Positions 1 to 64,000 of a stretch of 64,000 nucleotides of DNA are shown here, in pieces. The notes below the pieces were generated by a model. The model did not search any database. It saw only the letters and a program-made list of their open reading frames with translations, and had not been told where the DNA came from. This stretch comes from Omphiscola glabra (Eukaryota > Mollusca > Gastropoda > Lymnaeidae): NCBI GenBank assembly GCA_964017045.1, contig OZ024806.1, positions 4,732,488 through 4,796,487 of the forward strand, read 5' to 3'. Every line of letters starts with the position of its first letter. The stretch's first letter is position 1. The translations under genes and the position numbers were made by a program.

Positions 1-735
1 ACTCAGTATATATGACTTTAATAGTAGACCTACTTAGTATATATCACTTTAATGGTAGACCTACTCAGTATATATCACTTTAATGGTAGACCTACTCAGT
101 ATATATGACTTTAATAGTAGACCTACTCAGTACATATCACTTTAATGGTAGACCTACTCAGTATATATGACTTTAATAGTAGACCTACTCAGTATATATC
201 ACTTTAATGGTAGACCTACTCAGTATATATCACTTTAATGGTAGACCTACTCAGTATATATCACTTTAATGGTAGACCTACTCAGTATATATCACTTTAA
301 TGGTAGACCTACTCAGTAAATATCACTCTAGCATTAGACCTACTCAGTATATATCACTCTATGAGTAGACCTACTCATTATATATAACTCTAGCATTAGA
401 CCTACTCAGTATATATCACTCTAAGAGTAGACCTACTCAGTATATATCACTCTAGGAGTAGACCTAATCAGTATATATCACTCTAGGAAGAGACCTAATC
501 AGTATATATCACTCTAGCAGCAGAGCTACTCAGTACATATCACTCTAGTAGCTGACCTACTCAATACATATCACTCTAGTAGTTGACCTACTCAGTACAC
601 ATCGCTCTAGTAGTTGACCTACTCAGTACACATCGCTCTAGTAGTTGACCTACTCAGTACACATCGCTCTAGTAGTTGACCTACTCAGTACACATCGCTC
701 TAGTAGTCGACCTACTCAGTACATATCGTTCAGTA
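1..735. repeat. 31-base minisatellite, about 24 copies, open at the left edge
   Basis: Units carry ctactcagtatatat followed by cactttaatggtaga. The left copies are nearly identical. From about 310 they drift (ctctagcattag, then ctctagtagttgac), so the array has at least three variant blocks in order. It runs off the window start, so its full length is unknown. No coding potential. Confidence 0.95.
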
Positions 736-1297
736 CTAGAACTATTATTTAGTCCACAGTATGTCCCGAATCCCAATGACATATTTTGGGCTGGGCTGTG
801 CAGAGGACAAGCGATGTCCATGTAAGGAATCAACGGGAACCAAGGGCAACGCTGTGCAGAGGACAAGCGGTGCACGGGACTTAGCCTGAATATGGCATCC
901 CACAATAAATAGAGGAAAGTGCCACCTGGGGTGGATCGGTAAAAAAAGATGTTTGGCGCCCCTTTTTGGGAAGTACATGGGGTTTTTAATTTCATTCATT
1001 ATCATTTTCCTATCCTAAGAGCATTTTGGCGCTCCTGATGTTGGTGCCCTGGACGAGTATACCATTTGCCCCTTTCTTATAGTCCCATACCAGGGTGAAT
1101 TTTTTTTTTAAAATCATTTTATTATTGTTTTTAATTAATTTTTTTGTAGTGTGGGGGGCAGGTGTCGAAAGCTCAATGTACGTATGCGTGGGGGGGGGGG
1201 GCGTCCAAAAATGTACCCCTGCAACAGAGTGCGGGGTTAGAAAATGTGACTTTTTGTTTACGTACTCTATGGATGGCCAATAAGTAATGAGTTAGTG
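736..1297. other. Non-coding stretch with a possible transposon fragment
   Basis: No gene seen. Around 915-935 it has gtgccacctggggtgg, which recurs near 1850 and 5690 and resembles the subterminal part of the GGCGTAG-type hAT elements in this window. The motif gtgcagaggacaagcg occurs twice (about 799 and 853). A run of G lies near 1190. Short open frames on both strands show no recognisable protein. Confidence 0.4.
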
Positions 1298-1492
1298 CAG
1301 TGGTCGGCAACGTGATCCGCATGCGACTCTAGCGATCTTAGTGCTGCTCGGCCAGTCGGACACAAATGGGTTTTGACTAATAAAAACATGATCCTTGACA
1401 GGTTCTTGAAAAGAAATTTGGCTCTCAAAATCTATTTCATCTTCCAGCTGCTGATTTTCGGCTCTTTTGAATAATGAGTTTTCCGACCACTG
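1298..1492. mobile_element. Possible small hAT-type element with CAGTGGTCGG ends
   Basis: The left end reads cagtggtcggcaacg and the right end ccgaccactg, a 10-base inverted match. Ends of the form CAGTGGTCGGCAA are common in hAT elements. The flanking octamers (agttagtg and ggttagac) match at only five of eight positions, so the target duplication is weak. The right end also seeds a short tandem array. Confidence 0.35.
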
Positions 1493-1600
1493 GGTTAGAC
1501 TAATGATGTTTCCGACCACTTGGTTAGACTGATGAGTTTGCTGACCACTGGGTTAGACTGATGAGTTTGCCGACCATTGGGTTAGCGGCTCATCGGTTTG
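1480..1600. repeat. About 29-base tandem repeat, 4 copies
   Basis: Units of ccgaccactgggttagac plus tgatgagtttg. The unit contains the presumed right terminus of the element at 1298-1492, so the array may have grown from that end. Confidence 0.75.
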
Positions 1601-2329
1601 GCCACTGGTTTGTGGGGGGAAGGGTGGCTATGCATATTGTCTCACCATTCCTGAGGGTGGAATATACATGAGGTTTGAATCGCTGTTGTTCCATTAAAAT
1701 TTTTAACTAACTAAGGTGATACGGCTTACATTAACTCAGGGGCGTAGCAAGGGTTAGATCCAAGCTTTTTGCCGCACCTTTTACATGAAAAAACCTCTAC
1801 AGTTGGCCGAAAATGTCGCTCATCAATACAAAGAAAAAAAAATGCCACCTAGGGCGGATAACCTAATCTCCACCACCTTCTTTCCTCACTGCAAGAAATT
1901 ACATGGGTCCAGCTACATTCTTGAAATTTAATAATTTCTTTTCTCGTGGACAATGAGAAGTTTCACTTTATTACTCTAATTCTGACATCCACCTGTCACA
2001 TTCTGGCGATGGTGTAGACTTCGCAGGACTGGATCTTTTTTTTTTTCATTAGGATGATAATCTGGTTCCCTAGACAAAAACATCACCTCTCTCCACTCAT
2101 CTGGATAACATAAGGGAACATCACCTTGCCAGAATTTTCATTATATCAATGTCATACCGCCTACGGGACTCCATCTCTGGGTTTGTATTCAGAGTACTCT
2201 TTAACATTCCGCAAACCAAAAGTACTAAAAGTTGAAAAACGTAACCAAACTAAACCAAAAGGTGCTCTGCAAATAGATCTAAATATTAAATTATTATGAC
2301 GTCAAGGAAATAATAATAACACCTATATG
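1601..2329. other. Non-coding stretch with transposon and SINE scraps
   Basis: No gene seen. A hAT-like terminus (caggggcgtagcaaggg) starts at 1737, followed near 1850 by the related motif gccacctagggcgg. At 2169-2205 the sequence around tctgggtttgtattcagag resembles the middle of the SINE at 8633-9026 in the same orientation. The rest is unassigned AT-rich sequence. Confidence 0.45.
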
Positions 2330-2505
2330 GTATTGTCTGCTTTAACACCTATATCTTATAGTCAGTTCTAGCACCTATATTCTTTTGTCTGTTTTAACAC
2401 CTATATCTTATAGTCAGTTTTAGCACCTATATTTTTTTGTCTGCTTTAACGCCTATATCTTATAGTCAGTTCTAGCACCCATGTGGTATTGTCTGTCTTA
2501 ACACC

Positions 2506-3820
2506 CAGTGACGTAGCTAGGGTTGGTGTCACCCGGTGCGGTAAACTCATGGTGTCAACTCCCCCCACTATGGATTTCTTCTTGTTGAAATAAGTCCACG
2601 GTATAACGATGACAAGAACAAATTAATTGAAGGTCAGAAGGTCAGGAGGTCAATGTATTTAAGAACTGTAACAACGTTAACTTATAAGGTTTTTTTTTAC
2701 TTTGAATTTACTTTATTTAAAAGTTTCCTTCCCTGGTCTTTATTGTTGCAAACCTATCACTTGATCAAAATCAATATCCTTCACATAATCACTTTCAATT
2801 GATAGTAGAACCAGATCAGAAAGCCATGACTGTCCCCATGGGGGATCGTAAAATATTCTGACATTCTGTTCTTAAACCTTAATCTTATCTCTACCGAAAT
2901 TCCACATTGGTCTGATTATAAAAGTGCCTATTATTCAACGCCATGTTCCTTGACAGCACTTCTCGTGCTGAAACAATCTTAAGGCCTCTAGGTTCGTCAC
3001 CACCTTGTCAAGAGTAAGGCCTTAAGTCTGCAGATAACTGCTGTGTAAGATTAACTTCCTCAGGTAGATCAGCCCAAAGGTAAAGGTAGCAGATAAATGT
3101 GAAATCACAGACAGCATCTAACAGACCTTGTGCTGTATGACAATCGTGCTCAAATGTCAAGTGGCGGTCCTATTGGCGAATAACAGAAAATATTTATTGC
3201 AATATATTTTTGTGTTTCGAAATTTATCAATATTTAAATTAATTTAAATTAATTATTAAAAGATATTAGAAAACTATGAAAATATTATTTATTTAACCCT
3301 ATAAATAGATAAAACGTCATGTTTTAATGTTTTTAATTTTTAAATGAAATATAACAACAAGGTGATGCTAAGCTTGAATTCATGGACAGGACAAAAGATT
3401 TGACCTTTCGTCTTAGAGCCTTCATCAGAAAACAAGACAAAAAGAAGTATAACAGGTATCACATCACTTGTTATATCAGTTGTTTGTCCTGTCTCTGAGT
3501 TCAAGTTTAGCATCACCTGTTCTTTTATTTCATTTACACGTCTTGAATGCAGTCCATCAATTATTATCTTTTAATTTTTACAGTTCGATTCATGTCCTTA
3601 GAATCGCCCGACCACATCGTACTTGGTATCAATGGAAAGCTTTATTTCTCAGAATTTAGATCGGTTTTCCTGTATAAAATTCGTTTAGACTGAGCAGTCT
3701 ACTTTTTAAATATTCAATTTTTCAATTTGGTGTCACTCCTGAGATGGTGTCACTGCTGAGATGGTGTCACCCTGTGCGGTCCGCACCCCCCCCCCCCCCC
3801 GTCCTCTAGCTACGCCACTA
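2506..3820. mobile_element. hAT-superfamily DNA transposon remnant, 1315 bases, with exact 8-base target duplication
   Basis: The left end is cagtgacgtagctaggg and the right end ctctagctacgccacta, which are inverted matches apart from a few differences. The element is flanked on both sides by ttaacacc (2498-2505 and 3821-3828), and 8-base duplications are the hAT signature. Both subterminal regions contain ggtgtcacccggtgcgg-like sequence and C runs. The interior has a broken transposase on the minus strand. The insertion interrupts a minisatellite, so the array is older than the element. Confidence 0.88.
2940..3130 (-). pseudogene. hAT transposase fragment (DUF4371-type group), frameshifted
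   Basis: Read on the minus strand, one frame gives LLDAVCDFTFICYLYLWADL then PEEVNLTQQ. After a frameshift another gives GLTLDKVVTNLEALRLF. These resemble the central part of hAT transposases of the DUF4371/ZMYM-like group as I remember them, where an LDAV..F.F...L.LW block is followed by a LTLDKVV...L block. Only about 60 residues survive, with stops and frame changes, so it is inactive. Its place inside the 2506-3820 element agrees with this assignment. Confidence 0.65.
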
Positions 3821-4085
3821 TTAACACCTATATTTTATTTTCTGTTTTAACACCTATATTTTATCGTCTGTTTTAACACCTATAATTTATTTTTTGTTTT
3901 AACACTTAGCCTATTGTTATATACATATCACCTTACACAGACTTAAAAATTGTCTTGGGTTTTAATCCAGCTATAGGACAGTTTTCATACATTAAGTGCA
4001 GCTAGAATTAAGTCCAACAGTTACGTGATTAATCAAGGGTTGGTAGTAACAACCTGATGTACACAATACATTAGCAGCTCTGTAC

Positions 4086-4295
4086 AGCAATGGTTCTCAA
4101 TTCTAAATCCTACAGTTCCTAGCAGTGATTCTCAATTCTAAATCCTACAGTTCCTAGCAGTGATTCTCAATTCTAAATCCTACAGTTCCTAGCAGTGATT
4201 CTCAATTCTAAACCCTACAGTTCCTAGCAGTGATTCTCAATTCTAAATCCTACAGTCTCAGCAGTGATTCTCAATTCTAAATCCTACAGTTCCTA
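4086..4295. repeat. 35-base tandem repeat, 6 copies
   Basis: Units of agcagtgattctcaattc followed by taaatcctacagttcct. Copies differ at only a few positions. Confidence 0.92.
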
Positions 4296-4390
4296 TTGGA
4301 ATTGAGCATTCCGTTTGTGTGAGATTTTTTATATTAATATTTTTCTTCTTTCTTAGAAGATCCTCGCTAACAATGACATGTCTCTGCACT

Positions 4391-5147
4391 GCTGTTCATG
4401 CTGTTCATGCTGTTCGTGCTGTTCGTGCTGTTCGTGCTGTTCGTGCTGTTCGTGCTGTTCGTGCTGTTCGTGCTGTTCGTGCTGTTCGTGCTGTTCGTGC
4501 TGTTCGTGCTGTTCGTGCTGTTCGTGCTGTGCGTGCTGTGCGTGCTGTGCGTGCTGTTCGTGCTGTTCGTGCTGTTCGTGCTGTTCGTGCTGTTCGTGCT
4601 GTTCGTGCCGTGCGTGCCGTGCGTGCCGTGCGTGCCGTGCGTGCCGTGCGTGCCGTTCGTGCCGTGCGTGCCGTGCGTGCCGTGCGTGCCGTGCGTGCCG
4701 TGCGTGCCGTTCGTGCCGTTCGTGCCGTTCGTGCCGTTCGTGCCGTTCGTGCCGTTCGTGCCGTTCGTGCCGTTCGTGCCGTTCGTGCCGTTCGTGCCGT
4801 TCGTGCCGTTCGTGCCGTTCGTGCCGTTCGTGCCGTGCGTGCCGTGCGTGCCGTGCGTGCCGTGCGTGCCGTTCGTGCCGTTCGTGCCGTTCGTGCCGTT
4901 CGTGCCGTTCGTGCCGTTCGTGCCGTTCGTGCCGTTCGTGCCGTTCGTGCCGTTCGTGCCGTTCATGATGTTCATGCTGTTCATGCTGTTCATGCTGTTC
5001 ATGATGTTCATGATGTTCATGCTGTTCATGATGTTCATGCTGTTCATGCTGTTCATGCTGTTCATAATGTTCATGATGTTCATGCTGTTCATGCTGTTCA
5101 TGCTGTTCATGATGTTCATGCTGTTCATGCTGTTCATGCTGTTCATG
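4391..5147. repeat. 9-base array, about 84 copies, with a CpG-rich core
   Basis: The nonamer is CTGTTCGTG and its variants. They occur in blocks: ttcatg units at the left edge, CTGTTCGTG to about 4600, a CTGTGCGTG patch, CCGTGCGTG and CCGTTCGTG through about 4965, then CTG/ATGTTCATG to the right edge. Because 9 is a multiple of 3 and no unit has a stop, long open frames appear on both strands (AVR, CSC, LFV and TNG repeats). They have no non-repeat domain and are not treated as genes. Confidence 0.95.
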
Positions 5148-5703
5148 GACTACACTTGTTTATTTTACAGGCCCGGACCTCTCTGATCGTAAAACGATAT
5201 TTCATTTTAGTATTAAAATCGTGATATTTACTGAAACACTAGTGTCACGATTATCAGATTTTTCAGTCAAATCCAAGATTTTCCCAGACGAAAACTCCAT
5301 GGTTTGCATGAGGTACATTACCTTTGCATCCTTTGTGCCATCTGACAGTATTTGGTTAAATCTCTGTCGCCCCCACCATCCCACACACACACACACACAT
5401 GGCAGAAATTCCCCACTAAATGTTAACCCCCTTCCTCTGAATCAGCAGCTGTCTCCCAGTCATAAGTTGTAATGTAATCGGATACAGTCTACCTACAACT
5501 CATCCTGGATATCTGATACTTGTTTACATTTAGATTCCCCCCACCCCCGCTGTGGGGTGCACTATGGCACATCACTAATGACTAAGAAGGTTACAAGATC
5601 TGTAAAGCGCCTAATAACTGCTAAATGATACATTGGGCTTCTTCTCATTTTAAAAAAAATTAAGGTTTTCGTTGCAAACGATTGGCCACCTGGGGTAGAC
5701 CGA
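5148..5703. other. Unassigned sequence
   Basis: No gene recognised. There is a short (AC) run at 5380-5398 and a C-rich patch near 5540. The right end (ggccacctggggtagacc) leads into the next array and resembles the GGCGTAG-element subterminal motif. Confidence 0.4.
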
Positions 5704-6168
5704 CCTGATCACCGGGGACCTGACCACCAGGGGTAGATGACCTGACTACCCGGGGTAGATAACCTGACCACCAGGGGTAGATGACCTGACCACCCGGGGT
5801 AGATGACCTGACCACCAGGGGTAGATGACCTGACCACCAGGGGTAGATGACCTGACCACCAGGGGTAGATGACCTGACCACCAGGGGTAGATGACTTGAC
5901 CACCCGGGGTAGATGACCTGAACACCCGGGGTAGATGACCTGACCACCCGGGGTAGATGACCTGACCACCAGGGGTAGATGACCTGACCACCCGGGGTAG
6001 ATGACCTGACCACCAGGGGGAGATGACCTGACCACCAGGGGTAGATGACCTGACCACCAGGGGTAGATGACCTGACCACCAGGGGTAGATGACCTGACCA
6101 CCCGGTGTAGATGACCTGACCACCTGGGGTAGATGACCTGACCACCAGGGTAGATGACCTGACCACCC
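5704..6168. repeat. 22-base minisatellite, about 21 copies
   Basis: Units of gacctgaccaccaggggtag plus at, with an alternative cccgggg form. Since 22 is not a multiple of three, the three minus frames cycle through the same peptide, giving three overlapping artefact reading frames. Confidence 0.95.
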
Positions 6169-6369
6169 GGTTGTTGAGGAAGTCGTGAGGGGGGAGGGGT
6201 AATGATTTCCGCAGTAGCAGATGAGTAACTCGCGATTCAGGTGGTGAGAATGCTGTGGGGGCTGAAAGTCGGTGGACTATATCAATAGAATCTTGACATT
6301 TGGGGGCTTGGTAACTACAGTAAAGAAAACATTCTCAAAGATAATTAGTTTAGTGTATAGATAAGCCGG

Positions 6370-6640
6370 TGTTCATTAGCACAAATATTGACATATACAT
6401 TGACACACACATTATCACATATTTCAACACATAGTGTCACAAAACTAGTCATAGTTTGACACAACCATCGAAACATACATTGACATAGACATTGACATAT
6501 ACATTGACACAGGCATTCACCCAATTATTAACATCAACTTTGACACTTAGATTTACACCGACATTGACCAAAATACTGCCACATATTATGACATATTCAT
6601 TAACTCATTATATAAACATCAACATTGACACATATGTAAA
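6370..6640. repeat. Degenerate repeat of an acattgaca-type unit
   Basis: Loose repetition of acattgacatatacattg and variants. Spacing is irregular at roughly 15-20 bases, which suggests an old decayed array. Confidence 0.6.
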
Positions 6641-6754
6641 CGCATAAATAAACAATCAGAGGAAATAAGCAAAACAAAGTATGAGAAAACCCGAATAAGG
6701 AAGCAAAAAAACAACGTATTTGTCGGCAAGAAGCCCTCTACGAACAAACAATAG

Positions 6755-7470
6755 TAAAAACCAGAAACAAATAAAAGTAAAGACTTAGCTGCAATCAATA
6801 TTGCCACTGAAATTTAGGTCGGGGAGGAAAGATTAGAGACAGTCGGCAGCTTCAAGTACCTTGGAGCAATAGTGTCGGAATTGATGGCCAGGATTGCGCA
6901 GACCACAGCAGCACTAAAGAGGCTCAAGAAAATATGGAACGACAAAAATATAGCCCCCAGCACCAAAATCAGGCTGATGTGCTTATTAATCCTCTCCATT
7001 TTCTTATATGCCTGTGAGTCCTGGACATTAACAGCAGAACTTGAAAGGAAAATAAAAGCGATGGAGATGAGATGTTTCAGAGGCATTCTTGGCATCTGCT
7101 ATAGAGACCATATCACCAATGAACAAGTGAAAGAAAGGATTCGTCAAGCAATTGGGCAGTACTCTGACCTCCAGGTGTCTGTAAAAAGGCGCAAACTTGA
7201 ATGGTATGGCCACGTTACCATAAAACAAGGGCTCGCAAAAGAAATCATGCAGGGCACAACTAGAGGAGGGAGAAGAATAGGAAGACAGAGAAAAAGATGG
7301 GAAGATAACATCAAAGAATGGACAGGATTAAAACCAGGCGATGCTATGCGTAGTGCAGAAGACCGAGAGAAATGGAGGAGAATAGTGTACATGTCATCTG
7401 TGGCGCCCCAACATGTCATCTGTGGCGCCCAAACGGTCGAAGGACTAAGGTACATGATGATGAATATCTT
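6755..7470 (+). pseudogene. Non-LTR retrotransposon reverse transcriptase, C-terminal fragment
   Basis: The plus strand reads into LETVGSFKYLGAIVS, then ARIAQTTAALKRLKKIW, KIRLMCLLILSIFLYACESW and, further on, RRKLEWYGHVT, GGRRIGRQRKRWEDNIKEWTG and VAPQ. This block order is typical of the C-terminal half of animal LINE endonuclease-reverse transcriptases. The catalytic palm lies upstream and is missing. An in-frame stop at 6815 and loss of about eight residues after GAIVS mark it as dead. Near the 3' end about 22 bases (acatgtcatctgtggcgccc) are duplicated. A minus-strand relative lies at 8575-9214. Confidence 0.9.
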
Positions 7471-7484
7471 AAATATATTAAATT

Positions 7485-7690
7485 GCTCTATCAATATAAT
7501 CTTATGAAACACTCTATCAATATAATCTTATGGAACACCCTATCAATATAATCTTATGGAACACCCTATCAATATAATCTTATAGAACACCCTATCCATA
7601 TAATCTTATGGAACACCCTATCAATATAATCATATGAAACGCCTTTTCAATATAATCAAATGGACCCCCTGTCTATAAAATCGTAAGACC
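7485..7690. repeat. 26-base tandem repeat, about 8 copies
   Basis: Units of ctatcaatataatcttatg plus gaacac. It starts immediately after the LINE 3' end and decays rightward. Confidence 0.88.
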
Positions 7691-7707
7691 GCCTTATAGT
7701 GTTGTGT

Positions 7708-7728
7708 GTGTGTGTGTGTGTGTGTGTG
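7708..7728. repeat. (GT)n microsatellite
   Basis: About ten GT dinucleotides. Confidence 0.95.
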
Positions 7729-7785
7729 CTTTTAACGAGATTTTTGACAGCATTTCTACAATAACGTAAACTTTTCAACCTTCAG

Positions 7786-7982
7786 ATGACAACTATGTCT
7801 CTTGTTCTAGGTGACAACTATGTCTCTTGTTCTAGGTGACAACTATGTCTCTTGTTCTAGGTGACAACTATGTCTCTTGCTCTAGGTGACAACTATGTCT
7901 CTTGTTCTAGGTGACAACTATGTCTCTTGTTCTAGGTGACAACACTGTCTCTTGTTCTAGGTGACAACACTGTCTCTTGTTC
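7786..7982. repeat. 25-base tandem repeat, 8 copies
   Basis: Units of gtgacaactatgtctcttg plus ttctag; the last two copies have aacactg in place of aactatg. Confidence 0.95.
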
Positions 7983-8574
7983 TGAAAACAACATTTCAAA
8001 GATCCGAATCTTGTGTGTTCATCTGCAGGGTGAAGTGTTTTACAAGACAAAACCCACTTAACGTACCAGTCTTAAGCACAAGAAAATGTATTTTAAAAAT
8101 AATAATTTTTTAGATTAATATTTTTAGCTACATGAAAATAAATAAATCGACCTCTTAATACGATTACAGTTACCATTATAGTATTATTTTGAAAATTCAA
8201 CTTTATACTGTATATTTTTAATTGAAGAAAAGGTTGGGGGGGGGTGAATATTGCCCCCACCCCAGCCCCCCTCCCACACCCCCACCCCAAAAAAAAATCT
8301 ATGTTTAAAAAATTAGTACAGCAAAATTAAATTTCTATACTTTTCATAAATAAATTGATTAATTCGTAAACCGAATCATTAAACAAAATATTAGTATGTG
8401 TCTTTTGATGCTAGGTGAATTAGGCATATTGGTATATGTCTTTTGATGTTAGGTGAATGTTTGGTATGTGTCTTTTATTAAGTGTATTTAGTTAAATCAA
8501 CACAAGAAATATTTTCAGAATTCAAGCGAAGTTATTTTATTTAATACGTTTTTTAAATGTTTATCATTATCATC
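7983..8574. other. AT-rich sequence with no gene seen
   Basis: Contains a G run followed by a C/A-rich patch (8235-8290) and a short two- to three-copy motif (tatgtgtcttttgatg, 8393-8475). No coding or RNA feature recognised. Confidence 0.4.
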
Positions 8575-9214
8575 TGTCCCTTAGGACCGTTGGGGCGTCA
8601 CAGATGACATGAAAACTATCCTTCTCTATTCCTATAATAATAATAATAATAATAAAGTTTATTTGAAAAATCCCGCTTCATCCCCAAAGGCTCGAAGCGC
8701 GTTACAAAGTCAAATCTTGGAGATTGGGATGTATCCGATTGATTGGAGTACTTATATAGCGCTCATTCCATAGCATGCTCACGGCGCTCCGCTGTTCGAT
8801 GTTCGAGAGGTCTCACTGCTGCCAGTTGAACCCCATCTCCCCATCTCCGGGTTTGAATTCAGAGTTGCCTTCTCTTAGATGAGTTGCCGTCCAAGGTTAA
8901 CGAGTCCCATCCAACCGGGGTGCTGGTGGTGTTTTTTTTTTGCTTGACTTGGCATTGGCGGGGATTGAGCTCCTGACCATTAGCTTGAGATTTGCTCAGT
9001 TTAGACCACTCGGCCACCCAGCACCCATAGCATAGCATAGTTTTAGTCCCGTCCACTCTTTCATGTTATCTTCCCATCCTCTTCTCTGTCTTCCTCTTCT
9101 TCATCCTCCTCTGGTTGTGCCCTGCGTGATTTCTTTGGCTCTGCCACGGGTCACGTGGCCATACCATTCAAGTTTGCGCTTTTTTACAGACACCAGAAGG
9201 TCATCATACTGCCC
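8575..9214 (-). pseudogene. LINE 3' end, minus strand, split by a SINE
   Basis: On the minus strand, 9214 down to about 9036 reads SVKKRKLEWYGHVTR, then RGRQRRGWEDN and MKEWTG. This is the same family as the copy at 6755-7470. The frame is then interrupted by the SINE (8633-9026). LINE sequence resumes at 8632-8575 with catgtcatctgtgacgcc, matching the 3' end of the other copy. One stop lies within the GG-RRGRQ stretch. Confidence 0.85.
8633..9026 (-). mobile_element. tRNA-headed SINE with a LINE-derived 3' tail
   Basis: Read on the minus strand, the head begins gggtgctgggtggccgag. It carries a box A-like tggccgagtgg and a box B-like ggtcaggagctcaatccc, as in tRNA-derived RNA polymerase III promoters of the Leu/Ser type. 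A middle domain follows. The tail (tcgagcctttggggatgaag, then aataaactttattatt) is nearly the same as the 3' end of the LINE at 11382-12161. Sharing a tail with a partner LINE is the usual way SINEs are mobilised. It sits within the LINE at 8575-9214, so it is younger than that LINE. Confidence 0.85.
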
Positions 9215-9299
9215 ATATATAAATATTTATATTATTTCCAATAATAAAGAAGTTTGCAAAAGGTGTGTGTGGGGGTTGGGGGAGAGTTGCGTAAAAAAG

Positions 9300-9418
9300 T
9301 CGGGATGGGGTGGGGCTGGAGGGGGGCCACTACGGCATTTTCGGAAAACTGTTGATTTTTTTTCTTGGAAGCAAAATTCCTGGTCCACCCTATGCGGCAC
9401 TTACCCTAGCTACGCCCC
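9300..9418. mobile_element. Right end of a GGCGTAG-type hAT MITE
   Basis: The sequence ggcattttcggaaaactg, a T run, cttggaagcaaaattcc, tatgcggcac and the terminus cctagctacgcccctg match the layout of the MITEs at 13680-13821 and 44336-44478. The left end is unclear. The terminus itself is the first unit of the next array. Confidence 0.6.
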
Positions 9419-9682
9419 TGGGGTTCCCCCCTAGCTACGCTCCTGGGGTTTCCCCCTAGATACGCCCCTGGAATTTCCCCCTAGCTACGCCCCTGGGATT
9501 TCCCCTAGCTACGCCCCTGGGGTTCCCCTTAGCTACGCCCCTGGGGTTTCCCCTAGCTACGCCCCTGGGGTTTCCCCTAGCTACGCCCCTGGGGTTCCCC
9601 CCAGCTACGCCTCCTGGGTTTCCCCTAGCTACGCCCCTACGGTTTCCCCCCCTAGCTACGCCCCTGGGGTTTCCCCCTAGTC
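9403..9682. repeat. 24-25-base array grown from a transposon terminus, about 11 copies
   Basis: Each unit is ccctagctacgcccctgg plus gtttcc. The core is the inverted terminal sequence of the hAT elements here (caggggcgtagctaggg in reverse complement). The array therefore appears to have expanded from the right end of the MITE at 9300-9418. Confidence 0.88.
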
Positions 9683-9887
9683 ATACAATTTATAATCTTC
9701 CTGTATATGTGAAGTCCCATTTTTCGGCTGTGACGTATCATACAGTACTATTGACTGTGACGTAGCATACAGTACTTTTGAGTACAGCATCGTTTCTAAC
9801 CTAGTTCAACATGTTCATCATTGTTTCAACACTGACATCTTGGTTGTGACTGGAAGCGTAACCGACGCTATGAGTTTGATGTGAATT

Positions 9888-10751
9888 TCAAGACATTGGA
9901 AAGTCACTTGATGGAAATTCACAAGTCGGAAAATCACTGGATGGAAGTTTTGAAAGTGGAATTTCACTTTTTGGGAGCCTGGAGGTCGGGAAATCGACCT
10001 TAGGGAAATCAGAGGATGGGAAAAGACTCGTGGGAAAAGTGCAATCGGGAAACTCAGACACAGGGTAAGGACTTGTGGCGTAATCGTTGCTGGGGTAATT
10101 GAATTCTGGTATCGTTGAGCTCGGATACAGCCTCTGGCTGTAGTCGATTTTTGTGTCGTCCCAATTGGGGCTGCTAAACGTGTGCATGGGGGTCCGTAAG
10201 GGGGTGACACTTTGGGTACTTCTTTCCTCTGACAAATTGTCCTCTTCATCTCCGTTTATGTTATCACTCACTGACTGAGATGTAACACCCGGTGTCAAGG
10301 TCATCGAAGATGATGAACTACTCATAGATGGCGAACCTGATTTACCATATTCAAATAGTTCAGAAGTTCCGGAATCGCTCAGCTGGGATGTATCCGATAC
10401 GGAGGTTTCTGATTTGCTGGTAGGTCTATCAAATTGTTCGATCCCGGCCAGCAAAGGCGGCCTATCGAAATGGATGATTCCTGTACGCCGTTTGGGTAAA
10501 ACTGTACCGAAAGCTTCAAGAGAGCCATCTTGTGAAGACCTCTGTGCTGTGGAGCTAGGAGCTTGAAGGGAGCCATCTTGTGAAGACCTCTGTACTGTGG
10601 CGCTAGAATCGGCTCTCACGTCAATCTCGTCGGAGAATGTCACGGTCACAACACGAGCGAGATTTTCCCCATAAGATGGTGGAAATGGGGTAATTGTCAG
10701 TGCACTAGAGTTCACCTGGTCTATTTTAAGAGATCGCGTCTGGTGCGCCAT
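9888..10751 (-). CDS. Hypothetical Ser/Thr/Pro-rich protein with xxxFP pentapeptide repeats
   Basis: This 287-residue uninterrupted frame is the only long one here that is not built from a DNA tandem array. The ATG at 10751 has a purine at -3 and G at +4, and a TATA box lies about 70 bases upstream. The protein has no clear signal peptide or membrane segment. Residues 1-55 are mixed. Residues 55-80 hold a near-duplicate (VQRSSQDGSLQ and AQRSSQDGSLE). Next come KRRTGIIHFDRPP and a Ser-rich acidic stretch (SMSSSSSSMT, GDEEDNLSEE). The last 80 residues are degenerate five-residue repeats ending in FP, LP or IP (SSDFP, KVDFP, KSEIP, SSDFP). It is probably disordered. I do not recognise a family. 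It could be one exon of a larger gene, but the TATA box and in-frame stop favour a single-exon gene. No AATAAA signal was seen before 9403. Confidence 0.6.
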   Translation of the reverse strand: MAHQTRSLKIDQVNSSALTITPFPPSYGENLARVVTVTFSDEIDVRADSSATVQRSSQDGSLQAPSSTAQRSSQDGSLEAFGTVLPKRRTGIIHFDRPPLLAGIEQFDRPTSKSETSVSDTSQLSDSGTSELFEYGKSGSPSMSSSSSSMTLTPGVTSQSVSDNINGDEEDNLSEERSTQSVTPLRTPMHTFSSPNWDDTKIDYSQRLYPSSTIPEFNYPSNDYATSPYPVSEFPDCTFPTSLFPSSDFPKVDFPTSRLPKSEIPLSKLPSSDFPTCEFPSSDFPMS

Positions 10752-10818
10752 GACTACTTCGTCTTAAATTACTGGGTACGGGTCCTTGCAGCATAGATTA
10801 GATGACAAGATACGTCTC

Positions 10819-10826
10819 TTTTTATA
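10819..10826 (-). promoter_or_regulatory. TATA box of the 9888-10751 gene
   Basis: The minus strand reads acactataaaaagag. At the usual spacing, transcription would start near 10790, leaving a leader of about 40 bases before the ATG at 10751. Confidence 0.55.
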
Positions 10827-10849
10827 GTGTCTCCTGTAATAAAGTAATG

Positions 10850-11010
10850 ACATTGATATATTATAGAGTACACCTTGATATTTTATAGAGTACACCGTGA
10901 TATATTATAGAGTACACCTTGATATATTATAGAGTACACCTTGATATACTATATAGTACACATTGATATATTATAGAGTACACCTTGATATATTATAGAG
11001 TACACCTGAT
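10850..11010. repeat. 22-base AT-rich repeat, 7 copies
   Basis: Units of gatatattatagagtacac plus ctt. It lies just upstream of the promoter of the 9888-10751 gene, so copy number could affect that promoter; this is inference. Confidence 0.9.
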
Positions 11011-11194
11011 AAATGTTACGTCTATTGAAAATTAAAAATTAATAACGTGATATTTTCCGTTTAGTCATAGGTGTAATTTATTACTTATACACCTAGACAC
11101 AAAATATTTATAATAATATCAAAGCTCCACCTTTTTAAATCCTTTATATTAACTTTGATTTTGTTTGTGGCAGGCTAAGTGGCTGGGTGGCAAA

Positions 11195-12300
11195 ATCTTC
11201 GGACGGCTAATTTGCCCACTTCCTGTCAAACTATCGAGCTGAAACTTGGTACATAAACTAGTGGCGGATGACAACACATTCTATCAAATGTTCAACCCTA
11301 GCCCCAACCTCCAAAAAATCCGTTTTTCCTGTTTTTCAAAAAAAAAAAAAAAGATAAAATGAAATTCACAATAACTGCGCTAAATAATAATAATAAAGTT
11401 TATTTGAAAATCACGCTTCATCCTCAAAGGCTCAAAGCGCGATATGAAGTCAACCACTTTAAAAGAGAAATGAAACAATCGATATTTTACCCCATTGAAA
11501 TACAAAACGCAACATTACAAAAACTACATACGAGCTTACCCATTCAAAGTATTTCATCCCTTGCAACCATAAACAACACAAACCAATATACATCTAGGAG
11601 CTAATAGCTAGCTGGAAAAGATGGTAGATAACATCACTCCAGCATGTGTTTGCGATATAGATGTGTTTTCAAATCAGTTTTGAAGGACTCCAGTGTTTGG
11701 CTGTTTCTGAGAGTGTCAGGAAGGGCGTTCCAAATTATTGGGCCAGGACATGCGAAAGTGCGCCTTCTGTATGTTTCAAGGCGAGCACGCGGTATCGAGA
11801 GTTTGCCACTATCGGATGAGTGGAGTTGTCTAGTGGGTGCATAGGGCGTCATGAGCGCTTTGAGATAGGACGGCGCCAGGTCATAGCACAGAGTTGCAAT
11901 TTTGTACTCTGCGAGCGCACACCGGCAGCCAATGCAGCTCTTTCAGAAGTGTTTAAACACGGTCAAACTTGCGTTTGCGCAGAACAATGCGAGCCGCATT
12001 ATTCTGTGCTTTTTCAATTCTATCCAGGAGCGTAATCGGAAGACCCACCATGATAGCATTGTAGAAGTCCATACGTGATAGCACCAATGCAGACATCAGC
12101 CTCTTTGATGCATCAAACGTTAAGAAAGGTCTGATATGACTAATTCTGCGCAGCTCTAGAAAAATGAGATGCTTGTTTCAAAAAATCGCATGTGCATTTT
12201 TTAAAAGTGTTTTTCTGAAATAAATCTGCGGTGTTAAAGCGGGTGGGACATAGGAAATTACCAAATAATGCAATAATAAAAAATGCATGTAAAGGATTTA
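11195..12300. repeat. Dispersed repeat A, copy 1, interrupted by a LINE
   Basis: The left part (11195-11381) has caaactatcgagctgaaac, ttggtacataaact and ataactgcgctaaat. The right part (12162-12300) has aaatgagatgcttg, a poorly conserved stretch, then taaagcgggtggg. Both parts match 41125-41860 in order, where they are joined without the LINE. The class of this repeat is not known to me. Confidence 0.75.
11382..12161 (-). pseudogene. CR1/L2-like LINE, 5'-truncated, reverse transcriptase C-terminus
   Basis: On the minus strand the sequence begins LELRRISHIRPFLTFD and continues SALVLSRMDFYNAIMVGLP and EKAQNNAARIVL. After a stop come LLKELHWLPV and, frameshifted, RQLHSSDSGKLSIPRAR, ACPGPIIWNALPDTLRN and ESFKTDLKTHLY. 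This is the standard C-terminal order of CR1/L2/jockey-group enzymes. The 3' end reads aataaactttattattatt. The insertion shares aaat at both junctions, a possible short target duplication. The empty site is visible in the paralogous repeat near 41705-41715. Confidence 0.88.
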
Positions 12301-12623
12301 TACGAAAACCTTTGCTTTTTAGGGTTGCATATTTGAACACGCATTTTGTGCTATGAGAAAGAGCTCCTTAACAAACATTGCAGCCTTATTACTGAATAAT
12401 AGCAGTGGAGTACCTTAGGGAGCACACCAGGCGCCACAAAATATAGCTTCTCCCCAAACCAACCCCTAATCTTCCACACCTTATTTTCTAAATTCGCACA
12501 ATAAAAGCATTGGAATGATACTGAAGTACAATCAATATGTCTGCCATGAGGCCATGAAAAGACGGATCAGACATTTGATTTCCGGGCTGGTGAAGCCACG
12601 TAATCTTTTATTCTGCTACCAAA
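12301..12623. other. Unassigned sequence
   Basis: No gene recognised. Moderately AT-rich, without tandem structure. Confidence 0.4.
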
Positions 12624-13133
12624 ATAGACATGTTTGAGACATGAATGAGACATGTTTGAGACATGAATGAGACATGAATGAGACATGAATGAGAAATGAA
12701 TGAGACATGAATGAGACATGAATGAAACATGAATGAGACATGTTTGAGACATGAATGAGACATGAATGAGACATGAATGAGACATGTTTGAGACATGAAT
12801 GAGACATGAATGAGACATGAATGAGAAATGAATGAGACATAAATGAGACATGAATGAGACATTTTTGAGACATGAATGAGACATGAATGAGACATGAATG
12901 AGACATGAATGAGACATGAATGAGACATTATGAGACATTATGAGACAATCATGAGACATTATGAGACATGCGTGAGACATTATGAGACATTATGAGACAT
13001 GCATGAGACATTATGAGACATTATGAGACATGAATGAGACATTATGAGACATGAATGAGACATTATGAGACATGCGTGAGACATTATGAGACATTATGAG
13101 ACATGCGTGAGACATTATGAGACATGAATGTGA
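12624..13133. repeat. 11-base array, about 46 copies
   Basis: The basic unit is gagacatgaat, with gagacatgttt, gagacattat and gagacatgcgt variants. The left two thirds use gaat/gttt types and the right third uses ttat/gcgt types. Three units make 33 bases, which leaves all three minus frames open as MSHSCLIHVSF-like repeats. Confidence 0.95.
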
Positions 13134-13265
13134 CACTTTTTGTACACAATAAAAATGTATCTGCTTTATTCGAAGCCATCTGATTACATTTGATTCATCC
13201 ACGCTGTTGTAGAATAAAACTTTTACTAATAGAAACCCATGTATGAGCTGAGCATGCTATTTCCA

Positions 13266-13409
13266 GCTATGGACCAGTTGATGACAACAAAAGCTCAGCA
13301 CATTGACCATCCAGCTATGGACCAGTTGATGGCAACAATAGATCAGCACATTGACCATCCAGCTATGGACCAGTTGATGGCAACAATAGATCAGCACATT
13401 GACCATCAT
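13266..13409. repeat. 48-base tandem repeat, 3 copies
   Basis: Units start gctatggaccagttgatg and end cacattgaccatcca. The 48-base unit keeps a plus frame open as AMDQLMATIDQHIDHP repeats (13239-13565), but the rest of that frame runs into the transposon at 13458, so I do not call a gene. Confidence 0.92.
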
Positions 13410-13457
13410 AAACTATTACAAGACATTGTTTCAGTGTTGACGGGAATTTGCTCGGCG

Positions 13458-13600
13458 ACCTGGGGCGTAGTTAGGTTAAGTACTACCCGCGGCGGGTCAA
13501 CATTTTTACGCCTAACCTCTAAACAAAACTCGAAAATTCCGCCCCGCAATATAAAGAGGTGTTGATCGCCCCCTCCGCCCCACCCTCCTTATACCAATCG
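13458..13600. mobile_element. Left end of a GGCGTAG-type hAT element
   Basis: The terminus ctggggcgtagttagg is followed by ctacccgcggcgggtcaac, similar to the subterminal region of related copies (cgcccggggcgggtcaag near 45895). The right end is not clear. Confidence 0.5.
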
Positions 13601-13679
13601 ATTTGTTCAACGATCCCGCCAATTCCAATCGCTCCCGGACGGCTTCCCTAATGTTTCATTCGAATTTTTCTGATGTTCA

Positions 13680-13821
13680 CAGTAGCGTACGAATGGGGTG
13701 CGGACTATGGGGGGGGGGGGGGCGCGGCACATTTTTCTTTAACTTGAGGGGTGGCATTTCGGACAAACTGCAAAATCTTTTTTCTTGGAAATGGGTGGCA
13801 TGGACTCTAGTTACGCCACTG
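13680..13821. mobile_element. hAT MITE, 142 bases
   Basis: The ends are cagtagcgtacgaatgg and ctctagttacgccactg. The interior holds a G14 run and ggcacatttttctttaac, as in the 143-base copy at 44336-44478. The flanking octamers gatgttca and gaacaaca do not match, so the target duplication is lost or the boundary is off. Confidence 0.65.
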
Positions 13822-14282
13822 GAACAACAACTGCGAGTGGTCAAACATCACAATCATGAAGGGACAATGAATGGGGGACCGGGGTGGGGAGCCATTTTAA
13901 AAAAGGTGGAACCAGGTAGCTCTTGCCGGCCGCGCCCAGACCACCACAGCGACTTCACAGCACACGGCTGTTTATTTAACCAGCCGGCATTTCCGGCTGG
14001 AGAGATCCAGGATGTGATTTCATTTCATTTCCTCATCCTAGGCTCTTCTCTGTTAACTCGTTTTTAACTCCTTGTTTTTAATTCTGTACCCTGTCTTAAC
14101 ACGCTGAGATTGTGTGGGAGGCCGATGTAAAACCGTTCAGTAGGAGAATGGAACAACACTGACAGTATGGCTGAGGTTAACGGGAAATAAATGAGGATAA
14201 TGGGCCCTGTAAAGTGGGGGGAGGGGTAACTGAAGTGTGGGGTGACGGAACCATTGGGTTGTACCGAGTGTGGGTGAGACCA
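13822..14282. other. Unassigned, locally GC-rich sequence
   Basis: No gene recognised. A GC-rich patch (about 13915-13955) precedes sequence leading into the LINE 3' region. Confidence 0.35.
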
Positions 14283-15486
14283 TCTTCTTCTTCTATATCT
14301 CGAGGGACCGCGATCAATGTATTGACCATTCTGGCTTCTCTTTATGTAGAGGGGATTCACGATGTTTCTGTGCCTGCAATTGAATTTAACTAGTTGCAGA
14401 ATATCCGGAACTGTGGGTTGGAAGGCCTGAAGCAATAGACGCAAATGTATCAAGTGGTGTCGCCTCAACTGTTCTTTTTGGAAGCTTGTTCAAGTCCCTA
14501 ACTGTCTTTTGTATGAATGAGCAGTTCATTTACTGAAGTTTTGGCTCTTACGAGCCGGAACTGCCTGTCATGGCCTCGTCGCTCTCTAGGGGGGGGGGGG
14601 GGGAGAGGGACGAGTTTTTGTTTAATGCTAAGGCAGTGGACAAGCCCATTATTTATCTTGTACATCTTGTACATCATGGAGAGCCTGGATAGTCGTCGTC
14701 GTTCCTCCAATGGTGATGAGCCCAGTGTTTCCAGCATGCTGCCAACACTAGAGGTATTCTTGTAGCGGTCCAAAACAAAGCGTGCTGCCCGTCAATGAAC
14801 CACCTCCACAACCTGACGATGCTCTTCTGGGTAAATGGGTTCCAGACTGAAGATGCATAATCTAAAAGCGGCCGGACAAAGGCTTCATAGGCTTTATCTT
14901 TCACACTACAGTCGCCGATCTTCAGATTTCGCCTTAGGAACCCCAGGGTCTTGTTTGCCTGGTTGCACACATTTTTAATATGCTCGTCCCAGCGGACCTC
15001 TCTTTAAATGGTAACACTAAGGTACCTTACGGAGGAAACTGGCCCAAGTATTTGGCCATGCAGTTCGTTATGGTGGTGTAGAGGATCACTGACAGTGGCG
15101 GGATGAAATTCCATGTCCCAGATCATTTCCTTAACCGATGGAGATCCTGTTGTAGCTGGTCCTGGTCAGAACTGTTTAATACACCGCCGTCTCGTCTGCT
15201 AACAACAGTCTTGTGTGGGATGTCAGTTTCTCGGGTAAGTCATTGATGTATACTAGGAACAAACAGGGGCCTAGCACCGAGCCCTGGGGGACCACTGGCC
15301 CAACACCGATAAACAAGGAGCTTGTTCCATCCCGACAGACTGGTAGTGCCTTTGATTCCATACCTCTGAATTTTGTGTAAAAGCAAACTATGATTGACAT
15401 TGTCAAATGTCTTAAGAAGTCCATCACCAACACCTCAATTAGATTGCTCTTCTCCAAATTGGTCATCAAGTCTTCAAAAAATTCAA
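14283..15486 (-). pseudogene. LINE reverse transcriptase fragment, third family, frameshifted
   Basis: On the minus strand from about 15486: [15 protein letters not shown], a frameshifted [12 protein letters not shown], then [20 protein letters not shown], the conserved block before the active site. The catalytic motif that should follow is degenerate ([10 protein letters not shown] instead of an FADD-type motif). Next come NQANKTLGFLRRNLKIGD, FVRPLLDYASSVWNP, SLEERRRLSRLSMMYK and KLVPLPP...RRGHDRQF. The final frame is KTVRDLNKLPKRTVEATP, LDTFASIASGL and a stop at 14386. The 3' end has a gaagaagaaga-like tail near 14283. Several frameshifts and a lost active site make it inactive. This family differs from those at 6755 and 11382. 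Confidence 0.9.
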
Positions 15487-15814
15487 GGAGCCAATAGAAA
15501 TGTTCGTTTTACATGAAGTAGACCCGACTGCGTGGCTCTCAATGGTGTGTCATCCGGGACAGGATAAGAATTTTGCCGCCCCCCCCCCCCCCATATCCTT
15601 GAAAACTAATCTATAGTTGGCTGACAATGACGCCCGGTGACCGGACCATCTCCAACACCCACTACCCTCTTTCCTGGGCACATTCAATTAAGAGTAGAAT
15701 CTAAAGCTGACCGAACACTGACTTATCATTGAATGAGATGGGGAAACCTCTAATTAAATGCCCCTGTTGAATTCACATTATGAGCCCAACATGAAATGGG
15801 TATGTGGTGTGAGT
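15487..15814. other. Unassigned sequence
   Basis: No gene seen. It contains aagaattttgccg followed by a C14 run (about 15570-15592), similar to the interior of the GGCGTAG MITEs. Confidence 0.35.
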
Positions 15815-16350
15815 GATGACGTAGGTGGTGTCTGAGAGGACCGCAGAGATTTATATAACGTAGATGGTGTTTGAGACAACCGTCAAAATGTCTATGACGT
15901 AGGTGGTGTTTGAGAAGACCGTCAAAATGTCTATGACGTAGGTGGTGTTTGAGAATACCGTCAAAATGTCTATGACGTAGATGGTGTTTGAGAAGACCGT
16001 CAAAATGTCTATGACGTAGATGGTGTTTGAGAAGACCGTCAAAATGTCTATGACGTAGGTGGTGTTTGAGAAGACAGTCACAATGTCTATGACGTAGGTG
16101 GTGTTTGAGAAGACCGTCAAAATGTCTATGACGTAGATGGTGTTTGAGAAGACCGTCAAAATGTCTATGACGTAGGTGGTGTTTGAGAAGACTGTCAAAA
16201 TGTCTATGACGTAGGTGGTGTTTGAGAGGACCCTCAAAAATGCTTGTAACGTAGATGGTGTTTGAGAAGACCGTCCAAATGCTAATGACGTAGATGGTGT
16301 TTCAGAAGACTGTCAAAGTGTCTATGATGTAGGTGGTGTTTGAGAGGACC
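15815..16350. repeat. 39-base minisatellite, about 13 copies
   Basis: Units of tatgacgtaggtggtgtttg followed by agaagaccgtcaaaatgtc. Edge copies are more diverged than central ones. Confidence 0.94.
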
Positions 16351-17269
16351 ATAAGGACTCAAGAAGACAATATGTAATCTGATGAGATTGCTAGTGACGT
16401 ACATACTGACATTCATGCTGACATATAGAATGTCGTTAACGTACACATACACATAGTTGAAATTTTTGTGGTGTCGGAATTATGTTGACGACTCCGATCC
16501 GACCCAGACAAGGACTCCAACGTAACACGCTAATTTTTACTTGATCAAATTTCCCTGCACTAGAAGATGTCCAAATCTGATAATTTTTTTGTGTGGGGGA
16601 GACGGGGGTATGTTGGAGTGTGTCATTAGAGACATATTCAAATACCTTTTCCGTTAGTAAGATGACTCAATAGCCAAACATTTTGAACTAAACTTCAACT
16701 GTTTTCAAACAAGAATTAATCACTCTTGATTCACGACTGTCTATCTTCAAAATTTGCACACGGAAACGGACCTCTCCGCACAAAAAAACAACAAAAAAAC
16801 ATTGGGAATTTTCATAGTGACTGAGAATTAAATAATTTTTTATTTGCTTACAAATCATTGAACCGCATTAGCGTCAGATGAAGAAAATAACAAACGAATA
16901 TCACAGGTAACTATATCAACTTTTAACCTTTATTAAATTAAAGTGTCTATTTTTTCAAAATGGTTCCGGAAAAAGGGGGTGGGGGGGGGACTAAGGTAAA
17001 TAACGTCGGTGTCCTTACTCCATCAATCCCCCTTTTTAAAAAAAATTAAGAATCCGCCACTGAAAACTTCGATATAATTATTTATGATTGCATCTATCAA
17101 GTTTTCACAAATCCATGAACTTGATCAGCGCCATGAGTTGTGGACATGGATTGCTGAGTCTTTAATAATAATATGTGTTTGACGTCACATGGTTTCTGTT
17201 TGACACACCCATGTGTACGCGACAAAGGATGTGGGACAACATGTTTCCTAAATCTTTTGGTTGAAGTAT
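16351..17269. other. AT-rich sequence with no gene seen
   Basis: Mixed unassigned sequence. A G run lies at about 16976-16989, and aatccgccactg near 17050 resembles a degenerate GGCGTAG-element end. No exon-like block noticed. Confidence 0.35.
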
Positions 17270-18156
17270 CTTAGTCAACAACACCGACACAAACTTAGTC
17301 AACAACACCGACACAAACTTAGTCAACAACACCGACACAAACTTAGTCAACAACACCGACACAAACTTAGTCAACAACACGAACACATACTTAGTCAACA
17401 ACACCGACACAAACTTAGTCAACAACACCGACACAAACTTAGTCAACAACACCGACACAAACTTAGTCAACAACACCGACACAAACTTAGTCAACAACAC
17501 CGACACAAACTTAGTCAACAACACCGACACATACTTAGTCAACAACACCGACACATACTTAGTCAACAACACCGACACAAACGTAGTCAACAACACCGAC
17601 ACAAACTTAGTCAACAACACCGACACAAACTTAGTCAACAACACCGACACAAACTTAGTCAACAACACCGACACATACTTAGTCAACAACACCGACACAT
17701 ATTTAGTTAACAACACCGACACATACTTAGTCAACAACACCGACACAAACTTAGTCAACAACACCGACACAAACTTAGTCAACAACACCGACACATACTT
17801 AGTCAACAACACCGACACAAACTTAGTCAACAACACCGACACAAACTTAGTCAACAACACCGACACAAACTTAGTCAACAACACCGACACAAACTTAGTC
17901 AACAACACCGACACAAACTTAGTCAACAACACGAACACATACTTAGTCAACAACACCGACACAAACTTAGTCAACAACACCGACACAAACTTAGTCAACA
18001 ACACCGACACAAACTTAGTCAACAACACCAACACAAACTTAGTCAACAACACCGACGCAAACTTAGTCAACAACACCGACACAAACTTAGTCAACAACAC
18101 CGACACAAACTTAGTCAACAACACCGACACAAACTTAGTCAACAACACCGATACAA
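17270..18156. repeat. 24-base minisatellite, about 37 copies
   Basis: Units of cttagtcaacaacaccgaca plus caaa, with catactt and acgaacac variants. The 24-base unit keeps one frame open on each strand (LSQQHRHK on plus, FVSVLLTK on minus, the latter 332 codons). There is no flanking coding context, so both are treated as artefacts. Confidence 0.95.
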
Positions 18157-18281
18157 TCATGTACCCCGAGACTTCAAATGTACAGCTCTACTAGCAAAGA
18201 GACCCGTACTTATCCAGAGACTTGAGGAGACACGGGAAAATACTAATTTAACCCACTAACCTTTAAGTTAAGTCTACTTAC

Positions 18282-18399
18282 CAGTGTTCATCTCATCCGA
18301 GGAGATCCCGAGGGGCCTGCCTCCAGGGGACCGTACACCTGACGTCTGCTACACCGAGAGCAAACACGGCACCGAGGTTAGGACCTCCGTTAAATGGTG
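18282..18399. other. Candidate protein-coding exon, strand uncertain
   Basis: A GC-rich, non-repetitive block with splice signals on both strands. On minus, a long T tract ending ttttctttccag precedes exon 18399-18282, which ends at CACTG with gtaagtag after it; its one open frame reads FNGGPNLGAVFALGVADVRC then TVPWRQAPRDLLG and stops 14 bases before the donor. On plus, acttaccag at 18276-18284 and gttagg at 18377 would bound a 92-base exon reading FISSEEIPRGLPPGDRTPDV then CYTESKHGTE. The minus splice sites are stronger, while the plus frame has the higher third-position GC. No family recognised for either. Confidence 0.35.
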
Positions 18400-18989
18400 C
18401 TGGAAAGAAAAAAAATTCTCTCCCGGTGCTGGTCCAAACGAAGTTTAGAACTTACAAGAAAGAAATGACATTTCTAAGGGGTCGGGCTACGGGTAGGGAG
18501 GGTGGGGTGGGATAGAGCAAGCCGAGTCAGCCTTTACGTACTGGGCAATTCGGTATATCATGGTATCTAAGAATGGGGGTAGGTTACTGCTTTTGGCTAG
18601 GTTATCGTGATACACACCAACACATAGCAGTCGGTGCCAGTCTTTGGATCGATTTTAACAATTTTTTTAAAAATCGTTTACCGTAATTGAACGGAAGGCA
18701 GCTAATCTCTACTGACAAAGTGTACTGTAGACATAAGGGGTTGACAAAGTTTGGTTGTTAAGTCACAGATACATGGGGTTAGTTGTAAGCTGCTGATGTT
18801 GGCTGTTAAGTTTATGAAGGGGCTTGCAAGAGGAAGGTGATGGTCGTTGTAAATTGAAAAAAAAAATGAGAGTTGTTGTATGGTCAGGGGTTTTTGAAAA
18901 TTGTGCGTAGTGCTTGTAAATGGTGCTGTGATGAGTGGATTATAGGAGCCAGCATGATAGTGGACACTCAAAATATAGAAAAAGAAGAG
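18400..18989. other. Unassigned sequence
   Basis: No gene recognised. GC drops rightward. An open minus frame of 89 codons (18702-18971) has no recognisable features. Confidence 0.35.
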
Positions 18990-19865
18990 AGGAGAATGTA
19001 GGGACTGTAAAGATGGAAGGATGTAAGGACTATAAAGATGGGGAAGTAAGGACTATAAAGATGGGGATGTAAGGACTATAAAGAAGGAGGATGTAAGGAC
19101 TATAAAGATAGGGATGTAATGACTATAAAATGGGGATGTGAGGACTGTAAAGATGGGGATGTAAGGACTATAAAGATGGGGGATGTAAGGGCTATAAAGA
19201 TGGGGATTTAAGGACCATAAAGATGGGGGATGTAAGGAATATAATGATGGGAATGTAAGGACTGTAAAGATGGGGATGTAAGGACTATAAAGATGGGGAT
19301 GTAAGGACTATAAATATAGGGGATGTAAGGAATATAAAGATGGGAGGGTATAAGAACTATAAAGATGGTGATGTAAAGACTATAAAGATGGGAATGAAGG
19401 GCTATATAGAGATGTAAGGACTATAAAGAAGAGGGTGCAAGAACTATAAAGATGGTTATATAATGACTGTAAGGACTATAAACATGGGGATGTAAGGAAT
19501 ATAAAGATGGGGGCGTTAAGGAATACAAAAATGGGGATATACGGAATATAAGGATGGGGGATGTAAGGACTATAAAGATGGGGGGAAGTAAGGACTTTAA
19601 AGATGTGGAAGGTAAAGACTATAAAGATGGAGAATGTAAAGACTATAAAGATGGAGAATGTAAAGACTATATAGATGGGGATGTAAAGACTATAAAGATG
19701 TGGAAGGTAAAGACTATAAAGATGTAGAATGTAAAGACTATAAAGATGTAGAATGTAAAGACTATAAAGATGGGGATGTAAAGACTATAAAGATGGGGAT
19801 GTGAAGACTATAAATATGGGGATGTAAAGACTATATAGATGGGGATGTAAAGACTATAAATACTG
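18990..19865. repeat. About 23-base degenerate minisatellite, about 38 copies
   Basis: Units of aaggactataaagatggg plus gatgt. Unit length varies from 20 to 24 bases with many substitutions, so it is older than most arrays here. Confidence 0.9.
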
Positions 19866-19924
19866 GAACTTCGATTGATGTCTATTCTAGGTATTTGGTA
19901 TAAAAGGTGTTACAATGGAACTTG

Positions 19925-20157
19925 TAATCATATTAGCTGTGTAAGATTGAAATAAATGTTCTAGTAATCATATTAGCTGTGTAAGATTGAAATAAATGTT
20001 CTAGTAATCATATTCGCTGTGTAAGATTGAACTAAATGTTCTAGTAATCATATTCGCTGTGTAAGATTGAACTAAAACTTCTAGTAATCATATTCGCTGT
20101 GTAAGATTGAACTAAATGTTCTTCTAATCATATTGGCTGTGTAAGATTGAAGTAAAT
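19925..20157. repeat. 40-base tandem repeat, 6 copies
   Basis: Units of taatcatattagctgtgta followed by agattgaaataaatgttc and tag; later copies have attcgctg. Confidence 0.93.
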
Positions 20158-20223
20158 TTAAGAACTTCTGTTAGACCAACAGAGCTTTATATAATGAATA
20201 CGTATGTTTTCTTATTATACTGA

Positions 20224-21000
20224 CTAGCGAGAACCCGACATGCGTTGCAATGCAACTCAATGAAAAATGATTTTGTGTTTTATTTAAGTTTTAAAGTAAT
20301 TTTTAAATAGAAAATATTTATTGTTTTTTCCGTCTGCTGTGTACACAAATAAATTAGAAGTTTTTTCGACGTGTTAGCAGCAACATACAGCTGTCCATGT
20401 GAGAAGCATGGATTTTTTTAAAATTTAGTCCACACACTTGTAGCGATTGATCCACCCATGCAGTAGCTCTGTTTTAAATTATAATTAGATAGCTCAAATA
20501 TTTTTTTTTTTTTTTTAAAAAGGCCCCCGGCCCAAAACGCAAAACTTTAAAATGGTTGTACTTATGTCACACTCAAAATGAAATGTCGTTTGTATTTGAT
20601 TGATTTCTAGCCACCCATGCAATAGCACTGATTGAAATTATATTTGTATAGCTCATATAAGAAACAAATCATTTGGGGCTCCGGCCCCAGAAAGAATATT
20701 TCAAAATGGATAAGTTAATTCAGAAACCATTTGTGCGCACAACTTACCAAAGTTGTATCGCAATTGGATGAATAGTATAGGAACGCATACGAAAATTATA
20801 TTTAGCTCATAAAAGGGGGAAAAAAAGAATTAGGTGCCCGGTCCCAAAACGGAATATTGTAAAATGTGTGTAATAATTCAGAAACATTTGCATTTTTTTT
20901 TACAATTCACACAATTTTCATCACTTTTGGATTAATGGTATAGAAGCAAATACGGGATATACTTATATATATTAATTTTTATATATGTATAGATATAGTT
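20224..21000 (-). mobile_element. Helitron remnant, minus orientation
   Basis: On the minus strand the element ends in ctag followed by T. A perfect hairpin (gttgcattgcaac, 20244-20256) lies 16 bases before that end. CTRR termini with a nearby hairpin are the Helitron 3' signature. Just upstream is a helicase C-terminal remnant. Farther along are three GGCCCC-type blocks (about 20520, 20668, 20835) spaced about 150-165 bases apart, each followed by an aatatt-like stretch and similar to blocks at 30629 and 30834. The 5' end near 21000 is approximate. Confidence 0.7.
20284..20465 (-). pseudogene. Helitron helicase (Rep/Pif1-type) C-terminal fragment
   Basis: Minus-strand frames give QSLQVCGLN, then after a frameshift in an A run KNPCFSHGQLYVAANTSKK, then after another shift VYTADGKNNKYFLFKNYF and a stop at 20284. 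PCFSHGQLYVA followed by a short tail with VYT.DGK is the hallmark C-terminus of Helitron Pif1-like helicases, where the block normally continues CSRV. That SRV portion is altered to ANT here. It is a short broken fragment and cannot be active. Confidence 0.75.
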
Positions 21001-21037
21001 TACTGAATTAAGATAACTTTTTGCAATTATTCAAGGA

Positions 21038-21650
21038 TGATCTGTCTGTCTGTCTGACTGTCTGTCTCTATGTCTCTCTGTCTGTCTCTCTGTCCGTCTC
21101 TCTTTCTCTCTGTCTGTCTCTCTGTTTCTCAGCCGGTGTATATGTCTCTCTGTCTGTCTGTCTCTCTGTCTCTATGTTTGTCTCTCAAGTTGTCTCTCAG
21201 TCTTACGCACTGTGAGTCTATGTCTCTGCGTCTATCTCTCTGTCTGTCTCTCTGTCTGTCTCACTGTCTGTCTCTCTGACTGTCTCTCTGTCATTCTGTC
21301 TCTCTGTCTGTCTCTCTGTCTGTCTCTTTGTCTATCTGTCTGTCTCTCTGTCCGTCTCTCTGTCTGTCTCTCTGTCTCTAAGTCTGTATCTCTGTATCTT
21401 TGCTTGTCTCTCTGTCTGTCTGTCTGTCTCTCTGTCCATCTCTCTGTCTGTCTCTCTGTCTGTCTGTCTCTCTGTCTGTCTCTTTGTCTGTCTCTATGTT
21501 TGTCTCTCTGTCTGTCTCTAATTCTGTCTCTCTGTCTGTCTCTCTGACTCTTTGTCTGTCTCTATGTTTGTCTCTCTGTCTGTCTCTCAGTCTGTCTCTC
21601 ATTCTGTCTCTCTATCTGTCTGACTGCCTGCCTGCCTGTCTGACTGACTG
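21038..21650. repeat. (TCTG/TCTC)n tetranucleotide tract
   Basis: Imperfect gtctgtctctctgtctgtc repetition on plus. Open plus frames read as SLCLSLCLS and are artefacts. Confidence 0.95.
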
Positions 21651-22048
21651 TCTGTTTGTCTATCTATCTACCTATTATCTACCTATCTACCATCTACATG
21701 CCTGCCTGCCTACCTACCTACCTGCCCACCTGCCTACCTACCTACATGCCCACCTACCTACACACCTAACTACCTACCTACCTACCTTACAACCTAACTA
21801 TCTACCTAATTATCTAACTATCCAGCTACTATCTTAGTCTATCTACCTATCTATCTATCTATATATCTATCTACCTATCTCCCTACTACCTACCTACCTA
21901 TCTATCTACCCACTTACCTACCTACTTACCTACCTACCAACCTAACTACGTACATATCTTTGTACCTACCTACCTATCCATCCATCCATTCGTCCTCTCA
22001 CCCACCCACCCTCCCATCCATCCGTCTATCTATCGTTTATCTACATCC

Positions 22049-22125
<77 letters not shown>

Positions 22126-22128
22126 ATC
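21651..22128. repeat. (CTAC)n then (CTAT)n tetranucleotide tract
   Basis: Begins as CTAC/CTGC, includes a ccatccat patch, and ends in about 20 pure ctat units (22050-22124). The gradual motif change from 21038 to 22128 suggests one microsatellite that mutated its motif along its length. Confidence 0.95.
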
Positions 22129-22189
22129 AATATGTGTATGTGCCTGTCTGTCTGTCTTTTATCTCTCTATCTAATAAAATCTCTATTTT

Positions 22190-23375
22190 TAAAATTAAAT
22201 TTTCACTTGTGTAAAGTGATTGGTTTTTTATATCCACGGGTATAATTATGTAAATGTATATACATTTTGTTAAAGTCATTGATTTTCTTAATTGGTTAAC
22301 ATATGTTCATATGTAAAATGAGAATATAGCTTCTTTTTTTTTATAACTGAAATGTCATTGGATTGAAAGATATTGTCATCTAAGTAAAAATGCATGAACT
22401 CACCATCGATATAAATGTATCAAAGAAGGTTAATTATTGATCAAATTTATTCTGAGGCTTATCTTGTGCTGCATTTGGGCAAAATGAGTGTATAGTATTA
22501 CTCCCCTCCCACAGAGTTTTTAAAAAAATGATAAATCCTCCACTGGTTTGTAGCCCTATTACTTACGCAAAAAGATTTTTTTGCATTTAATATGCTTTGT
22601 TCTTATCTAGATGAGTTATAAGTGCATTAAAAATGCTATTTGGCTATTTATTTTTCCTGCACCGATTTAATTAAACGGCATATTCTTATTAAAATTATTT
22701 TTAAATGTAGAGTTTTTACTACTTTATAAATTTCATAACAGTTTATTTTTGGAATGAATAAAAAGTACAAACTAATTAAATGCTACAAATACAAAGCTAA
22801 ATTAGTATTTAAGTTTAGCAATTTAAAAAGCAATCAGTGCTATTTATTAATTTTACTTATTAGAAGGGGAATGTGCATCATCAGTTTTGTCACGCTCTTT
22901 TATTAAATCAGAGAACTTTTAGCTTTGGCTAAATAGGCAATTCGCACTATGACGTCATTTGCGTGATTATTTAGAACTAATTAATTTTATTTTTATTTCG
23001 CCTTATTAACAACGCGCTAAAGAGTGCACTAACAACAACTGATGTTTAGGTTTTTTCGATAAATGTGATTACTGTGCAATTCTTTATTCATATTTTTTCT
23101 ATTTAATTTTTTTTTCATAACTATCAAACGCATATAAAATGCTTAAGATAGTTCCTTAGTTGTTTCTTTATATGTTTTTGTAATTTATAATAATAATACT
23201 TAAACTTTTGCTAAAATAAAAGCGGAAATATAATATTTTTTGCGCATGTAAATTTATTCGATTTCCGAAAATAATAGAAAATAACTATGATTGTTTTAAG
23301 AGTCCGAACGTATCAAAATAGTATCGGCTCTTTGGCGTTATGTCAGTATAGCTCATTCTTATATATATGACGGCG
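22190..23375. repeat. AT-rich dispersed repeat B, copy 1 (most complete)
   Basis: 22207-22640 matches 28818-29225 (shared tgaggc.tatcttgtgctgc and aaaatgagaat). 22700-23335 matches 27520-28045 (shared atgacgtcatttgc, ctaaaataaaagcgga and ttattcgatttc). No coding frame seen. The class is unknown; copy 2 shows inverted ends. Confidence 0.75.
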
Positions 23376-23431
23376 TTTGCCGAAAACTTTACATTTGTAT
23401 TCTGTTTTATCATGATTAGAGCTGCACCTCT

Positions 23432-23652
23432 CTTGTTTTATTGACTCAAAGTGAACCTCTCTTGTTTTATTGACTCAAAGTGAACCTCTCTTGTTTTATT
23501 GACTCAGAGTGAACCTCTCTTGTTTTATTGACTCAAAGTGAACCTCTCTTGTTTTATTGACTCAAAGTGAACCTCTCTTGTTTTAATGACTCAAAGTGAA
23601 CCTCTCTTGTTTTATTGACTCAAAGTGAACCTCTCTTGATTTATTGACTCAA
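23432..23652. repeat. 29-base tandem repeat, about 8 copies
   Basis: Units of attgactcaaagtgaacc plus tctcttgtttt, nearly identical. Confidence 0.95.
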
Positions 23653-23769
23653 ATTAATCTATTTGAAAACTTTATCGCAGTCCAACACTCTTATAATTAA
23701 TGTTAATGAGCAGACACGGTGAATCTAATGGGATTGCACCTGTCGCGATTAATGCTTGGGCACGTAGGC

Positions 23770-24193
23770 GGAGGCAGTACCCACCCGTAGGTAAGGCAGC
23801 ATCCACCCGTAGGTAAGGCAGCATCCACCCGTAGGTAAGGCAGCATCCACCCGTAGGTAAAACAGCATCCACCCGTAGGTAAGGCAGCATCCATCCGTAG
23901 GTAAGGCAGAATCCACCCGTAGGTAAGGCAGCATCCACCCGTAGGTAAGGCAGCATCCACCCGTAGGTAAGGCAGCATCCACCCGTAGGTAAGACAGCAT
24001 CCACCCGTAGGTAAGAAGCACCCACCCGTAGGTAAGGCAGCATCCACCCGTAGGTAAGGCAGCATCCACCCGTAGGTAAGGCAGCATCCACCCGTAGGTA
24101 AGGCAGCATCCACCCGTAGGTAAGACAGCATCCACCCGTAGGTAAGAAGCACCCACCCGTAGGTAAGGCAGTATCCACCCGTAGATAAGGGAG
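23770..24193. repeat. 22-base minisatellite carrying donor-like motifs, about 20 copies
   Basis: Units of cacccgtaggtaaggcagca plus tc. A roughly 150-base block (about 23864-24014 and 24014-24164, including the short gtaagaagc unit) looks duplicated. Each plus-strand unit has taggtaagg, which resembles a splice donor. All three minus frames are open because 22 cycles the frames. Confidence 0.94.
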
Positions 24194-24225
24194 CAGGCAG
24201 CAGTTCAGACCAAACCTACTTAATG

Positions 24226-24405
24226 GGCATGTCAATGAACATATCAAAGAAGACAATGAACATATCAAAGATGACAATGAACTTGTCAATGAACATATCA
24301 AAGGTGACAACGAACATGTCAAAGTAGACAAAGATCATATCATAGATGGCAATGAACATATCAAAGTTGAAAATGAACATATTAAAAAAGACAATGAACA
24401 TTAGT
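24226..24405. repeat. About 21-base degenerate repeat, 8 copies
   Basis: Units of gacaatgaacatatcaaaga plus t, with variants. Confidence 0.85.
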
Positions 24406-24904
24406 TAAATGGTTGCATCTGTATATTTAAACAAACAACTAATGATACCATCATGGGATATTAGAAAATACATTAATACCTCCTTTACCGTCTGCATTTT
24501 TAGACACATCTAAATTTTTCAGAATGAATATTTGAAAACACAGACATTAATGTACATGATTCATTTAGAGAAAAATGAAATGAAAACGTTTAAAGACAGA
24601 CTTTTAGAGAACTGCACTTAATCTAATGTTTTCTTTTTTAATGTTCATACTGCTTTAATTTGGGATAAAAATTGTTCGATGGACGACTGCACCTGCAACC
24701 CCTCTCTCTTTCTCTCTCTCTGTCTCTATCTCTATGATATTTTCCTACAATTTGTGCGAAATCGGAATTCTATTATATGGGTACTCATTGTGACACGGAT
24801 AAAAAATGGATTCCTAAAATCTCTCTCCCCCCACCCTTTCCCCAAAAAATAGTGTATATAACAAACAAATTTACATTTTACAAATATTTTTAATCACATC
24901 TCTG
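24406..24904. other. AT-rich sequence with no gene seen
   Basis: Only a short (TC) tract (24702-24734) and unassigned sequence. Confidence 0.4.
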
Positions 24905-25105
24905 GCAACTACAAGTTTCAAACAGATGGTAACTACAAATTTCAATCAGATCAATGGTAACTACAAGTTTCAATCAGATGTTAACTACAAATTTCAATCA
25001 GATCAATGGTAACTACAAGTTTCAATCAGATGGTATCTACAAGTTTCAATCAGATGGTAACTACAAGTTTCTATCAGATGGTAACTACAAGTTTCAAGCA
25101 TCAAC
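24905..25105. repeat. 24-base tandem repeat, about 9 copies
   Basis: Units of ggtaactacaagtttcaatc plus agat. Confidence 0.9.
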
Positions 25106-25179
25106 CACGGTGATTAACAAACTGTGATTTGTGTACAAAGGTAACTACATATTTAACTTTCCTTGCGCGTATGTTGTAC

Positions 25180-25405
25180 ATTTCTTACAATTGTTTCCCG
25201 TGGCAGTACTTCTTGAAATTTCTTACACTTGTCTCCCATGTTACTACTCATTGATATTTCATACAATTGTCTCCCATGTTACTACTCATTGATATTTCAT
25301 ACAATTGTCTCCCATGTTACTACTCATTGATATTTCATACAATTGTCTCCCATGTTACTACTCATTGATATTTCATACAATTGTCTCCCATGCTAGTACT
25401 TCTTG
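25180..25405. repeat. 38-base tandem repeat, about 6 copies
   Basis: Units of ctcattgatatttcatacaa followed by ttgtctcccatgttacta. The two edge copies are diverged and the middle copies are identical. Confidence 0.92.
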
Positions 25406-25666
25406 ATTTGCTACCAAAAAATCTTATTTACTACCACGACTGTTCTTAAACTGTAAAAAAAAAATTAACCGATAATTTTTCTGGAATTTTGAATGACACA
25501 AAATGTAAAATATGCAAGTCACCATGCACCAAATATCCAGCCCAACCTCTCTCCTTCATACGCACCAAACAGCGAACAGCACTTTTGATCAGGCCAGGCG
25601 AGGGAACACCTTAACGTAACAGCTCCTAATTCCTTAAATTATTTGTTTACAACGCATTGCATTTGG

Positions 25667-25690
25667 TGACGTCGCTTTGACCTATGACCC
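25667..25690. promoter_or_regulatory. CRE-like site next to a nuclear-receptor DR1-like site
   Basis: tgacgtcg (25667-25674) is one base from the palindromic cAMP-response element. tgacctatgaccc (25678-25690) is two TGACC(T/C) half sites in direct repeat with a one-base spacer, a DR1 on the minus strand. A second CRE-like half (tacgtca) lies near 25720. They are about 500 bases upstream of the TATA box at 26183. Function is inferred from motif identity only. Confidence 0.4.
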
Positions 25691-26182
25691 CTCAGTCACG
25701 CTTGAACTTTTTGGGCTATACGTCATCCAATGTTTCCTGAACCACTGCAGCGCACGTTTAAAAATATATGTTTTTCTTTCTGCTCTGATGACTTACTTTG
25801 TACGTCTGCCTCTATGTCTAGATGACATGGAGGGCGGTGAAGGGGGGGCATGACCGGATTTCTGTACCAATAAGGAGTTAAGCACACCTGCTTGGCTTTC
25901 AAGCTGGCGGAGAGAGGGAAAAAATGTAGTGTGCCTTAAAGCAAAAGTTATTTTTACAATTACGGGCAACTATGTGTTGAAGAATTTGACTGACATATTA
26001 CGGTAGGCAGACGTTGAACAGGGGAGGAGGTGGTGAGAAGTGGAGGGGCCGTAAGAATAAAAAGTAAACGGCGGGTGGGGGTGGGAGGTTTTGGGGGCTA
26101 GGGTAAAAAATATTTTCATTTCACACTTTTCATTAAAAAAAATGTATATATGTATAGGCTAGCAAGATTGGATTGCCCGGAT

Positions 26183-26190
26183 TATAAAAA
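26183..26190 (+). promoter_or_regulatory. TATA box of a plus-strand transcription unit
   Basis: ggattataaaaagtcggg is followed by a GC-richer segment. The predicted start of transcription is near 26213-26216. Confidence 0.5.
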
Positions 26191-26214
26191 GTCGGGCCTC
26201 GCGGTGGGACCAAA

Positions 26215-26337
26215 AGTCTTTAGGAGAAACTTGAATAACGTTTGTGGCGACGTCACTAGCAAGGACAAGACCTGGTGTAGCGGCATACGCAGGTAGACAG
26301 CACCATCACCACGACACAGATAACTAGCCTCGCACAG
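26215..26337 (+). other. Candidate non-coding first exon
   Basis: About 123 bases with no ATG, starting roughly 30 bases after the TATA box and ending at cgcacag with gtaagg after it, a near-consensus donor. A CRE-like gacgtcac lies inside at 26249-26256. Absence of ATG over this length fits a 5' untranslated exon. The intron would contain the array at 26480-27055 and the element copies beyond. The nearest in-phase start-codon exon candidate is at 32189. Confidence 0.45.
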
Positions 26338-26479
26338 GTAAGGAAGGTAGACGTACGATTATTGAGAGAGATAAAACGTCGCAAATAGTCTTTAATAAAA
26401 TTAGCCGAGCAAACAGACCGACTTTTTTGCAACAAAAAAAAAAGGGAAAAAAGAAGATAGATTCTGACTCGAAGGGGGT

Positions 26480-27055
26480 TTGCCTGTGTATAAAGATATA
26501 AAGATATCATTTGCAGTTTATAAAATATCATTTGATGTAAATAAAGATACAAGTCTTTTGCCAGTGTATAAAGATATAAGTAATTTTGCCAGTGTATGAA
26601 GTTATCATATCCTGTGTATAAAGATATCAGTCATTTATCTGTGTATAGGATATCATTGGTTATGTATAAAGATATCAATTATTTTCTTTTGTATAAAGAT
26701 ATCAGACATTAACTGTGTATAAAGATAGCATTTGCATTGTATAAAGATATTACTAATTTGTCTCTGTTAAAAGATTTAATATGCAGTGTATAAAGATATC
26801 ATTGGCTATGTATAAATATATAATTTGCTATGTATAAAGATATCATTTGCTATGTATGGAGATATCATTTGATGTCTATGAAGATATTAGTTGCTGCGCA
26901 TAAAGTTATAAGTCATTTTCAGGTCTATAAAGATATCAATTATTTGCAATTGTATACATAAATCGTTTGCTATGTATAAAGGTATCAAACCTTTGCATGA
27001 GTATAAAGATATCAGTTATCTGCTTGTGTATGAAGATATCATATATATAACGATG
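26480..27055. repeat. About 21-base degenerate minisatellite, about 27 copies
   Basis: Units of gtgtataaagatatcattt plus gc, with many substitutions. It lies in the presumed first intron. Confidence 0.85.
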
Positions 27056-27083
27056 AGCTGGACTATCCAATGAAATGCTAAAG

Positions 27084-27250
27084 CAGTGGTTCTTGACCTT
27101 TCTAGTGCCGAGACCCTTTAATACAGTTCCTCTCATGTTGTGGCGACCCCCAACCACAAAATTATTTTTGTTTATACTTTATAACTGTGGAGTGTATGTG
27201 TTTTCAGATGGTTTTCAAAGGGGTCGCGACCCACCAGTTGAGAACCGCTA
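27084..27250. mobile_element. SPIN-like non-autonomous hAT element, 167 bases
   Basis: The left end is cagtggttcttgacc and the right end gttgagaaccgcta, which are inverted copies. The interior has ccctttaatacagttcctc, catgttgtggcgaccccc, aaccacaaaattattttt and ggggtcgcgaccca. This is the layout I remember for Space Invader (SPIN) elements. Flanks tgctaaag and cgctaaag match at seven of eight positions, consistent with a hAT target duplication. About 50 bases of the usual interior seem to be missing. Confidence 0.88.
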
Positions 27251-27258
27251 CGCTAAAG

Positions 27259-28050
27259 AATTGAATTGATTTAAATATATTCGGATTCTTAAAATTAATA
27301 ATAGGGATTTTCTAGTATTTTACGGAAATCGAATAAGTTTTTAAAAAAAAATTTAATCCGCTTATTTTAGTAAATGGTTAAGCTTTGATACTTATGATTT
27401 TTTTTAAACAATCAATTATGTTCTAAGAATTATTTTTATTAAATCATAATGACATTTATCGTGAAAACCAAAATGTCTATTGTTTTTTAATTGCGTTTTA
27501 GTGTGTTTTTAATATAATATTTTATAAATTTAGTCCAAGTTTATTTTTGGGATGAAAAATAATTATAAACTTATTAAATGCTAAAAATACAAAGCTAAAA
27601 TTTGGTGTCGCTTATAAAGAATTTAAAAGCAATTAACTCTACTTAATAATTTTACTTTTAAGGAGGGGAAAATACATGATCAGTTTTGTCACGTGTGGCT
27701 ATTAAATCAAAGAAACTGCAAGCTTGGGATAAAAATGGCAATTCGCGCTATGACGTCATTTGCATATTTATTTCGATACTTTTTGAAGACATTTAGATCA
27801 AATTAATTTAAATTAAATTTCGCAATATTAACAATGCACTTAAAACGCATTAATAAACAGATTTTTATGTTTTCCGTTAATGTATTTGTAATCTATACGG
27901 ATAATACTTTAACATTTACTAAAATAAAAGCGGATATATTGTATATTTTACACATTTAAATGTATTCGATTTCAGTAAAATAATAGAAACCTACTATCAT
28001 TGTTATTAAGAATCTGAACGTATTTAAATCGCTTCGTTTTCTTAATGTTA
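27259..28050. repeat. Dispersed repeat B, copy 2, with long inverted ends
   Basis: 27270-27381 (tattttacggaaatcgaata, aatccgcttattttag) is an inverted copy of 27927-28040 (ctaaaataaaagcggat, tattcgatttcagtaaaa). Arms are about 110-130 bases. The interior shares atgacgtcatttgc and other blocks with copy 1. The foldback layout suggests a DNA element, but I cannot assign the superfamily. Confidence 0.75.
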
Positions 28051-28799
28051 TGGTCGGCCTAGCACATTCTTATGTACTAGAAAATATCCACCTATGTTAT
28101 CAAGATCATAGTGGCAGCACTTTTTATGATTTCCACTTGATATTGCGGAAACCAATCATGATTCCGTATTTTAAAAAGAAGTATTTATGGATTGATGTTT
28201 ACGTTTCTAGCATTATTTAAAGTTTAAGAAGTATTTTTCTGCTTTTTATTATACGCCTACCCTACTCTATTTTTGCGCCCCTAATCTATCATTTTTTTTT
28301 CTCTAAACTTAACCTTAATTTACCAAATCTAAATTATCACTAATTATATCATTATTGTCACTCAAGGAGTTCACTGACGGCTGATTTCTAAGCTAGAGAA
28401 ATAATTTAGATGTCATATTTTTTATATTGTTAAACCACCTAAATTAAATTCTCTTTTCTCTAAAAATTGTGAAATCTTAAAATTAAATTTACAATAAAAA
28501 CTCTGTATACCATTTTAAATAAATTTTATATTAACGGACTTTGAATTACTGATATCTTCATTAAAAATTTAACAAACTTTTGCCTGTGTTTTATACTACA
28601 TTATCGGAAAATCGTAAAACAAAATAATTTTTTTATCTTAAGTAGAATCTCTTAACCGTTTTTCACGTCTGTAACAGCCTTTGGTGTCCCTTTTTTATTT
28701 TGCAGAAACATTATTCATCTCATAACAATATACAGCCACTTTACTTTTCGAAAAACAAAAATATATGTTCATTTTTTTAAAGAAAATCTTAACTCATCT
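28051..28799. other. AT-rich sequence with no gene seen
   Basis: Unassigned. It may be diverged sequence of the same repeat family, but I could not align it by eye. Confidence 0.35.
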
Positions 28800-29435
28800 C
28801 TATTTTTTTATTACATATTTACGTTAGTAAAATGATTGGCTTTTGATATTAATAGGTATATTTATGTTATCGCCATTTATTTTCTTAATCGGTAAACGTA
28901 TGTTCATTTGTAAAATGAGAATGTCACATCTCTTTTTCACAACTGTAATACCATTTGATTTAAAGATAGTGTCATCCACTTAAAAATGTACACATCCTAT
29001 TTCCTACCCCCGAAATGTATATACCTAATTAATTATTTATCCAATTCATTCGTGTATTCTGAGGCGTATCTTGTGCTGCTTGGGGCAAAATAAAGATATC
29101 GAATCTCCCCCGTCCCCCCCCCAACCAACGGGATTGTTGACCCCCTACTTATGCAACCAAAAATATTTTTTTTACCTTCATTTGATGGTTCTTATTTGGA
29201 TGAGTGCTAAGTGCATTAGTGAATGTTATATTTGTATGGAGTGAATGCTATTTTATAATTTATAATAATAAAATCTAAACATTTACTAAAATTGGAGCAG
29301 ATAAATTTTATGTTTTGCGCATTTAAATTTATTCGTTTTCCGTAAAGTAATAGAAAACCACTATCATTGTTGTTAAGACTCAGAACGTATTAAAATCTCT
29401 TTGTTTCCTTCGCGTTATATATATATCTATATATA
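28800..29435. repeat. Dispersed repeat B, copy 3, internally deleted
   Basis: 28818-29225 matches 22207-22640 and 29256-29396 matches the right end of copies 1 and 2 (ctaaaattggagcagat, ttattcgttttccgt). The middle, including the atgacgtcatttgc block, is missing. Confidence 0.72.
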
Positions 29436-30980
29436 CTAGCCAATATACCCACTTTCCACAGGATGGCATTCGGAACAACAACTTCTACAGACTTTAAATT
29501 AACATTAAAATTTAGCGCCATAAAAAAAACAAAAAAACACCCATTTAGTAAAATTAAAAAAAATGTGTCTCCTATAAAAACATATTTATGATAAGTTTTG
29601 CAAAAACTTTCGTTTTCCAATGGGATCCCGATCCAAGAGAGGTCACATTCAGATCCGATTACCCAATGGGATCCAGTTTTCCGATGGTATGACGGTACCC
29701 GGAAGTATCCCGACCCCGTTTGGATCTAGATCCTGGGTGCATCCCGATCTCGTTGATATCCCGATCCCGTTAGGATCCCGTTTCCTTGTGGGATTGCGAA
29801 CCCTCTGGATTCCATTCCGGTGGGATCCCGATCCCGTCGGTATTCCTATTATTGTGGAATCTCGATCTCATTGTGATCCTGATACCGGTGGGATTCCGAT
29901 ACCAGTGGGTTCCCGATCCCGGTAGGACTGAGTTTTCCGACAGGATCCCGATCCCTTTAAGAACCCGTTCCCGTTAGGATGTCTTTCCCTGGGGATCCTC
30001 TTCTCTGATTGTATCCCGTTACCCGCTAGATCCCTTACCCGGTTTCATAACGTTACCGGATGGGATCGCTTTACCCGGTGGGTTCAATTTACTGTTGAAT
30101 CTCGTGAACATTACAATAGGCTTTTGGATCCCTTTATATATCCCCGTTGAACTATATATATATACCGTTCTGGAATATTCTAGATTTTATTTAATATCAT
30201 CCTCGAAAAGTCTAAAAAATGACTTTTCTTAGTAATTATTTTTAAATACGAAAAAGTATACAACTAAATGCATTACTATAACTATAGTACATTTACGTTG
30301 ATAGAGGGGACCCGACGGGGGCCTATTCCATAAGTGGGACGATTAAGTTTTGCCTGAGATGGGGGGCCCTATAACAATCATTCAGATAAATAATAATGTT
30401 AAAATGTATAAGTTGTCCCATAAAAATCGGTTTAAATAATGCCATAGATGTAGATTTTTTTAAATTATCGAACTTTCTGAAAAATTCTAGATCGGATATG
30501 CTTAGCTTTAAATCCACAGATATTTCAATACGGACTATGAAGGCGATAGCTACAACCCAGACCTATCTCCACCAATTCACATAGAACCTATAGTGATATT
30601 TATTTAGCCTATTTAGGACAAAGGAAACGGGGCCCCCGGCCCCAGAGAAATGGATATTATAAGTTCAGTACACTTCGGTATTTAAATATGATATTCGAGT
30701 GTACATGTACTAAGTTTGGTCAAGATCCATCAATTGATGTATATGTACTAAGTTTGGTCAAGATCCATCAATTGATGGAGGTGGAATTGTTGGTAACTTT
30801 ATTTATTTAGCTCATAAAAGAAAAAAAAAGTTGGGGCCCTCAACCATAAACGGAATATTATACAAAGTTCATAAGCCCCTTAGAGTTCGCTCTGGATAAT
30901 GATGTGCCAAGTTTGATCAAGTTCCATCAATCCAAACAAACCCACAAACCCACACATTTTCACCTATATATATTTATTTT
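29436..30980 (-). mobile_element. Possible Helitron-related composite region
   Basis: On the minus strand the left edge reads ggctag followed by T (29435-29440), a CTAG end like the element at 20224, but no convincing hairpin was found. Inside are a ggatcccgatcccg repeat (29618-30100) and two GGCCCC-type blocks (about 30629 and 30834) similar to those in 20224-21000. They are followed by aagtttggtcaagatccatc twice (about 30709 and 30745) and a variant near 30915. The right edge is uncertain. Confidence 0.4.
29618..30100. repeat. Degenerate gggatcccgatcccgtt repeat
   Basis: Loose 15-18-base repetition of ggatcccgatcccg with heavy divergence. Locally GC-rich in an AT-rich setting. An open plus frame across 29620-29925 is repetitive (DPV, GIPI) and not called. 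Confidence 0.65.
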
Positions 30981-32115
30981 TGTTTCTGCAACACTTCAGA
31001 TTTCCAAATGCATGACCTAGATTTATAAATGATAGCTTAAGCGTGTTGGTGCTTTAGTGTAGTTATTGACAGCCGAGAGAGAACTTACAGAACAGAAACT
31101 GCACCGAATTACCTCGTGTCTATGACACACCCACATATTTCAATTGCATATGTCTCGGTTCAAAATATTCTGTTAGTCTTTGTAGTAAAATTATTGCAGT
31201 CACGTGATTTTGAACGACTTAAAATGACTCGGTTTTTTTGTTTGTTTTTTTTTTGTTGTTGTTTGTTTGGTTACTTTGGCCTTTTCTTCACAATTCCTTG
31301 TTTAACATTTGATCTAATGTTTAAAATTGAATAAATGAGTGAGAAATTCGTTTCTCTGTAATTGCGTTTGGATGTTAGTTATTATTATTATTATTAAATA
31401 TATTATTTTTAATTCAAGGCTTTTTAAAGGTACGAACGAATTAAGATTTATTTTTAAATTCATAAAATCATTTAACCCAAAACTACAACTTACTTCTTTA
31501 TTTCTTAATAACAGAAAACAAAGCACAGACCAAGATGTTTAAGGAGAGAAATGAAACAAATCATTTTGGACTATCTACCTAGTAGAATTTCAGCTTACGC
31601 TCTTTAGTACTTCAACGTTTGAGAAAATACTTTGAGAAATATCACACAACAAAACTGATTTAACAAGAAGTTTCGTTTCAAGTCAAACTTTAACTTTTTA
31701 AATTTAACATCTCCCTTGTAAAGTACACGTCTACTAAGCCCAAGGATCTTTCGCACGAAAGTGGACACAAATTAAAACAAGAATAAAGAGTGGAAAAAAT
31801 AGCTAACAGTCAGCCAGGCTCAGTTACCCAATAACTAAAGCCACCCATGAATAGCCAGCAATATTGATAGGCCAGCCAATGAACCAATCCTAAGGTAAAT
31901 ACAACTTTTTGTAACGTTAACTTTTCCCCCATCAAAGAAACCAGACAAACTCGTCCGAAAAGAAGATGGTTCAGTGTCAATAACAATTAACAGACGGCCA
32001 TTTTGAGCACTCCAAGCTCGGACAACCCGAGTTAAAGATCAAGATCCATCTGTTTGCATAGATCCAGTTAACGCATGCCCAGCGGCGTCCACGGTTGACA
32101 AGTGGATTTACCAGC
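30981..32115. other. AT-rich sequence, no gene recognised until the promoter-like region
   Basis: Small open frames (31116-31334, 31339-31542) are AT-driven. From about 31780 the sequence becomes less AT-rich and leads into the possible promoter at 32116. Confidence 0.4.
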
Positions 32116-32123
32116 TATTTAAG
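32116..32123 (+). promoter_or_regulatory. TATA-like element upstream of a start-codon exon
   Basis: gctatttaagagac lies 66 bases upstream of the ATG at 32189. If functional, transcription would start near 32145. Alternatively the T/C-rich tract at about 32150-32168 followed by cgaaag is a splice acceptor at 32178 and the ATG exon is an internal exon. Confidence 0.35.
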
Positions 32124-32188
32124 AGACAGTTGCATCTCGGAGTTTTCACGTTTTTTCCTTCTCTATTTGGTTCGAAAGCTCCCACAAA

Positions 32189-32242
32189 ATGGTCTTAACA
32201 AGCATAGGGAGTAAAGATGATAAGATTAACGTCTCACTCACA
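32189..32242 (+). CDS. Candidate start-codon exon
   Basis: cacaaaatgg gives an excellent start context (A at -3, G at +4). Eighteen codons (MVLTSIGSKDDKINVSLT) run to aca, followed by gtaagtag, a consensus donor at 32243, so the exon ends in phase 0. The region just upstream has either a TATA-like box or an acceptor-like pyrimidine tract. I recognise no family from 18 residues. A phase-0 candidate downstream on the same strand is 54284-54553. Confidence 0.42.
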
Positions 32243-32747
32243 GTAAGTAGAATTTTCCTTATTCCTGATTGGTCCATTTCTTTTATTCCCAATACTATAC
32301 ATTACTTTTGATTGGCTATCATTTGCTTTTTTCGGAAATTCCCATTACTTCCATATAAAAATGCTCAACCGTACCAGACACCCCCCTCCCCACCAAAACA
32401 AAATGTCAACCCCCAACCCCCCCCCCCCCACACACAAATATACCCGCCCCACCCCATTTCATTATAAATACGTTATTTAATCCAAGTAATTTCCCATCGT
32501 GTTCTTTACAATTCAGTACAATCAAATTTGTTGAAATTATGAACGACACATGATGATTTATCACGATCCAGGACACATTTTCACATCTTGAAAGTCAATA
32601 ATAAAATACTATTGGAAAAAAAAAAGGGGGGGGGGGGGAGAGAGAAAAGATGCACATTCATCAGATTAAGTAATGTCATCTTCATCGTCGAATAATAGTA
32701 AATAATGCATTGTCTTTTTTTAAACCAATGATTTTTAAGCACATCCG
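32243..32747. other. Presumed intronic sequence
   Basis: No exon seen. It has C-rich (32375-32455) and A/G-rich (32615-32650) low-complexity patches and two ATTGG motifs (32268, 32311). Confidence 0.35.
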
Positions 32748-32916
32748 AATTGAATGACGTCATCAGTATTGGTGCACATCATTTGAATGACGTCATCAGT
32801 ATTGGTGCACATCATTTGAATGACATCACCAGTATTGGTGCACATCATTTGAATGACATCATCAGTATTGGTGCACATCATTTGAATGACATCATCAGTA
32901 TTGGTGCACATCATTT
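32748..32916. repeat. 33-base array with a CRE-like site per unit, 5 copies
   Basis: Units of ttgaatgacgtcatcagtat followed by tggtgcacatcat. The first two copies have the full palindrome tgacgtca and the others tgacatca. The 33-base unit leaves NDVISIGAHHL open on plus. Confidence 0.94.
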
Positions 32917-33244
32917 GTGGACGGTACGCCGCATTGTCTTGGTCATTCGATGATGCAGCTCAAAAAGTTTGTTTGAAAAATGAAGCGACGGTTATGGAAA
33001 AAGCGCGGAGCTTAAACATTTTTGGACGTGACTGAGACTTGATCGAATTTTGTAGATGTAAAGTATTAAACTTTAGATGACTCCCTCATTCAGTCCCCGG
33101 TACTGCCCGCAAACCCACCCCCCACCCCGCAAAAGAAAAACCAAAACCAAACACACACACACACACACATGCACATATTTTCATAATGTTCTTCCGACCA
33201 ATTCTTTTTGGCAAAGATAAAAACAGCTATCAAAATGTTTAGAT
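32917..33244. other. Unassigned sequence with an (AC) tract
   Basis: A C-rich patch and an (AC)n run (33150-33169). No gene seen. Confidence 0.4.
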
Positions 33245-33320
33245 ATCTATTTATAGACTGTGCCACTCAATCTATTTATAGACTGTGCCACTCAATCTAT
33301 TTATAGACTGTGCCACTCAT
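33245..33320. repeat. 25-base tandem repeat, 3 copies
   Basis: Units of atctatttatagactgtg plus ccactca. Confidence 0.92.
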
Positions 33321-33510
33321 ATTTGTTTGTATTATAAGCAAGGCGTATTTACTTCTGCGGGAGTCTACGTCGAGGGCGTCTCAATGGGGGAGCAAGGATA
33401 CTGTAAAACTATTTGATTTTAAATATATCCCATTTGCCCTATATCCCCTTCGCATGTCATTTCTACTGCAGCAACTGATCTCAACCTTTTAAAACAAACC
33501 TAATCTACCC

Positions 33511-33565
33511 AGACTTTAAGCATGATCTACTTTAAGCATGGTCTACTTTAAGCATGATCTACTAT
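33511..33565. repeat. 18-base tandem repeat, 3 copies
   Basis: Units of actttaagcatgatctac with one gtctac variant. Confidence 0.85.
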
Positions 33566-33644
33566 CAACTCTTCATAAAAAATAGGTTCAAAACTTCATT
33601 ACTTTAATGACTGGCATGGAAATTGAGTGAACTTATTATCAACA

Positions 33645-33895
33645 GGAAGCCCAACGTTATCAACAGGTATCCCTTAGTAATCAACAGGTAGCCCCTACTT
33701 AACAACAAGTAGCCCCTTGTTATCAACAGGTAGCCCCTTGTTATTAACAGGTAGCCCCTAGTTATCAACAAGTAGCCCCTAGTTATCAACAGGTAGCCCC
33801 TAGTTATCAACAGTAGCACTTAGTTATCAACACGTAGCCCTTAGTTATCAACAGTAGCCCATACTTATCAACAGTAACCCCTAGTTATTGTAAGA
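33645..33895. repeat. 21-base minisatellite, about 12 copies
   Basis: Units of gttatcaacaggtagcccct plus a, with deletions in the right copies (aacagtagc). Confidence 0.92.
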
Positions 33896-33924
33896 AATGT
33901 TCATTGAGCGTCCTTGATTTCACA

Positions 33925-34413
33925 TACATTGAAACATATATTCCTCTGATTCTATACACTTCTAATTGAAACATATATTCCTCTGATGCTATACACTTCT
34001 AATTGAAGCATATATATTCCACTGATTCTATACACTTCTAAATGAAACATATATTCCTCTGATTCTATACACTTCTAATTGAAACACATATTCCTCTGAT
34101 TCTATACACTTCTAAATGAAGCATATATTCATCTGATTCTATACACTTCTAATTGAAACATATATTCCTCTGATTCTATACACTTCTAATTGAAACACAT
34201 ATTCCTCTGATTCTATACACTTCTAAATGAAGCATATATTCATCTGATTCTATACACTTCTAATTGAAACATATATTCCTCTGATTCTATACACTTCTAA
34301 TTGCAGCATATATTCCTCTGATTCTATACACTTCTAAATGAAGCATATATTCCTCTGATTCTATACACTTCTATTTAAAACATATATTCCTCTGATTCTA
34401 TACACCTCTAATT
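33925..34413. repeat. 37-base minisatellite, about 13 copies
   Basis: Units of tctgattctatacacttcta followed by attgaaacatatattcc. The variants aaatgaagc and attgaaacac recur in order, hinting at a multi-unit duplication of about 120 bases. Confidence 0.93.
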
Positions 34414-34425
34414 GTTACCTAGCAC

Positions 34426-34760
34426 AGGGGTGGGGAAAGTCCGGTTTGGTCCAAATACCGTCCGTGACATCATGGTCTGGCCAGCCAGCGGAATTCAAAT
34501 TCCAAATAAATAGGAGTCTTTAGGTGTTTTGATTCCTCCCAGCATAAGGCGATATGACACGCAAGGACACACAAAGTCGAGACTTCAATTCGGCGCCATT
34601 TTTAACACTGAGACTTCAATTCGGCGCCATTTTCAACAATGTAATCAAGTAAACTGTAAGGAAATAATTTTAAAAATTAAATTTCCATTAAATCTTGGCA
34701 TTGCTCCCAATGTTCAATGTGCGGCTTTTAAACATTTTAAAAATCATATTAAGTAAATAA
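34426..34760. mobile_element. Possible hAT element left end
   Basis: caggggtggggaaagtccgg followed by a gtctggcc stretch resembles hAT termini of the CAGGGGTGGGCAA type. gacttcaattcggcgcc is repeated 38 bases apart (about 34580 and 34618). No matching right end or transposase was found. Confidence 0.35.
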
Positions 34761-34782
34761 TACAAAAGATGTTAGCACATAG

Positions 34783-34885
34783 TACACAACATGTTTGCAC
34801 ATAATGCCCAACATGTTTGCACATAATGCCCAACATATTTGCACATAATGCCCAACATGTTTCCACATAATTCCCAACATGTTTA
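34783..34885. repeat. 22-base tandem repeat, 5 copies
   Basis: Units of caacatgtttgcacataatg plus cc. Confidence 0.92.
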
Positions 34886-35149
34886 TATTTCTCGGCAAAT
34901 AACTCGAATCATTTGTGTTAAGTAAATTAAATTGAACCATGTACAAAGTAGAGTAATGGATGACTTTAAGTTGCGCAGCCAATTTCTATAAATCTAACAG
35001 AAATGTATGGTTAACAGACTCAATTATTTTATACATTTTTATATATTAATATGTCAATCTTCAATTTGTCACTAATCGGAACAAGCAGCAACACAAACAC
35101 ACACAACTTTTTTTAAAAATAAATAATTCATCAATTTCTACTCTTTCTT

Positions 35150-35268
35150 CAACATTATCAACTCCCGACCCCTTCAATCAACTTACACAATATCAACTCC
35201 CGACCCCTTCAATCAACTTAAACAATATCAACTCCCGACCCTTTCAATCAACTTACATAATATCAACG
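35150..35268. repeat. 35-base tandem repeat, 3 copies
   Basis: Units of tatcaactcccgacccctt followed by caatcaacttacacaa. Confidence 0.9.
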
Positions 35269-35795
35269 CTAACCCACACCCACACTGGTGTTACCTCTTC
35301 TCACACCCACACTGGTGTTACCCTAACCCACACCCACACTGGTGTTACCCTAACCCACACTCACGTTACCCTAACCCACACCCACACTGGTGTTCCCCTA
35401 ACCCACACCCACACTGGTGTTACCCTAACCCACACTCACGTTACCCTAACCCACACCCACACTGGTGTTACCCTAACCCACACCCACACTGGTGTTACCC
35501 TAACCCACACCCACACGCACGTTACCCTAATCCACACCCACACTGGTGTTACCCTAACCCACACCCACACTGGTGTTACCCTAATCCACACCAACATTGG
35601 TGTTACCCTAACCCACACCCACACTCACGTTACCCTAACCCACACCCACACTCACGTTACCCTAACCCACACTCACGTTACCCACACCCACACCCACACT
35701 GGTGTTACCCTAACCCACACTCACGTTACCCTAACCCACACTCACGTTACCCACACCCACACTCACGTTACCCTAACCCACACTCATGTTAACGC
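35268..35795. repeat. 27/21-base mixed minisatellite
   Basis: Two unit types intermix: taacccacacccacactggt plus gttaccc, and the shorter taacccacactcacgttaccc without its last base. Both contain ttaccctaaccc, close to telomere-strand CCCTAA. Confidence 0.92.
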
Positions 35796-36261
35796 TAAAA
35801 ATGCGCTTCTATCTTGACATGATTTTACCTGCACTCAAAGGAAACAATATACGAGATGGGGTGGGGGTTGGGTTGATGTCTGATCAATTTGTAACTCTGT
35901 AGCTATAAATTGCCGTTTATGTAAATATGACTTGGACATATGCTTAATGTTTGTGGGATGGGGGGTGGATCTGAACCAAGCCTAGTACTGGGGGCGTTGC
36001 AATCCATCGCTAATGACGATTTGTGGGGGCTACCTGGCAGTGGAGACGACACTGGCGTGACGTCATGCTACCTCATTCAATCAAAGAGTTTATTTATACG
36101 TTGTAGCAGCTGGGTTGTCCTGGTCAGGGGTTGTAGCAGATGGGTTGTCCTGGTCAGGGGTTCTAAATCTGGAGAGCACCAATTCCAAGATAGTCGTTGC
36201 ATAACTCACATCAGCTAAGAATTTGTGACTCATCAAAATGGAGGAAATTGTTGAGTGTTTT
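35796..36261. other. Non-repetitive stretch with a perfect CRE palindrome
   Basis: Contains tgacgtca (36058-36065) within an otherwise unassigned, relatively GC-rich segment (35950-36075), and a 31-base direct duplication of ggttgtcctggtcagggg (36105-36165). The open plus frame 35940-36218 shows no known motif. Confidence 0.4.
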
Positions 36262-36722
36262 AGATAACGTTTCAGACAATGTATCAAACATTGCATCAGA
36301 AAATGTATCAGACAATGTATCAAACATTGCATCAGAAAATGTATTAGACAATGTATCAAACATTGCATCAGACAATGTATCAGACAATGTATCAAACATT
36401 GCATCAGAAAATGTATTAGACAATGTATCAAACATTGCATCAGAAAATGTATCAGACAATGTATCAAACATTGCATCAGACAATGTATCAAACATTGCAT
36501 CAGAAAATGTATCAGACAATGTATCAAACATTGCATCAGAAAATGTATTAGACAATGTATCAAACATTGCATCAGAAAATGTATCAGACAATGTATCAAA
36601 CATTGCATCAGACAATGTATCAAACATTGCATCAGAAAATGTATCAAACATTGCATCAGAAAATGTATCAAACATTGCATCAGACAATGTATCAGACAAT
36701 GTATCAAACATTGCATCAGACA
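36262..36722. repeat. 12-base monomers in higher-order order, hairpin-forming
   Basis: Monomers acaatgtatcaa, acattgcatcag, aaaatgtatcag and acaatgtatcag repeat in 24-, 36- and 48-base blocks. caatgt and acattg are reverse complements, so neighbouring monomers can pair. Several frames are open on both strands (NVSDNVSNIASE on plus) because 12 is a multiple of 3; not called as genes. Confidence 0.94.
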
Positions 36723-36769
36723 AATACAAGACTATCAGTCCTGTTCTTCCTGAATACGCTGATGGGACA

Positions 36770-37010
36770 TACGTCTCTTGACTGATGGGTCGTACGTCTC
36801 TTGACCGATGGGTCGTACGTCTGTTGACCGATGGGTCGTACGTCTGTTGACTGATGGGTCGTACGTCTCTTGACCGATGGGTCGTACGTCTCTTGACCGA
36901 TGGGTCGTACGTCTCTTGACCGATGGGTCGTACGTCTCTTGACCGATGGGTCGTACCTCTGTTGATTGATGGGTCGTACGTCTCTTGATGATGGGTCGTA
37001 CGTCTGTTGA
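36770..37010. repeat. 23-base minisatellite, about 11 copies
   Basis: Units of gatgggtcgtacgtctcttg plus acc; cgtacg is palindromic. Confidence 0.94.
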
Positions 37011-37069
37011 CTATTTGCTGAGAAAACTATCGCTATTACCCGAACAGTGTTATTGTTTCGGTACGTCAC

Positions 37070-37282
37070 GTGATTTTGTTTGGCTGCCAGCGTTACCACA
37101 GAGTAAATAAATCAGGTGTCGAGGACAAAGCTATTTTGACACCATTGAGTAAAGCATGGGCAGACAAAAGCCAAGAAGCCCTAGCACGTGATCATTCAGA
37201 GACCGATCCAATGAGTGAGCATCTTAATGTTGTTCGTCCTTCACAGGCGATGATGACCAAGGAAAATTTGGAACCAGTTTAA
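37070..37282 (+). other. Open frame of 70 codons, coding status unknown
   Basis: Non-repetitive and highly charged: GVEDKAILTPLSKAWADK, SQEALARDHSETDPMSEH and LNVVRPSQAMMTKENLEPV, then a stop at 37280-37282 inside the first unit of the next array. tcacgtga (37066-37073) is an E-box-like palindrome at its start. tcgtccttcacag near 37237 could be an acceptor. No family recognised; it may be a transposon scrap or an exon. Confidence 0.25.
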
Positions 37283-37848
37283 AGTGTGGGAGAGTTGCTG
37301 AACTCATCAACCAGTTTAAAGTGTGGGAGAGTTGCTGAACTCATCAACCAGTTTAAAGTGTGGGAGAGTTGCTGAACTCATCAACCAGTTTAAAGTGTGG
37401 GAGAGTTGCTGAACTCATCAACCAGTTTAAAGTGTGGGAGAGTTGCTGAACTCATCAACCAGTTTAAAGTGTGGGAGAGTTGCTGAATTCATCAACCAGT
37501 TTAAAGTGTGGGAGAGTTGCTGAATTCATCAACCAGTTTAAAGTGTGGGAGAGTTGCTGAATTCATCAACCAGTTTAAAGTGTGGGAGAGTTGCTGAACT
37601 CATCAACCAGTTTAAAGTGTGGGAGAGTTGCTGAACTCATCAACCAGTTTAAAGTGTGGGAGAGTTGCTGAACTCATCAACCAGTTTAAAGTGTGGGAGA
37701 GTTGCTGAACTCATCAACCAGTTTAAAGTGTGGGAGAGTTGCTGAACTCATCAACCAGTTTAAAGTGTGGGAGAGTTGCTGAACTCATCAACCAGTTTAA
37801 AGTGTGGGAGAGTTGCTGAATTCATCAACCAGTTTAAACGTCATTTCA
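37272..37848. repeat. 37-base minisatellite, about 15 copies, nearly identical
   Basis: Units of accagtttaaagtgtggga followed by gagttgctgaactcatca. The only recurrent variant is gaattcatc in a cluster around 37485-37575 and in the last copy. Confidence 0.96.
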
Positions 37849-38137
37849 GTGCACAAAAGGGTAAATTAAAAAAAAAAATTACTTTTCTTTAAAGACGCCG
37901 ATTTTTTAACATTAATTTTGAAATACATATTGCTGTTTATTTAGTTTTGTTGGCAGAGCCACCCCTGCGTCGCTTTAGCTCTAGCTTATAGTAGCTACAG
38001 TATAGCCACAATAAAGCCTAGCTCTAGCTTATCTTAGCTATAACATAGCCATAATGAAGCCATCCATACATCGTGTCACAGTTATTACGTCATTTTCTGC
38101 CAACGTTTTGTCAGAATTCTGGCTTGAATTTTCCACA

Positions 38138-38362
38138 CATTCATGTATGATTGCTGTAATGTATGATTGCCGTCATGTATGATTGCTGTCATGCATGATT
38201 GCCGTCATGTATATTTTCCGACATGTATGATCGCTGTCATTTATGATTGCCGTCATGTATATTTGCCGTCATGTATGATTGCTGTAATGTTTGATTGACG
38301 TCCAGTATGATTGCTGTCATGTATGATTGCCGTCCAGTATGATTGCCGTCATGTATGGTGGT
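38138..38362. repeat. 16-base minisatellite, about 14 copies
   Basis: Units of atgtatgattgccgtc with gctgtc variants. Confidence 0.9.
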
Positions 38363-39338
38363 CGACATGATGTTTGCAAACAGTCTGTAAGAAGTTGCCG
38401 TGTATTGTTAAAACATGCTGAGAATTATATCATGAAGTTCATGTAAATTTCATCATGCCTATGAACATAAAGAAATTAGATCTGTGCCGCCTTCATATCT
38501 AATCTCTCAAAACATCACTTAGAAGAACATCCAGAAACATGTCGGATTGTATAACAGTGGCAATCTGTTGAGAACCTTTGAATTGTACAACAATGGCATC
38601 ATGTTGAGCATCCTTGAATTGTACAACAGTGGCATCGTCCTGTTATAGATTTCATGTATATATATATCAAAGTATTTAATCAAGGAGTCTTACATTCGTT
38701 CTATCTGTAGACCAGCTTACATCCCAGTTAATGAGTCTATTTTCAGTCTACTTTCAACATGTCTCTAAGCAATAATGCTTTATTTATAGATGTTTGCTTA
38801 GGAATATTTCCTTACTTAGGCGTAGTCTCTAAAGAATATATTTCTTTATTTAAGGGTGGTTTATAAAGCAAATTAACGGCTTAAAAAGTATACACAGCAT
38901 ATAAACCTTCAGAAGGTTTGATCTCTTTCCTTTATATGGGACGGCTAGTAATAGATTAGTACTTCTTTAATCTTCCACTTTGTCACTGCCAGTTAGAGAG
39001 AACGTGAGAGAGAGAAAGCGAGTGACAGAAAGAGAAAGAAGTGAGAGAGAGAGATAAAGAAAGGGAGAAAGAAAGACAGTGAGAGACAGAGGGAGGGGGA
39101 GAAAGAGAGCAAGAGAAGGGGATAGATCACTCAGTTGCCCTCAAATCCATCTCTCTCACCAACTGGAGAGCGCCGTGCTAACAGACAAGTCACGGCTCCT
39201 ACGGCTCCTACAAACAGGTAGCGTGAGCAGGTTATGAAAACGAGCCAGTGTTGGTGGATTTGACGCGGTGGGGGTGGCGGCGGCTGTGGGGGGTGGTGGC
39301 GGTGCTGGATGCCCTCTGTGTTTCCATTCTTCCCACAG
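38363..39338. other. Unassigned sequence with short repeats
   Basis: A 2-3-copy motif (gaattgtacaaca..tggcatc, 38578-38637) and a GA-rich tract (38992-39118). No gene recognised. Confidence 0.4.
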
Positions 39339-39454
39339 GCAGACAGGTGTGTTGCAGTTGCTCTGCTGTATGGGACCTGCTGATCCCTCACTGCTACTCT
39401 GTTCAATCAGTGCACAGACACCGTTTTCTTAGAGATTATATGTTTTACGGTTAA
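39339..39454 (+). other. Candidate terminal exon after a strong splice acceptor
   Basis: gtttccattcttcccacag is a very good acceptor (AG at 39337-39338). One frame after it stays open for 37 codons (RQVCCSCSAVWDLLIPHCYS, then VQSVHRHRFLRDYMFYG) and stops at 39454. A second frame is open for about 30 codons. No domain recognised and no donor nearby. Confidence 0.22.
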
Positions 39455-39814
39455 TACAAGTTTTCGTCTTGTCGGATCGTGTGTTATTCATGGATTAACA
39501 TAATTTCAAAGTTTGTGTTTTAAATGTGTTTAGAATTATTAGAGTTCTTCATATTAAAACTAAGTTTCAAAACCCTGTTGACAGTTGAGGTTTTTAGTTT
39601 ATAGAGTGTTTGTAAAAACAAACAAAAAGAAAATGGCGTATGTTCCAGCAATGACATATATTCCAATATTCATTTTGACATCCTGAAATAAAATTATCTT
39701 TTTTTTTAAAAGTGGAAAACAATGTCCGCCCCCACACCGCAAAGACAAAACATAGGGTACGCCCCTGCATCGGTGATAGAGATTTCTTCTCTGTTCTGTC
39801 TATGCTCATTTGTT
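39455..39814. other. AT-rich sequence with a MITE end
   Basis: gtgtgtccgccc-like sequence near 39720 followed by gggtacgcccctg (about 39757) resembles the right end of the GGCGTAG MITEs. No gene seen. Confidence 0.4.
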
Positions 39815-40945
39815 GCTATTGACTCCCGATGGAACTGTGGTTGACCTCACTGTCACTGTTGCTATTGACTCACGACGAGACAATGGTTGACCTCATTGTT
39901 ACTGTTGCTATTGACTCAAGACGAGACTGTGGTTGACATCAATGTCACTGTTGCTATTGACTCACGACGAGACTGTGGTTGACATCAATGTCACTGTTGC
40001 TATTGACTCACGACGAGACTGTGGTTGACATCAATGTCACTGTTGCTATTGACTCACGACGAGACTGTGGTTGACCTCATTGTTACTGTTGCTATTGACT
40101 CAAGACGAGACTGTGGTTGACATCAATGTCACTGTTGCTATTGACTCACGACGAGACTGTGGTTGACATCAATGTCACTGTTGCTATTGACTCACGACGA
40201 GACTGTGGTTGACCTCATTGTTACTGTTGCTATTGACTCACGACGAGACTGTGGTTGACCTCATTGTCACTGTTGCTATTGACTCACGACGAGACTGTGG
40301 TTGACCTCACTGTCACTGTTGCTATTGACTCACGACGAGACTGTGGTTGACCTCATTGTCACTGTTGCTATTGACTCACGACGAGACTGTGGTTGACCTC
40401 ATTGTCACTGTTGCTATTGACTCACGACGAGACTGTGGTTGACCTCACTGTCACTGTTGCTATTGACTCACGACGAGACTGTGGTTGACCTCACTGTCAC
40501 TGTTGCTATTGACTCAAGACGAGACTGTGATTGACCTCATTGTTACTGTTGCTATTGACTCACGACGAGACTGTGGTTGACCTCATTGTTACTGTTGCTA
40601 TTGACTCACGACGAGACTGTGGTTGACCTCACTGTCACTGTTGCTATTGCCTCAAGACGAGACTGTGATTGACCTCATTGTTACTGTTGCTATTGACTCA
40701 AGACGAGACTGTGATTGACCTCATTGTTACTGTTGCTATTGACTCACGACGAGACTGTGATTGACCTCATTGTTACTGTTGCTATTGCCTCAAGACGAGA
40801 CTGTGGTTGACCTCATTGTTACTGTTGCTATTGACTCAAGACGAGACTGTGATTGACCTCACTGTCACTGTTGCTATTGACTCACGACGAGACTGTGATT
40901 GACCTCATTGTTACTGTTGCTATTGCCTCAAGACGAGACAGTGGT
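39815..40945. repeat. 46-base minisatellite, about 24 copies
   Basis: Units of ttgctattgactcacgacg, agactgtggttgacctc and attgttactg. The last copies run into a non-repeat tail at 40945. Confidence 0.95.
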
Positions 40946-41124
40946 TGCACCGATTACTCTGTTCGTGCGGCGTGTTTTGATTGTGTCCGCTATCTGGGTC
41001 AGTGGCTTATTTGCCAGCTCACACCAATTAGATTTACCAACAGATTGGTTTAATGTCACGTTTTTAAAATGCTCTCTATTAAATTTACTTTTGTTTCTGA
41101 CGGACTCGCTGAGTGGCAAATGCA

Positions 41125-41860
41125 TGGAAAGCTAATTATTGGTCATTTCCCGTCAAGCTATCGAGCTTAAACTTGGTACATAGACTTGTTGCAGCATTCT
41201 TTCAAATTTTCAGCCCCAACCCTTAACCCCAACCCTTAATCCCAACCCTAAACCCCAACCCTTAACCCCAACCCTAAACCCCAACCCTTAACCCCAACCC
41301 TAAACCCCAACCCTTAACCCCAAACCTTAATTCCAACCCTTAACCCCAACCCTTAACCCCAACCCTTAACCCCAACCCTTAACCCCAACCCTAAACCCCA
41401 ATCCTTAACCCCAACCCTTATTCCCAACCCTTAATCCAAACCCTAAACCCCAACCCTAAACCCCAACCCTAAACCCCAACCCTAAACCCCAACCCTAAAC
41501 CCCAACCCTAAACCCCAACCCTAAACCCCAACCCTAAACCCCAACCCTAAACCCCAACCCTAAACCCCAACCCTAAACCCCAACCCTAAACCCCAACCCT
41601 AAACCCCAACCCTAAACCCCAACCCTAAACCCCAACTCCATAAAATTCGATTTTCCTGTTTTTTCAAGGGGAAGATAAAATGAACGTCTTCCCTATAACT
41701 GCGCTAAATGAGAATCTTTGACAAAAGTCGCAAGTGCTTTTGATGCGTAATATTTATTTTTTTCTGAAATAGTTGATGAAATTAATCAGCTGTGTAAAAG
41801 CGGGTGGGTCATTAGAATATTAATATAGTTGCCAGGCGATAAAAAATGTGAGGTTGCGAG
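41125..41860. repeat. Dispersed repeat A, copy 2, with an internal array
   Basis: 41125-41216 (caagctatcgagcttaaac, ttggtacatagact) and 41636-41860 (ataactgcgctaaatgag, aaaagcgggtgggtcatt) match copy 1 at 11195-12300. Copy 1 has only a short aaccctagccccaacc stretch where this copy has the expanded CCCTAAACCCCAA array. Confidence 0.78.
41217..41635. repeat. 13-base telomere-like array (CCCTAAACCCCAA), about 32 copies
   Basis: The left half is mixed (cccttaaccccaa and ccctaaaccccaa) and the right half is pure ccctaaaccccaa. It sits inside dispersed repeat A. Confidence 0.94.
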
Positions 41861-42023
41861 TCTTAGTTTGGGGAATGGGGCGGGGGGGGGGGGGTATTGG
41901 GAATCATATAAAGAGCATTATTCTCAGTTTACCCCCCCCCCCCCCCCCGCCTCTTCAACTGCACTCTTTTATTGCTGGATACTACAGTTTAGTAATCTAC
42001 CAATTGTCTCAAATGAAATAAAC

Positions 42024-42401
42024 GGTCACCGGATATTTACTTGAAAGAAATTTCGTCGACGGAAAAGTGACCTACGGAAGTTTGGTCGAATTTTATTCTC
42101 GGTTCACACGAGCAAATTTTGCGTCAAATTTCTGATGTATGATCCAAAATGTGACAAAAATTTAATTTTGTGAACTGACCTTGTATGCATGTTTTTGGCA
42201 AATGTTCAGCCCCCCCCCCCCTACCACCCACTGCTCACTATTACATTTTATAATAGTTTTGTTTTACTAGTAGAGTGCGTTCCAAAAGAAATTTGACGCA
42301 AAATTTGATCGTGTGAAATTCGACCAAACTTCCGTTCGATCAGACTTCCGTCCATCAATTTTCCGTCGGCGAAATTTCTTTCAAACAAATTTCCGGATAC
42401 G
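42024..42401. mobile_element. Foldback DNA element, copy 1
   Basis: The left arm (ggtcaccggatatttacttg, aaagaaatttcgtcgacgg) pairs with the right arm (gtcggcgaaatttctttc, aatttccggatacg). Both arms carry repeated ggaaattt/gtcga motifs. The centre has gcgtcaaatttc and gaaatttgacgc. It matches copy 2 at 61459-61757. No transposase. Confidence 0.8.
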
Positions 42402-42604
42402 TCAAAAGCATGATTTACGGGCCCCGTTTTTACATATTACCCCCTTCCCCCCCAACCCACACACACACATTATTTTTTAAAAAATAATTCGAAACTTGAT
42501 GATGTGCGCAATTCTTGGTACATTTGAATGAATGTGAATGCTGATAGTGAATTTATTGAATGAAGGTTTTCATTTGTATTTATGATGAGCTATTATTTTA
42601 AATT

Positions 42605-43430
42605 ATAGGTTGTTGGTTGGCGTGTCAGTAGGAAGGAAGTGGTGGGACATACGGTGTGTGAGTGTAGGTTGTTGTGTGGGCGTGTCAGTAGGAAGTAAGT
42701 GGTGGAAGTGGGCGTGTCAGTAGGAAGGAAGTGGTGGAACATACGGTGTGTGAGTGTAGGTTGTTGTATGGGCGTGTCAGTAGGAAGTAAGTGGTGGAAA
42801 TGGGCGTGTCAGTAGGAAGGAAGTGGTGGAACATACGGTGTGTGAGTGTAGGTTGTTGTGTGGGCGTGTCAGTAGGAAGGAGGTGGTGGAAGCAGGCGTG
42901 TCAGTAGGAAGGAAGGGGTGGAACATACGGTGTATGAGTGTAGGTTGTTGTGTGGGCGTGTCTGTAGGAAGGAAGTGGTGGAAGTGGGCGTGTCAGTAGG
43001 AAGGAAGTGGTGGAACATACGGTGTGTGAGTATAGGTTGTTGTGTGGGCGTGTCAGTAGGAAGGAAGTGGTGGAAGTGGGCGTGTCTGTAGGACGGAAGT
43101 TGTGGAAGTGGGCGTGTCAGTAGGAAGGAAGTGGTGGAACATACGGTGTGTGAGTATAGGTTGTTGTGTGGGCGTGTCAGTAGGAAGGAAGTGGTGGAAG
43201 TGGGCGTGTCTGTATGAAGGAAGTGGTGGAAGTGGGCGTGTCAGTAGGAAGGAAGGGGTGGAACATACGGTGTGTGAGTGTAGGTTGTTGTGTGGGCGTG
43301 TCTGTATGAAGGAAGTGGTGGAAGTGGGCGTGTCAGTAGGAAGGAAGTGGTGGAACATACGGTGTGTGAGTGTAGGTTGTTGTGTGGGCGTGTCAGTAGG
43401 AAGGAAGTGGGCGTGTCTGTACGGTGTTTG
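42605..43430. repeat. Higher-order minisatellite of 32- and 60-base units
   Basis: Both unit types begin gggcgtgtcagtaggaagg. The short type ends gtggtggaagt. The long type adds catacggtgtgtgagtgtag and gttgttgtgt. They alternate in an approximately 92-base superunit. Open frames on both strands are artefacts. Confidence 0.93.
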
Positions 43431-43484
43431 AGTGTAGTGATGATTCCATTACACCATCCTTTCGTCAGAAAACGTCTCACATAA

Positions 43485-43690
43485 ACTATAACATTAAAGT
43501 TATTCTCCTAACTATAACAGTAAAGTAATTCTCCTAACTATAACATTAAAGTTATTCTCCTAACTATAACAGTAAAGTTATTCTCCTAACTATAACAGTA
43601 AAGTTATTCTCCTAACTATAACATTAAAGTTATTCTCCTAACTATAACATTAAAGTTATTCTCCCAACTATAACATTAAAGCTATTCCCA
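43485..43690. repeat. 26-base tandem repeat, 8 copies
   Basis: Units of gttattctcctaactataac plus attaaa or agtaaa. Confidence 0.94.
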
Positions 43691-43734
43691 TGTTGGGAAA
43701 ACTAAATTTTTAAACGCAATCTTGTGTTGGCTAA

Positions 43735-43885
43735 GGCAGTGGCGTACCAACGGGTGCGGAGGAGGTGACCGTCCCTGGCGACAATTGGGGTTTTATCTAT
43801 AGAACTAATATAATGTTTGCATCACTGTGTGTGTGTGTGTTGGTCGTGCACCTATGAGGGGTCGCCCCTGGCAACATTCAGACAA
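43735..43885. mobile_element. Left end of a GGCGTAG-type hAT element
   Basis: cagtggcgtaccaacgggtg followed by cggaggaggtgacc is a typical terminus. The partner end was not found before the telomere-like tract. A (GT) run lies at 43827-43840. Confidence 0.5.
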
Positions 43886-43894
43886 GGTTTACCA

Positions 43895-43992
43895 CAGGGT
43901 TAGGGTTAGGGTTAAGGCTTAGGGTTAGAGTTAAGGCTTAGGGTTGGGGTCAAGGCTTAGGGTTAGGGTTAGGGTGAGGGTTAGGGTGTATT
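43895..43992. repeat. Interstitial TTAGGG-like tract
   Basis: gggttagggttagggttaag and variants (aaggcttagggt). TTAGGG is the telomere motif of molluscs and many animals. The tract is short and impure, and flanked by transposon sequence rather than subtelomeric genes. Confidence 0.85.
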
Positions 43993-44029
43993 GTAAGACT
44001 TCCGGACACTAGGTCTTTCAATCTGGTCT

Positions 44030-44322
44030 CTATTCCTTTACAATTAAAAAATCCACTTTATTACATCCATTCTTCACATCCGTTCAAAACTGCACTCAAA
44101 ACACACCTCTTTAAACTTTACTATCCTGACTGATTCCCCCTCTGAAAGTTAAACGATGCTGCGGAGTGCCGTCCATGGCTTCACATGTAAATTGTTATGG
44201 AATGGTTGGTTTTTAATTTATATTTTTTAAGTTCATTTTAATTTGCATGTACAGCGTGGTGAGCCCAGCCCTAGGCTGGGGTACCACGCTATAGAAAACT
44301 ACCCATAATAATAATAATAATA
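44030..44322 (+). mobile_element. LINE 3' end with conserved hairpin, plus orientation
   Basis: KTALKTHLFKLYYPD followed by a stop (about 44088-44134) is the last stretch of a CR1/L2-type reverse transcriptase frame. The 3' untranslated part ends with a hairpin (44253-44290) and aactacccataataataat. It is 5'-truncated to the last few dozen codons. The tail differs from that of the LINE at 11382-12161, so this is a separate family. Confidence 0.8.
44253..44290 (+). other. Stem-loop in a LINE 3' end
   Basis: agcgtggt and agcccagcc pair with ggctggg and accacgct around a short loop, giving about 15-16 pairs with one small internal bulge. In related LINEs the 3' hairpin is recognised by the reverse transcriptase. 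Confidence 0.8.
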
Positions 44323-44335
44323 TAGTACGTCTCAC

Positions 44336-44478
44336 CAGTGGCGTAGGAAAAAATGGCGGTGGTTAGCTTCGTGTGGCACTTTTTTCTTTCTATAGTGAGG
44401 TGGCCAACTTCTTAGTTTAGCAATGGCGGCAAAAATTTTCATCCACCCCGGGCGGCACTAACCCTGACTACGCCCCTG
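44336..44478. mobile_element. hAT MITE, 143 bases, with near-perfect 8-base duplication
   Basis: The ends are cagtggcgtaggaa and cctgactacgcccctg. Flanks cgtctcac (44328-44335) and cgtcgcac (44479-44486) match at seven of eight positions. Interior ggcacttttttctttc and ccgggcggcac match related copies at 13680 and 9300. It inserted just after the LINE tail. Confidence 0.85.
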
Positions 44479-44594
44479 CGTCGCACGAAGCAGAAATGTG
44501 TTAATTACAGACATTTGTCTGAGTACAGACATTGACTTCCCTATTGGGCATTTTCCTTGGTTTGTTTAATACCATGGGACTCCAAGTGTAATGG

Positions 44595-44825
44595 GGGGCG
44601 TGTCGCTGTGTGACTCTGTCTGACTCTGTCTGACTCAAATGTTCGTGGCGTCATAGGTGGCGTGTCGCTGTGTGACTCTGTCTGACTCAAATGCCCGTGA
44701 CGTCATAGGTGGCGTGTCGCTGTGTGACTCTGTCTGACTCAAATGTTCGTGGCGTCATAGGTGGCGTGTCGCTGTGTGACTCTGTCTGACTCAAATGTTC
44801 ATGACCTCATATGTTGTGTGACTCT
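44595..44825. repeat. About 51-base tandem repeat, 4 copies
   Basis: Units of ggcgtgtcgctgtgtgactc followed by tgtctgactcaaatg and cgtggcgtcataggt. Confidence 0.92.
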
Positions 44826-44899
44826 TAGTGACTCTCTGTGCCTCTGCCTTCCTCAAATAACGGATTCCTGAATCTGAACAAGGGATTTCCGGGTTAGGG

Positions 44900-45228
44900 A
44901 AAGGCCATATGTGGGGTGGGGGATGGGGGTGTGTGGTGGGGGTGTGTGGGTGTATGGAGTGTGCAGGATGTGTGGTGGGGATGTGGGTGTGGATCCGTGG
45001 TGTGTAGTGGAGGTATGGGTGTGTGGAGGTGGGGTGCGGGTTGTGGTGGGTTATGTAATAAATGTATCTTAATCTTTTTATAGAACAACTTTCCAAAATA
45101 ATTCAAGTCATGAATGTCTGTGTCTGTGTGTCTATATATGTGTGTGTTTGTCTGTGTGTGCGTCTGTGTGTGTTTGTGTGTGTCAGTCTGTCTGAGGGCG
45201 CACGCGCGCGCGTGTGTGTGTGTGTGTA
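44900..45228. repeat. GT-rich low-complexity region
   Basis: ggggtgtgtgg-type sequence (44910-45048), ordinary sequence, then tgtgtgtctgtgtgtg-type sequence (45112-45228) with a (CG)n core (45201-45212). Confidence 0.85.
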
Positions 45229-45404
45229 ATTGTACATTTTAAGCACTTGGACTTTTTCCTTTTTAAAATGAACTTTAGATTGGTCCATATTTGAAATAAT
45301 TCCGTAACACTTTTGTTCACTGAAAGATCTTGACGATAGTTCCTTGATTCTGTTGGTGTCCCGGACTTCACAAATGTTCTTTTTAACTTCTCTGATATTA
45401 CAAC
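45229..45404 (-). other. Short non-repetitive block with an open minus frame
   Basis: The minus frame reads VVISEKLKRTFVKSGTPTES, then RNYRQDLSVNKSVTELFQIW and onward to about 45230 before entering the GT tract. About 60 codons of non-repeat composition. No splice sites or homolog recognised. Confidence 0.2.
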
Positions 45405-45778
45405 CACGGAGGTGGCGTAGACTTGTTCTAATCTGGCAACTAAGAGGTGGCGTAGACTTGCTCTAATCTGGCAACTAAGAGGTGGCGTAGACTTGTTCTA
45501 ATCTGTCAACTAAGAGGTGGCGTAGACTTGTTCTAATCTGTCAACTAAGAGGTGGCGTAGACTTGCTCTAATCTGTCAACTAAGAGGTGGCGTAGACTTG
45601 CTCTAATCTGTCAACTAAGAGGTGGCGTAGACTTGTTCTAATCTGTCAACTTAGAGGTGGCGTAGACTTGTTCTAATCTGCCAACTAAGAGGTGGCGTAG
45701 ACTTGTTCTAATCTGTCAACTAAGAGGTGGCGTAGACTTGCTCTAATCTGTCAACTAAGAGGTGGCGTAGACTTGCTC
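45405..45778. repeat. 35-base minisatellite, about 11 copies
   Basis: Units of gaggtggcgtagacttgttc followed by taatctgtcaactaa. Differences are mostly ctt/ctc and gtc/ggc changes. Confidence 0.95.
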
Positions 45779-45930
45779 AAAGATCTCAGGAGAAAAATAA
45801 TGGTGAAGTTGGGGCTGTGGGGGGGGGGGGGCGTCTATGTGTTTCAGAAGTAGGATAATGCCGCCTACGAAGTGGAGTGGTCAGTGTTAGTGGCGCCCGG
45901 GGCGGGTCAAGATTTTTGTTCCAGCTTTCT

Positions 45931-45967
<37 letters not shown>

Positions 45968-46604
45968 CGGCGGAGTACAATAATGCCGCCCCTTAATATA
46001 AGAAAATAAAATGCCAAATGAGGCGGACAGCCCCCTCTTGACATCCCCCCCCCAATCCACTTTTTAACTGACTGTCCCATCTACACTTTTCGAAAGTGTT
46101 GCTTTTTTCTATCACAGTTTCTATTAAGTAGATATGTAACGTTCAAAAGCACAAGACAAGATGTTTCCGATTTTTATATTTTTTTTAATAATACAATAAT
46201 TTAAACAAATGTTGTTTGATTGTTATGAAAAGTGTCACTGATCAACATTTCTATCGGAGAATTGTGGATTTATTTGTGCACAACTTTAGTTTGGTAAGGT
46301 CAAAATCATCCACACCATAGAGCAACTCAGACTATGACGACATGCACACACACACAAACAAACTAAAACACACACACATATACTGAATGGCATGTATTTA
46401 TGACCGTGTCATCTTTAGTGTGTCAATCGTATGGCGCAGAGATCGATAAGACAAACAAATCCATTTCTTGAAACGCCAACCGGAAGTTCTTGACAATTGA
46501 CATTTATAAGACGGTGTGGGTGTTGGGGGGGTGGGGGGGGGAGTGGATGTCTCATAGATAAGGTTTTTACTGGAGTTTATTTTTCTTTGCATCGTCGATT
46601 GCAC
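45779..46604. other. Unassigned sequence with MITE fragments and an A tract
   Basis: ggataatgccgcctacg (about 45851) and gtggcgcccggggcggg (about 45889) belong to the GGCGTAG element family. A run of 33 A lies near 45930-45963. There are G runs (45820, 46525). No gene seen. Confidence 0.45.
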
Positions 46605-46790
46605 TTATGACTGAATCCACTCAATAACAAATTGCACTTATCACTGAGTCCAACTCAGTACAACATTGCACTTATGACTGAGTCCAACTCAGTACAACAT
46701 TGCACTTATGACTGAGTCCAACTCAGTACAACATTGCACTTATGACTGAGTCCAACTCAGTACAACATTGCACTTATGAATGAGTCCCAC
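46605..46790. repeat. 34-base tandem repeat, about 5 copies
   Basis: Units of cttatgactgagtccaactc followed by agtacaacattgca. It decays right into gagtcccact repeats and acaccccatac repeats (46790-46890). Confidence 0.92.
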
Positions 46791-46974
46791 TGAGTCCCAC
46801 TGAATCCCACAGAGGAGTCCCACTTAATCCCACTCCATACAAAACTCCATACAACACCCCATACAACACCCCATACAACACCCCATACAACACTGTACAC
46901 ACCTAGAAGTACGTTGACTATTTCAAATCTCTGATCAATGCTGTTAGTTTCATTTTTTTTAACACAGACCCCCA

Positions 46975-47115
46975 CCCCATCCAACCATACCCACCCCATC
47001 CAACCATACCCACACCATCCAACCATACCCACCCCATCCAACCATATCCACCCCATCCAACCATACCCACCCCATCCAACCATACCCACGCCCATCCAAC
47101 CATACCCACCCACAC
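46975..47115. repeat. 19-20-base repeat, about 7 copies
   Basis: Units of ccatccaaccatacccaccc. Confidence 0.9.
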
Positions 47116-47149
47116 CCACATTGTCCCCCTCCCCCTAACCCACCAGGTC

Positions 47150-48655
47150 CCCCTCACCCACCATGCCCCACTCACCCACCATGCCCCACTCACCCACCAT
47201 GTCCCACTCACCCACCATGCCCCACTCACCCACCATGCCCCATTCACACTCCATGCCCCCCTCACCCACCATGCCCCCCTCACCCACCATGCCCCCTCAC
47301 CCACCGTGCCCCACTCACCCACCATGCCCCACTCACCCACCATGCCCCACTCACCCACCATGCCCCATTCACACTCCATGCCCCTCTCACCCACCATGCC
47401 CCACTCACCCACCATGCCCCACTCACCCACCATGCCCCACTCACCCACCATGCCCCACTCACACACCATGCCCCAATCACCCGCCATGCCCCACTCACCC
47501 ACCATGCCCCATTCACACTCCATGCCCCACTCACCACCATGCCCCACTCACCCACCATGCCCCACTCATCCACCATGCCCCACTCACCCACCATGCCCCA
47601 TTCACACTCCATGCCCCACTCACCCACCATGCCCCACTCACCCACCATGCCCCAGTTACCCACCATGTCCCACTCACCCCCATGCCCCACTTACACTACA
47701 TGCCCCCTCACCCACCATGCCCTACTCACCCATCATGTCCCAGTTACCCATCATGCCCCACTTACCCACCATGGCCCTGTAACCCACCATGCCCCACTCA
47801 CCCACCATGTCCCACTCACCCAACATGTCCCACTCACCCACCAAGGCCCATTCACCCACCATGCCCCACTCACCCACCATGCCCCACTCACCCAACATGT
47901 CCCACTCACCCACCAAGGCCCATTCACCCACCATGCCCCACTCACCCACCATGCCCCACTCACCCATCATGTCCCACTCACCCATCATGTCCTAGTTACC
48001 CATCATGTCCCAATTACCCACCATGGCCCACTAACCCACCATGGCCCACTCACCCACCATGCCCCACTAACCCACCATGCCCCACTCACCCACCATGTCC
48101 CACTCACCCATCATGTCCTAGTTACCCATCATGTCCCACTTACCCACCATGTCCCACTCACCCATCATGTCCTAGTTACCCACCATGGCCCACTAACCCA
48201 CCATGGCCCACTCACCCACCATGTCCCAGTTACCCATCATGTCCCACTTACCCACCATGGCCCACTAACCCACCATGCCCCGGTTACCCACCATGTCCCA
48301 CTCACCCCCCATGCCCCACTTACACTACATGCCCCCTCACCCACCATGCCCTACTCACCCATCATGTCCCAGTTACCCATCATGCCCCACTTACCCACCA
48401 TGGCCCTCTAACCCACCATGCCCCACTCACCCACCATGTCCCAGTTACCCATCATGTCCCACTTACCCACCATGGCCCACTAACCCATCATGGCCCACTA
48501 ACCCACCATGGCCCACTCACCCATCATGTCCTAGTTACCCATCGTGTCCCACTTACCCACCATGGCCCACTAACCCACCATGTCCCACTCACCCATCATG
48601 TCCTAGTTACCCACCATGGCCCACTAACCCACCATGGCCCACTCACCTACCGTGT
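47150..48655. repeat. 18-base minisatellite, about 83 copies
   Basis: Units of catgccccactcacccac with cagttac, cattcac, ggccca and gtccca variants arranged in repeated strings. A block around tcacccccatgcccc and ttacactacatgccc occurs twice (about 47668 and 48300), marking a roughly 630-base internal duplication. The 18-base unit opens plus frames up to 502 codons (THPPCP repeats) and minus frames; artefacts. Confidence 0.95.
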
Positions 48656-48774
48656 TGTGCATCATGCGTAATAGGCGTCGGACAGAGTTTTTTTTTCTCG
48701 TTGTCCGGGGGGGGGGGGGGGCGTGATCTATCACACATTGTCATCTTTTAAACGATTGTTGAATCAAGTAAAAG

Positions 48775-49096
48775 ACTGACCACTCTAATGGACCACTCTG
48801 ACGGACCCCTCTGACGGACCACTCTGACTGACCACTCTGACGGATCACTCAGACGGACCACTCTGACGGATCACTCTAACGGACCACTCTAACGGACCAC
48901 TCAAACGAACCACTCTGACGAACCACTCAAACGAACCACTCTGACGAACCACTCTGACGAACCACTCTGACGAACCACTCAGACCAACCACTCTGACGAA
49001 CCATTCTGACGAACCACTCTGACGAACCACTCTGACGAACCACTCTGACGAACCACTCTGACGAACCACTCTGACGAACCACTCTGACGGACCACG
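48775..49096. repeat. 13-base minisatellite, about 24 copies
   Basis: Units of ctctgacgaacca, with gacggacca types mainly at both edges and gacgaacca in the core. Confidence 0.93.
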
Positions 49097-49164
49097 ATAC
49101 ATATTATGGAGCTATGGTTCCAAACTCCGGATTATTTTAGTGCGATTACGCTTGAAATGTTCTA

Positions 49165-49645
49165 TGTTGTGTGTGAGTGTGTGTGCCTGATGACAGATCA
49201 CATTATGTGTGGGTGTGGGCCTGATGACAGATCACATTATGTCTGTGTGTGTGCCTGATGACAGATCACATTATGTGTGTGTGTGCCTGATGACAGATCA
49301 AATTATGTGTGTGTGTGTGTGCCTGATGACAGATCAAATTATGTGTGTGTGTGTGTGCCTGATGACAGATCACATTATGTGTGTGTGTGTGGGCCTAATG
49401 ACATATCACATTATATGTGTGTGTGCCTTATGATAGATCACATTATGTTTGTGTGTGTGCCTGATGACAGATCACATTATGTGTGTTTGTGTGCCTGATG
49501 ACAGATCACATTATGTGTGTGTGTGCCTTATAACAGATCACATTGTGTGTGTGTGTGTGCCTTATAACAGATCACATTATGTGTGTGTGTTTGTGTGTTC
49601 CTGATGAGAGATCGCATTATGTGTGTGTGTTAGCCTGATGACAGA
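49165..49645. repeat. 36-41-base repeat with embedded (GT) runs, about 12 copies
   Basis: Units of gcctgatgacagatcacatt plus atgtgtgtgtgtgt. Length variation is in the GT part. Confidence 0.93.
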
Positions 49646-49774
49646 TCACTTATCCATATAATTAACGTGTAAAGTAAAAGATGTACGTGGTACATTGTAC
49701 GTAGTTCCGACACAGAATGCTGAACAAGAAAACACCAGTACACCAGCTTAAGACTTTGATATAAGACTACTACC

Positions 49775-50180
49775 AACAGACACCAGGACCAGCTTTGACT
49801 ACTACCAACAGACACCAGGACCAGCTTTGACTACTACCAACAGACACCAGGACCAGCTATGACCACTACCAACAGACATCAGGACCAGCTTTGACTACTA
49901 CCAACAGACACCAGGACCAGCTTTGACTACTACCAACAGACACCAGGACCAGCTTTGACTACTACCAACAGACACCAGGACCCGCTTTGACTACTACCAA
50001 CAGACACCAGGACCAGCTATGACCACTACCAACAGACATCAGGACCAGCTTTGACTACTACCAACAGACACCAGGACCAGCTATGACCACTGCCAACAGA
50101 CATCAGGACCAGCTTTGACTACTACCAACAGACATCAGGACCAGCTTTGTCTACTACCAACAGACACCAGGACCAGCTAT
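49775..50180. repeat. 32-base minisatellite, about 13 copies
   Basis: Units of actaccaacagacaccagg plus accagctttgact; a variant with acatcagg and gctatgac recurs. Confidence 0.94.
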
Positions 50181-50181
50181 G

Positions 50182-50362
50182 ACTGGGTTGAGATTTGCAG
50201 TCATGTAGGGTTCTTTCTGGGTTGAGATTTGCAGTCATGTAGGGTTCTTTCTGGGTTGAGAATTGCAGTCATGTAGGGTTCTTTCTGGGTTGAGATTTGC
50301 AGTCATGTAGGGTTCTTTCTGGGTTGAGATTTGCAGTCATGTAGGGTTCTTTCTGGGTTAAG
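50182..50362. repeat. 34-base tandem repeat, 5 copies
   Basis: Units of gggttgagatttgcagtcat plus gtagggttctttct. Confidence 0.95.
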
Positions 50363-50442
50363 ATTAAATGAGACTAACATTTTGACGTCGCAAGTTTTGA
50401 TTGGAAAATTTTTTATATTAATTGTTTGTTATTATTATTGAA

Positions 50443-50690
50443 CGTCCCTATTTATAGCGTTATATCCCATCTCTCCGACCTTAAACTGAATTTATAGCTT
50501 TATATCCCATCTCTCCGACCTTTAACTGAATATATAGCTTTATATCCCATCTCTTCGACCTTAAACTGAATTTATAGCTTTATCTCCCATCTCTTCGACC
50601 TTAAACTGAATTTATAGCTTTATATCCCATCTCATCAACCTTAAACTGAATTTATAGCTTTATATCCCATCTCTTCGACCTTAAAATAAT
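50443..50690. repeat. 40-base tandem repeat, 6 copies
   Basis: Units of gaatttatagctttatatcc followed by catctctccgaccttaaact. Confidence 0.94.
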
Positions 50691-51127
50691 TTTTTTTTAA
50701 GCGGATGAGCCATCTGCTCGGGGTGGGGGGAGGTAGTTAACACCCCATAATCCGCCCCTGTGCCAGCAGAAGTACACACACGTCATAGTTCCCACAAGTT
50801 TACAAACCCCGTCTGCTCTTGTTGATTTCATTAGCCTCTTTCAGGGCGGGAGACAATCTTCTTCTCCCCCCCCCCCCTTCCCAGTCTTCAGTCCGTTGCG
50901 AACTACGTGTTGTCTGACCCTTGTTCCCGCTGTCTCACAAAGAGGGCGCTTCAATCGGCGCCTTCAGTAGACCCGCCCCGAGCATGGGGTGCAATGTTCA
51001 TTGATGAATGATCACCTCGGTGTATCCCACGAATTGGGACTCGGGCGCCCCGTGTCAGTTTTGCACCACCCTACCCTTTCTAAGCGCCATCATAATAACA
51101 CGTCTGTTTACACCAATGAGGTCGAGA
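50691..51127. other. GC-richer non-repetitive stretch, function unknown
   Basis: Includes ctccccccccccccttccc and a segment (50890-51060) with gagggcgcttcaatcggcg, agacccgccccgagc and actcgggcgccccg. It could be a regulatory CpG-rich patch or exon, but no frame or splice pair stands out. Confidence 0.3.
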
Positions 51128-51312
51128 TGAATCAGCATACATTGATAAAGCTACTTTTCTAATCAGCATACATTGATAAAGCTACTTTTAAATCAGTATA
51201 CATTCATAAATATACTTTTCTAATCAGCATACATTCATAAAGATACTTTTCTAATCAGCATACATTCATAAATATACTTTTTAAAACAGTATACATTCAT
51301 AATGATGCTTGT
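51128..51312. repeat. 31-base tandem repeat, 6 copies
   Basis: Units of aatcagcatacattcataa plus agatacttttct. Confidence 0.92.
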
Positions 51313-51521
51313 TAAATGCGGATAAAAGTAGTAAGAGTGACGTCATTAATTACATTTTGCACAGGCCTTTTAAAACTCTCTAGTGTCCTCAAAGAAAAAA
51401 AAGCGGGGGAGGGGGGGGGTGGGGCGTAATTGTGTGTGTGTGTGCATGTCAGTGCTATAAATAGACCTTTGGTCTGGAAATTGTTCTATTTTCTGAAATC
51501 AATTAATATGAATCTTGTATT

Positions 51522-52332
51522 CAGCTAAGTGATGGAAGGGATTCTTTATCTTGTATTCAGCTAAGTCATGGAAGGGATTCTTTATCTTGTATTCAGCTAA
51601 GTCATGGAAGGGATTCTTTATCTTGTATTCAGCTAAGTCATGGAAGGGATTCTTTATCTTGTATTCAGCTAAGTCATGGAAGGGATTCTTTATCTTGTAT
51701 TCAGCTAAGTCATGGAAGGGATTCTTTATCTTGTATTCAGCTAAGTCATGGAAGGGATTCTTTATCTTGTATTCAGCTAAGTCATGGAAGGGATTCTTTA
51801 TCTTGTATTCAGCTAAGTCATGGAAGGGATTCTTTATCTTGTATTCAGCTAAGTCATGGAAGGGATTCTTTATCTTGTATTCAGCTAAGTCATGGAAGGG
51901 ATTCTTTATCTTGTATTCAGCTAAGTCATGGAAGGGATTCTTTATCTTGTATTCAGCTAAGTCATGGAAGGGATTCTTTATCTTGTATTCAGCTAAGTCA
52001 TGGAAGGGATTCTTTATCTTGTATTCAGCTAAGTCATGGAAGGGATTCTTTATCTTGTATTCAGCTAAGTCATGGAAGGGATTCTTTATCTTGTATCGAT
52101 GTCAGCTAAGTCATGGAAGGGATTCTTTATCTTGTATCGATGTCAGCTAAGTCATGGAAGGGATTCTTTATCTTGTATCGATGTCAGCTAAGTCATGGAA
52201 GGGATTCTTTATCTTGTATCGATGTCAGCTAAGTCATGGAAGGGATTCTTTATCTTGTATCGATGTCAGCTAAGTCATGGAAGGGATTCTTTATCTTGTA
52301 TCGATGTCAGCTAAGTCATGGAAGGGATTCTT
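51522..52332. repeat. 36-base then 41-base minisatellite, almost without divergence
   Basis: About 15 copies of ctaagtcatggaagggattc plus tttatcttgtattcag appear identical, apart from the first (gtgatgg). They are followed by about six copies in which attcag is replaced by atcgatgtcag. The 36-base unit leaves one plus frame open as LYSAKSWKGFFI repeats (51551-52150); artefact. Confidence 0.96.
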
Positions 52333-52494
52333 TAATTGTTTTCAAATAAGTATTTGAATAATACAAAATAAATTAATCCTAAAATAGTTTGTAAAGCTAA
52401 CAGAAACAACATTTTAAAGGCACCAGAAATTTTGATTTACTTGAAAAGCTATTCTAAAAGAATAATTGATCCCACTATTTCGTTATGTTACAAA

Positions 52495-53450
52495 GTTGAT
52501 TAGTCTAAAGGCTGATTTACCCCAAAAGCTGGTTAGTCTAAAGGCTGATGTACCCCAAAAGCTGGTTAGTCTAAAGGCTGATTTACCCAAAAGCTAGTTA
52601 GTCTATAGGCTGATTTACCCAAAAAATGGTTAGTCTAATGGCTGATTTACCCAAAAAGTTGGTTAGTCTAATGGATGTTTTACCCCAAAAGTTGCTTAGT
52701 CTAAAGGCTGATTTACCCAAAAGTTGGTTAGTCTATAGGCTGATTTACCCAAACGTTGGTTAGTCTATAGGCTGATTTACCCAAAGTTGGTTAGTCTATA
52801 GGCTGATTTACCCAAAAGCTGGTTAGTCTAAAGGCTGATTTACCCAAAAAGTTGGTTAGTCTAAAGGCTGATTTACCCCAAAAGTTGATTAGTCTAAAGG
52901 CTGATTTACCCAAAAATTTGGTTAGTCTAAAGGCTAATTTACCCCAAAAGTTGATTAGTCTAAAGGCTGATTTACCCAAAAAGTTGATTAGTCTAATGGC
53001 TGATTTACCCCAAAAGTTGGTTAGTCTAATGGCTGATTTACCCAAAAAGTTTGTTAGTCTAAAGGCTGATTTACCCACAAGTTGATGAGTCTAAAGGCTG
53101 ATTTACCCAAAACGTTGGTTAGTCTAATGGCTGATTTACCCCAAAAGTTGGTTAGTCTAATGGCTGATTTACCCAAAAAGTTGGTTAGTCTAATGGCTGA
53201 TTTACCCCAAAAGTTGGTTAGTCTAATGGCTGATTTACCCCAAAATTTTGTTAGTCTAAAGGCTGATTTACCCACAAGTTATTGAGTCTAAAGGCTGATT
53301 TACCCAAAAAGTTGGTTAGTCTAAAGGCTGATATACCCCAAAAGTTGATTAGTTTAAGGTTGATTAACCCCAAAATTTGATTAGTATAAAGGCTGATTTA
53401 CCCCAAAAGGTGATTAGCCTAAAGTCTGGCTTACACAAAAAGGTTATACA
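52495..53450. repeat. About 31-base minisatellite, about 30 copies
   Basis: Units of ggttagtctaaaggctgatt plus tacccaaaagt. Two variants (ctaaagg, ctaatgg) cluster and a block ending in cacaagttgatgag or cacaagttattgag recurs about 200 bases apart (53071 and 53273). Confidence 0.94.
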
Positions 53451-54283
53451 CCTAAAAATTGACTGAGCCTATAGCTGACTAATCTAAAATGTAACCTCTA
53501 TGACTATAATGTGAATAACACTAGGACAGACGTCATGAGTAGAGCCTGGCCCCGTTAGGGCCAATCTGTCCCCGTTAGGGCCAATCTGTCCCGCGCAATC
53601 GTCCAATTGTTTGGCTTCTTGCTGCCATTAATGTCTAGTCAGTGTTTTTAAGGATCGTAGCTGTGGAGTCGTTTCTAATCACGTGAGTTTAACTGAATCG
53701 GCTGTAACCGTGTCTGATGTAACTATGGATTCTGTAACTGTTTCTGGTGTAACTGTCCCTCCTGTAACTGTGTCTCCTGTTTATGATGTAATAAACAGAG
53801 AAACTGGAAAATATGTTAAGGGTTTGTTCCTGTCACAAACTGTCTAAACGTAGGCACTGTCTTAGAGTCCATAATTAGAACTACCTAAACGTAGCCACGT
53901 GTTATAGTACTACGTAATTCCCTGTGACAGCACCACAGTTACAACAAGTTACTAGTTTCGTCCCTCCATTCATAGCAGCCACGGTGCTAAGTGCTTCAGA
54001 ACATAACAACTAAGGAATGTGTTGAAGTATTGATGGGAAGTGCCCGATAGTAGCCAAGCACATTTACCAACACTGCACTCAGTGCCACATATAACAAATG
54101 TGCATGTCATCAAATGGCATTATCACGTGACTGAATAAAAGATGTTCCCTGAAATGACATGAACACGCTAAGGTGTAACATAAACGTGTACTGTGTTCAT
54201 CCATTGAATGTGTTCATGTTGTTTGGTTCCACGACGGATCTGCTTTGCGCATGCGCCTTGATCCCACACACGACCAACTGCAG
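53451..54283. other. Mostly unassigned sequence before a candidate exon
   Basis: Contains two copies of ccccgttagggccaatctgt (53550-53590) and a loose gtaactgt repeat (53703-53775). From about 54180 the sequence becomes exon-like. Confidence 0.35.
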
Positions 54284-54553
54284 ACGTCAGAGCCATGGCT
54301 ATGTGCACATGCCATCTACGCCAATGTCCTGAGCACACATGACATCTATGCCCATGTCCTGAGCACACATGACATCTATGCCCATGCTATGAGCAGTACT
54401 GCGTGTGATAAGAATGAGAAGGCCGAAGATGTACAACGCGGACTCAGTGGCAAGGATGGGCGAGAGAATTCTTCATACGATCATCATGGCAGGGGCGACG
54501 CCCTGCGCCACAGGGGAGATAACAGCGTCATTTTATTGGGATATAGATCGAGG
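54284..54553 (+). CDS. Candidate internal exon, 90 codons, with decapeptide repeat
   Basis: caactgcag precedes 54284 and a consensus donor (gtgagtat) follows 54553. The exon is exactly 270 bases and phase 0 on both sides. It reads TSEPWLCAHAIYANVLS, then THDIYAHVLSTHDIYAHAMS (a 30-base DNA repeat), CDKNEKAEDVQRGLSGKDGR, DHHGRGDALRHR and GDNSVILLGYRSR. The second half has the mixed charge of a real protein. The pyrimidine content before the acceptor is modest; the frame also extends upstream to an ATG at 54251, so the 5' boundary is uncertain. No family recognised. It could follow the exon at 32189-32242, which also ends in phase 0. Confidence 0.4.
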
Positions 54554-54569
54554 GTGAGTATCAAATCGA

Positions 54570-55310
54570 GTGGTCAGAGGTGTCTGGAGTAGGGAGAAAG
54601 AGAGGGGCGGAGTGGGTTTGTGTGAATGGTCAGATGAGTGTGGAATAAGAAGAAAGAGAGGGGCGGAGTGGGTTTGTGTGAATGGTCAGATGAGTGTGGA
54701 ATAAGAAGAAAGAGAGGGGCGGAGTGGGTTTGTGTGAATGGTCAGATGAGTGTGGAGTAGGGAGAAAGAGAGGGGCGGAGTGGGTTTGTGTGAATTGTAA
54801 AAGGAGTGTGGAGTAGGGAGAAAGAGAGGGGCGGAGTGGGTTTGTGTGAATTGTAAAGGGAGTGTGGAGTAGGGAGAAAGAGAGGGGCGGAGTGGGTTTG
54901 TGTGAATTGTAAAGGGAGTGTGGAGTAGGGAGAAAGAGAGGGGCGGAGTGGGTTTGTGTGAATTGTAAAGGGAGTGTGGAGTAGGGAGAAAGAGAGGGGC
55001 GGAGTGGGTTTGTGTGAATTGTAAAGGGAGTGTGGAGTAGAGAGAAAAGAGAGGGGCGGAGTGGGTTTGTGTGAATTGTAAAGGGAGTGTGGAGTAGGGA
55101 GAAAGAGAGGGGCGGAGTGGGTTTGTGTGAATGGTCAGATGAGTGTGGAATAAGAAGAAAGAGAGGGGCGGAGTGGGTTTGTGTGAATGGTCAGATGAGT
55201 GTGGAATAAGAAGAAAGAGAGGGGCGGAGTGGGTTTGTGTGAATGGTCAGATGAGTGTGGAATAAGAAGAAAGAGAGGGGCGGAGTGGGTTTGTGTGAAT
55301 GGTCAGAAAG
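54570..55310. repeat. 56-base minisatellite, about 13 copies in an A-B-A arrangement
   Basis: All units share gaaagagaggggcggagtgg and gtttgtgtgaat. Type A continues ggtcagatgagtgtggaata; type B continues tgtaaagggagtgtggag. A units lie on both sides of a central run of B units. It starts about 16 bases after the donor at 54554, so it would be intronic. Confidence 0.95.
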
Positions 55311-55431
55311 AGTCCTCCGATGTAATTTTTTCCTAGTATGTTTTGTGGACATAGTAATTTATCTCGGCCAATGTATTGTTTTTGGGTAATTGAATATGTA
55401 CAGGAAGTTAATTAGATAATTGAGGTCATGC

Positions 55432-55465
<34 letters not shown>

Positions 55466-55807
55466 AGAGCGGATGGTATGGCCATGATAGAAGTACGATT
55501 TTGTGTGCTGGGACAGTAATTCATTTTTTCATCTTATAACATCTCGTTTGAAACTGTGTGATATTACGTGTGTGGAGTAATAAGACAACATATTAGTTTT
55601 CTCCAGTATAGGAGACTTTATTATTATTGTGAAATATATCAAGTAATGAATACATATTATAGTGATGGCTAACCTTGTCTGACTCGAGTTATTGAAGATA
55701 ACAGTGACTAATTAAGCACCATAGAAGCAAGTTAATACATCCTAATACATCCTAATACATTCATCTCACAAGTAGAATGTAACATAACCACGCCAAATAA
55801 TGATGTT
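55311..55807. other. AT-rich sequence with a (GA) run
   Basis: (GA)n at about 55436-55462. No gene seen. Confidence 0.4.
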
Positions 55808-56665
55808 ACAGGATGAGTGTATGTGGGATGAGTGTATGGGATGAGTGTATGGGATGAGTGTATGGGATGAGTGTTTGGGATGAGTGTATGGGATGAGTGT
55901 ATGTGTGATGAGTGTATGGGATGAGTGTTTGGGATGAGTGTATGGGATGAGTGTTTGGGATGAGTGTATGGGATGAGTGTTTGGGATGAGTGTATGGGAT
56001 GAGTGTATGGGATGAGTGTTTGGGATGAGTGTATGGGATGAGTGTTTGGGATGAGTGTTTGGGATGAGTGTATGGGATGAGTGTTTGGGATGAGTGTTTG
56101 GGATGAGTGTATGGGATGAGTGTTTGGGATGAGTGTATGGGATGAGTGTTTGGGATGAGTGTATGGGATGAGTGTTTGGGATGAGTGTATGGGATGAGTG
56201 TTTGGGATGAGTGTATGGGATGAGTGTTTGGGATGAGTGTTTGGGATGAGTGTATGGGATGAGTGTTTGGGATGAGTGTATGGGATGAGTGTTTGGGATG
56301 AGTGTTTGGGATGAGTGTATGGGATGAGTGTTTGGGATGAGTGTATGGGATGAGTGTTTGGGATGAGTGTATGGGATGAGTGTTTGGGATGAGTGTTTGG
56401 GATGAGTGTATGGGATGAGTGTTTGGGATGAGTGTATGTGTGATGAGTGTATGGGATGAGTGTTTGGGATGAGTGTATGGGATGAGTGTATGGGATAAGT
56501 GTATGGGATGAGTGTATGGGATAAGTGTATGGGATGAGCATATGGGATGAGCATATGGGATGAGCGTATGGGATGAGCGTATGGGATTAGTGTATGGGAT
56601 GAGTGTATGGGATTAGTGTATGGGAGAGTGTATGGGACGAGTGTACGGGATGAGTGTATGGAATG
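55808..56665. repeat. 13-base minisatellite, about 66 copies of two alternating types
   Basis: Units gggatgagtgtat and gggatgagtgttt alternate in 26- and 39-base patterns through the core. The right edge has only tat types with decay (agcat, agcgt). Minus frames of about 260 codons (HPIHSSQTLIP) are artefacts of three units making 39 bases. Confidence 0.95.
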
Positions 56666-57074
56666 GAGTGGTGAGTTAGTGAGAGAAATGCAGTGCTAGA
56701 ATTTACTCTTGATGCTTGTTTGTTTATAATTATTATTTTATAAACGGACAAACATTTAATCGAATGTTTCATTACAATTCTAAGACTGTTCTTTTAATTG
56801 TGTAATATACACTTATGCGTGGCAGTCCACTGAGCTGGGCTGTGGCTGTAGCTGTGGCTGTGGCTGTGGTCGTGGTACTTTGTTGTATCAACTAGCGTTT
56901 CTTGATAAATAACTGATCTCAGTACTCAGCCAACAGCTCTCAAAACTCAGCCAACAGCTCTCAAAACTCAGTCAACAACTCTTTGACATCTCCTTGATCT
57001 TTTTGTTCAGCTTACTATAGATTTAATGCGTTCTATCTTTGCAATGAACCCAGGAGTCGGAGAATCTATTTTTT
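56666..57074. other. Unassigned sequence with two short repeats
   Basis: ggctgt hexamer repeats (56835-56872) and a 21-base actcagccaacagctctcaa repeat in three copies (56930-56990). Confidence 0.5.
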
Positions 57075-57556
57075 TTAGTACGACTATGCTTGGATTTTCA
57101 TCCTGTAGTACGACTACATTGAATGTTCACCCTGTAGTACGACTACATTGAATGTTCACCCTGTAGTACGACTACATTGAATGTTCACCCTGTAGTACGA
57201 CTACATTGAATGTTCACCCTGTAGTACGACTACATTGAATGTTCACCCTGTAGTACGACTACATTGAATGTTCACCCTGTAGTACGACTACATTGAATGT
57301 TCACCCTGTAGTACGACTACATTGAATGTTCACCCTGTAGTACGACTACATTGAATGTTCACCCTGTAGTACGACTACATTGAATGTTCATCCTGTAGTA
57401 CGACTACATTGAATGTTCATCCTGTAGTACGACTACATTGAATGTTCACCCTGTAGTACGACTACATTGAATGTTCACCCTGTAGTACGACTACATTGAA
57501 TGTTCACCCTGTAGTACGACTACATTGAATGTTCATCCTGTAGTATGACTACATTG
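57075..57556. repeat. 29-base minisatellite, about 17 copies
   Basis: Units of gtagtacgactacattgaat plus gttcaccct. The last unit runs into a LINE fragment. A diverged unit-like sequence (agtacgaccatgtttgaatg) reappears at 57828 after the LINE. Confidence 0.94.
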
Positions 57557-57835
57557 AAGTCAACAAATGGGAGATCATTGCCGAACAACGTTCCAGCTGG
57601 CGAACGGCAGTGTATGAAGGAGTGAAAAGGGCAGAAGATGGGCGGAACAAAGCCCTTGCAACAAAAAGAACAGCACGGAAGGCCAAAATTAACCAGGAAT
57701 CATCATTCTCCTGTGTGAAATGCAGACGAGATTGTCACTCCAGGATTGGCCTAGTGAGCCACTCGTCGAAGTGTAGGACTACAATATAGCTACTCCATCG
57801 TCTCGTGAAGACGGAAGGATGCCATACAGTACGAC
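57557..57835 (+). pseudogene. LINE C-terminal fragment with C2H2 zinc finger
   Basis: An open plus frame reads VNKWEIIAEQRSSWRTAVYE, then GVKRAEDGRNKALATKR, TARKAKINQES and FSCVKCRRDCHSRIGLVSHS, SKCRTTI and a stop at 57787-57789. The W...A..R..WR..V.EG block followed by a C-x2-C-x8-RIGL-x-SH-x-x-C-like finger closes the reverse transcriptase frame in one animal LINE group. The 3' part (catcgtctcgtgaagacgg) is its untranslated end. It is 5'-truncated with no catalytic domain. Repeat-like sequence on both sides suggests insertion into the 29-base array. Confidence 0.85.
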
Positions 57836-58004
57836 CATGTTTGAATGTTCATCCTGTTCAAACAAGCACATTCCACCACAACGGTTTGAGACCTGTTGAC
57901 GAAGATGAACTATTAGGAAAGCTAAGAACCGTTGACACTGTGGCGGGCCAAGGGACGAAATCAGATCGGACGATAAGGGTTGTCGTCCTTTGTAGTGTAC
58001 TTAC

Positions 58005-58084
58005 ATGCAGGTTGCTGTCCCTCGGGTCACATTCCACAAATAGCTCGCCCCAGAATGGGGTAGCAGAGGCGGTAATCTTATCCC
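58005..58084 (-). CDS. Candidate internal exon with an FWGE motif
   Basis: On minus, gaccaccag precedes the exon and a consensus donor (gtaagtac) follows the last codon CAT. The 80-base exon has two bases then 26 codons reading DKITASATPFWGELFVECDP then RDSNLH. A PFWGE.F-type motif followed by a few residues and L.V is found in C2 domains of Ras GTPase-activating proteins (established knowledge, recalled from memory). Twenty-six residues are too few for a firm family call. The frame continues into the presumed intron (total 57858-58100), so boundaries depend on the splice sites. The pyrimidine tract is weak. Confidence 0.35.
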
Positions 58085-58214
58085 CTGGTGGTCGGGCCAC
58101 TTAGAGCTTAGGGTCTGGTTTGGGGGGAACAATGCGATACTTGGGGTGTCTGTTGGTGACGTAGAGATAGGGGCGCCTAGGGCACCTAGAGGACAGAATC
58201 TGGACGGATTACAG

Positions 58215-58765
58215 TTTGAACATTAAATCTCTCTCTCTCTCTCTCCCCTCCCTCTCTCCTTTTTTCTCTCTCTCTCTCTCTCATTCTCTATCCCCTTCTC
58301 TCTCTCTCATCTCTCTCTTTCCCCTTCTCCTTATATCATTTCTCTCTTCTCTCATTCCCACTCTCTCCTTTTCTCTCTCATCTGTCTCTCATTTTCTCTC
58401 TCCCCATATCTCTATCTCTCTCCCCTTATCTCTATCTCTCTCTCATATCTCTCCTTCTCTCTCTTCCCTCACAATGTATCTCTCCTTTTCTCTATCTCCT
58501 TTTCTCTCCTTCTCTCTCTAATTCTCTCTCTCACTCTCTTTTTCTCATTCTCTCTCTCCTTTTCTCTCCTCTCAATATCTCCTTTTCTCTCTCTCCTATT
58601 CTCATTCTCCCTTTCTCTCCTTCTCTCTCCTTCTCACTCCTTTCTCTCCTTCTCTCTCTTATTCTCTCTCCTATCTCTTTTATTATCTCCTTCTCTCTCT
58701 CCTTCTCTCTCTCTCTCTCATTCTCTCTCTCATCCCTCTCTCTCTCTCTCTCCTCTCTCTCAACC
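58215..58765. repeat. (TC)n-rich low-complexity tract
   Basis: Imperfect tctctctctc with cct, att and cat interruptions. Open frames on both strands are artefacts. Confidence 0.95.
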
Positions 58766-58967
58766 ACTGACTCTGTAACAGTAAGGTCAGTTACAGAAGT
58801 GAACACAGTGTCCAGTACATAAGAAAATGATGTAATTGACCACTGATCGCTAATACATGTCACGTGATACAATAAAAGTCGCGTGGTTCTCTTCTGGCGA
58901 CTGTCCCATCTTACCTACTCCACACTGGGGTCACCAAGGACAACTGCACCAGTTTAGTTCAACCCAC

Positions 58968-59240
58968 CCCCTCATAGACCCACCTCCAGATACACCCACC
59001 CCTCATAGACCCACCTCCAGATACACCCACCCCCTCATAGACCCACCTCCAGATACACCCACCCCCTCATAGACCCACCTCCAGATACACCCACCCCCTC
59101 ATAGACCCACCTCCAGATACACCCACCCCCTCATAGACCCACCTCCAGATACACCCACCCCCTCATAGACCCACCTCCAGATACACCCACCCCCTCATAG
59201 ACCCACCTCCAGATACACCCACCCCTTCATACGCCCACCC
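58968..59240. repeat. 31-32-base minisatellite, about 9 copies
   Basis: Units of ctcatagacccacctccag plus atacacccacccc. Confidence 0.95.
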
Positions 59241-59285
59241 CCTGAGAGCCTTCCTCAAGTTCAATAACACCCCATATATACGCCA

Positions 59286-60208
59286 ACATGACTGCTGAAA
59301 CCACATGACTGCTGAAACCACATGACTGCTGAAACCACATGACTGCTGAAACCACATGACTGCTGAAACCACATGACTGCTGAAACCACATGACTGCTGA
59401 AACCACATGACTGCTGAATCAACATGATTGCTGAAACCACATGACTTCCGAAACCACAAGACTGTGAAACCACATAACTGTTGAAACCAAATGACTGTAA
59501 AAACCACATGACTGTAAAACCCCATGACCGATTAGACCATATGACTGTGAAACCACATGACTGTGAAATCCCTTGACTGTGAAACCAATGACAGATTAGA
59601 CCACATGACTGTGAAACCACATGACTATAGAGACTACATGACTGTTGAGACCACATGAATGCTGAAACCACATGACCGTTGAAACCACATGACTGTGAAA
59701 CCACATGACTGTTGAGACCACATGACTGCTGAAACCACATGACTGCTGAAACCACATGACTGCTGAAACCACATGACTGTTGAAACCACATGACTGTGAA
59801 ACCACATGACTGTGAAACCACATGACTGTGAAACCACATGACGGTTGAAACCACATGACTGTTGAAAACTACATTACTGTTGAGAACCACATGACTGTGA
59901 AACTACATGACTGTGAAATGACATGACTGTGACACCACATAACTGTTGAAACCACATGACTGCCGAAACAACATGACTGTTGAAACCAAATGACTGTATA
60001 AACCACATGACTGATAAGACCACATGACTGCTGAAACCACATGACTGCTGAAACCACATGACTGCTGAAATCGCATGACTGTTGAAACCACATGACTGTG
60101 AAACCACATGACTGATTGCACCACATGACTGTGAAACCACATGACTGTAAAACCACATGACTGATTAGACCACATGACTGTTGAAAACTACATGACTGTT
60201 GAGAACCA
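59286..60208. repeat. 17-base minisatellite, about 55 copies
   Basis: Units of accacatgactgctgaa with ctgttgaa, ctgtgaa (16 bases) and ctgattag variants. The left tenth is uniform and the remainder mixed. Minus frames up to 209 codons (SHVVSAVMWFQQSC) are artefacts. Confidence 0.94.
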
Positions 60209-60889
60209 ACAAACAATATATTACAGTATATCAAATAAAATTGTTTCTCGTTATTTCTTATAACTGTAACAAAAATTGTCTCTCGACTTCAGTCCCCCCC
60301 CCCCCACCCTTTTTTTTTCACACACACAAAACAAAACAAAAATATTATTTCCCACTAATAATGTTTACGTCATCTCTCCCTTAACAAATTGATCGGTTAG
60401 AAGAGACATAACGTTCATTATGTACATAACGTTCATTGCCGTTATGACTTAACTGTGTCGAACCATAATCCATGTTTAGATGTATAACAATGTTAAGCAT
60501 CACGAGCTATATTATTAAATCCATTATGTCATCAAAACTCAACGTGGCCAAATTGACCAGTGTCCGTCTTATAAGAAATAATGACCCCCCCCCCCCCCAA
60601 CACATCTTGTAAAACTTCCACATATTTCAACCCCTCCCACGAGACAGAAACAAACTCTCCATTCTCTTCAATGACCACTCCCCCCTCCCACGAGACAGGA
60701 ACTAACTCTCCATTCTCTTCAATGACCCCCCCCCCCCCCCCCAAGTAATTTCTTTCGTCTTTGAGGCCCCCCATTTTATTATTTTTTAAAGACCTTTTCT
60801 GCCATGGGGTCCAATGTCGATTGTTGAGGACCACTGCCCTGAACGAACACATACACAAACAAAAGCACAAAATTCTTGGCGAGGAAATG
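60209..60889. other. Unassigned sequence with C-rich runs
   Basis: C runs at about 60294, 60586 and 60727, a two-copy taacgttcatt motif (60410-60436) and a two-copy segment cccctcccacgagacag (60632 and 60682). No gene recognised. Confidence 0.4.
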
Positions 60890-61378
60890 CGTCACTGTGT
60901 GGCTGGCCCCATGCGTCACTGTGTGTCTGGCCCCATGCGTCATTGTGTGGCTGGCCCCATGCGTCACCGTGTTACTGGCCCTATACGTCACTGTGTGGCT
61001 GGCCCCATGCATCACTGTGTGGCTGGCCCCATGCATCATTTTTGTGGCTGGCCCCATGCGTCACTGTGTCGCTGGCCCCATACGTCACTGTGTGGCTGGC
61101 CCCATGCATCATTGTGTGGCTGGCCCCATGCGTCACTGTGTCGCTGGCCCATGCGTCACTGTGTGGATGGCCCCATGCGTCACTGGGAGGCTGGCCCCAT
61201 GTATCACTGTGTGGCTGGCCCCTTGTGTCATTGTGTGGCTGGCCCCATGTGTCACTGTGTGGCTGGCCCCATGTGTCATTGTGTGGCTGGCCCCATGTGT
61301 CATTGTGTGGCTGGCCCCATACGTCACTGTGTGACTGGCCTCATGCGTCACTGTGTGGCTGGCCCCATGCGTCAGTTA
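60890..61378. repeat. 24-base minisatellite, about 20 copies
   Basis: Units of gtcactgtgtggctggcccc plus atgc. Plus frames of about 200 codons (MRHCVAGP) are artefacts. A separate 25-base motif (tagagacaatctacactcag) is duplicated at 61376-61424. Confidence 0.94.
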
Positions 61379-61458
61379 GAGACAATCTACACTCAGGTTT
61401 AGAGACAATCTACACTCAGGGTTAGAGAACTTTGAGAATGTTTTCAGCTAGATTTTTG

Positions 61459-61757
61459 CGTATCCGGAAATTTGATCGAAAGAAATTTGGTCGACGGAAA
61501 ATTGATCGACGGAAATTTGATCGAACGGAAATTTGGTCGAATCGTTTTTTTAATTTATACGTTAAAATTTTGCGTCAAATTTCTGTTTGAACGCATTATT
61601 TTGTTTTACTATATAGTATAGTGCGTTCAAAAAGAAATTTGACGAAAATTTTAACTTTTGGAATGAAAAAATGATTCGACCAAATTTCCGTTCGATCAAT
61701 TTACCGTCGATCAATTTTCCGTCGACGAAATTTCTTTCGATCAAATTTCCGGTAACC
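61459..61757. mobile_element. Foldback DNA element, copy 2, with 9-base duplication (MULE-like)
   Basis: The left arm (tatccggaaatttgatcg, aaagaaatttggtcgacgg) and right arm (gtcgacgaaatttctttcg, atcaaatttccggtaacc) are inverted copies. The centre pairs gcgtcaaatttctgtttgaa with ttcaaaaagaaatttgacg. agatttttg flanks both sides (61450-61458 and 61758-61766). A 9-base duplication is typical of Mutator-like elements. Arms contain repeated ggaaattt and gatcga words. Confidence 0.82.
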
Positions 61758-61837
61758 AGATTTTTGTTGTCGTACATCTCTATAGACATCCATTCGGTTG
61801 GATTGTTTAATTTGTACATAACGGTTCAATCCAGTGT

Positions 61838-62068
61838 CTGCTGTGATGTGTTTGTCTTCTGGGATGTGTTCATCTTCTGTGATGTGTTTGTCTTCTGTGA
61901 TGTGTTTGTCTTCTGTGATGTGTTCATCTTATGTGATGTGTTTGTCTTCGTGATGTGTTTGTCTTCTGTGATGTGTTTGTCTTCTGTGATGTGTTTGTCT
62001 TCTGTGATGAGTTTGTCTTCTGTGATGTGTTTGTCTTCTGTGATGTGTTTGTCTTCTGTGATGTGTGG
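61838..62068. repeat. 18-base minisatellite, about 13 copies
   Basis: Units of tcttctgtgatgtgtttg. Confidence 0.94.
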
Positions 62069-62399
62069 TAGTTAATAAAAGCAGGAAAGCTAGTACACTA
62101 ATATCTTAGCTGCCTACGGTTCTCAAAAAGTTACTTGAATGAATAGTTTGTTGAATCTTTTTGTTTTAAGGAAATAAATACTGCAAACTATTTTATTGAT
62201 GGAGGGATGAGGAGGGATGGGGGTATGAGGAGGGATGGATGGTAGACAGTAAAGTGTGGTGGTAAATAAAGGAAAGGGTTAAGCCGCTAATGAAAGAGGG
62301 GCGGGTTAAGGGAGGGTTGCTGGAATTGGGGGAGGGATGAGTTAAAGGGGTCAAGGGAAGGGGTGATTTGGGACGAATGAGGAAAGGCGAGAGGAGGTT
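62069..62399. other. Unassigned sequence, G/A-rich on the right
   Basis: gaggagggatggggg-like sequence (62200-62395). No gene seen. Confidence 0.4.
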
Positions 62400-64000
62400 T
62401 ACAGGGAACCCCACTTTGAGACCACTTGCCAAAACAGCACACAACATGACACTTTGAGACCACTTGCCAACCCAGCACACAACATGACACTTTGAGACCA
62501 CTTGCCAACACAGTACACAACATGACACTTTGAGACCACTTGCCAACACAGTACACAACATGACACTTTGAGATCACTTGCCAACACAGTACACAACAAC
62601 ATCACGCTTTGAGACCACTTGCCAACACAGCACACAACATGACACTTTGAGACCACTTGCCAACACAGCACACAACATGACACTTTGAGACCACTTGCCA
62701 ACACAGTACACAACAACATGACACTTTGAGACCACTGGCCAACACAGCACACAACAACATGACACTTTGAGACCACTTGCCAACACAGTACACAACAACA
62801 TGACACTTTGAGACCACTTGCCAACACAGCACACAACATGACACTTTGAGACCACTTGCCAAACACAGTACACAACAACATGACACTTTGAGACCACTTG
62901 CCAACACAGCACACAATATGACACTTTGAGACCACTTGCCAACCCAGCACACAACATGACACTTTGAGACCACTTGCCAACACAGTACACAACATGACAC
63001 TTTGAGACAACTTGCCAACACAGCACACAACATGACACTTTGAGACCACTTGCCAAGACAGCACACAAGAACATGACACTTTGAGACCACTTGCCAACAC
63101 AGCACACAACATGACACTTTGAGACCACTTGCCAACACAGCACACAACATGACACTTTGAGACCACTTGCCAACCCAGCACACAACATGACACTTTGAGA
63201 CCACTTGCCAACACAGCACACAACATGACACTTTGAGACCACTTGCCAACACAGTACACAACAACATGACACTTTGAGACCACTTGCCAACACAGCACAC
63301 AACAACATGACACTTTGAGACCACTTGCAAACACAGTACACAACAACATGACACTTTGAGACCACTTGCCAACACAGCACACAACATGACACTTTGAGAC
63401 CACTTGCCAACACAGCACACAACATGACACTTTGAGACCACTTGCCAACACAGTACACAACAACATGACACTTTGAGACCACTTGCCAACACAGCACACA
63501 ACAACATGACACTTTGAGACCATTTGCCAACCCAGCACACAACATGACACTTTGAGACCACTTGCCAACACAGCACACAACATGACACTTTGAGACCACT
63601 TGCCAACCCAGCACACAACATGACACTTTCAGACCACTTGCCAACACAGCACACAACATGACACTTTGAGACCACTTGCCAACACAGTACACAACATGAC
63701 ACTTTAAGACCACTTGCCAACACAGCACACAACATGACACTTTGAGACCACTTGCCAACCCAGCACACAACATGACACTTTGAGACCACTTGCCAACACA
63801 GCACACAACATGACACTTTGAGACCACTTGCCAACACAGTACACAACAACATGACACTTTGAGACCACTTGCCAACACAGCACACAACAACATGACACTT
63901 TGAGACCACTTGCAAACACAGTACACAACAACATGACACTTTGAGACCACTTGCCAACACAGCACACAACATGACACTTTGAGACCACTTGCCAACACAG
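62400..64000. repeat. 38/41-base minisatellite, about 40 copies, open at the right edge
   Basis: Units of atgacactttgagaccactt followed by gccaacacagcacacaac. Some units have an extra aac, making 41 bases, and variants gtacac and gcaaac. A string of variants around the rare tgcaaac unit (63326) is repeated at 63911, a 585-base internal duplication. Minus frames of 405-474 codons are artefacts. The array continues beyond the window. Confidence 0.96.

Follow-up and report, generated by a model that had tools for sequence, protein, structure and literature searches.

A 167-bp stretch of the freshwater snail Omphiscola glabra raises the question of whether it belongs to the SPIN transposons, as a sequence-only reading had proposed, and whether it can be taken as a sign of horizontal transfer. 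SPIN (Space Invaders) elements are hAT transposons of the Buster group found in tetrapods and in Rhodnius prolixus. Our answer, to which we assign a probability of about 95%, is that the element is a decayed, internally deleted SPIN member and that the family entered this snail lineage horizontally and spread by means of short forms.

The window copy and its match to SPIN

The window, i.e., the whole 64,000-nt stretch of DNA that was analysed, lies on contig C14 of the assembly. The coordinates proposed for the element by the sequence-only reading were exact, and the following features were assigned:

27084..27250, plus strand: non-autonomous SPIN-type hAT element (MITE), 167 bp, from sequence match and own-genome copies
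27084..27098, plus strand: left terminal inverted repeat CAGTGGTTCTTGACC, 2 mismatches against CAGNGGTTCTCAACC
27236..27250, minus strand: right terminal inverted repeat TAGCGGTTCTCAACT (read on the minus strand), 2 mismatches against CAGNGGTTCTCAACC
27076..27083, no strand: left target site duplication TGCTAAAG, fitting nnnTAnnn
27251..27258, no strand: right target site duplication CGCTAAAG, 7/8 identical to the left one and fitting nnnTAnnn
27130..27131, no strand: 2-nt insertion relative to the 197-nt snail consensus, its placement inside CTCTC being ambiguous
27215..27216, no strand: junction in the window copy that marks a 32-nt gap relative to the 197-nt snail form

The copy starts with CAGTGG and ends with CCGCTA. 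Ends of the CAGNGGTTCTCAACC type, the terminal motif typical of SPIN, are present both in the window copy and in the consensus of the long snail copies (left end, CAGTGGTTCTCAACC; right end, reversed, CAGCGGTTCTCAACC). The 7-of-8 target site duplication noted earlier was confirmed letter by letter (TGCTAAAG/CGCTAAAG). Taken alone it is modest evidence; flanks matching at 7 or more of 8 positions were counted in 235,831 of about 34 million start-and-length combinations in the window (about 0.7%). The terminal inverted repeats of the copy, identical at 10/16 positions without gaps, are weak on their own, and the case therefore rests on the length-wide match and on the other copies. A window-wide scan for inverted repeats of 12/16 combined with duplications of 7/8 returned 17 other hits and missed the SPIN element, because its ends match at 10/16.

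For the comparison with SPIN, a presumed tetrapod SPIN_NA consensus, not taken from a database, served as our reference. Against it the window copy was identical at 147/165 positions in a global alignment and at 144/165 in a MAFFT alignment (87-89%), in agreement with the earlier claim of a match along almost the whole length; the local score was 91, and 300 shuffles gave at most 20.5. It had been allowed beforehand that another hAT family might match more closely. The rival repeats, their sequences presumed as well, scored far below SPIN_NA: MER20 (13.5) and MER3/33 (12) were at background, and a MER5A-type repeat (28.5) was above its own shuffles (maximum, 16.5). A mouse URR1B-type repeat of likewise presumed sequence, which we take to be a relative of SPIN, scored 87.5. 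The presumed SPIN_NA contains a segment that is missing from the window copy and present in longer snail copies, so this segment cannot derive from the window. Mouse genomic DNA printed in an excerpt of PMC8376875 aligned to the window copy at 56/69 positions (E 1.6e-13 in the window), covering the left end, and to the snail consensus at 58/69; the scores were 40 and 47, respectively, the corresponding null maxima being 16.5 and 15.5. By eye, two mouse primers printed in an excerpt of PMC2767504 fit the presumed right end and the part adjoining it. The window copy differs from the presumed consensus by 11-13% and so would not, by itself, show near-identity to SPIN.

No sign of function and no evident coding capacity was seen in the window copy. 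Further copies of the element were not detected inside the window (blastn at E <0.07, HMM at E <1), nor was a transposase remnant at E <1 in the window or in a 200-kb position sample. An Rfam search and a blastn search of the element against phages and plasmids returned nothing, and exact SPIN patterns were not found in IMG/VR or GTDB contigs.

The surroundings of the copy are AT-rich and laden with repeats, a decayed minisatellite (26479-27041) adjoining it; about 47% of window positions 1-64000 were masked as tandem repeats by TRF, many of these being minisatellites. At 4088-4290 lies a 35-bp tandem array of 6 units, the unit of which resembles a SPIN left end in collapsed form (CAGTGATTCTCAA, TTCTAAAT, TACAGTTCCT). 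This unit scored 18.1 against the SPIN consensus, a value reached by 1/2,000 and 0/2,000 shuffles for two versions of the unit, and none of the 138 tandem units of the window scored higher; the array was not picked up by the family HMM. It may be a minisatellite that arose from a SPIN end. A weak reverse transcriptase (RVT_1) match was located at 15179-15508 on the minus strand (E 0.0002, below the Pfam cut-off), and the frames at 6818-7387 and 14501-15003, with no Pfam match, look like remnants of non-LTR retrotransposons.

Copies and consensus sequences in the O. glabra genome

The assembly searched has 744,774,263 bases in 37 contigs, including C37 (13,783 bases), which carries mitochondrial genes. 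Forty of 2,560 first-look candidates were scored, and all 40, the window copy among them, matched; these were spread over 14 chromosome-scale contigs. As to the copy number in the genome, a point left to be checked by the sequence-only reading, whole-genome pattern counts allowing up to 3 mismatches gave 18,585 matches for a left-end 28-mer and 15,154 for a right-end 30-mer, with 0 matches for the reversed control of each. A 200-kb sample drawn from C1-C3 at fixed positions contained two copies; extrapolated to the whole genome, this alone would give about 7,000, with a very large error.

Target site duplications of at least 7/8 were found in 29 of the 40 copies, and all 29 had TA at positions 4-5 (nnnTAnnn), the background being 7.1% TA among the dinucleotides of the window; the Ac-type pattern nTnnnnAn fits 5 of them. 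By eye, a clean duplication was present in 10/20 copies of a second sample, 10/10 with the central TA. SPIN is placed in the Buster family, and the TcBuster target is given as nnnTAnnn, in a passage of PMC3499496; the same consensus target is given for Buster elements in a passage of PMC3517528.

Consensus sequences were derived from two samples: 1) copies chosen by similarity to the window, of which 39 were fetched, 4 set aside and 35 used (L015, L033, L040 and L043 being left out of the 40 copies for uncertain ends), and 2) exact left-end hits on C1, of which the first 20 were taken, L085, L089, L091 and L093 set aside and 16 used. In the first sample, 34/35 copies fell into three length classes with consensus sequences of 197, 174 and 162 nt (n=13, 14 and 7, respectively), and L041 fell into none. 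The 197-nt consensus, from the 13 long copies, was identical to the presumed tetrapod SPIN_NA at 188/197 positions, and that of the 16 second-sample copies at 191/197, 28 columns of which were fixed by the selection and the remaining ones agreeing at 163/169. Near-identity to SPIN holds for the family, both consensus sequences being 95-97% identical to the presumed reference, and not for the window copy with its 87-89%.

Relative to the 197-nt consensus, the window copy is identical at 154/165 positions, with the 2-nt insertion and the 32-nt gap, and is about 7% divergent. The 16 second-sample copies were on average 91.3% identical to their own consensus (range, 82.8-94.9%). Compared with the long or the middle consensus, the two position-sampled copies showed 87-91% identity, and, judged by sequence, they are older than the copies picked by similarity. 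In a tree of the copies, the presumed SPIN sits among those of the snail, with mostly weak support. It was also noticed that 28 nt of the presumed tetrapod form are missing in the 16 second-sample MITEs and in all three length-class consensus sequences.

Window positions 42029-42401 and 61459-61752, as well as the fetched stretches L043, L058 and L076, contain a foldback repeat, about 240-370 bp long and with arms of the GGAAATTTGATCGA type. Compared with the piece of L043 that served as query, its pieces showed 74-92% identity. The truncated SPIN copies L043 and, by eye, L091 run into this repeat, as if it had inserted into them.

Long copies, transposase relics and their relatives

A genome search with DUF4371 gave 119 matches, 150 of 306 candidates being scored, and was too broad to single out SPIN; therefore, we turned instead to pairs of SPIN ends separated by about 2.6 kb. 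Pairing of exact left and right ends on C1, done by eye, revealed L077 (2,614 bp) and L078 (2,589 bp), which have perfect target site duplications (AGTTATGG and TCTTAAGG, respectively) and are 90.7% identical to each other. A third candidate, L079, turned out to be two separate MITEs. The ends of L077 and L078 match the MITE consensus at 91-92/103 and 78-80/86 positions, and a broken N-terminal part of a transposase lies on their minus strand. The autonomous form, also left to be looked for, is represented by 2.6-kb copies with matching ends and a broken transposase. Their left ends align to the presumed SPIN_NA through the 28 nt absent from the snail MITE (124/141 and 123/140), which indicates that the deletion junction is not the same in the two short forms. 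By eye, the stretch after the left end resembles the URR1B-type repeat.

In a genome search with a fragment of L077, for which the best 150 of 716 candidates were scored, the longest open frame was 355 aa (relic L100:1426-2490, minus strand), full-length transposase relatives being about 600 aa. Coding sequence in L100 extends into a second frame (244 aa); the right end of the copy was located, and no left end was present within the stretch fetched. No intact transposase was present among the best 150 relics scored of the 716 candidates, and the transposase pieces gave no Pfam match above the cut-off.

The 355-aa frame matched 1,335 proteins at E <=0.001, and the figures that follow are from the best 120 of these. 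The best named matches were from Protobothrops (89%, over 83% of the query), Bufo (84%), Crotalus (84%) and Myotis (84-85%), with further ones of at least 80% from Pantherophis (82-85%), Sphaerodactylus (85%), Rhinophrynus (80-81%), Xenopus (80%) and Centruroides sculpturatus (81%); the named matches at this level among the best 120 of 1,335 thus come from snakes, bats, frogs, lizards and one scorpion. Lower tetrapod matches were those of Ranitomeya (75%), Euleptes (73%) and some Cnephaeus (71-72%); a tunicate protein matched at 75%, others at 60-77%, and the bulk of the lower list at about 50-60%, the identities grading down without a clean gap. We take the tetrapod proteins matched by L100 to be SPIN transposases; bats, tenrec, squamates and frogs are reportedly hosts of SPIN. 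A search with the O. glabra transposase fragment, read for 120 of its 121 matches, again recovered bats, snakes, geckos and scorpions, in addition to Tenrec (78%) and the land snail Bradybaena similaris, whose SPIN-like fragments (P0009, P0012, P0022) are 77-84% identical to the O. glabra fragment. Transposase pieces of the scorpions C. sculpturatus and C. vittatus (P0008, P0027) are 71-81% identical to the snail SPIN relics, and scorpions are, on this similarity, a possible further host. A small protein tree, built from an alignment of 21 hits hand-chosen among the 120 listed, was star-like and weakly supported, with spiders and a beetle apart. For the SPIN-like transposase (P0001), IMG/VR yielded 16 pattern stretches and 0 relatives.

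These data bear on the suggestion that the element represents a different Buster-group hAT family, having only the CAGNGGTTCTCAACC ends in common with SPIN and inherited vertically in molluscs. Other hAT MITEs have such ends, the presumed MER5A-type repeat beats its own shuffles (28.5 vs. at most 16.5), and transposase relatives at about 50-60% identity are numerous. However, the match to SPIN covers the whole element, the alignment with the printed mouse DNA is 69 nt long and reaches well past the ends, and the best named matches of the relic are viper, frog and bat proteins at 84-89%. We regard a separate family as very unlikely.

Horizontal transfer and comparison with known systems

Contamination of the snail assembly with vertebrate DNA, in favour of which nothing speaks beyond the similarity itself, is more improbable still, in that 1) the 40 copies scored are distributed over 14 chromosome-scale contigs and left ends number 18,585, 2) the 16 second-sample MITEs and the three length-class consensus sequences are without 28 nt of the presumed tetrapod form, 3) the copies are 5-17% away from their own consensus, and 4) two of them (L043 and, by eye, L091) run into a repeat that is also present in the window. 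That the element was inherited vertically from a bilaterian ancestor, with its sequence under strong constraint, is scarcely credible. No support for this was found in an element without evident coding capacity; the non-coding copies drift (82.8-94.9% identity to consensus) while the consensus sequences are 95-97% identical to the presumed tetrapod one, and a broken transposase still shares 84-89% identity with proteins of vipers, frogs and bats.

The data are explained best, by a wide margin, by horizontal transfer, a reading that applies to the lineage and not to the window copy, since non-coding DNA that drifts freely would not have kept an identity of 95-97% after molluscs and vertebrates split; the divergence is far below that expected from vertical descent, the comparison that the sequence-only reading had singled out. 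Old copies scattered around a consensus that is close to those of distant hosts are the footprint of horizontal transfer. The earlier claim of a sign of horizontal transfer therefore stands for the family and the lineage, on the identity of the consensus sequences and of the transposase relic (84-89%), and fails for the window copy as a fresh event. Holding one of about 18,600 left ends, the window records a transfer that reached the lineage long ago, after which the family expanded.

We propose that a SPIN element entered an ancestor of O. glabra from outside the mollusc line and that a coding SPIN was then internally deleted, about 103 nt of the left end and 86 nt of the right end being kept; the 2.6-kb copies carry both parts. 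Since hAT transposases move elements by cut-and-paste, the SPIN transposase would have bound the shared ends and moved the short forms in trans in this way, and the 8-bp nnnTAnnn duplications are seen directly in the copies. Such an expansion would have led to the approximately 18,600 left ends recognisable today, the window copy being one among them. As no intact transposase was seen among the 150 relics scored and the copies are 5-17% diverged, the family is probably extinct in O. glabra, i.e., it probably no longer moves by itself.

A more speculative extension, which we consider unlikely, is that freshwater pulmonates form a major reservoir of SPIN: lymnaeids would have taken up a coding SPIN, made their own 28-nt-deleted form and amplified it to about 18,600 copies independently of tetrapods, and snails, via parasites shared with vertebrates, might be both source and sink. 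With many thousand SPIN copies in a lymnaeid assembled to chromosome scale, the timing of the invasion becomes testable by insertions shared with Lymnaea and other lymnaeids, and the deletion in the snail short form can mark where transfers went. For the window alone the result is ordinary, one old MITE copy.

No report of SPIN in O. glabra was found in the literature, an absence that is weak, the species name having been unqueried and subscription papers lying mostly outside the scope; a word search of the main text of the O. glabra genome paper (PMC12553978) returned neither "SPIN" nor "transpos". What is new is the host species, the high copy number, the 28-nt deletion in the snail form and the lack of an intact transposase among the 150 relics scored. 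The known story is extended to another species, and the element type itself is not new.

Compared with SPIN and SPIN_NA of tetrapods and Rhodnius, the snail element is alike in its ends, its subterminal sequence, its 8-bp nnnTAnnn duplications and its nature as an internally deleted MITE, and compared with those of tetrapods also in its transposase relic, the best named matches of which (vipers, frogs and bats) are at 84-89%. It differs from the presumed tetrapod SPIN_NA in that the snail MITE consensus lacks 28 nt and the window copy a further 32 nt. Within snails, hAT transposons are reportedly common to Lymnaea stagnalis and vertebrates. This sharing is mentioned second-hand in an excerpt of PMC4344730, and L. 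stagnalis, likened here by description, belongs to the same host family, Lymnaeidae. According to a passage of PMC5440852, Biomphalaria glabrata carries a hAT element with identity to SPIN in about 1,000 copies, with no intact transposases detected in the assembly; SPIN-like hATs in snails, which the sequence-only reading had mentioned for a pond snail, are thus in print in both sources. The B. glabrata element, likewise compared by description, resembles that of O. glabra in coming from a freshwater snail, in being SPIN-like and in that intact transposases were not detected, whereas its host belongs to another snail family and its roughly 1,000 copies, counted by a different method, stand against 18,585 left ends here.
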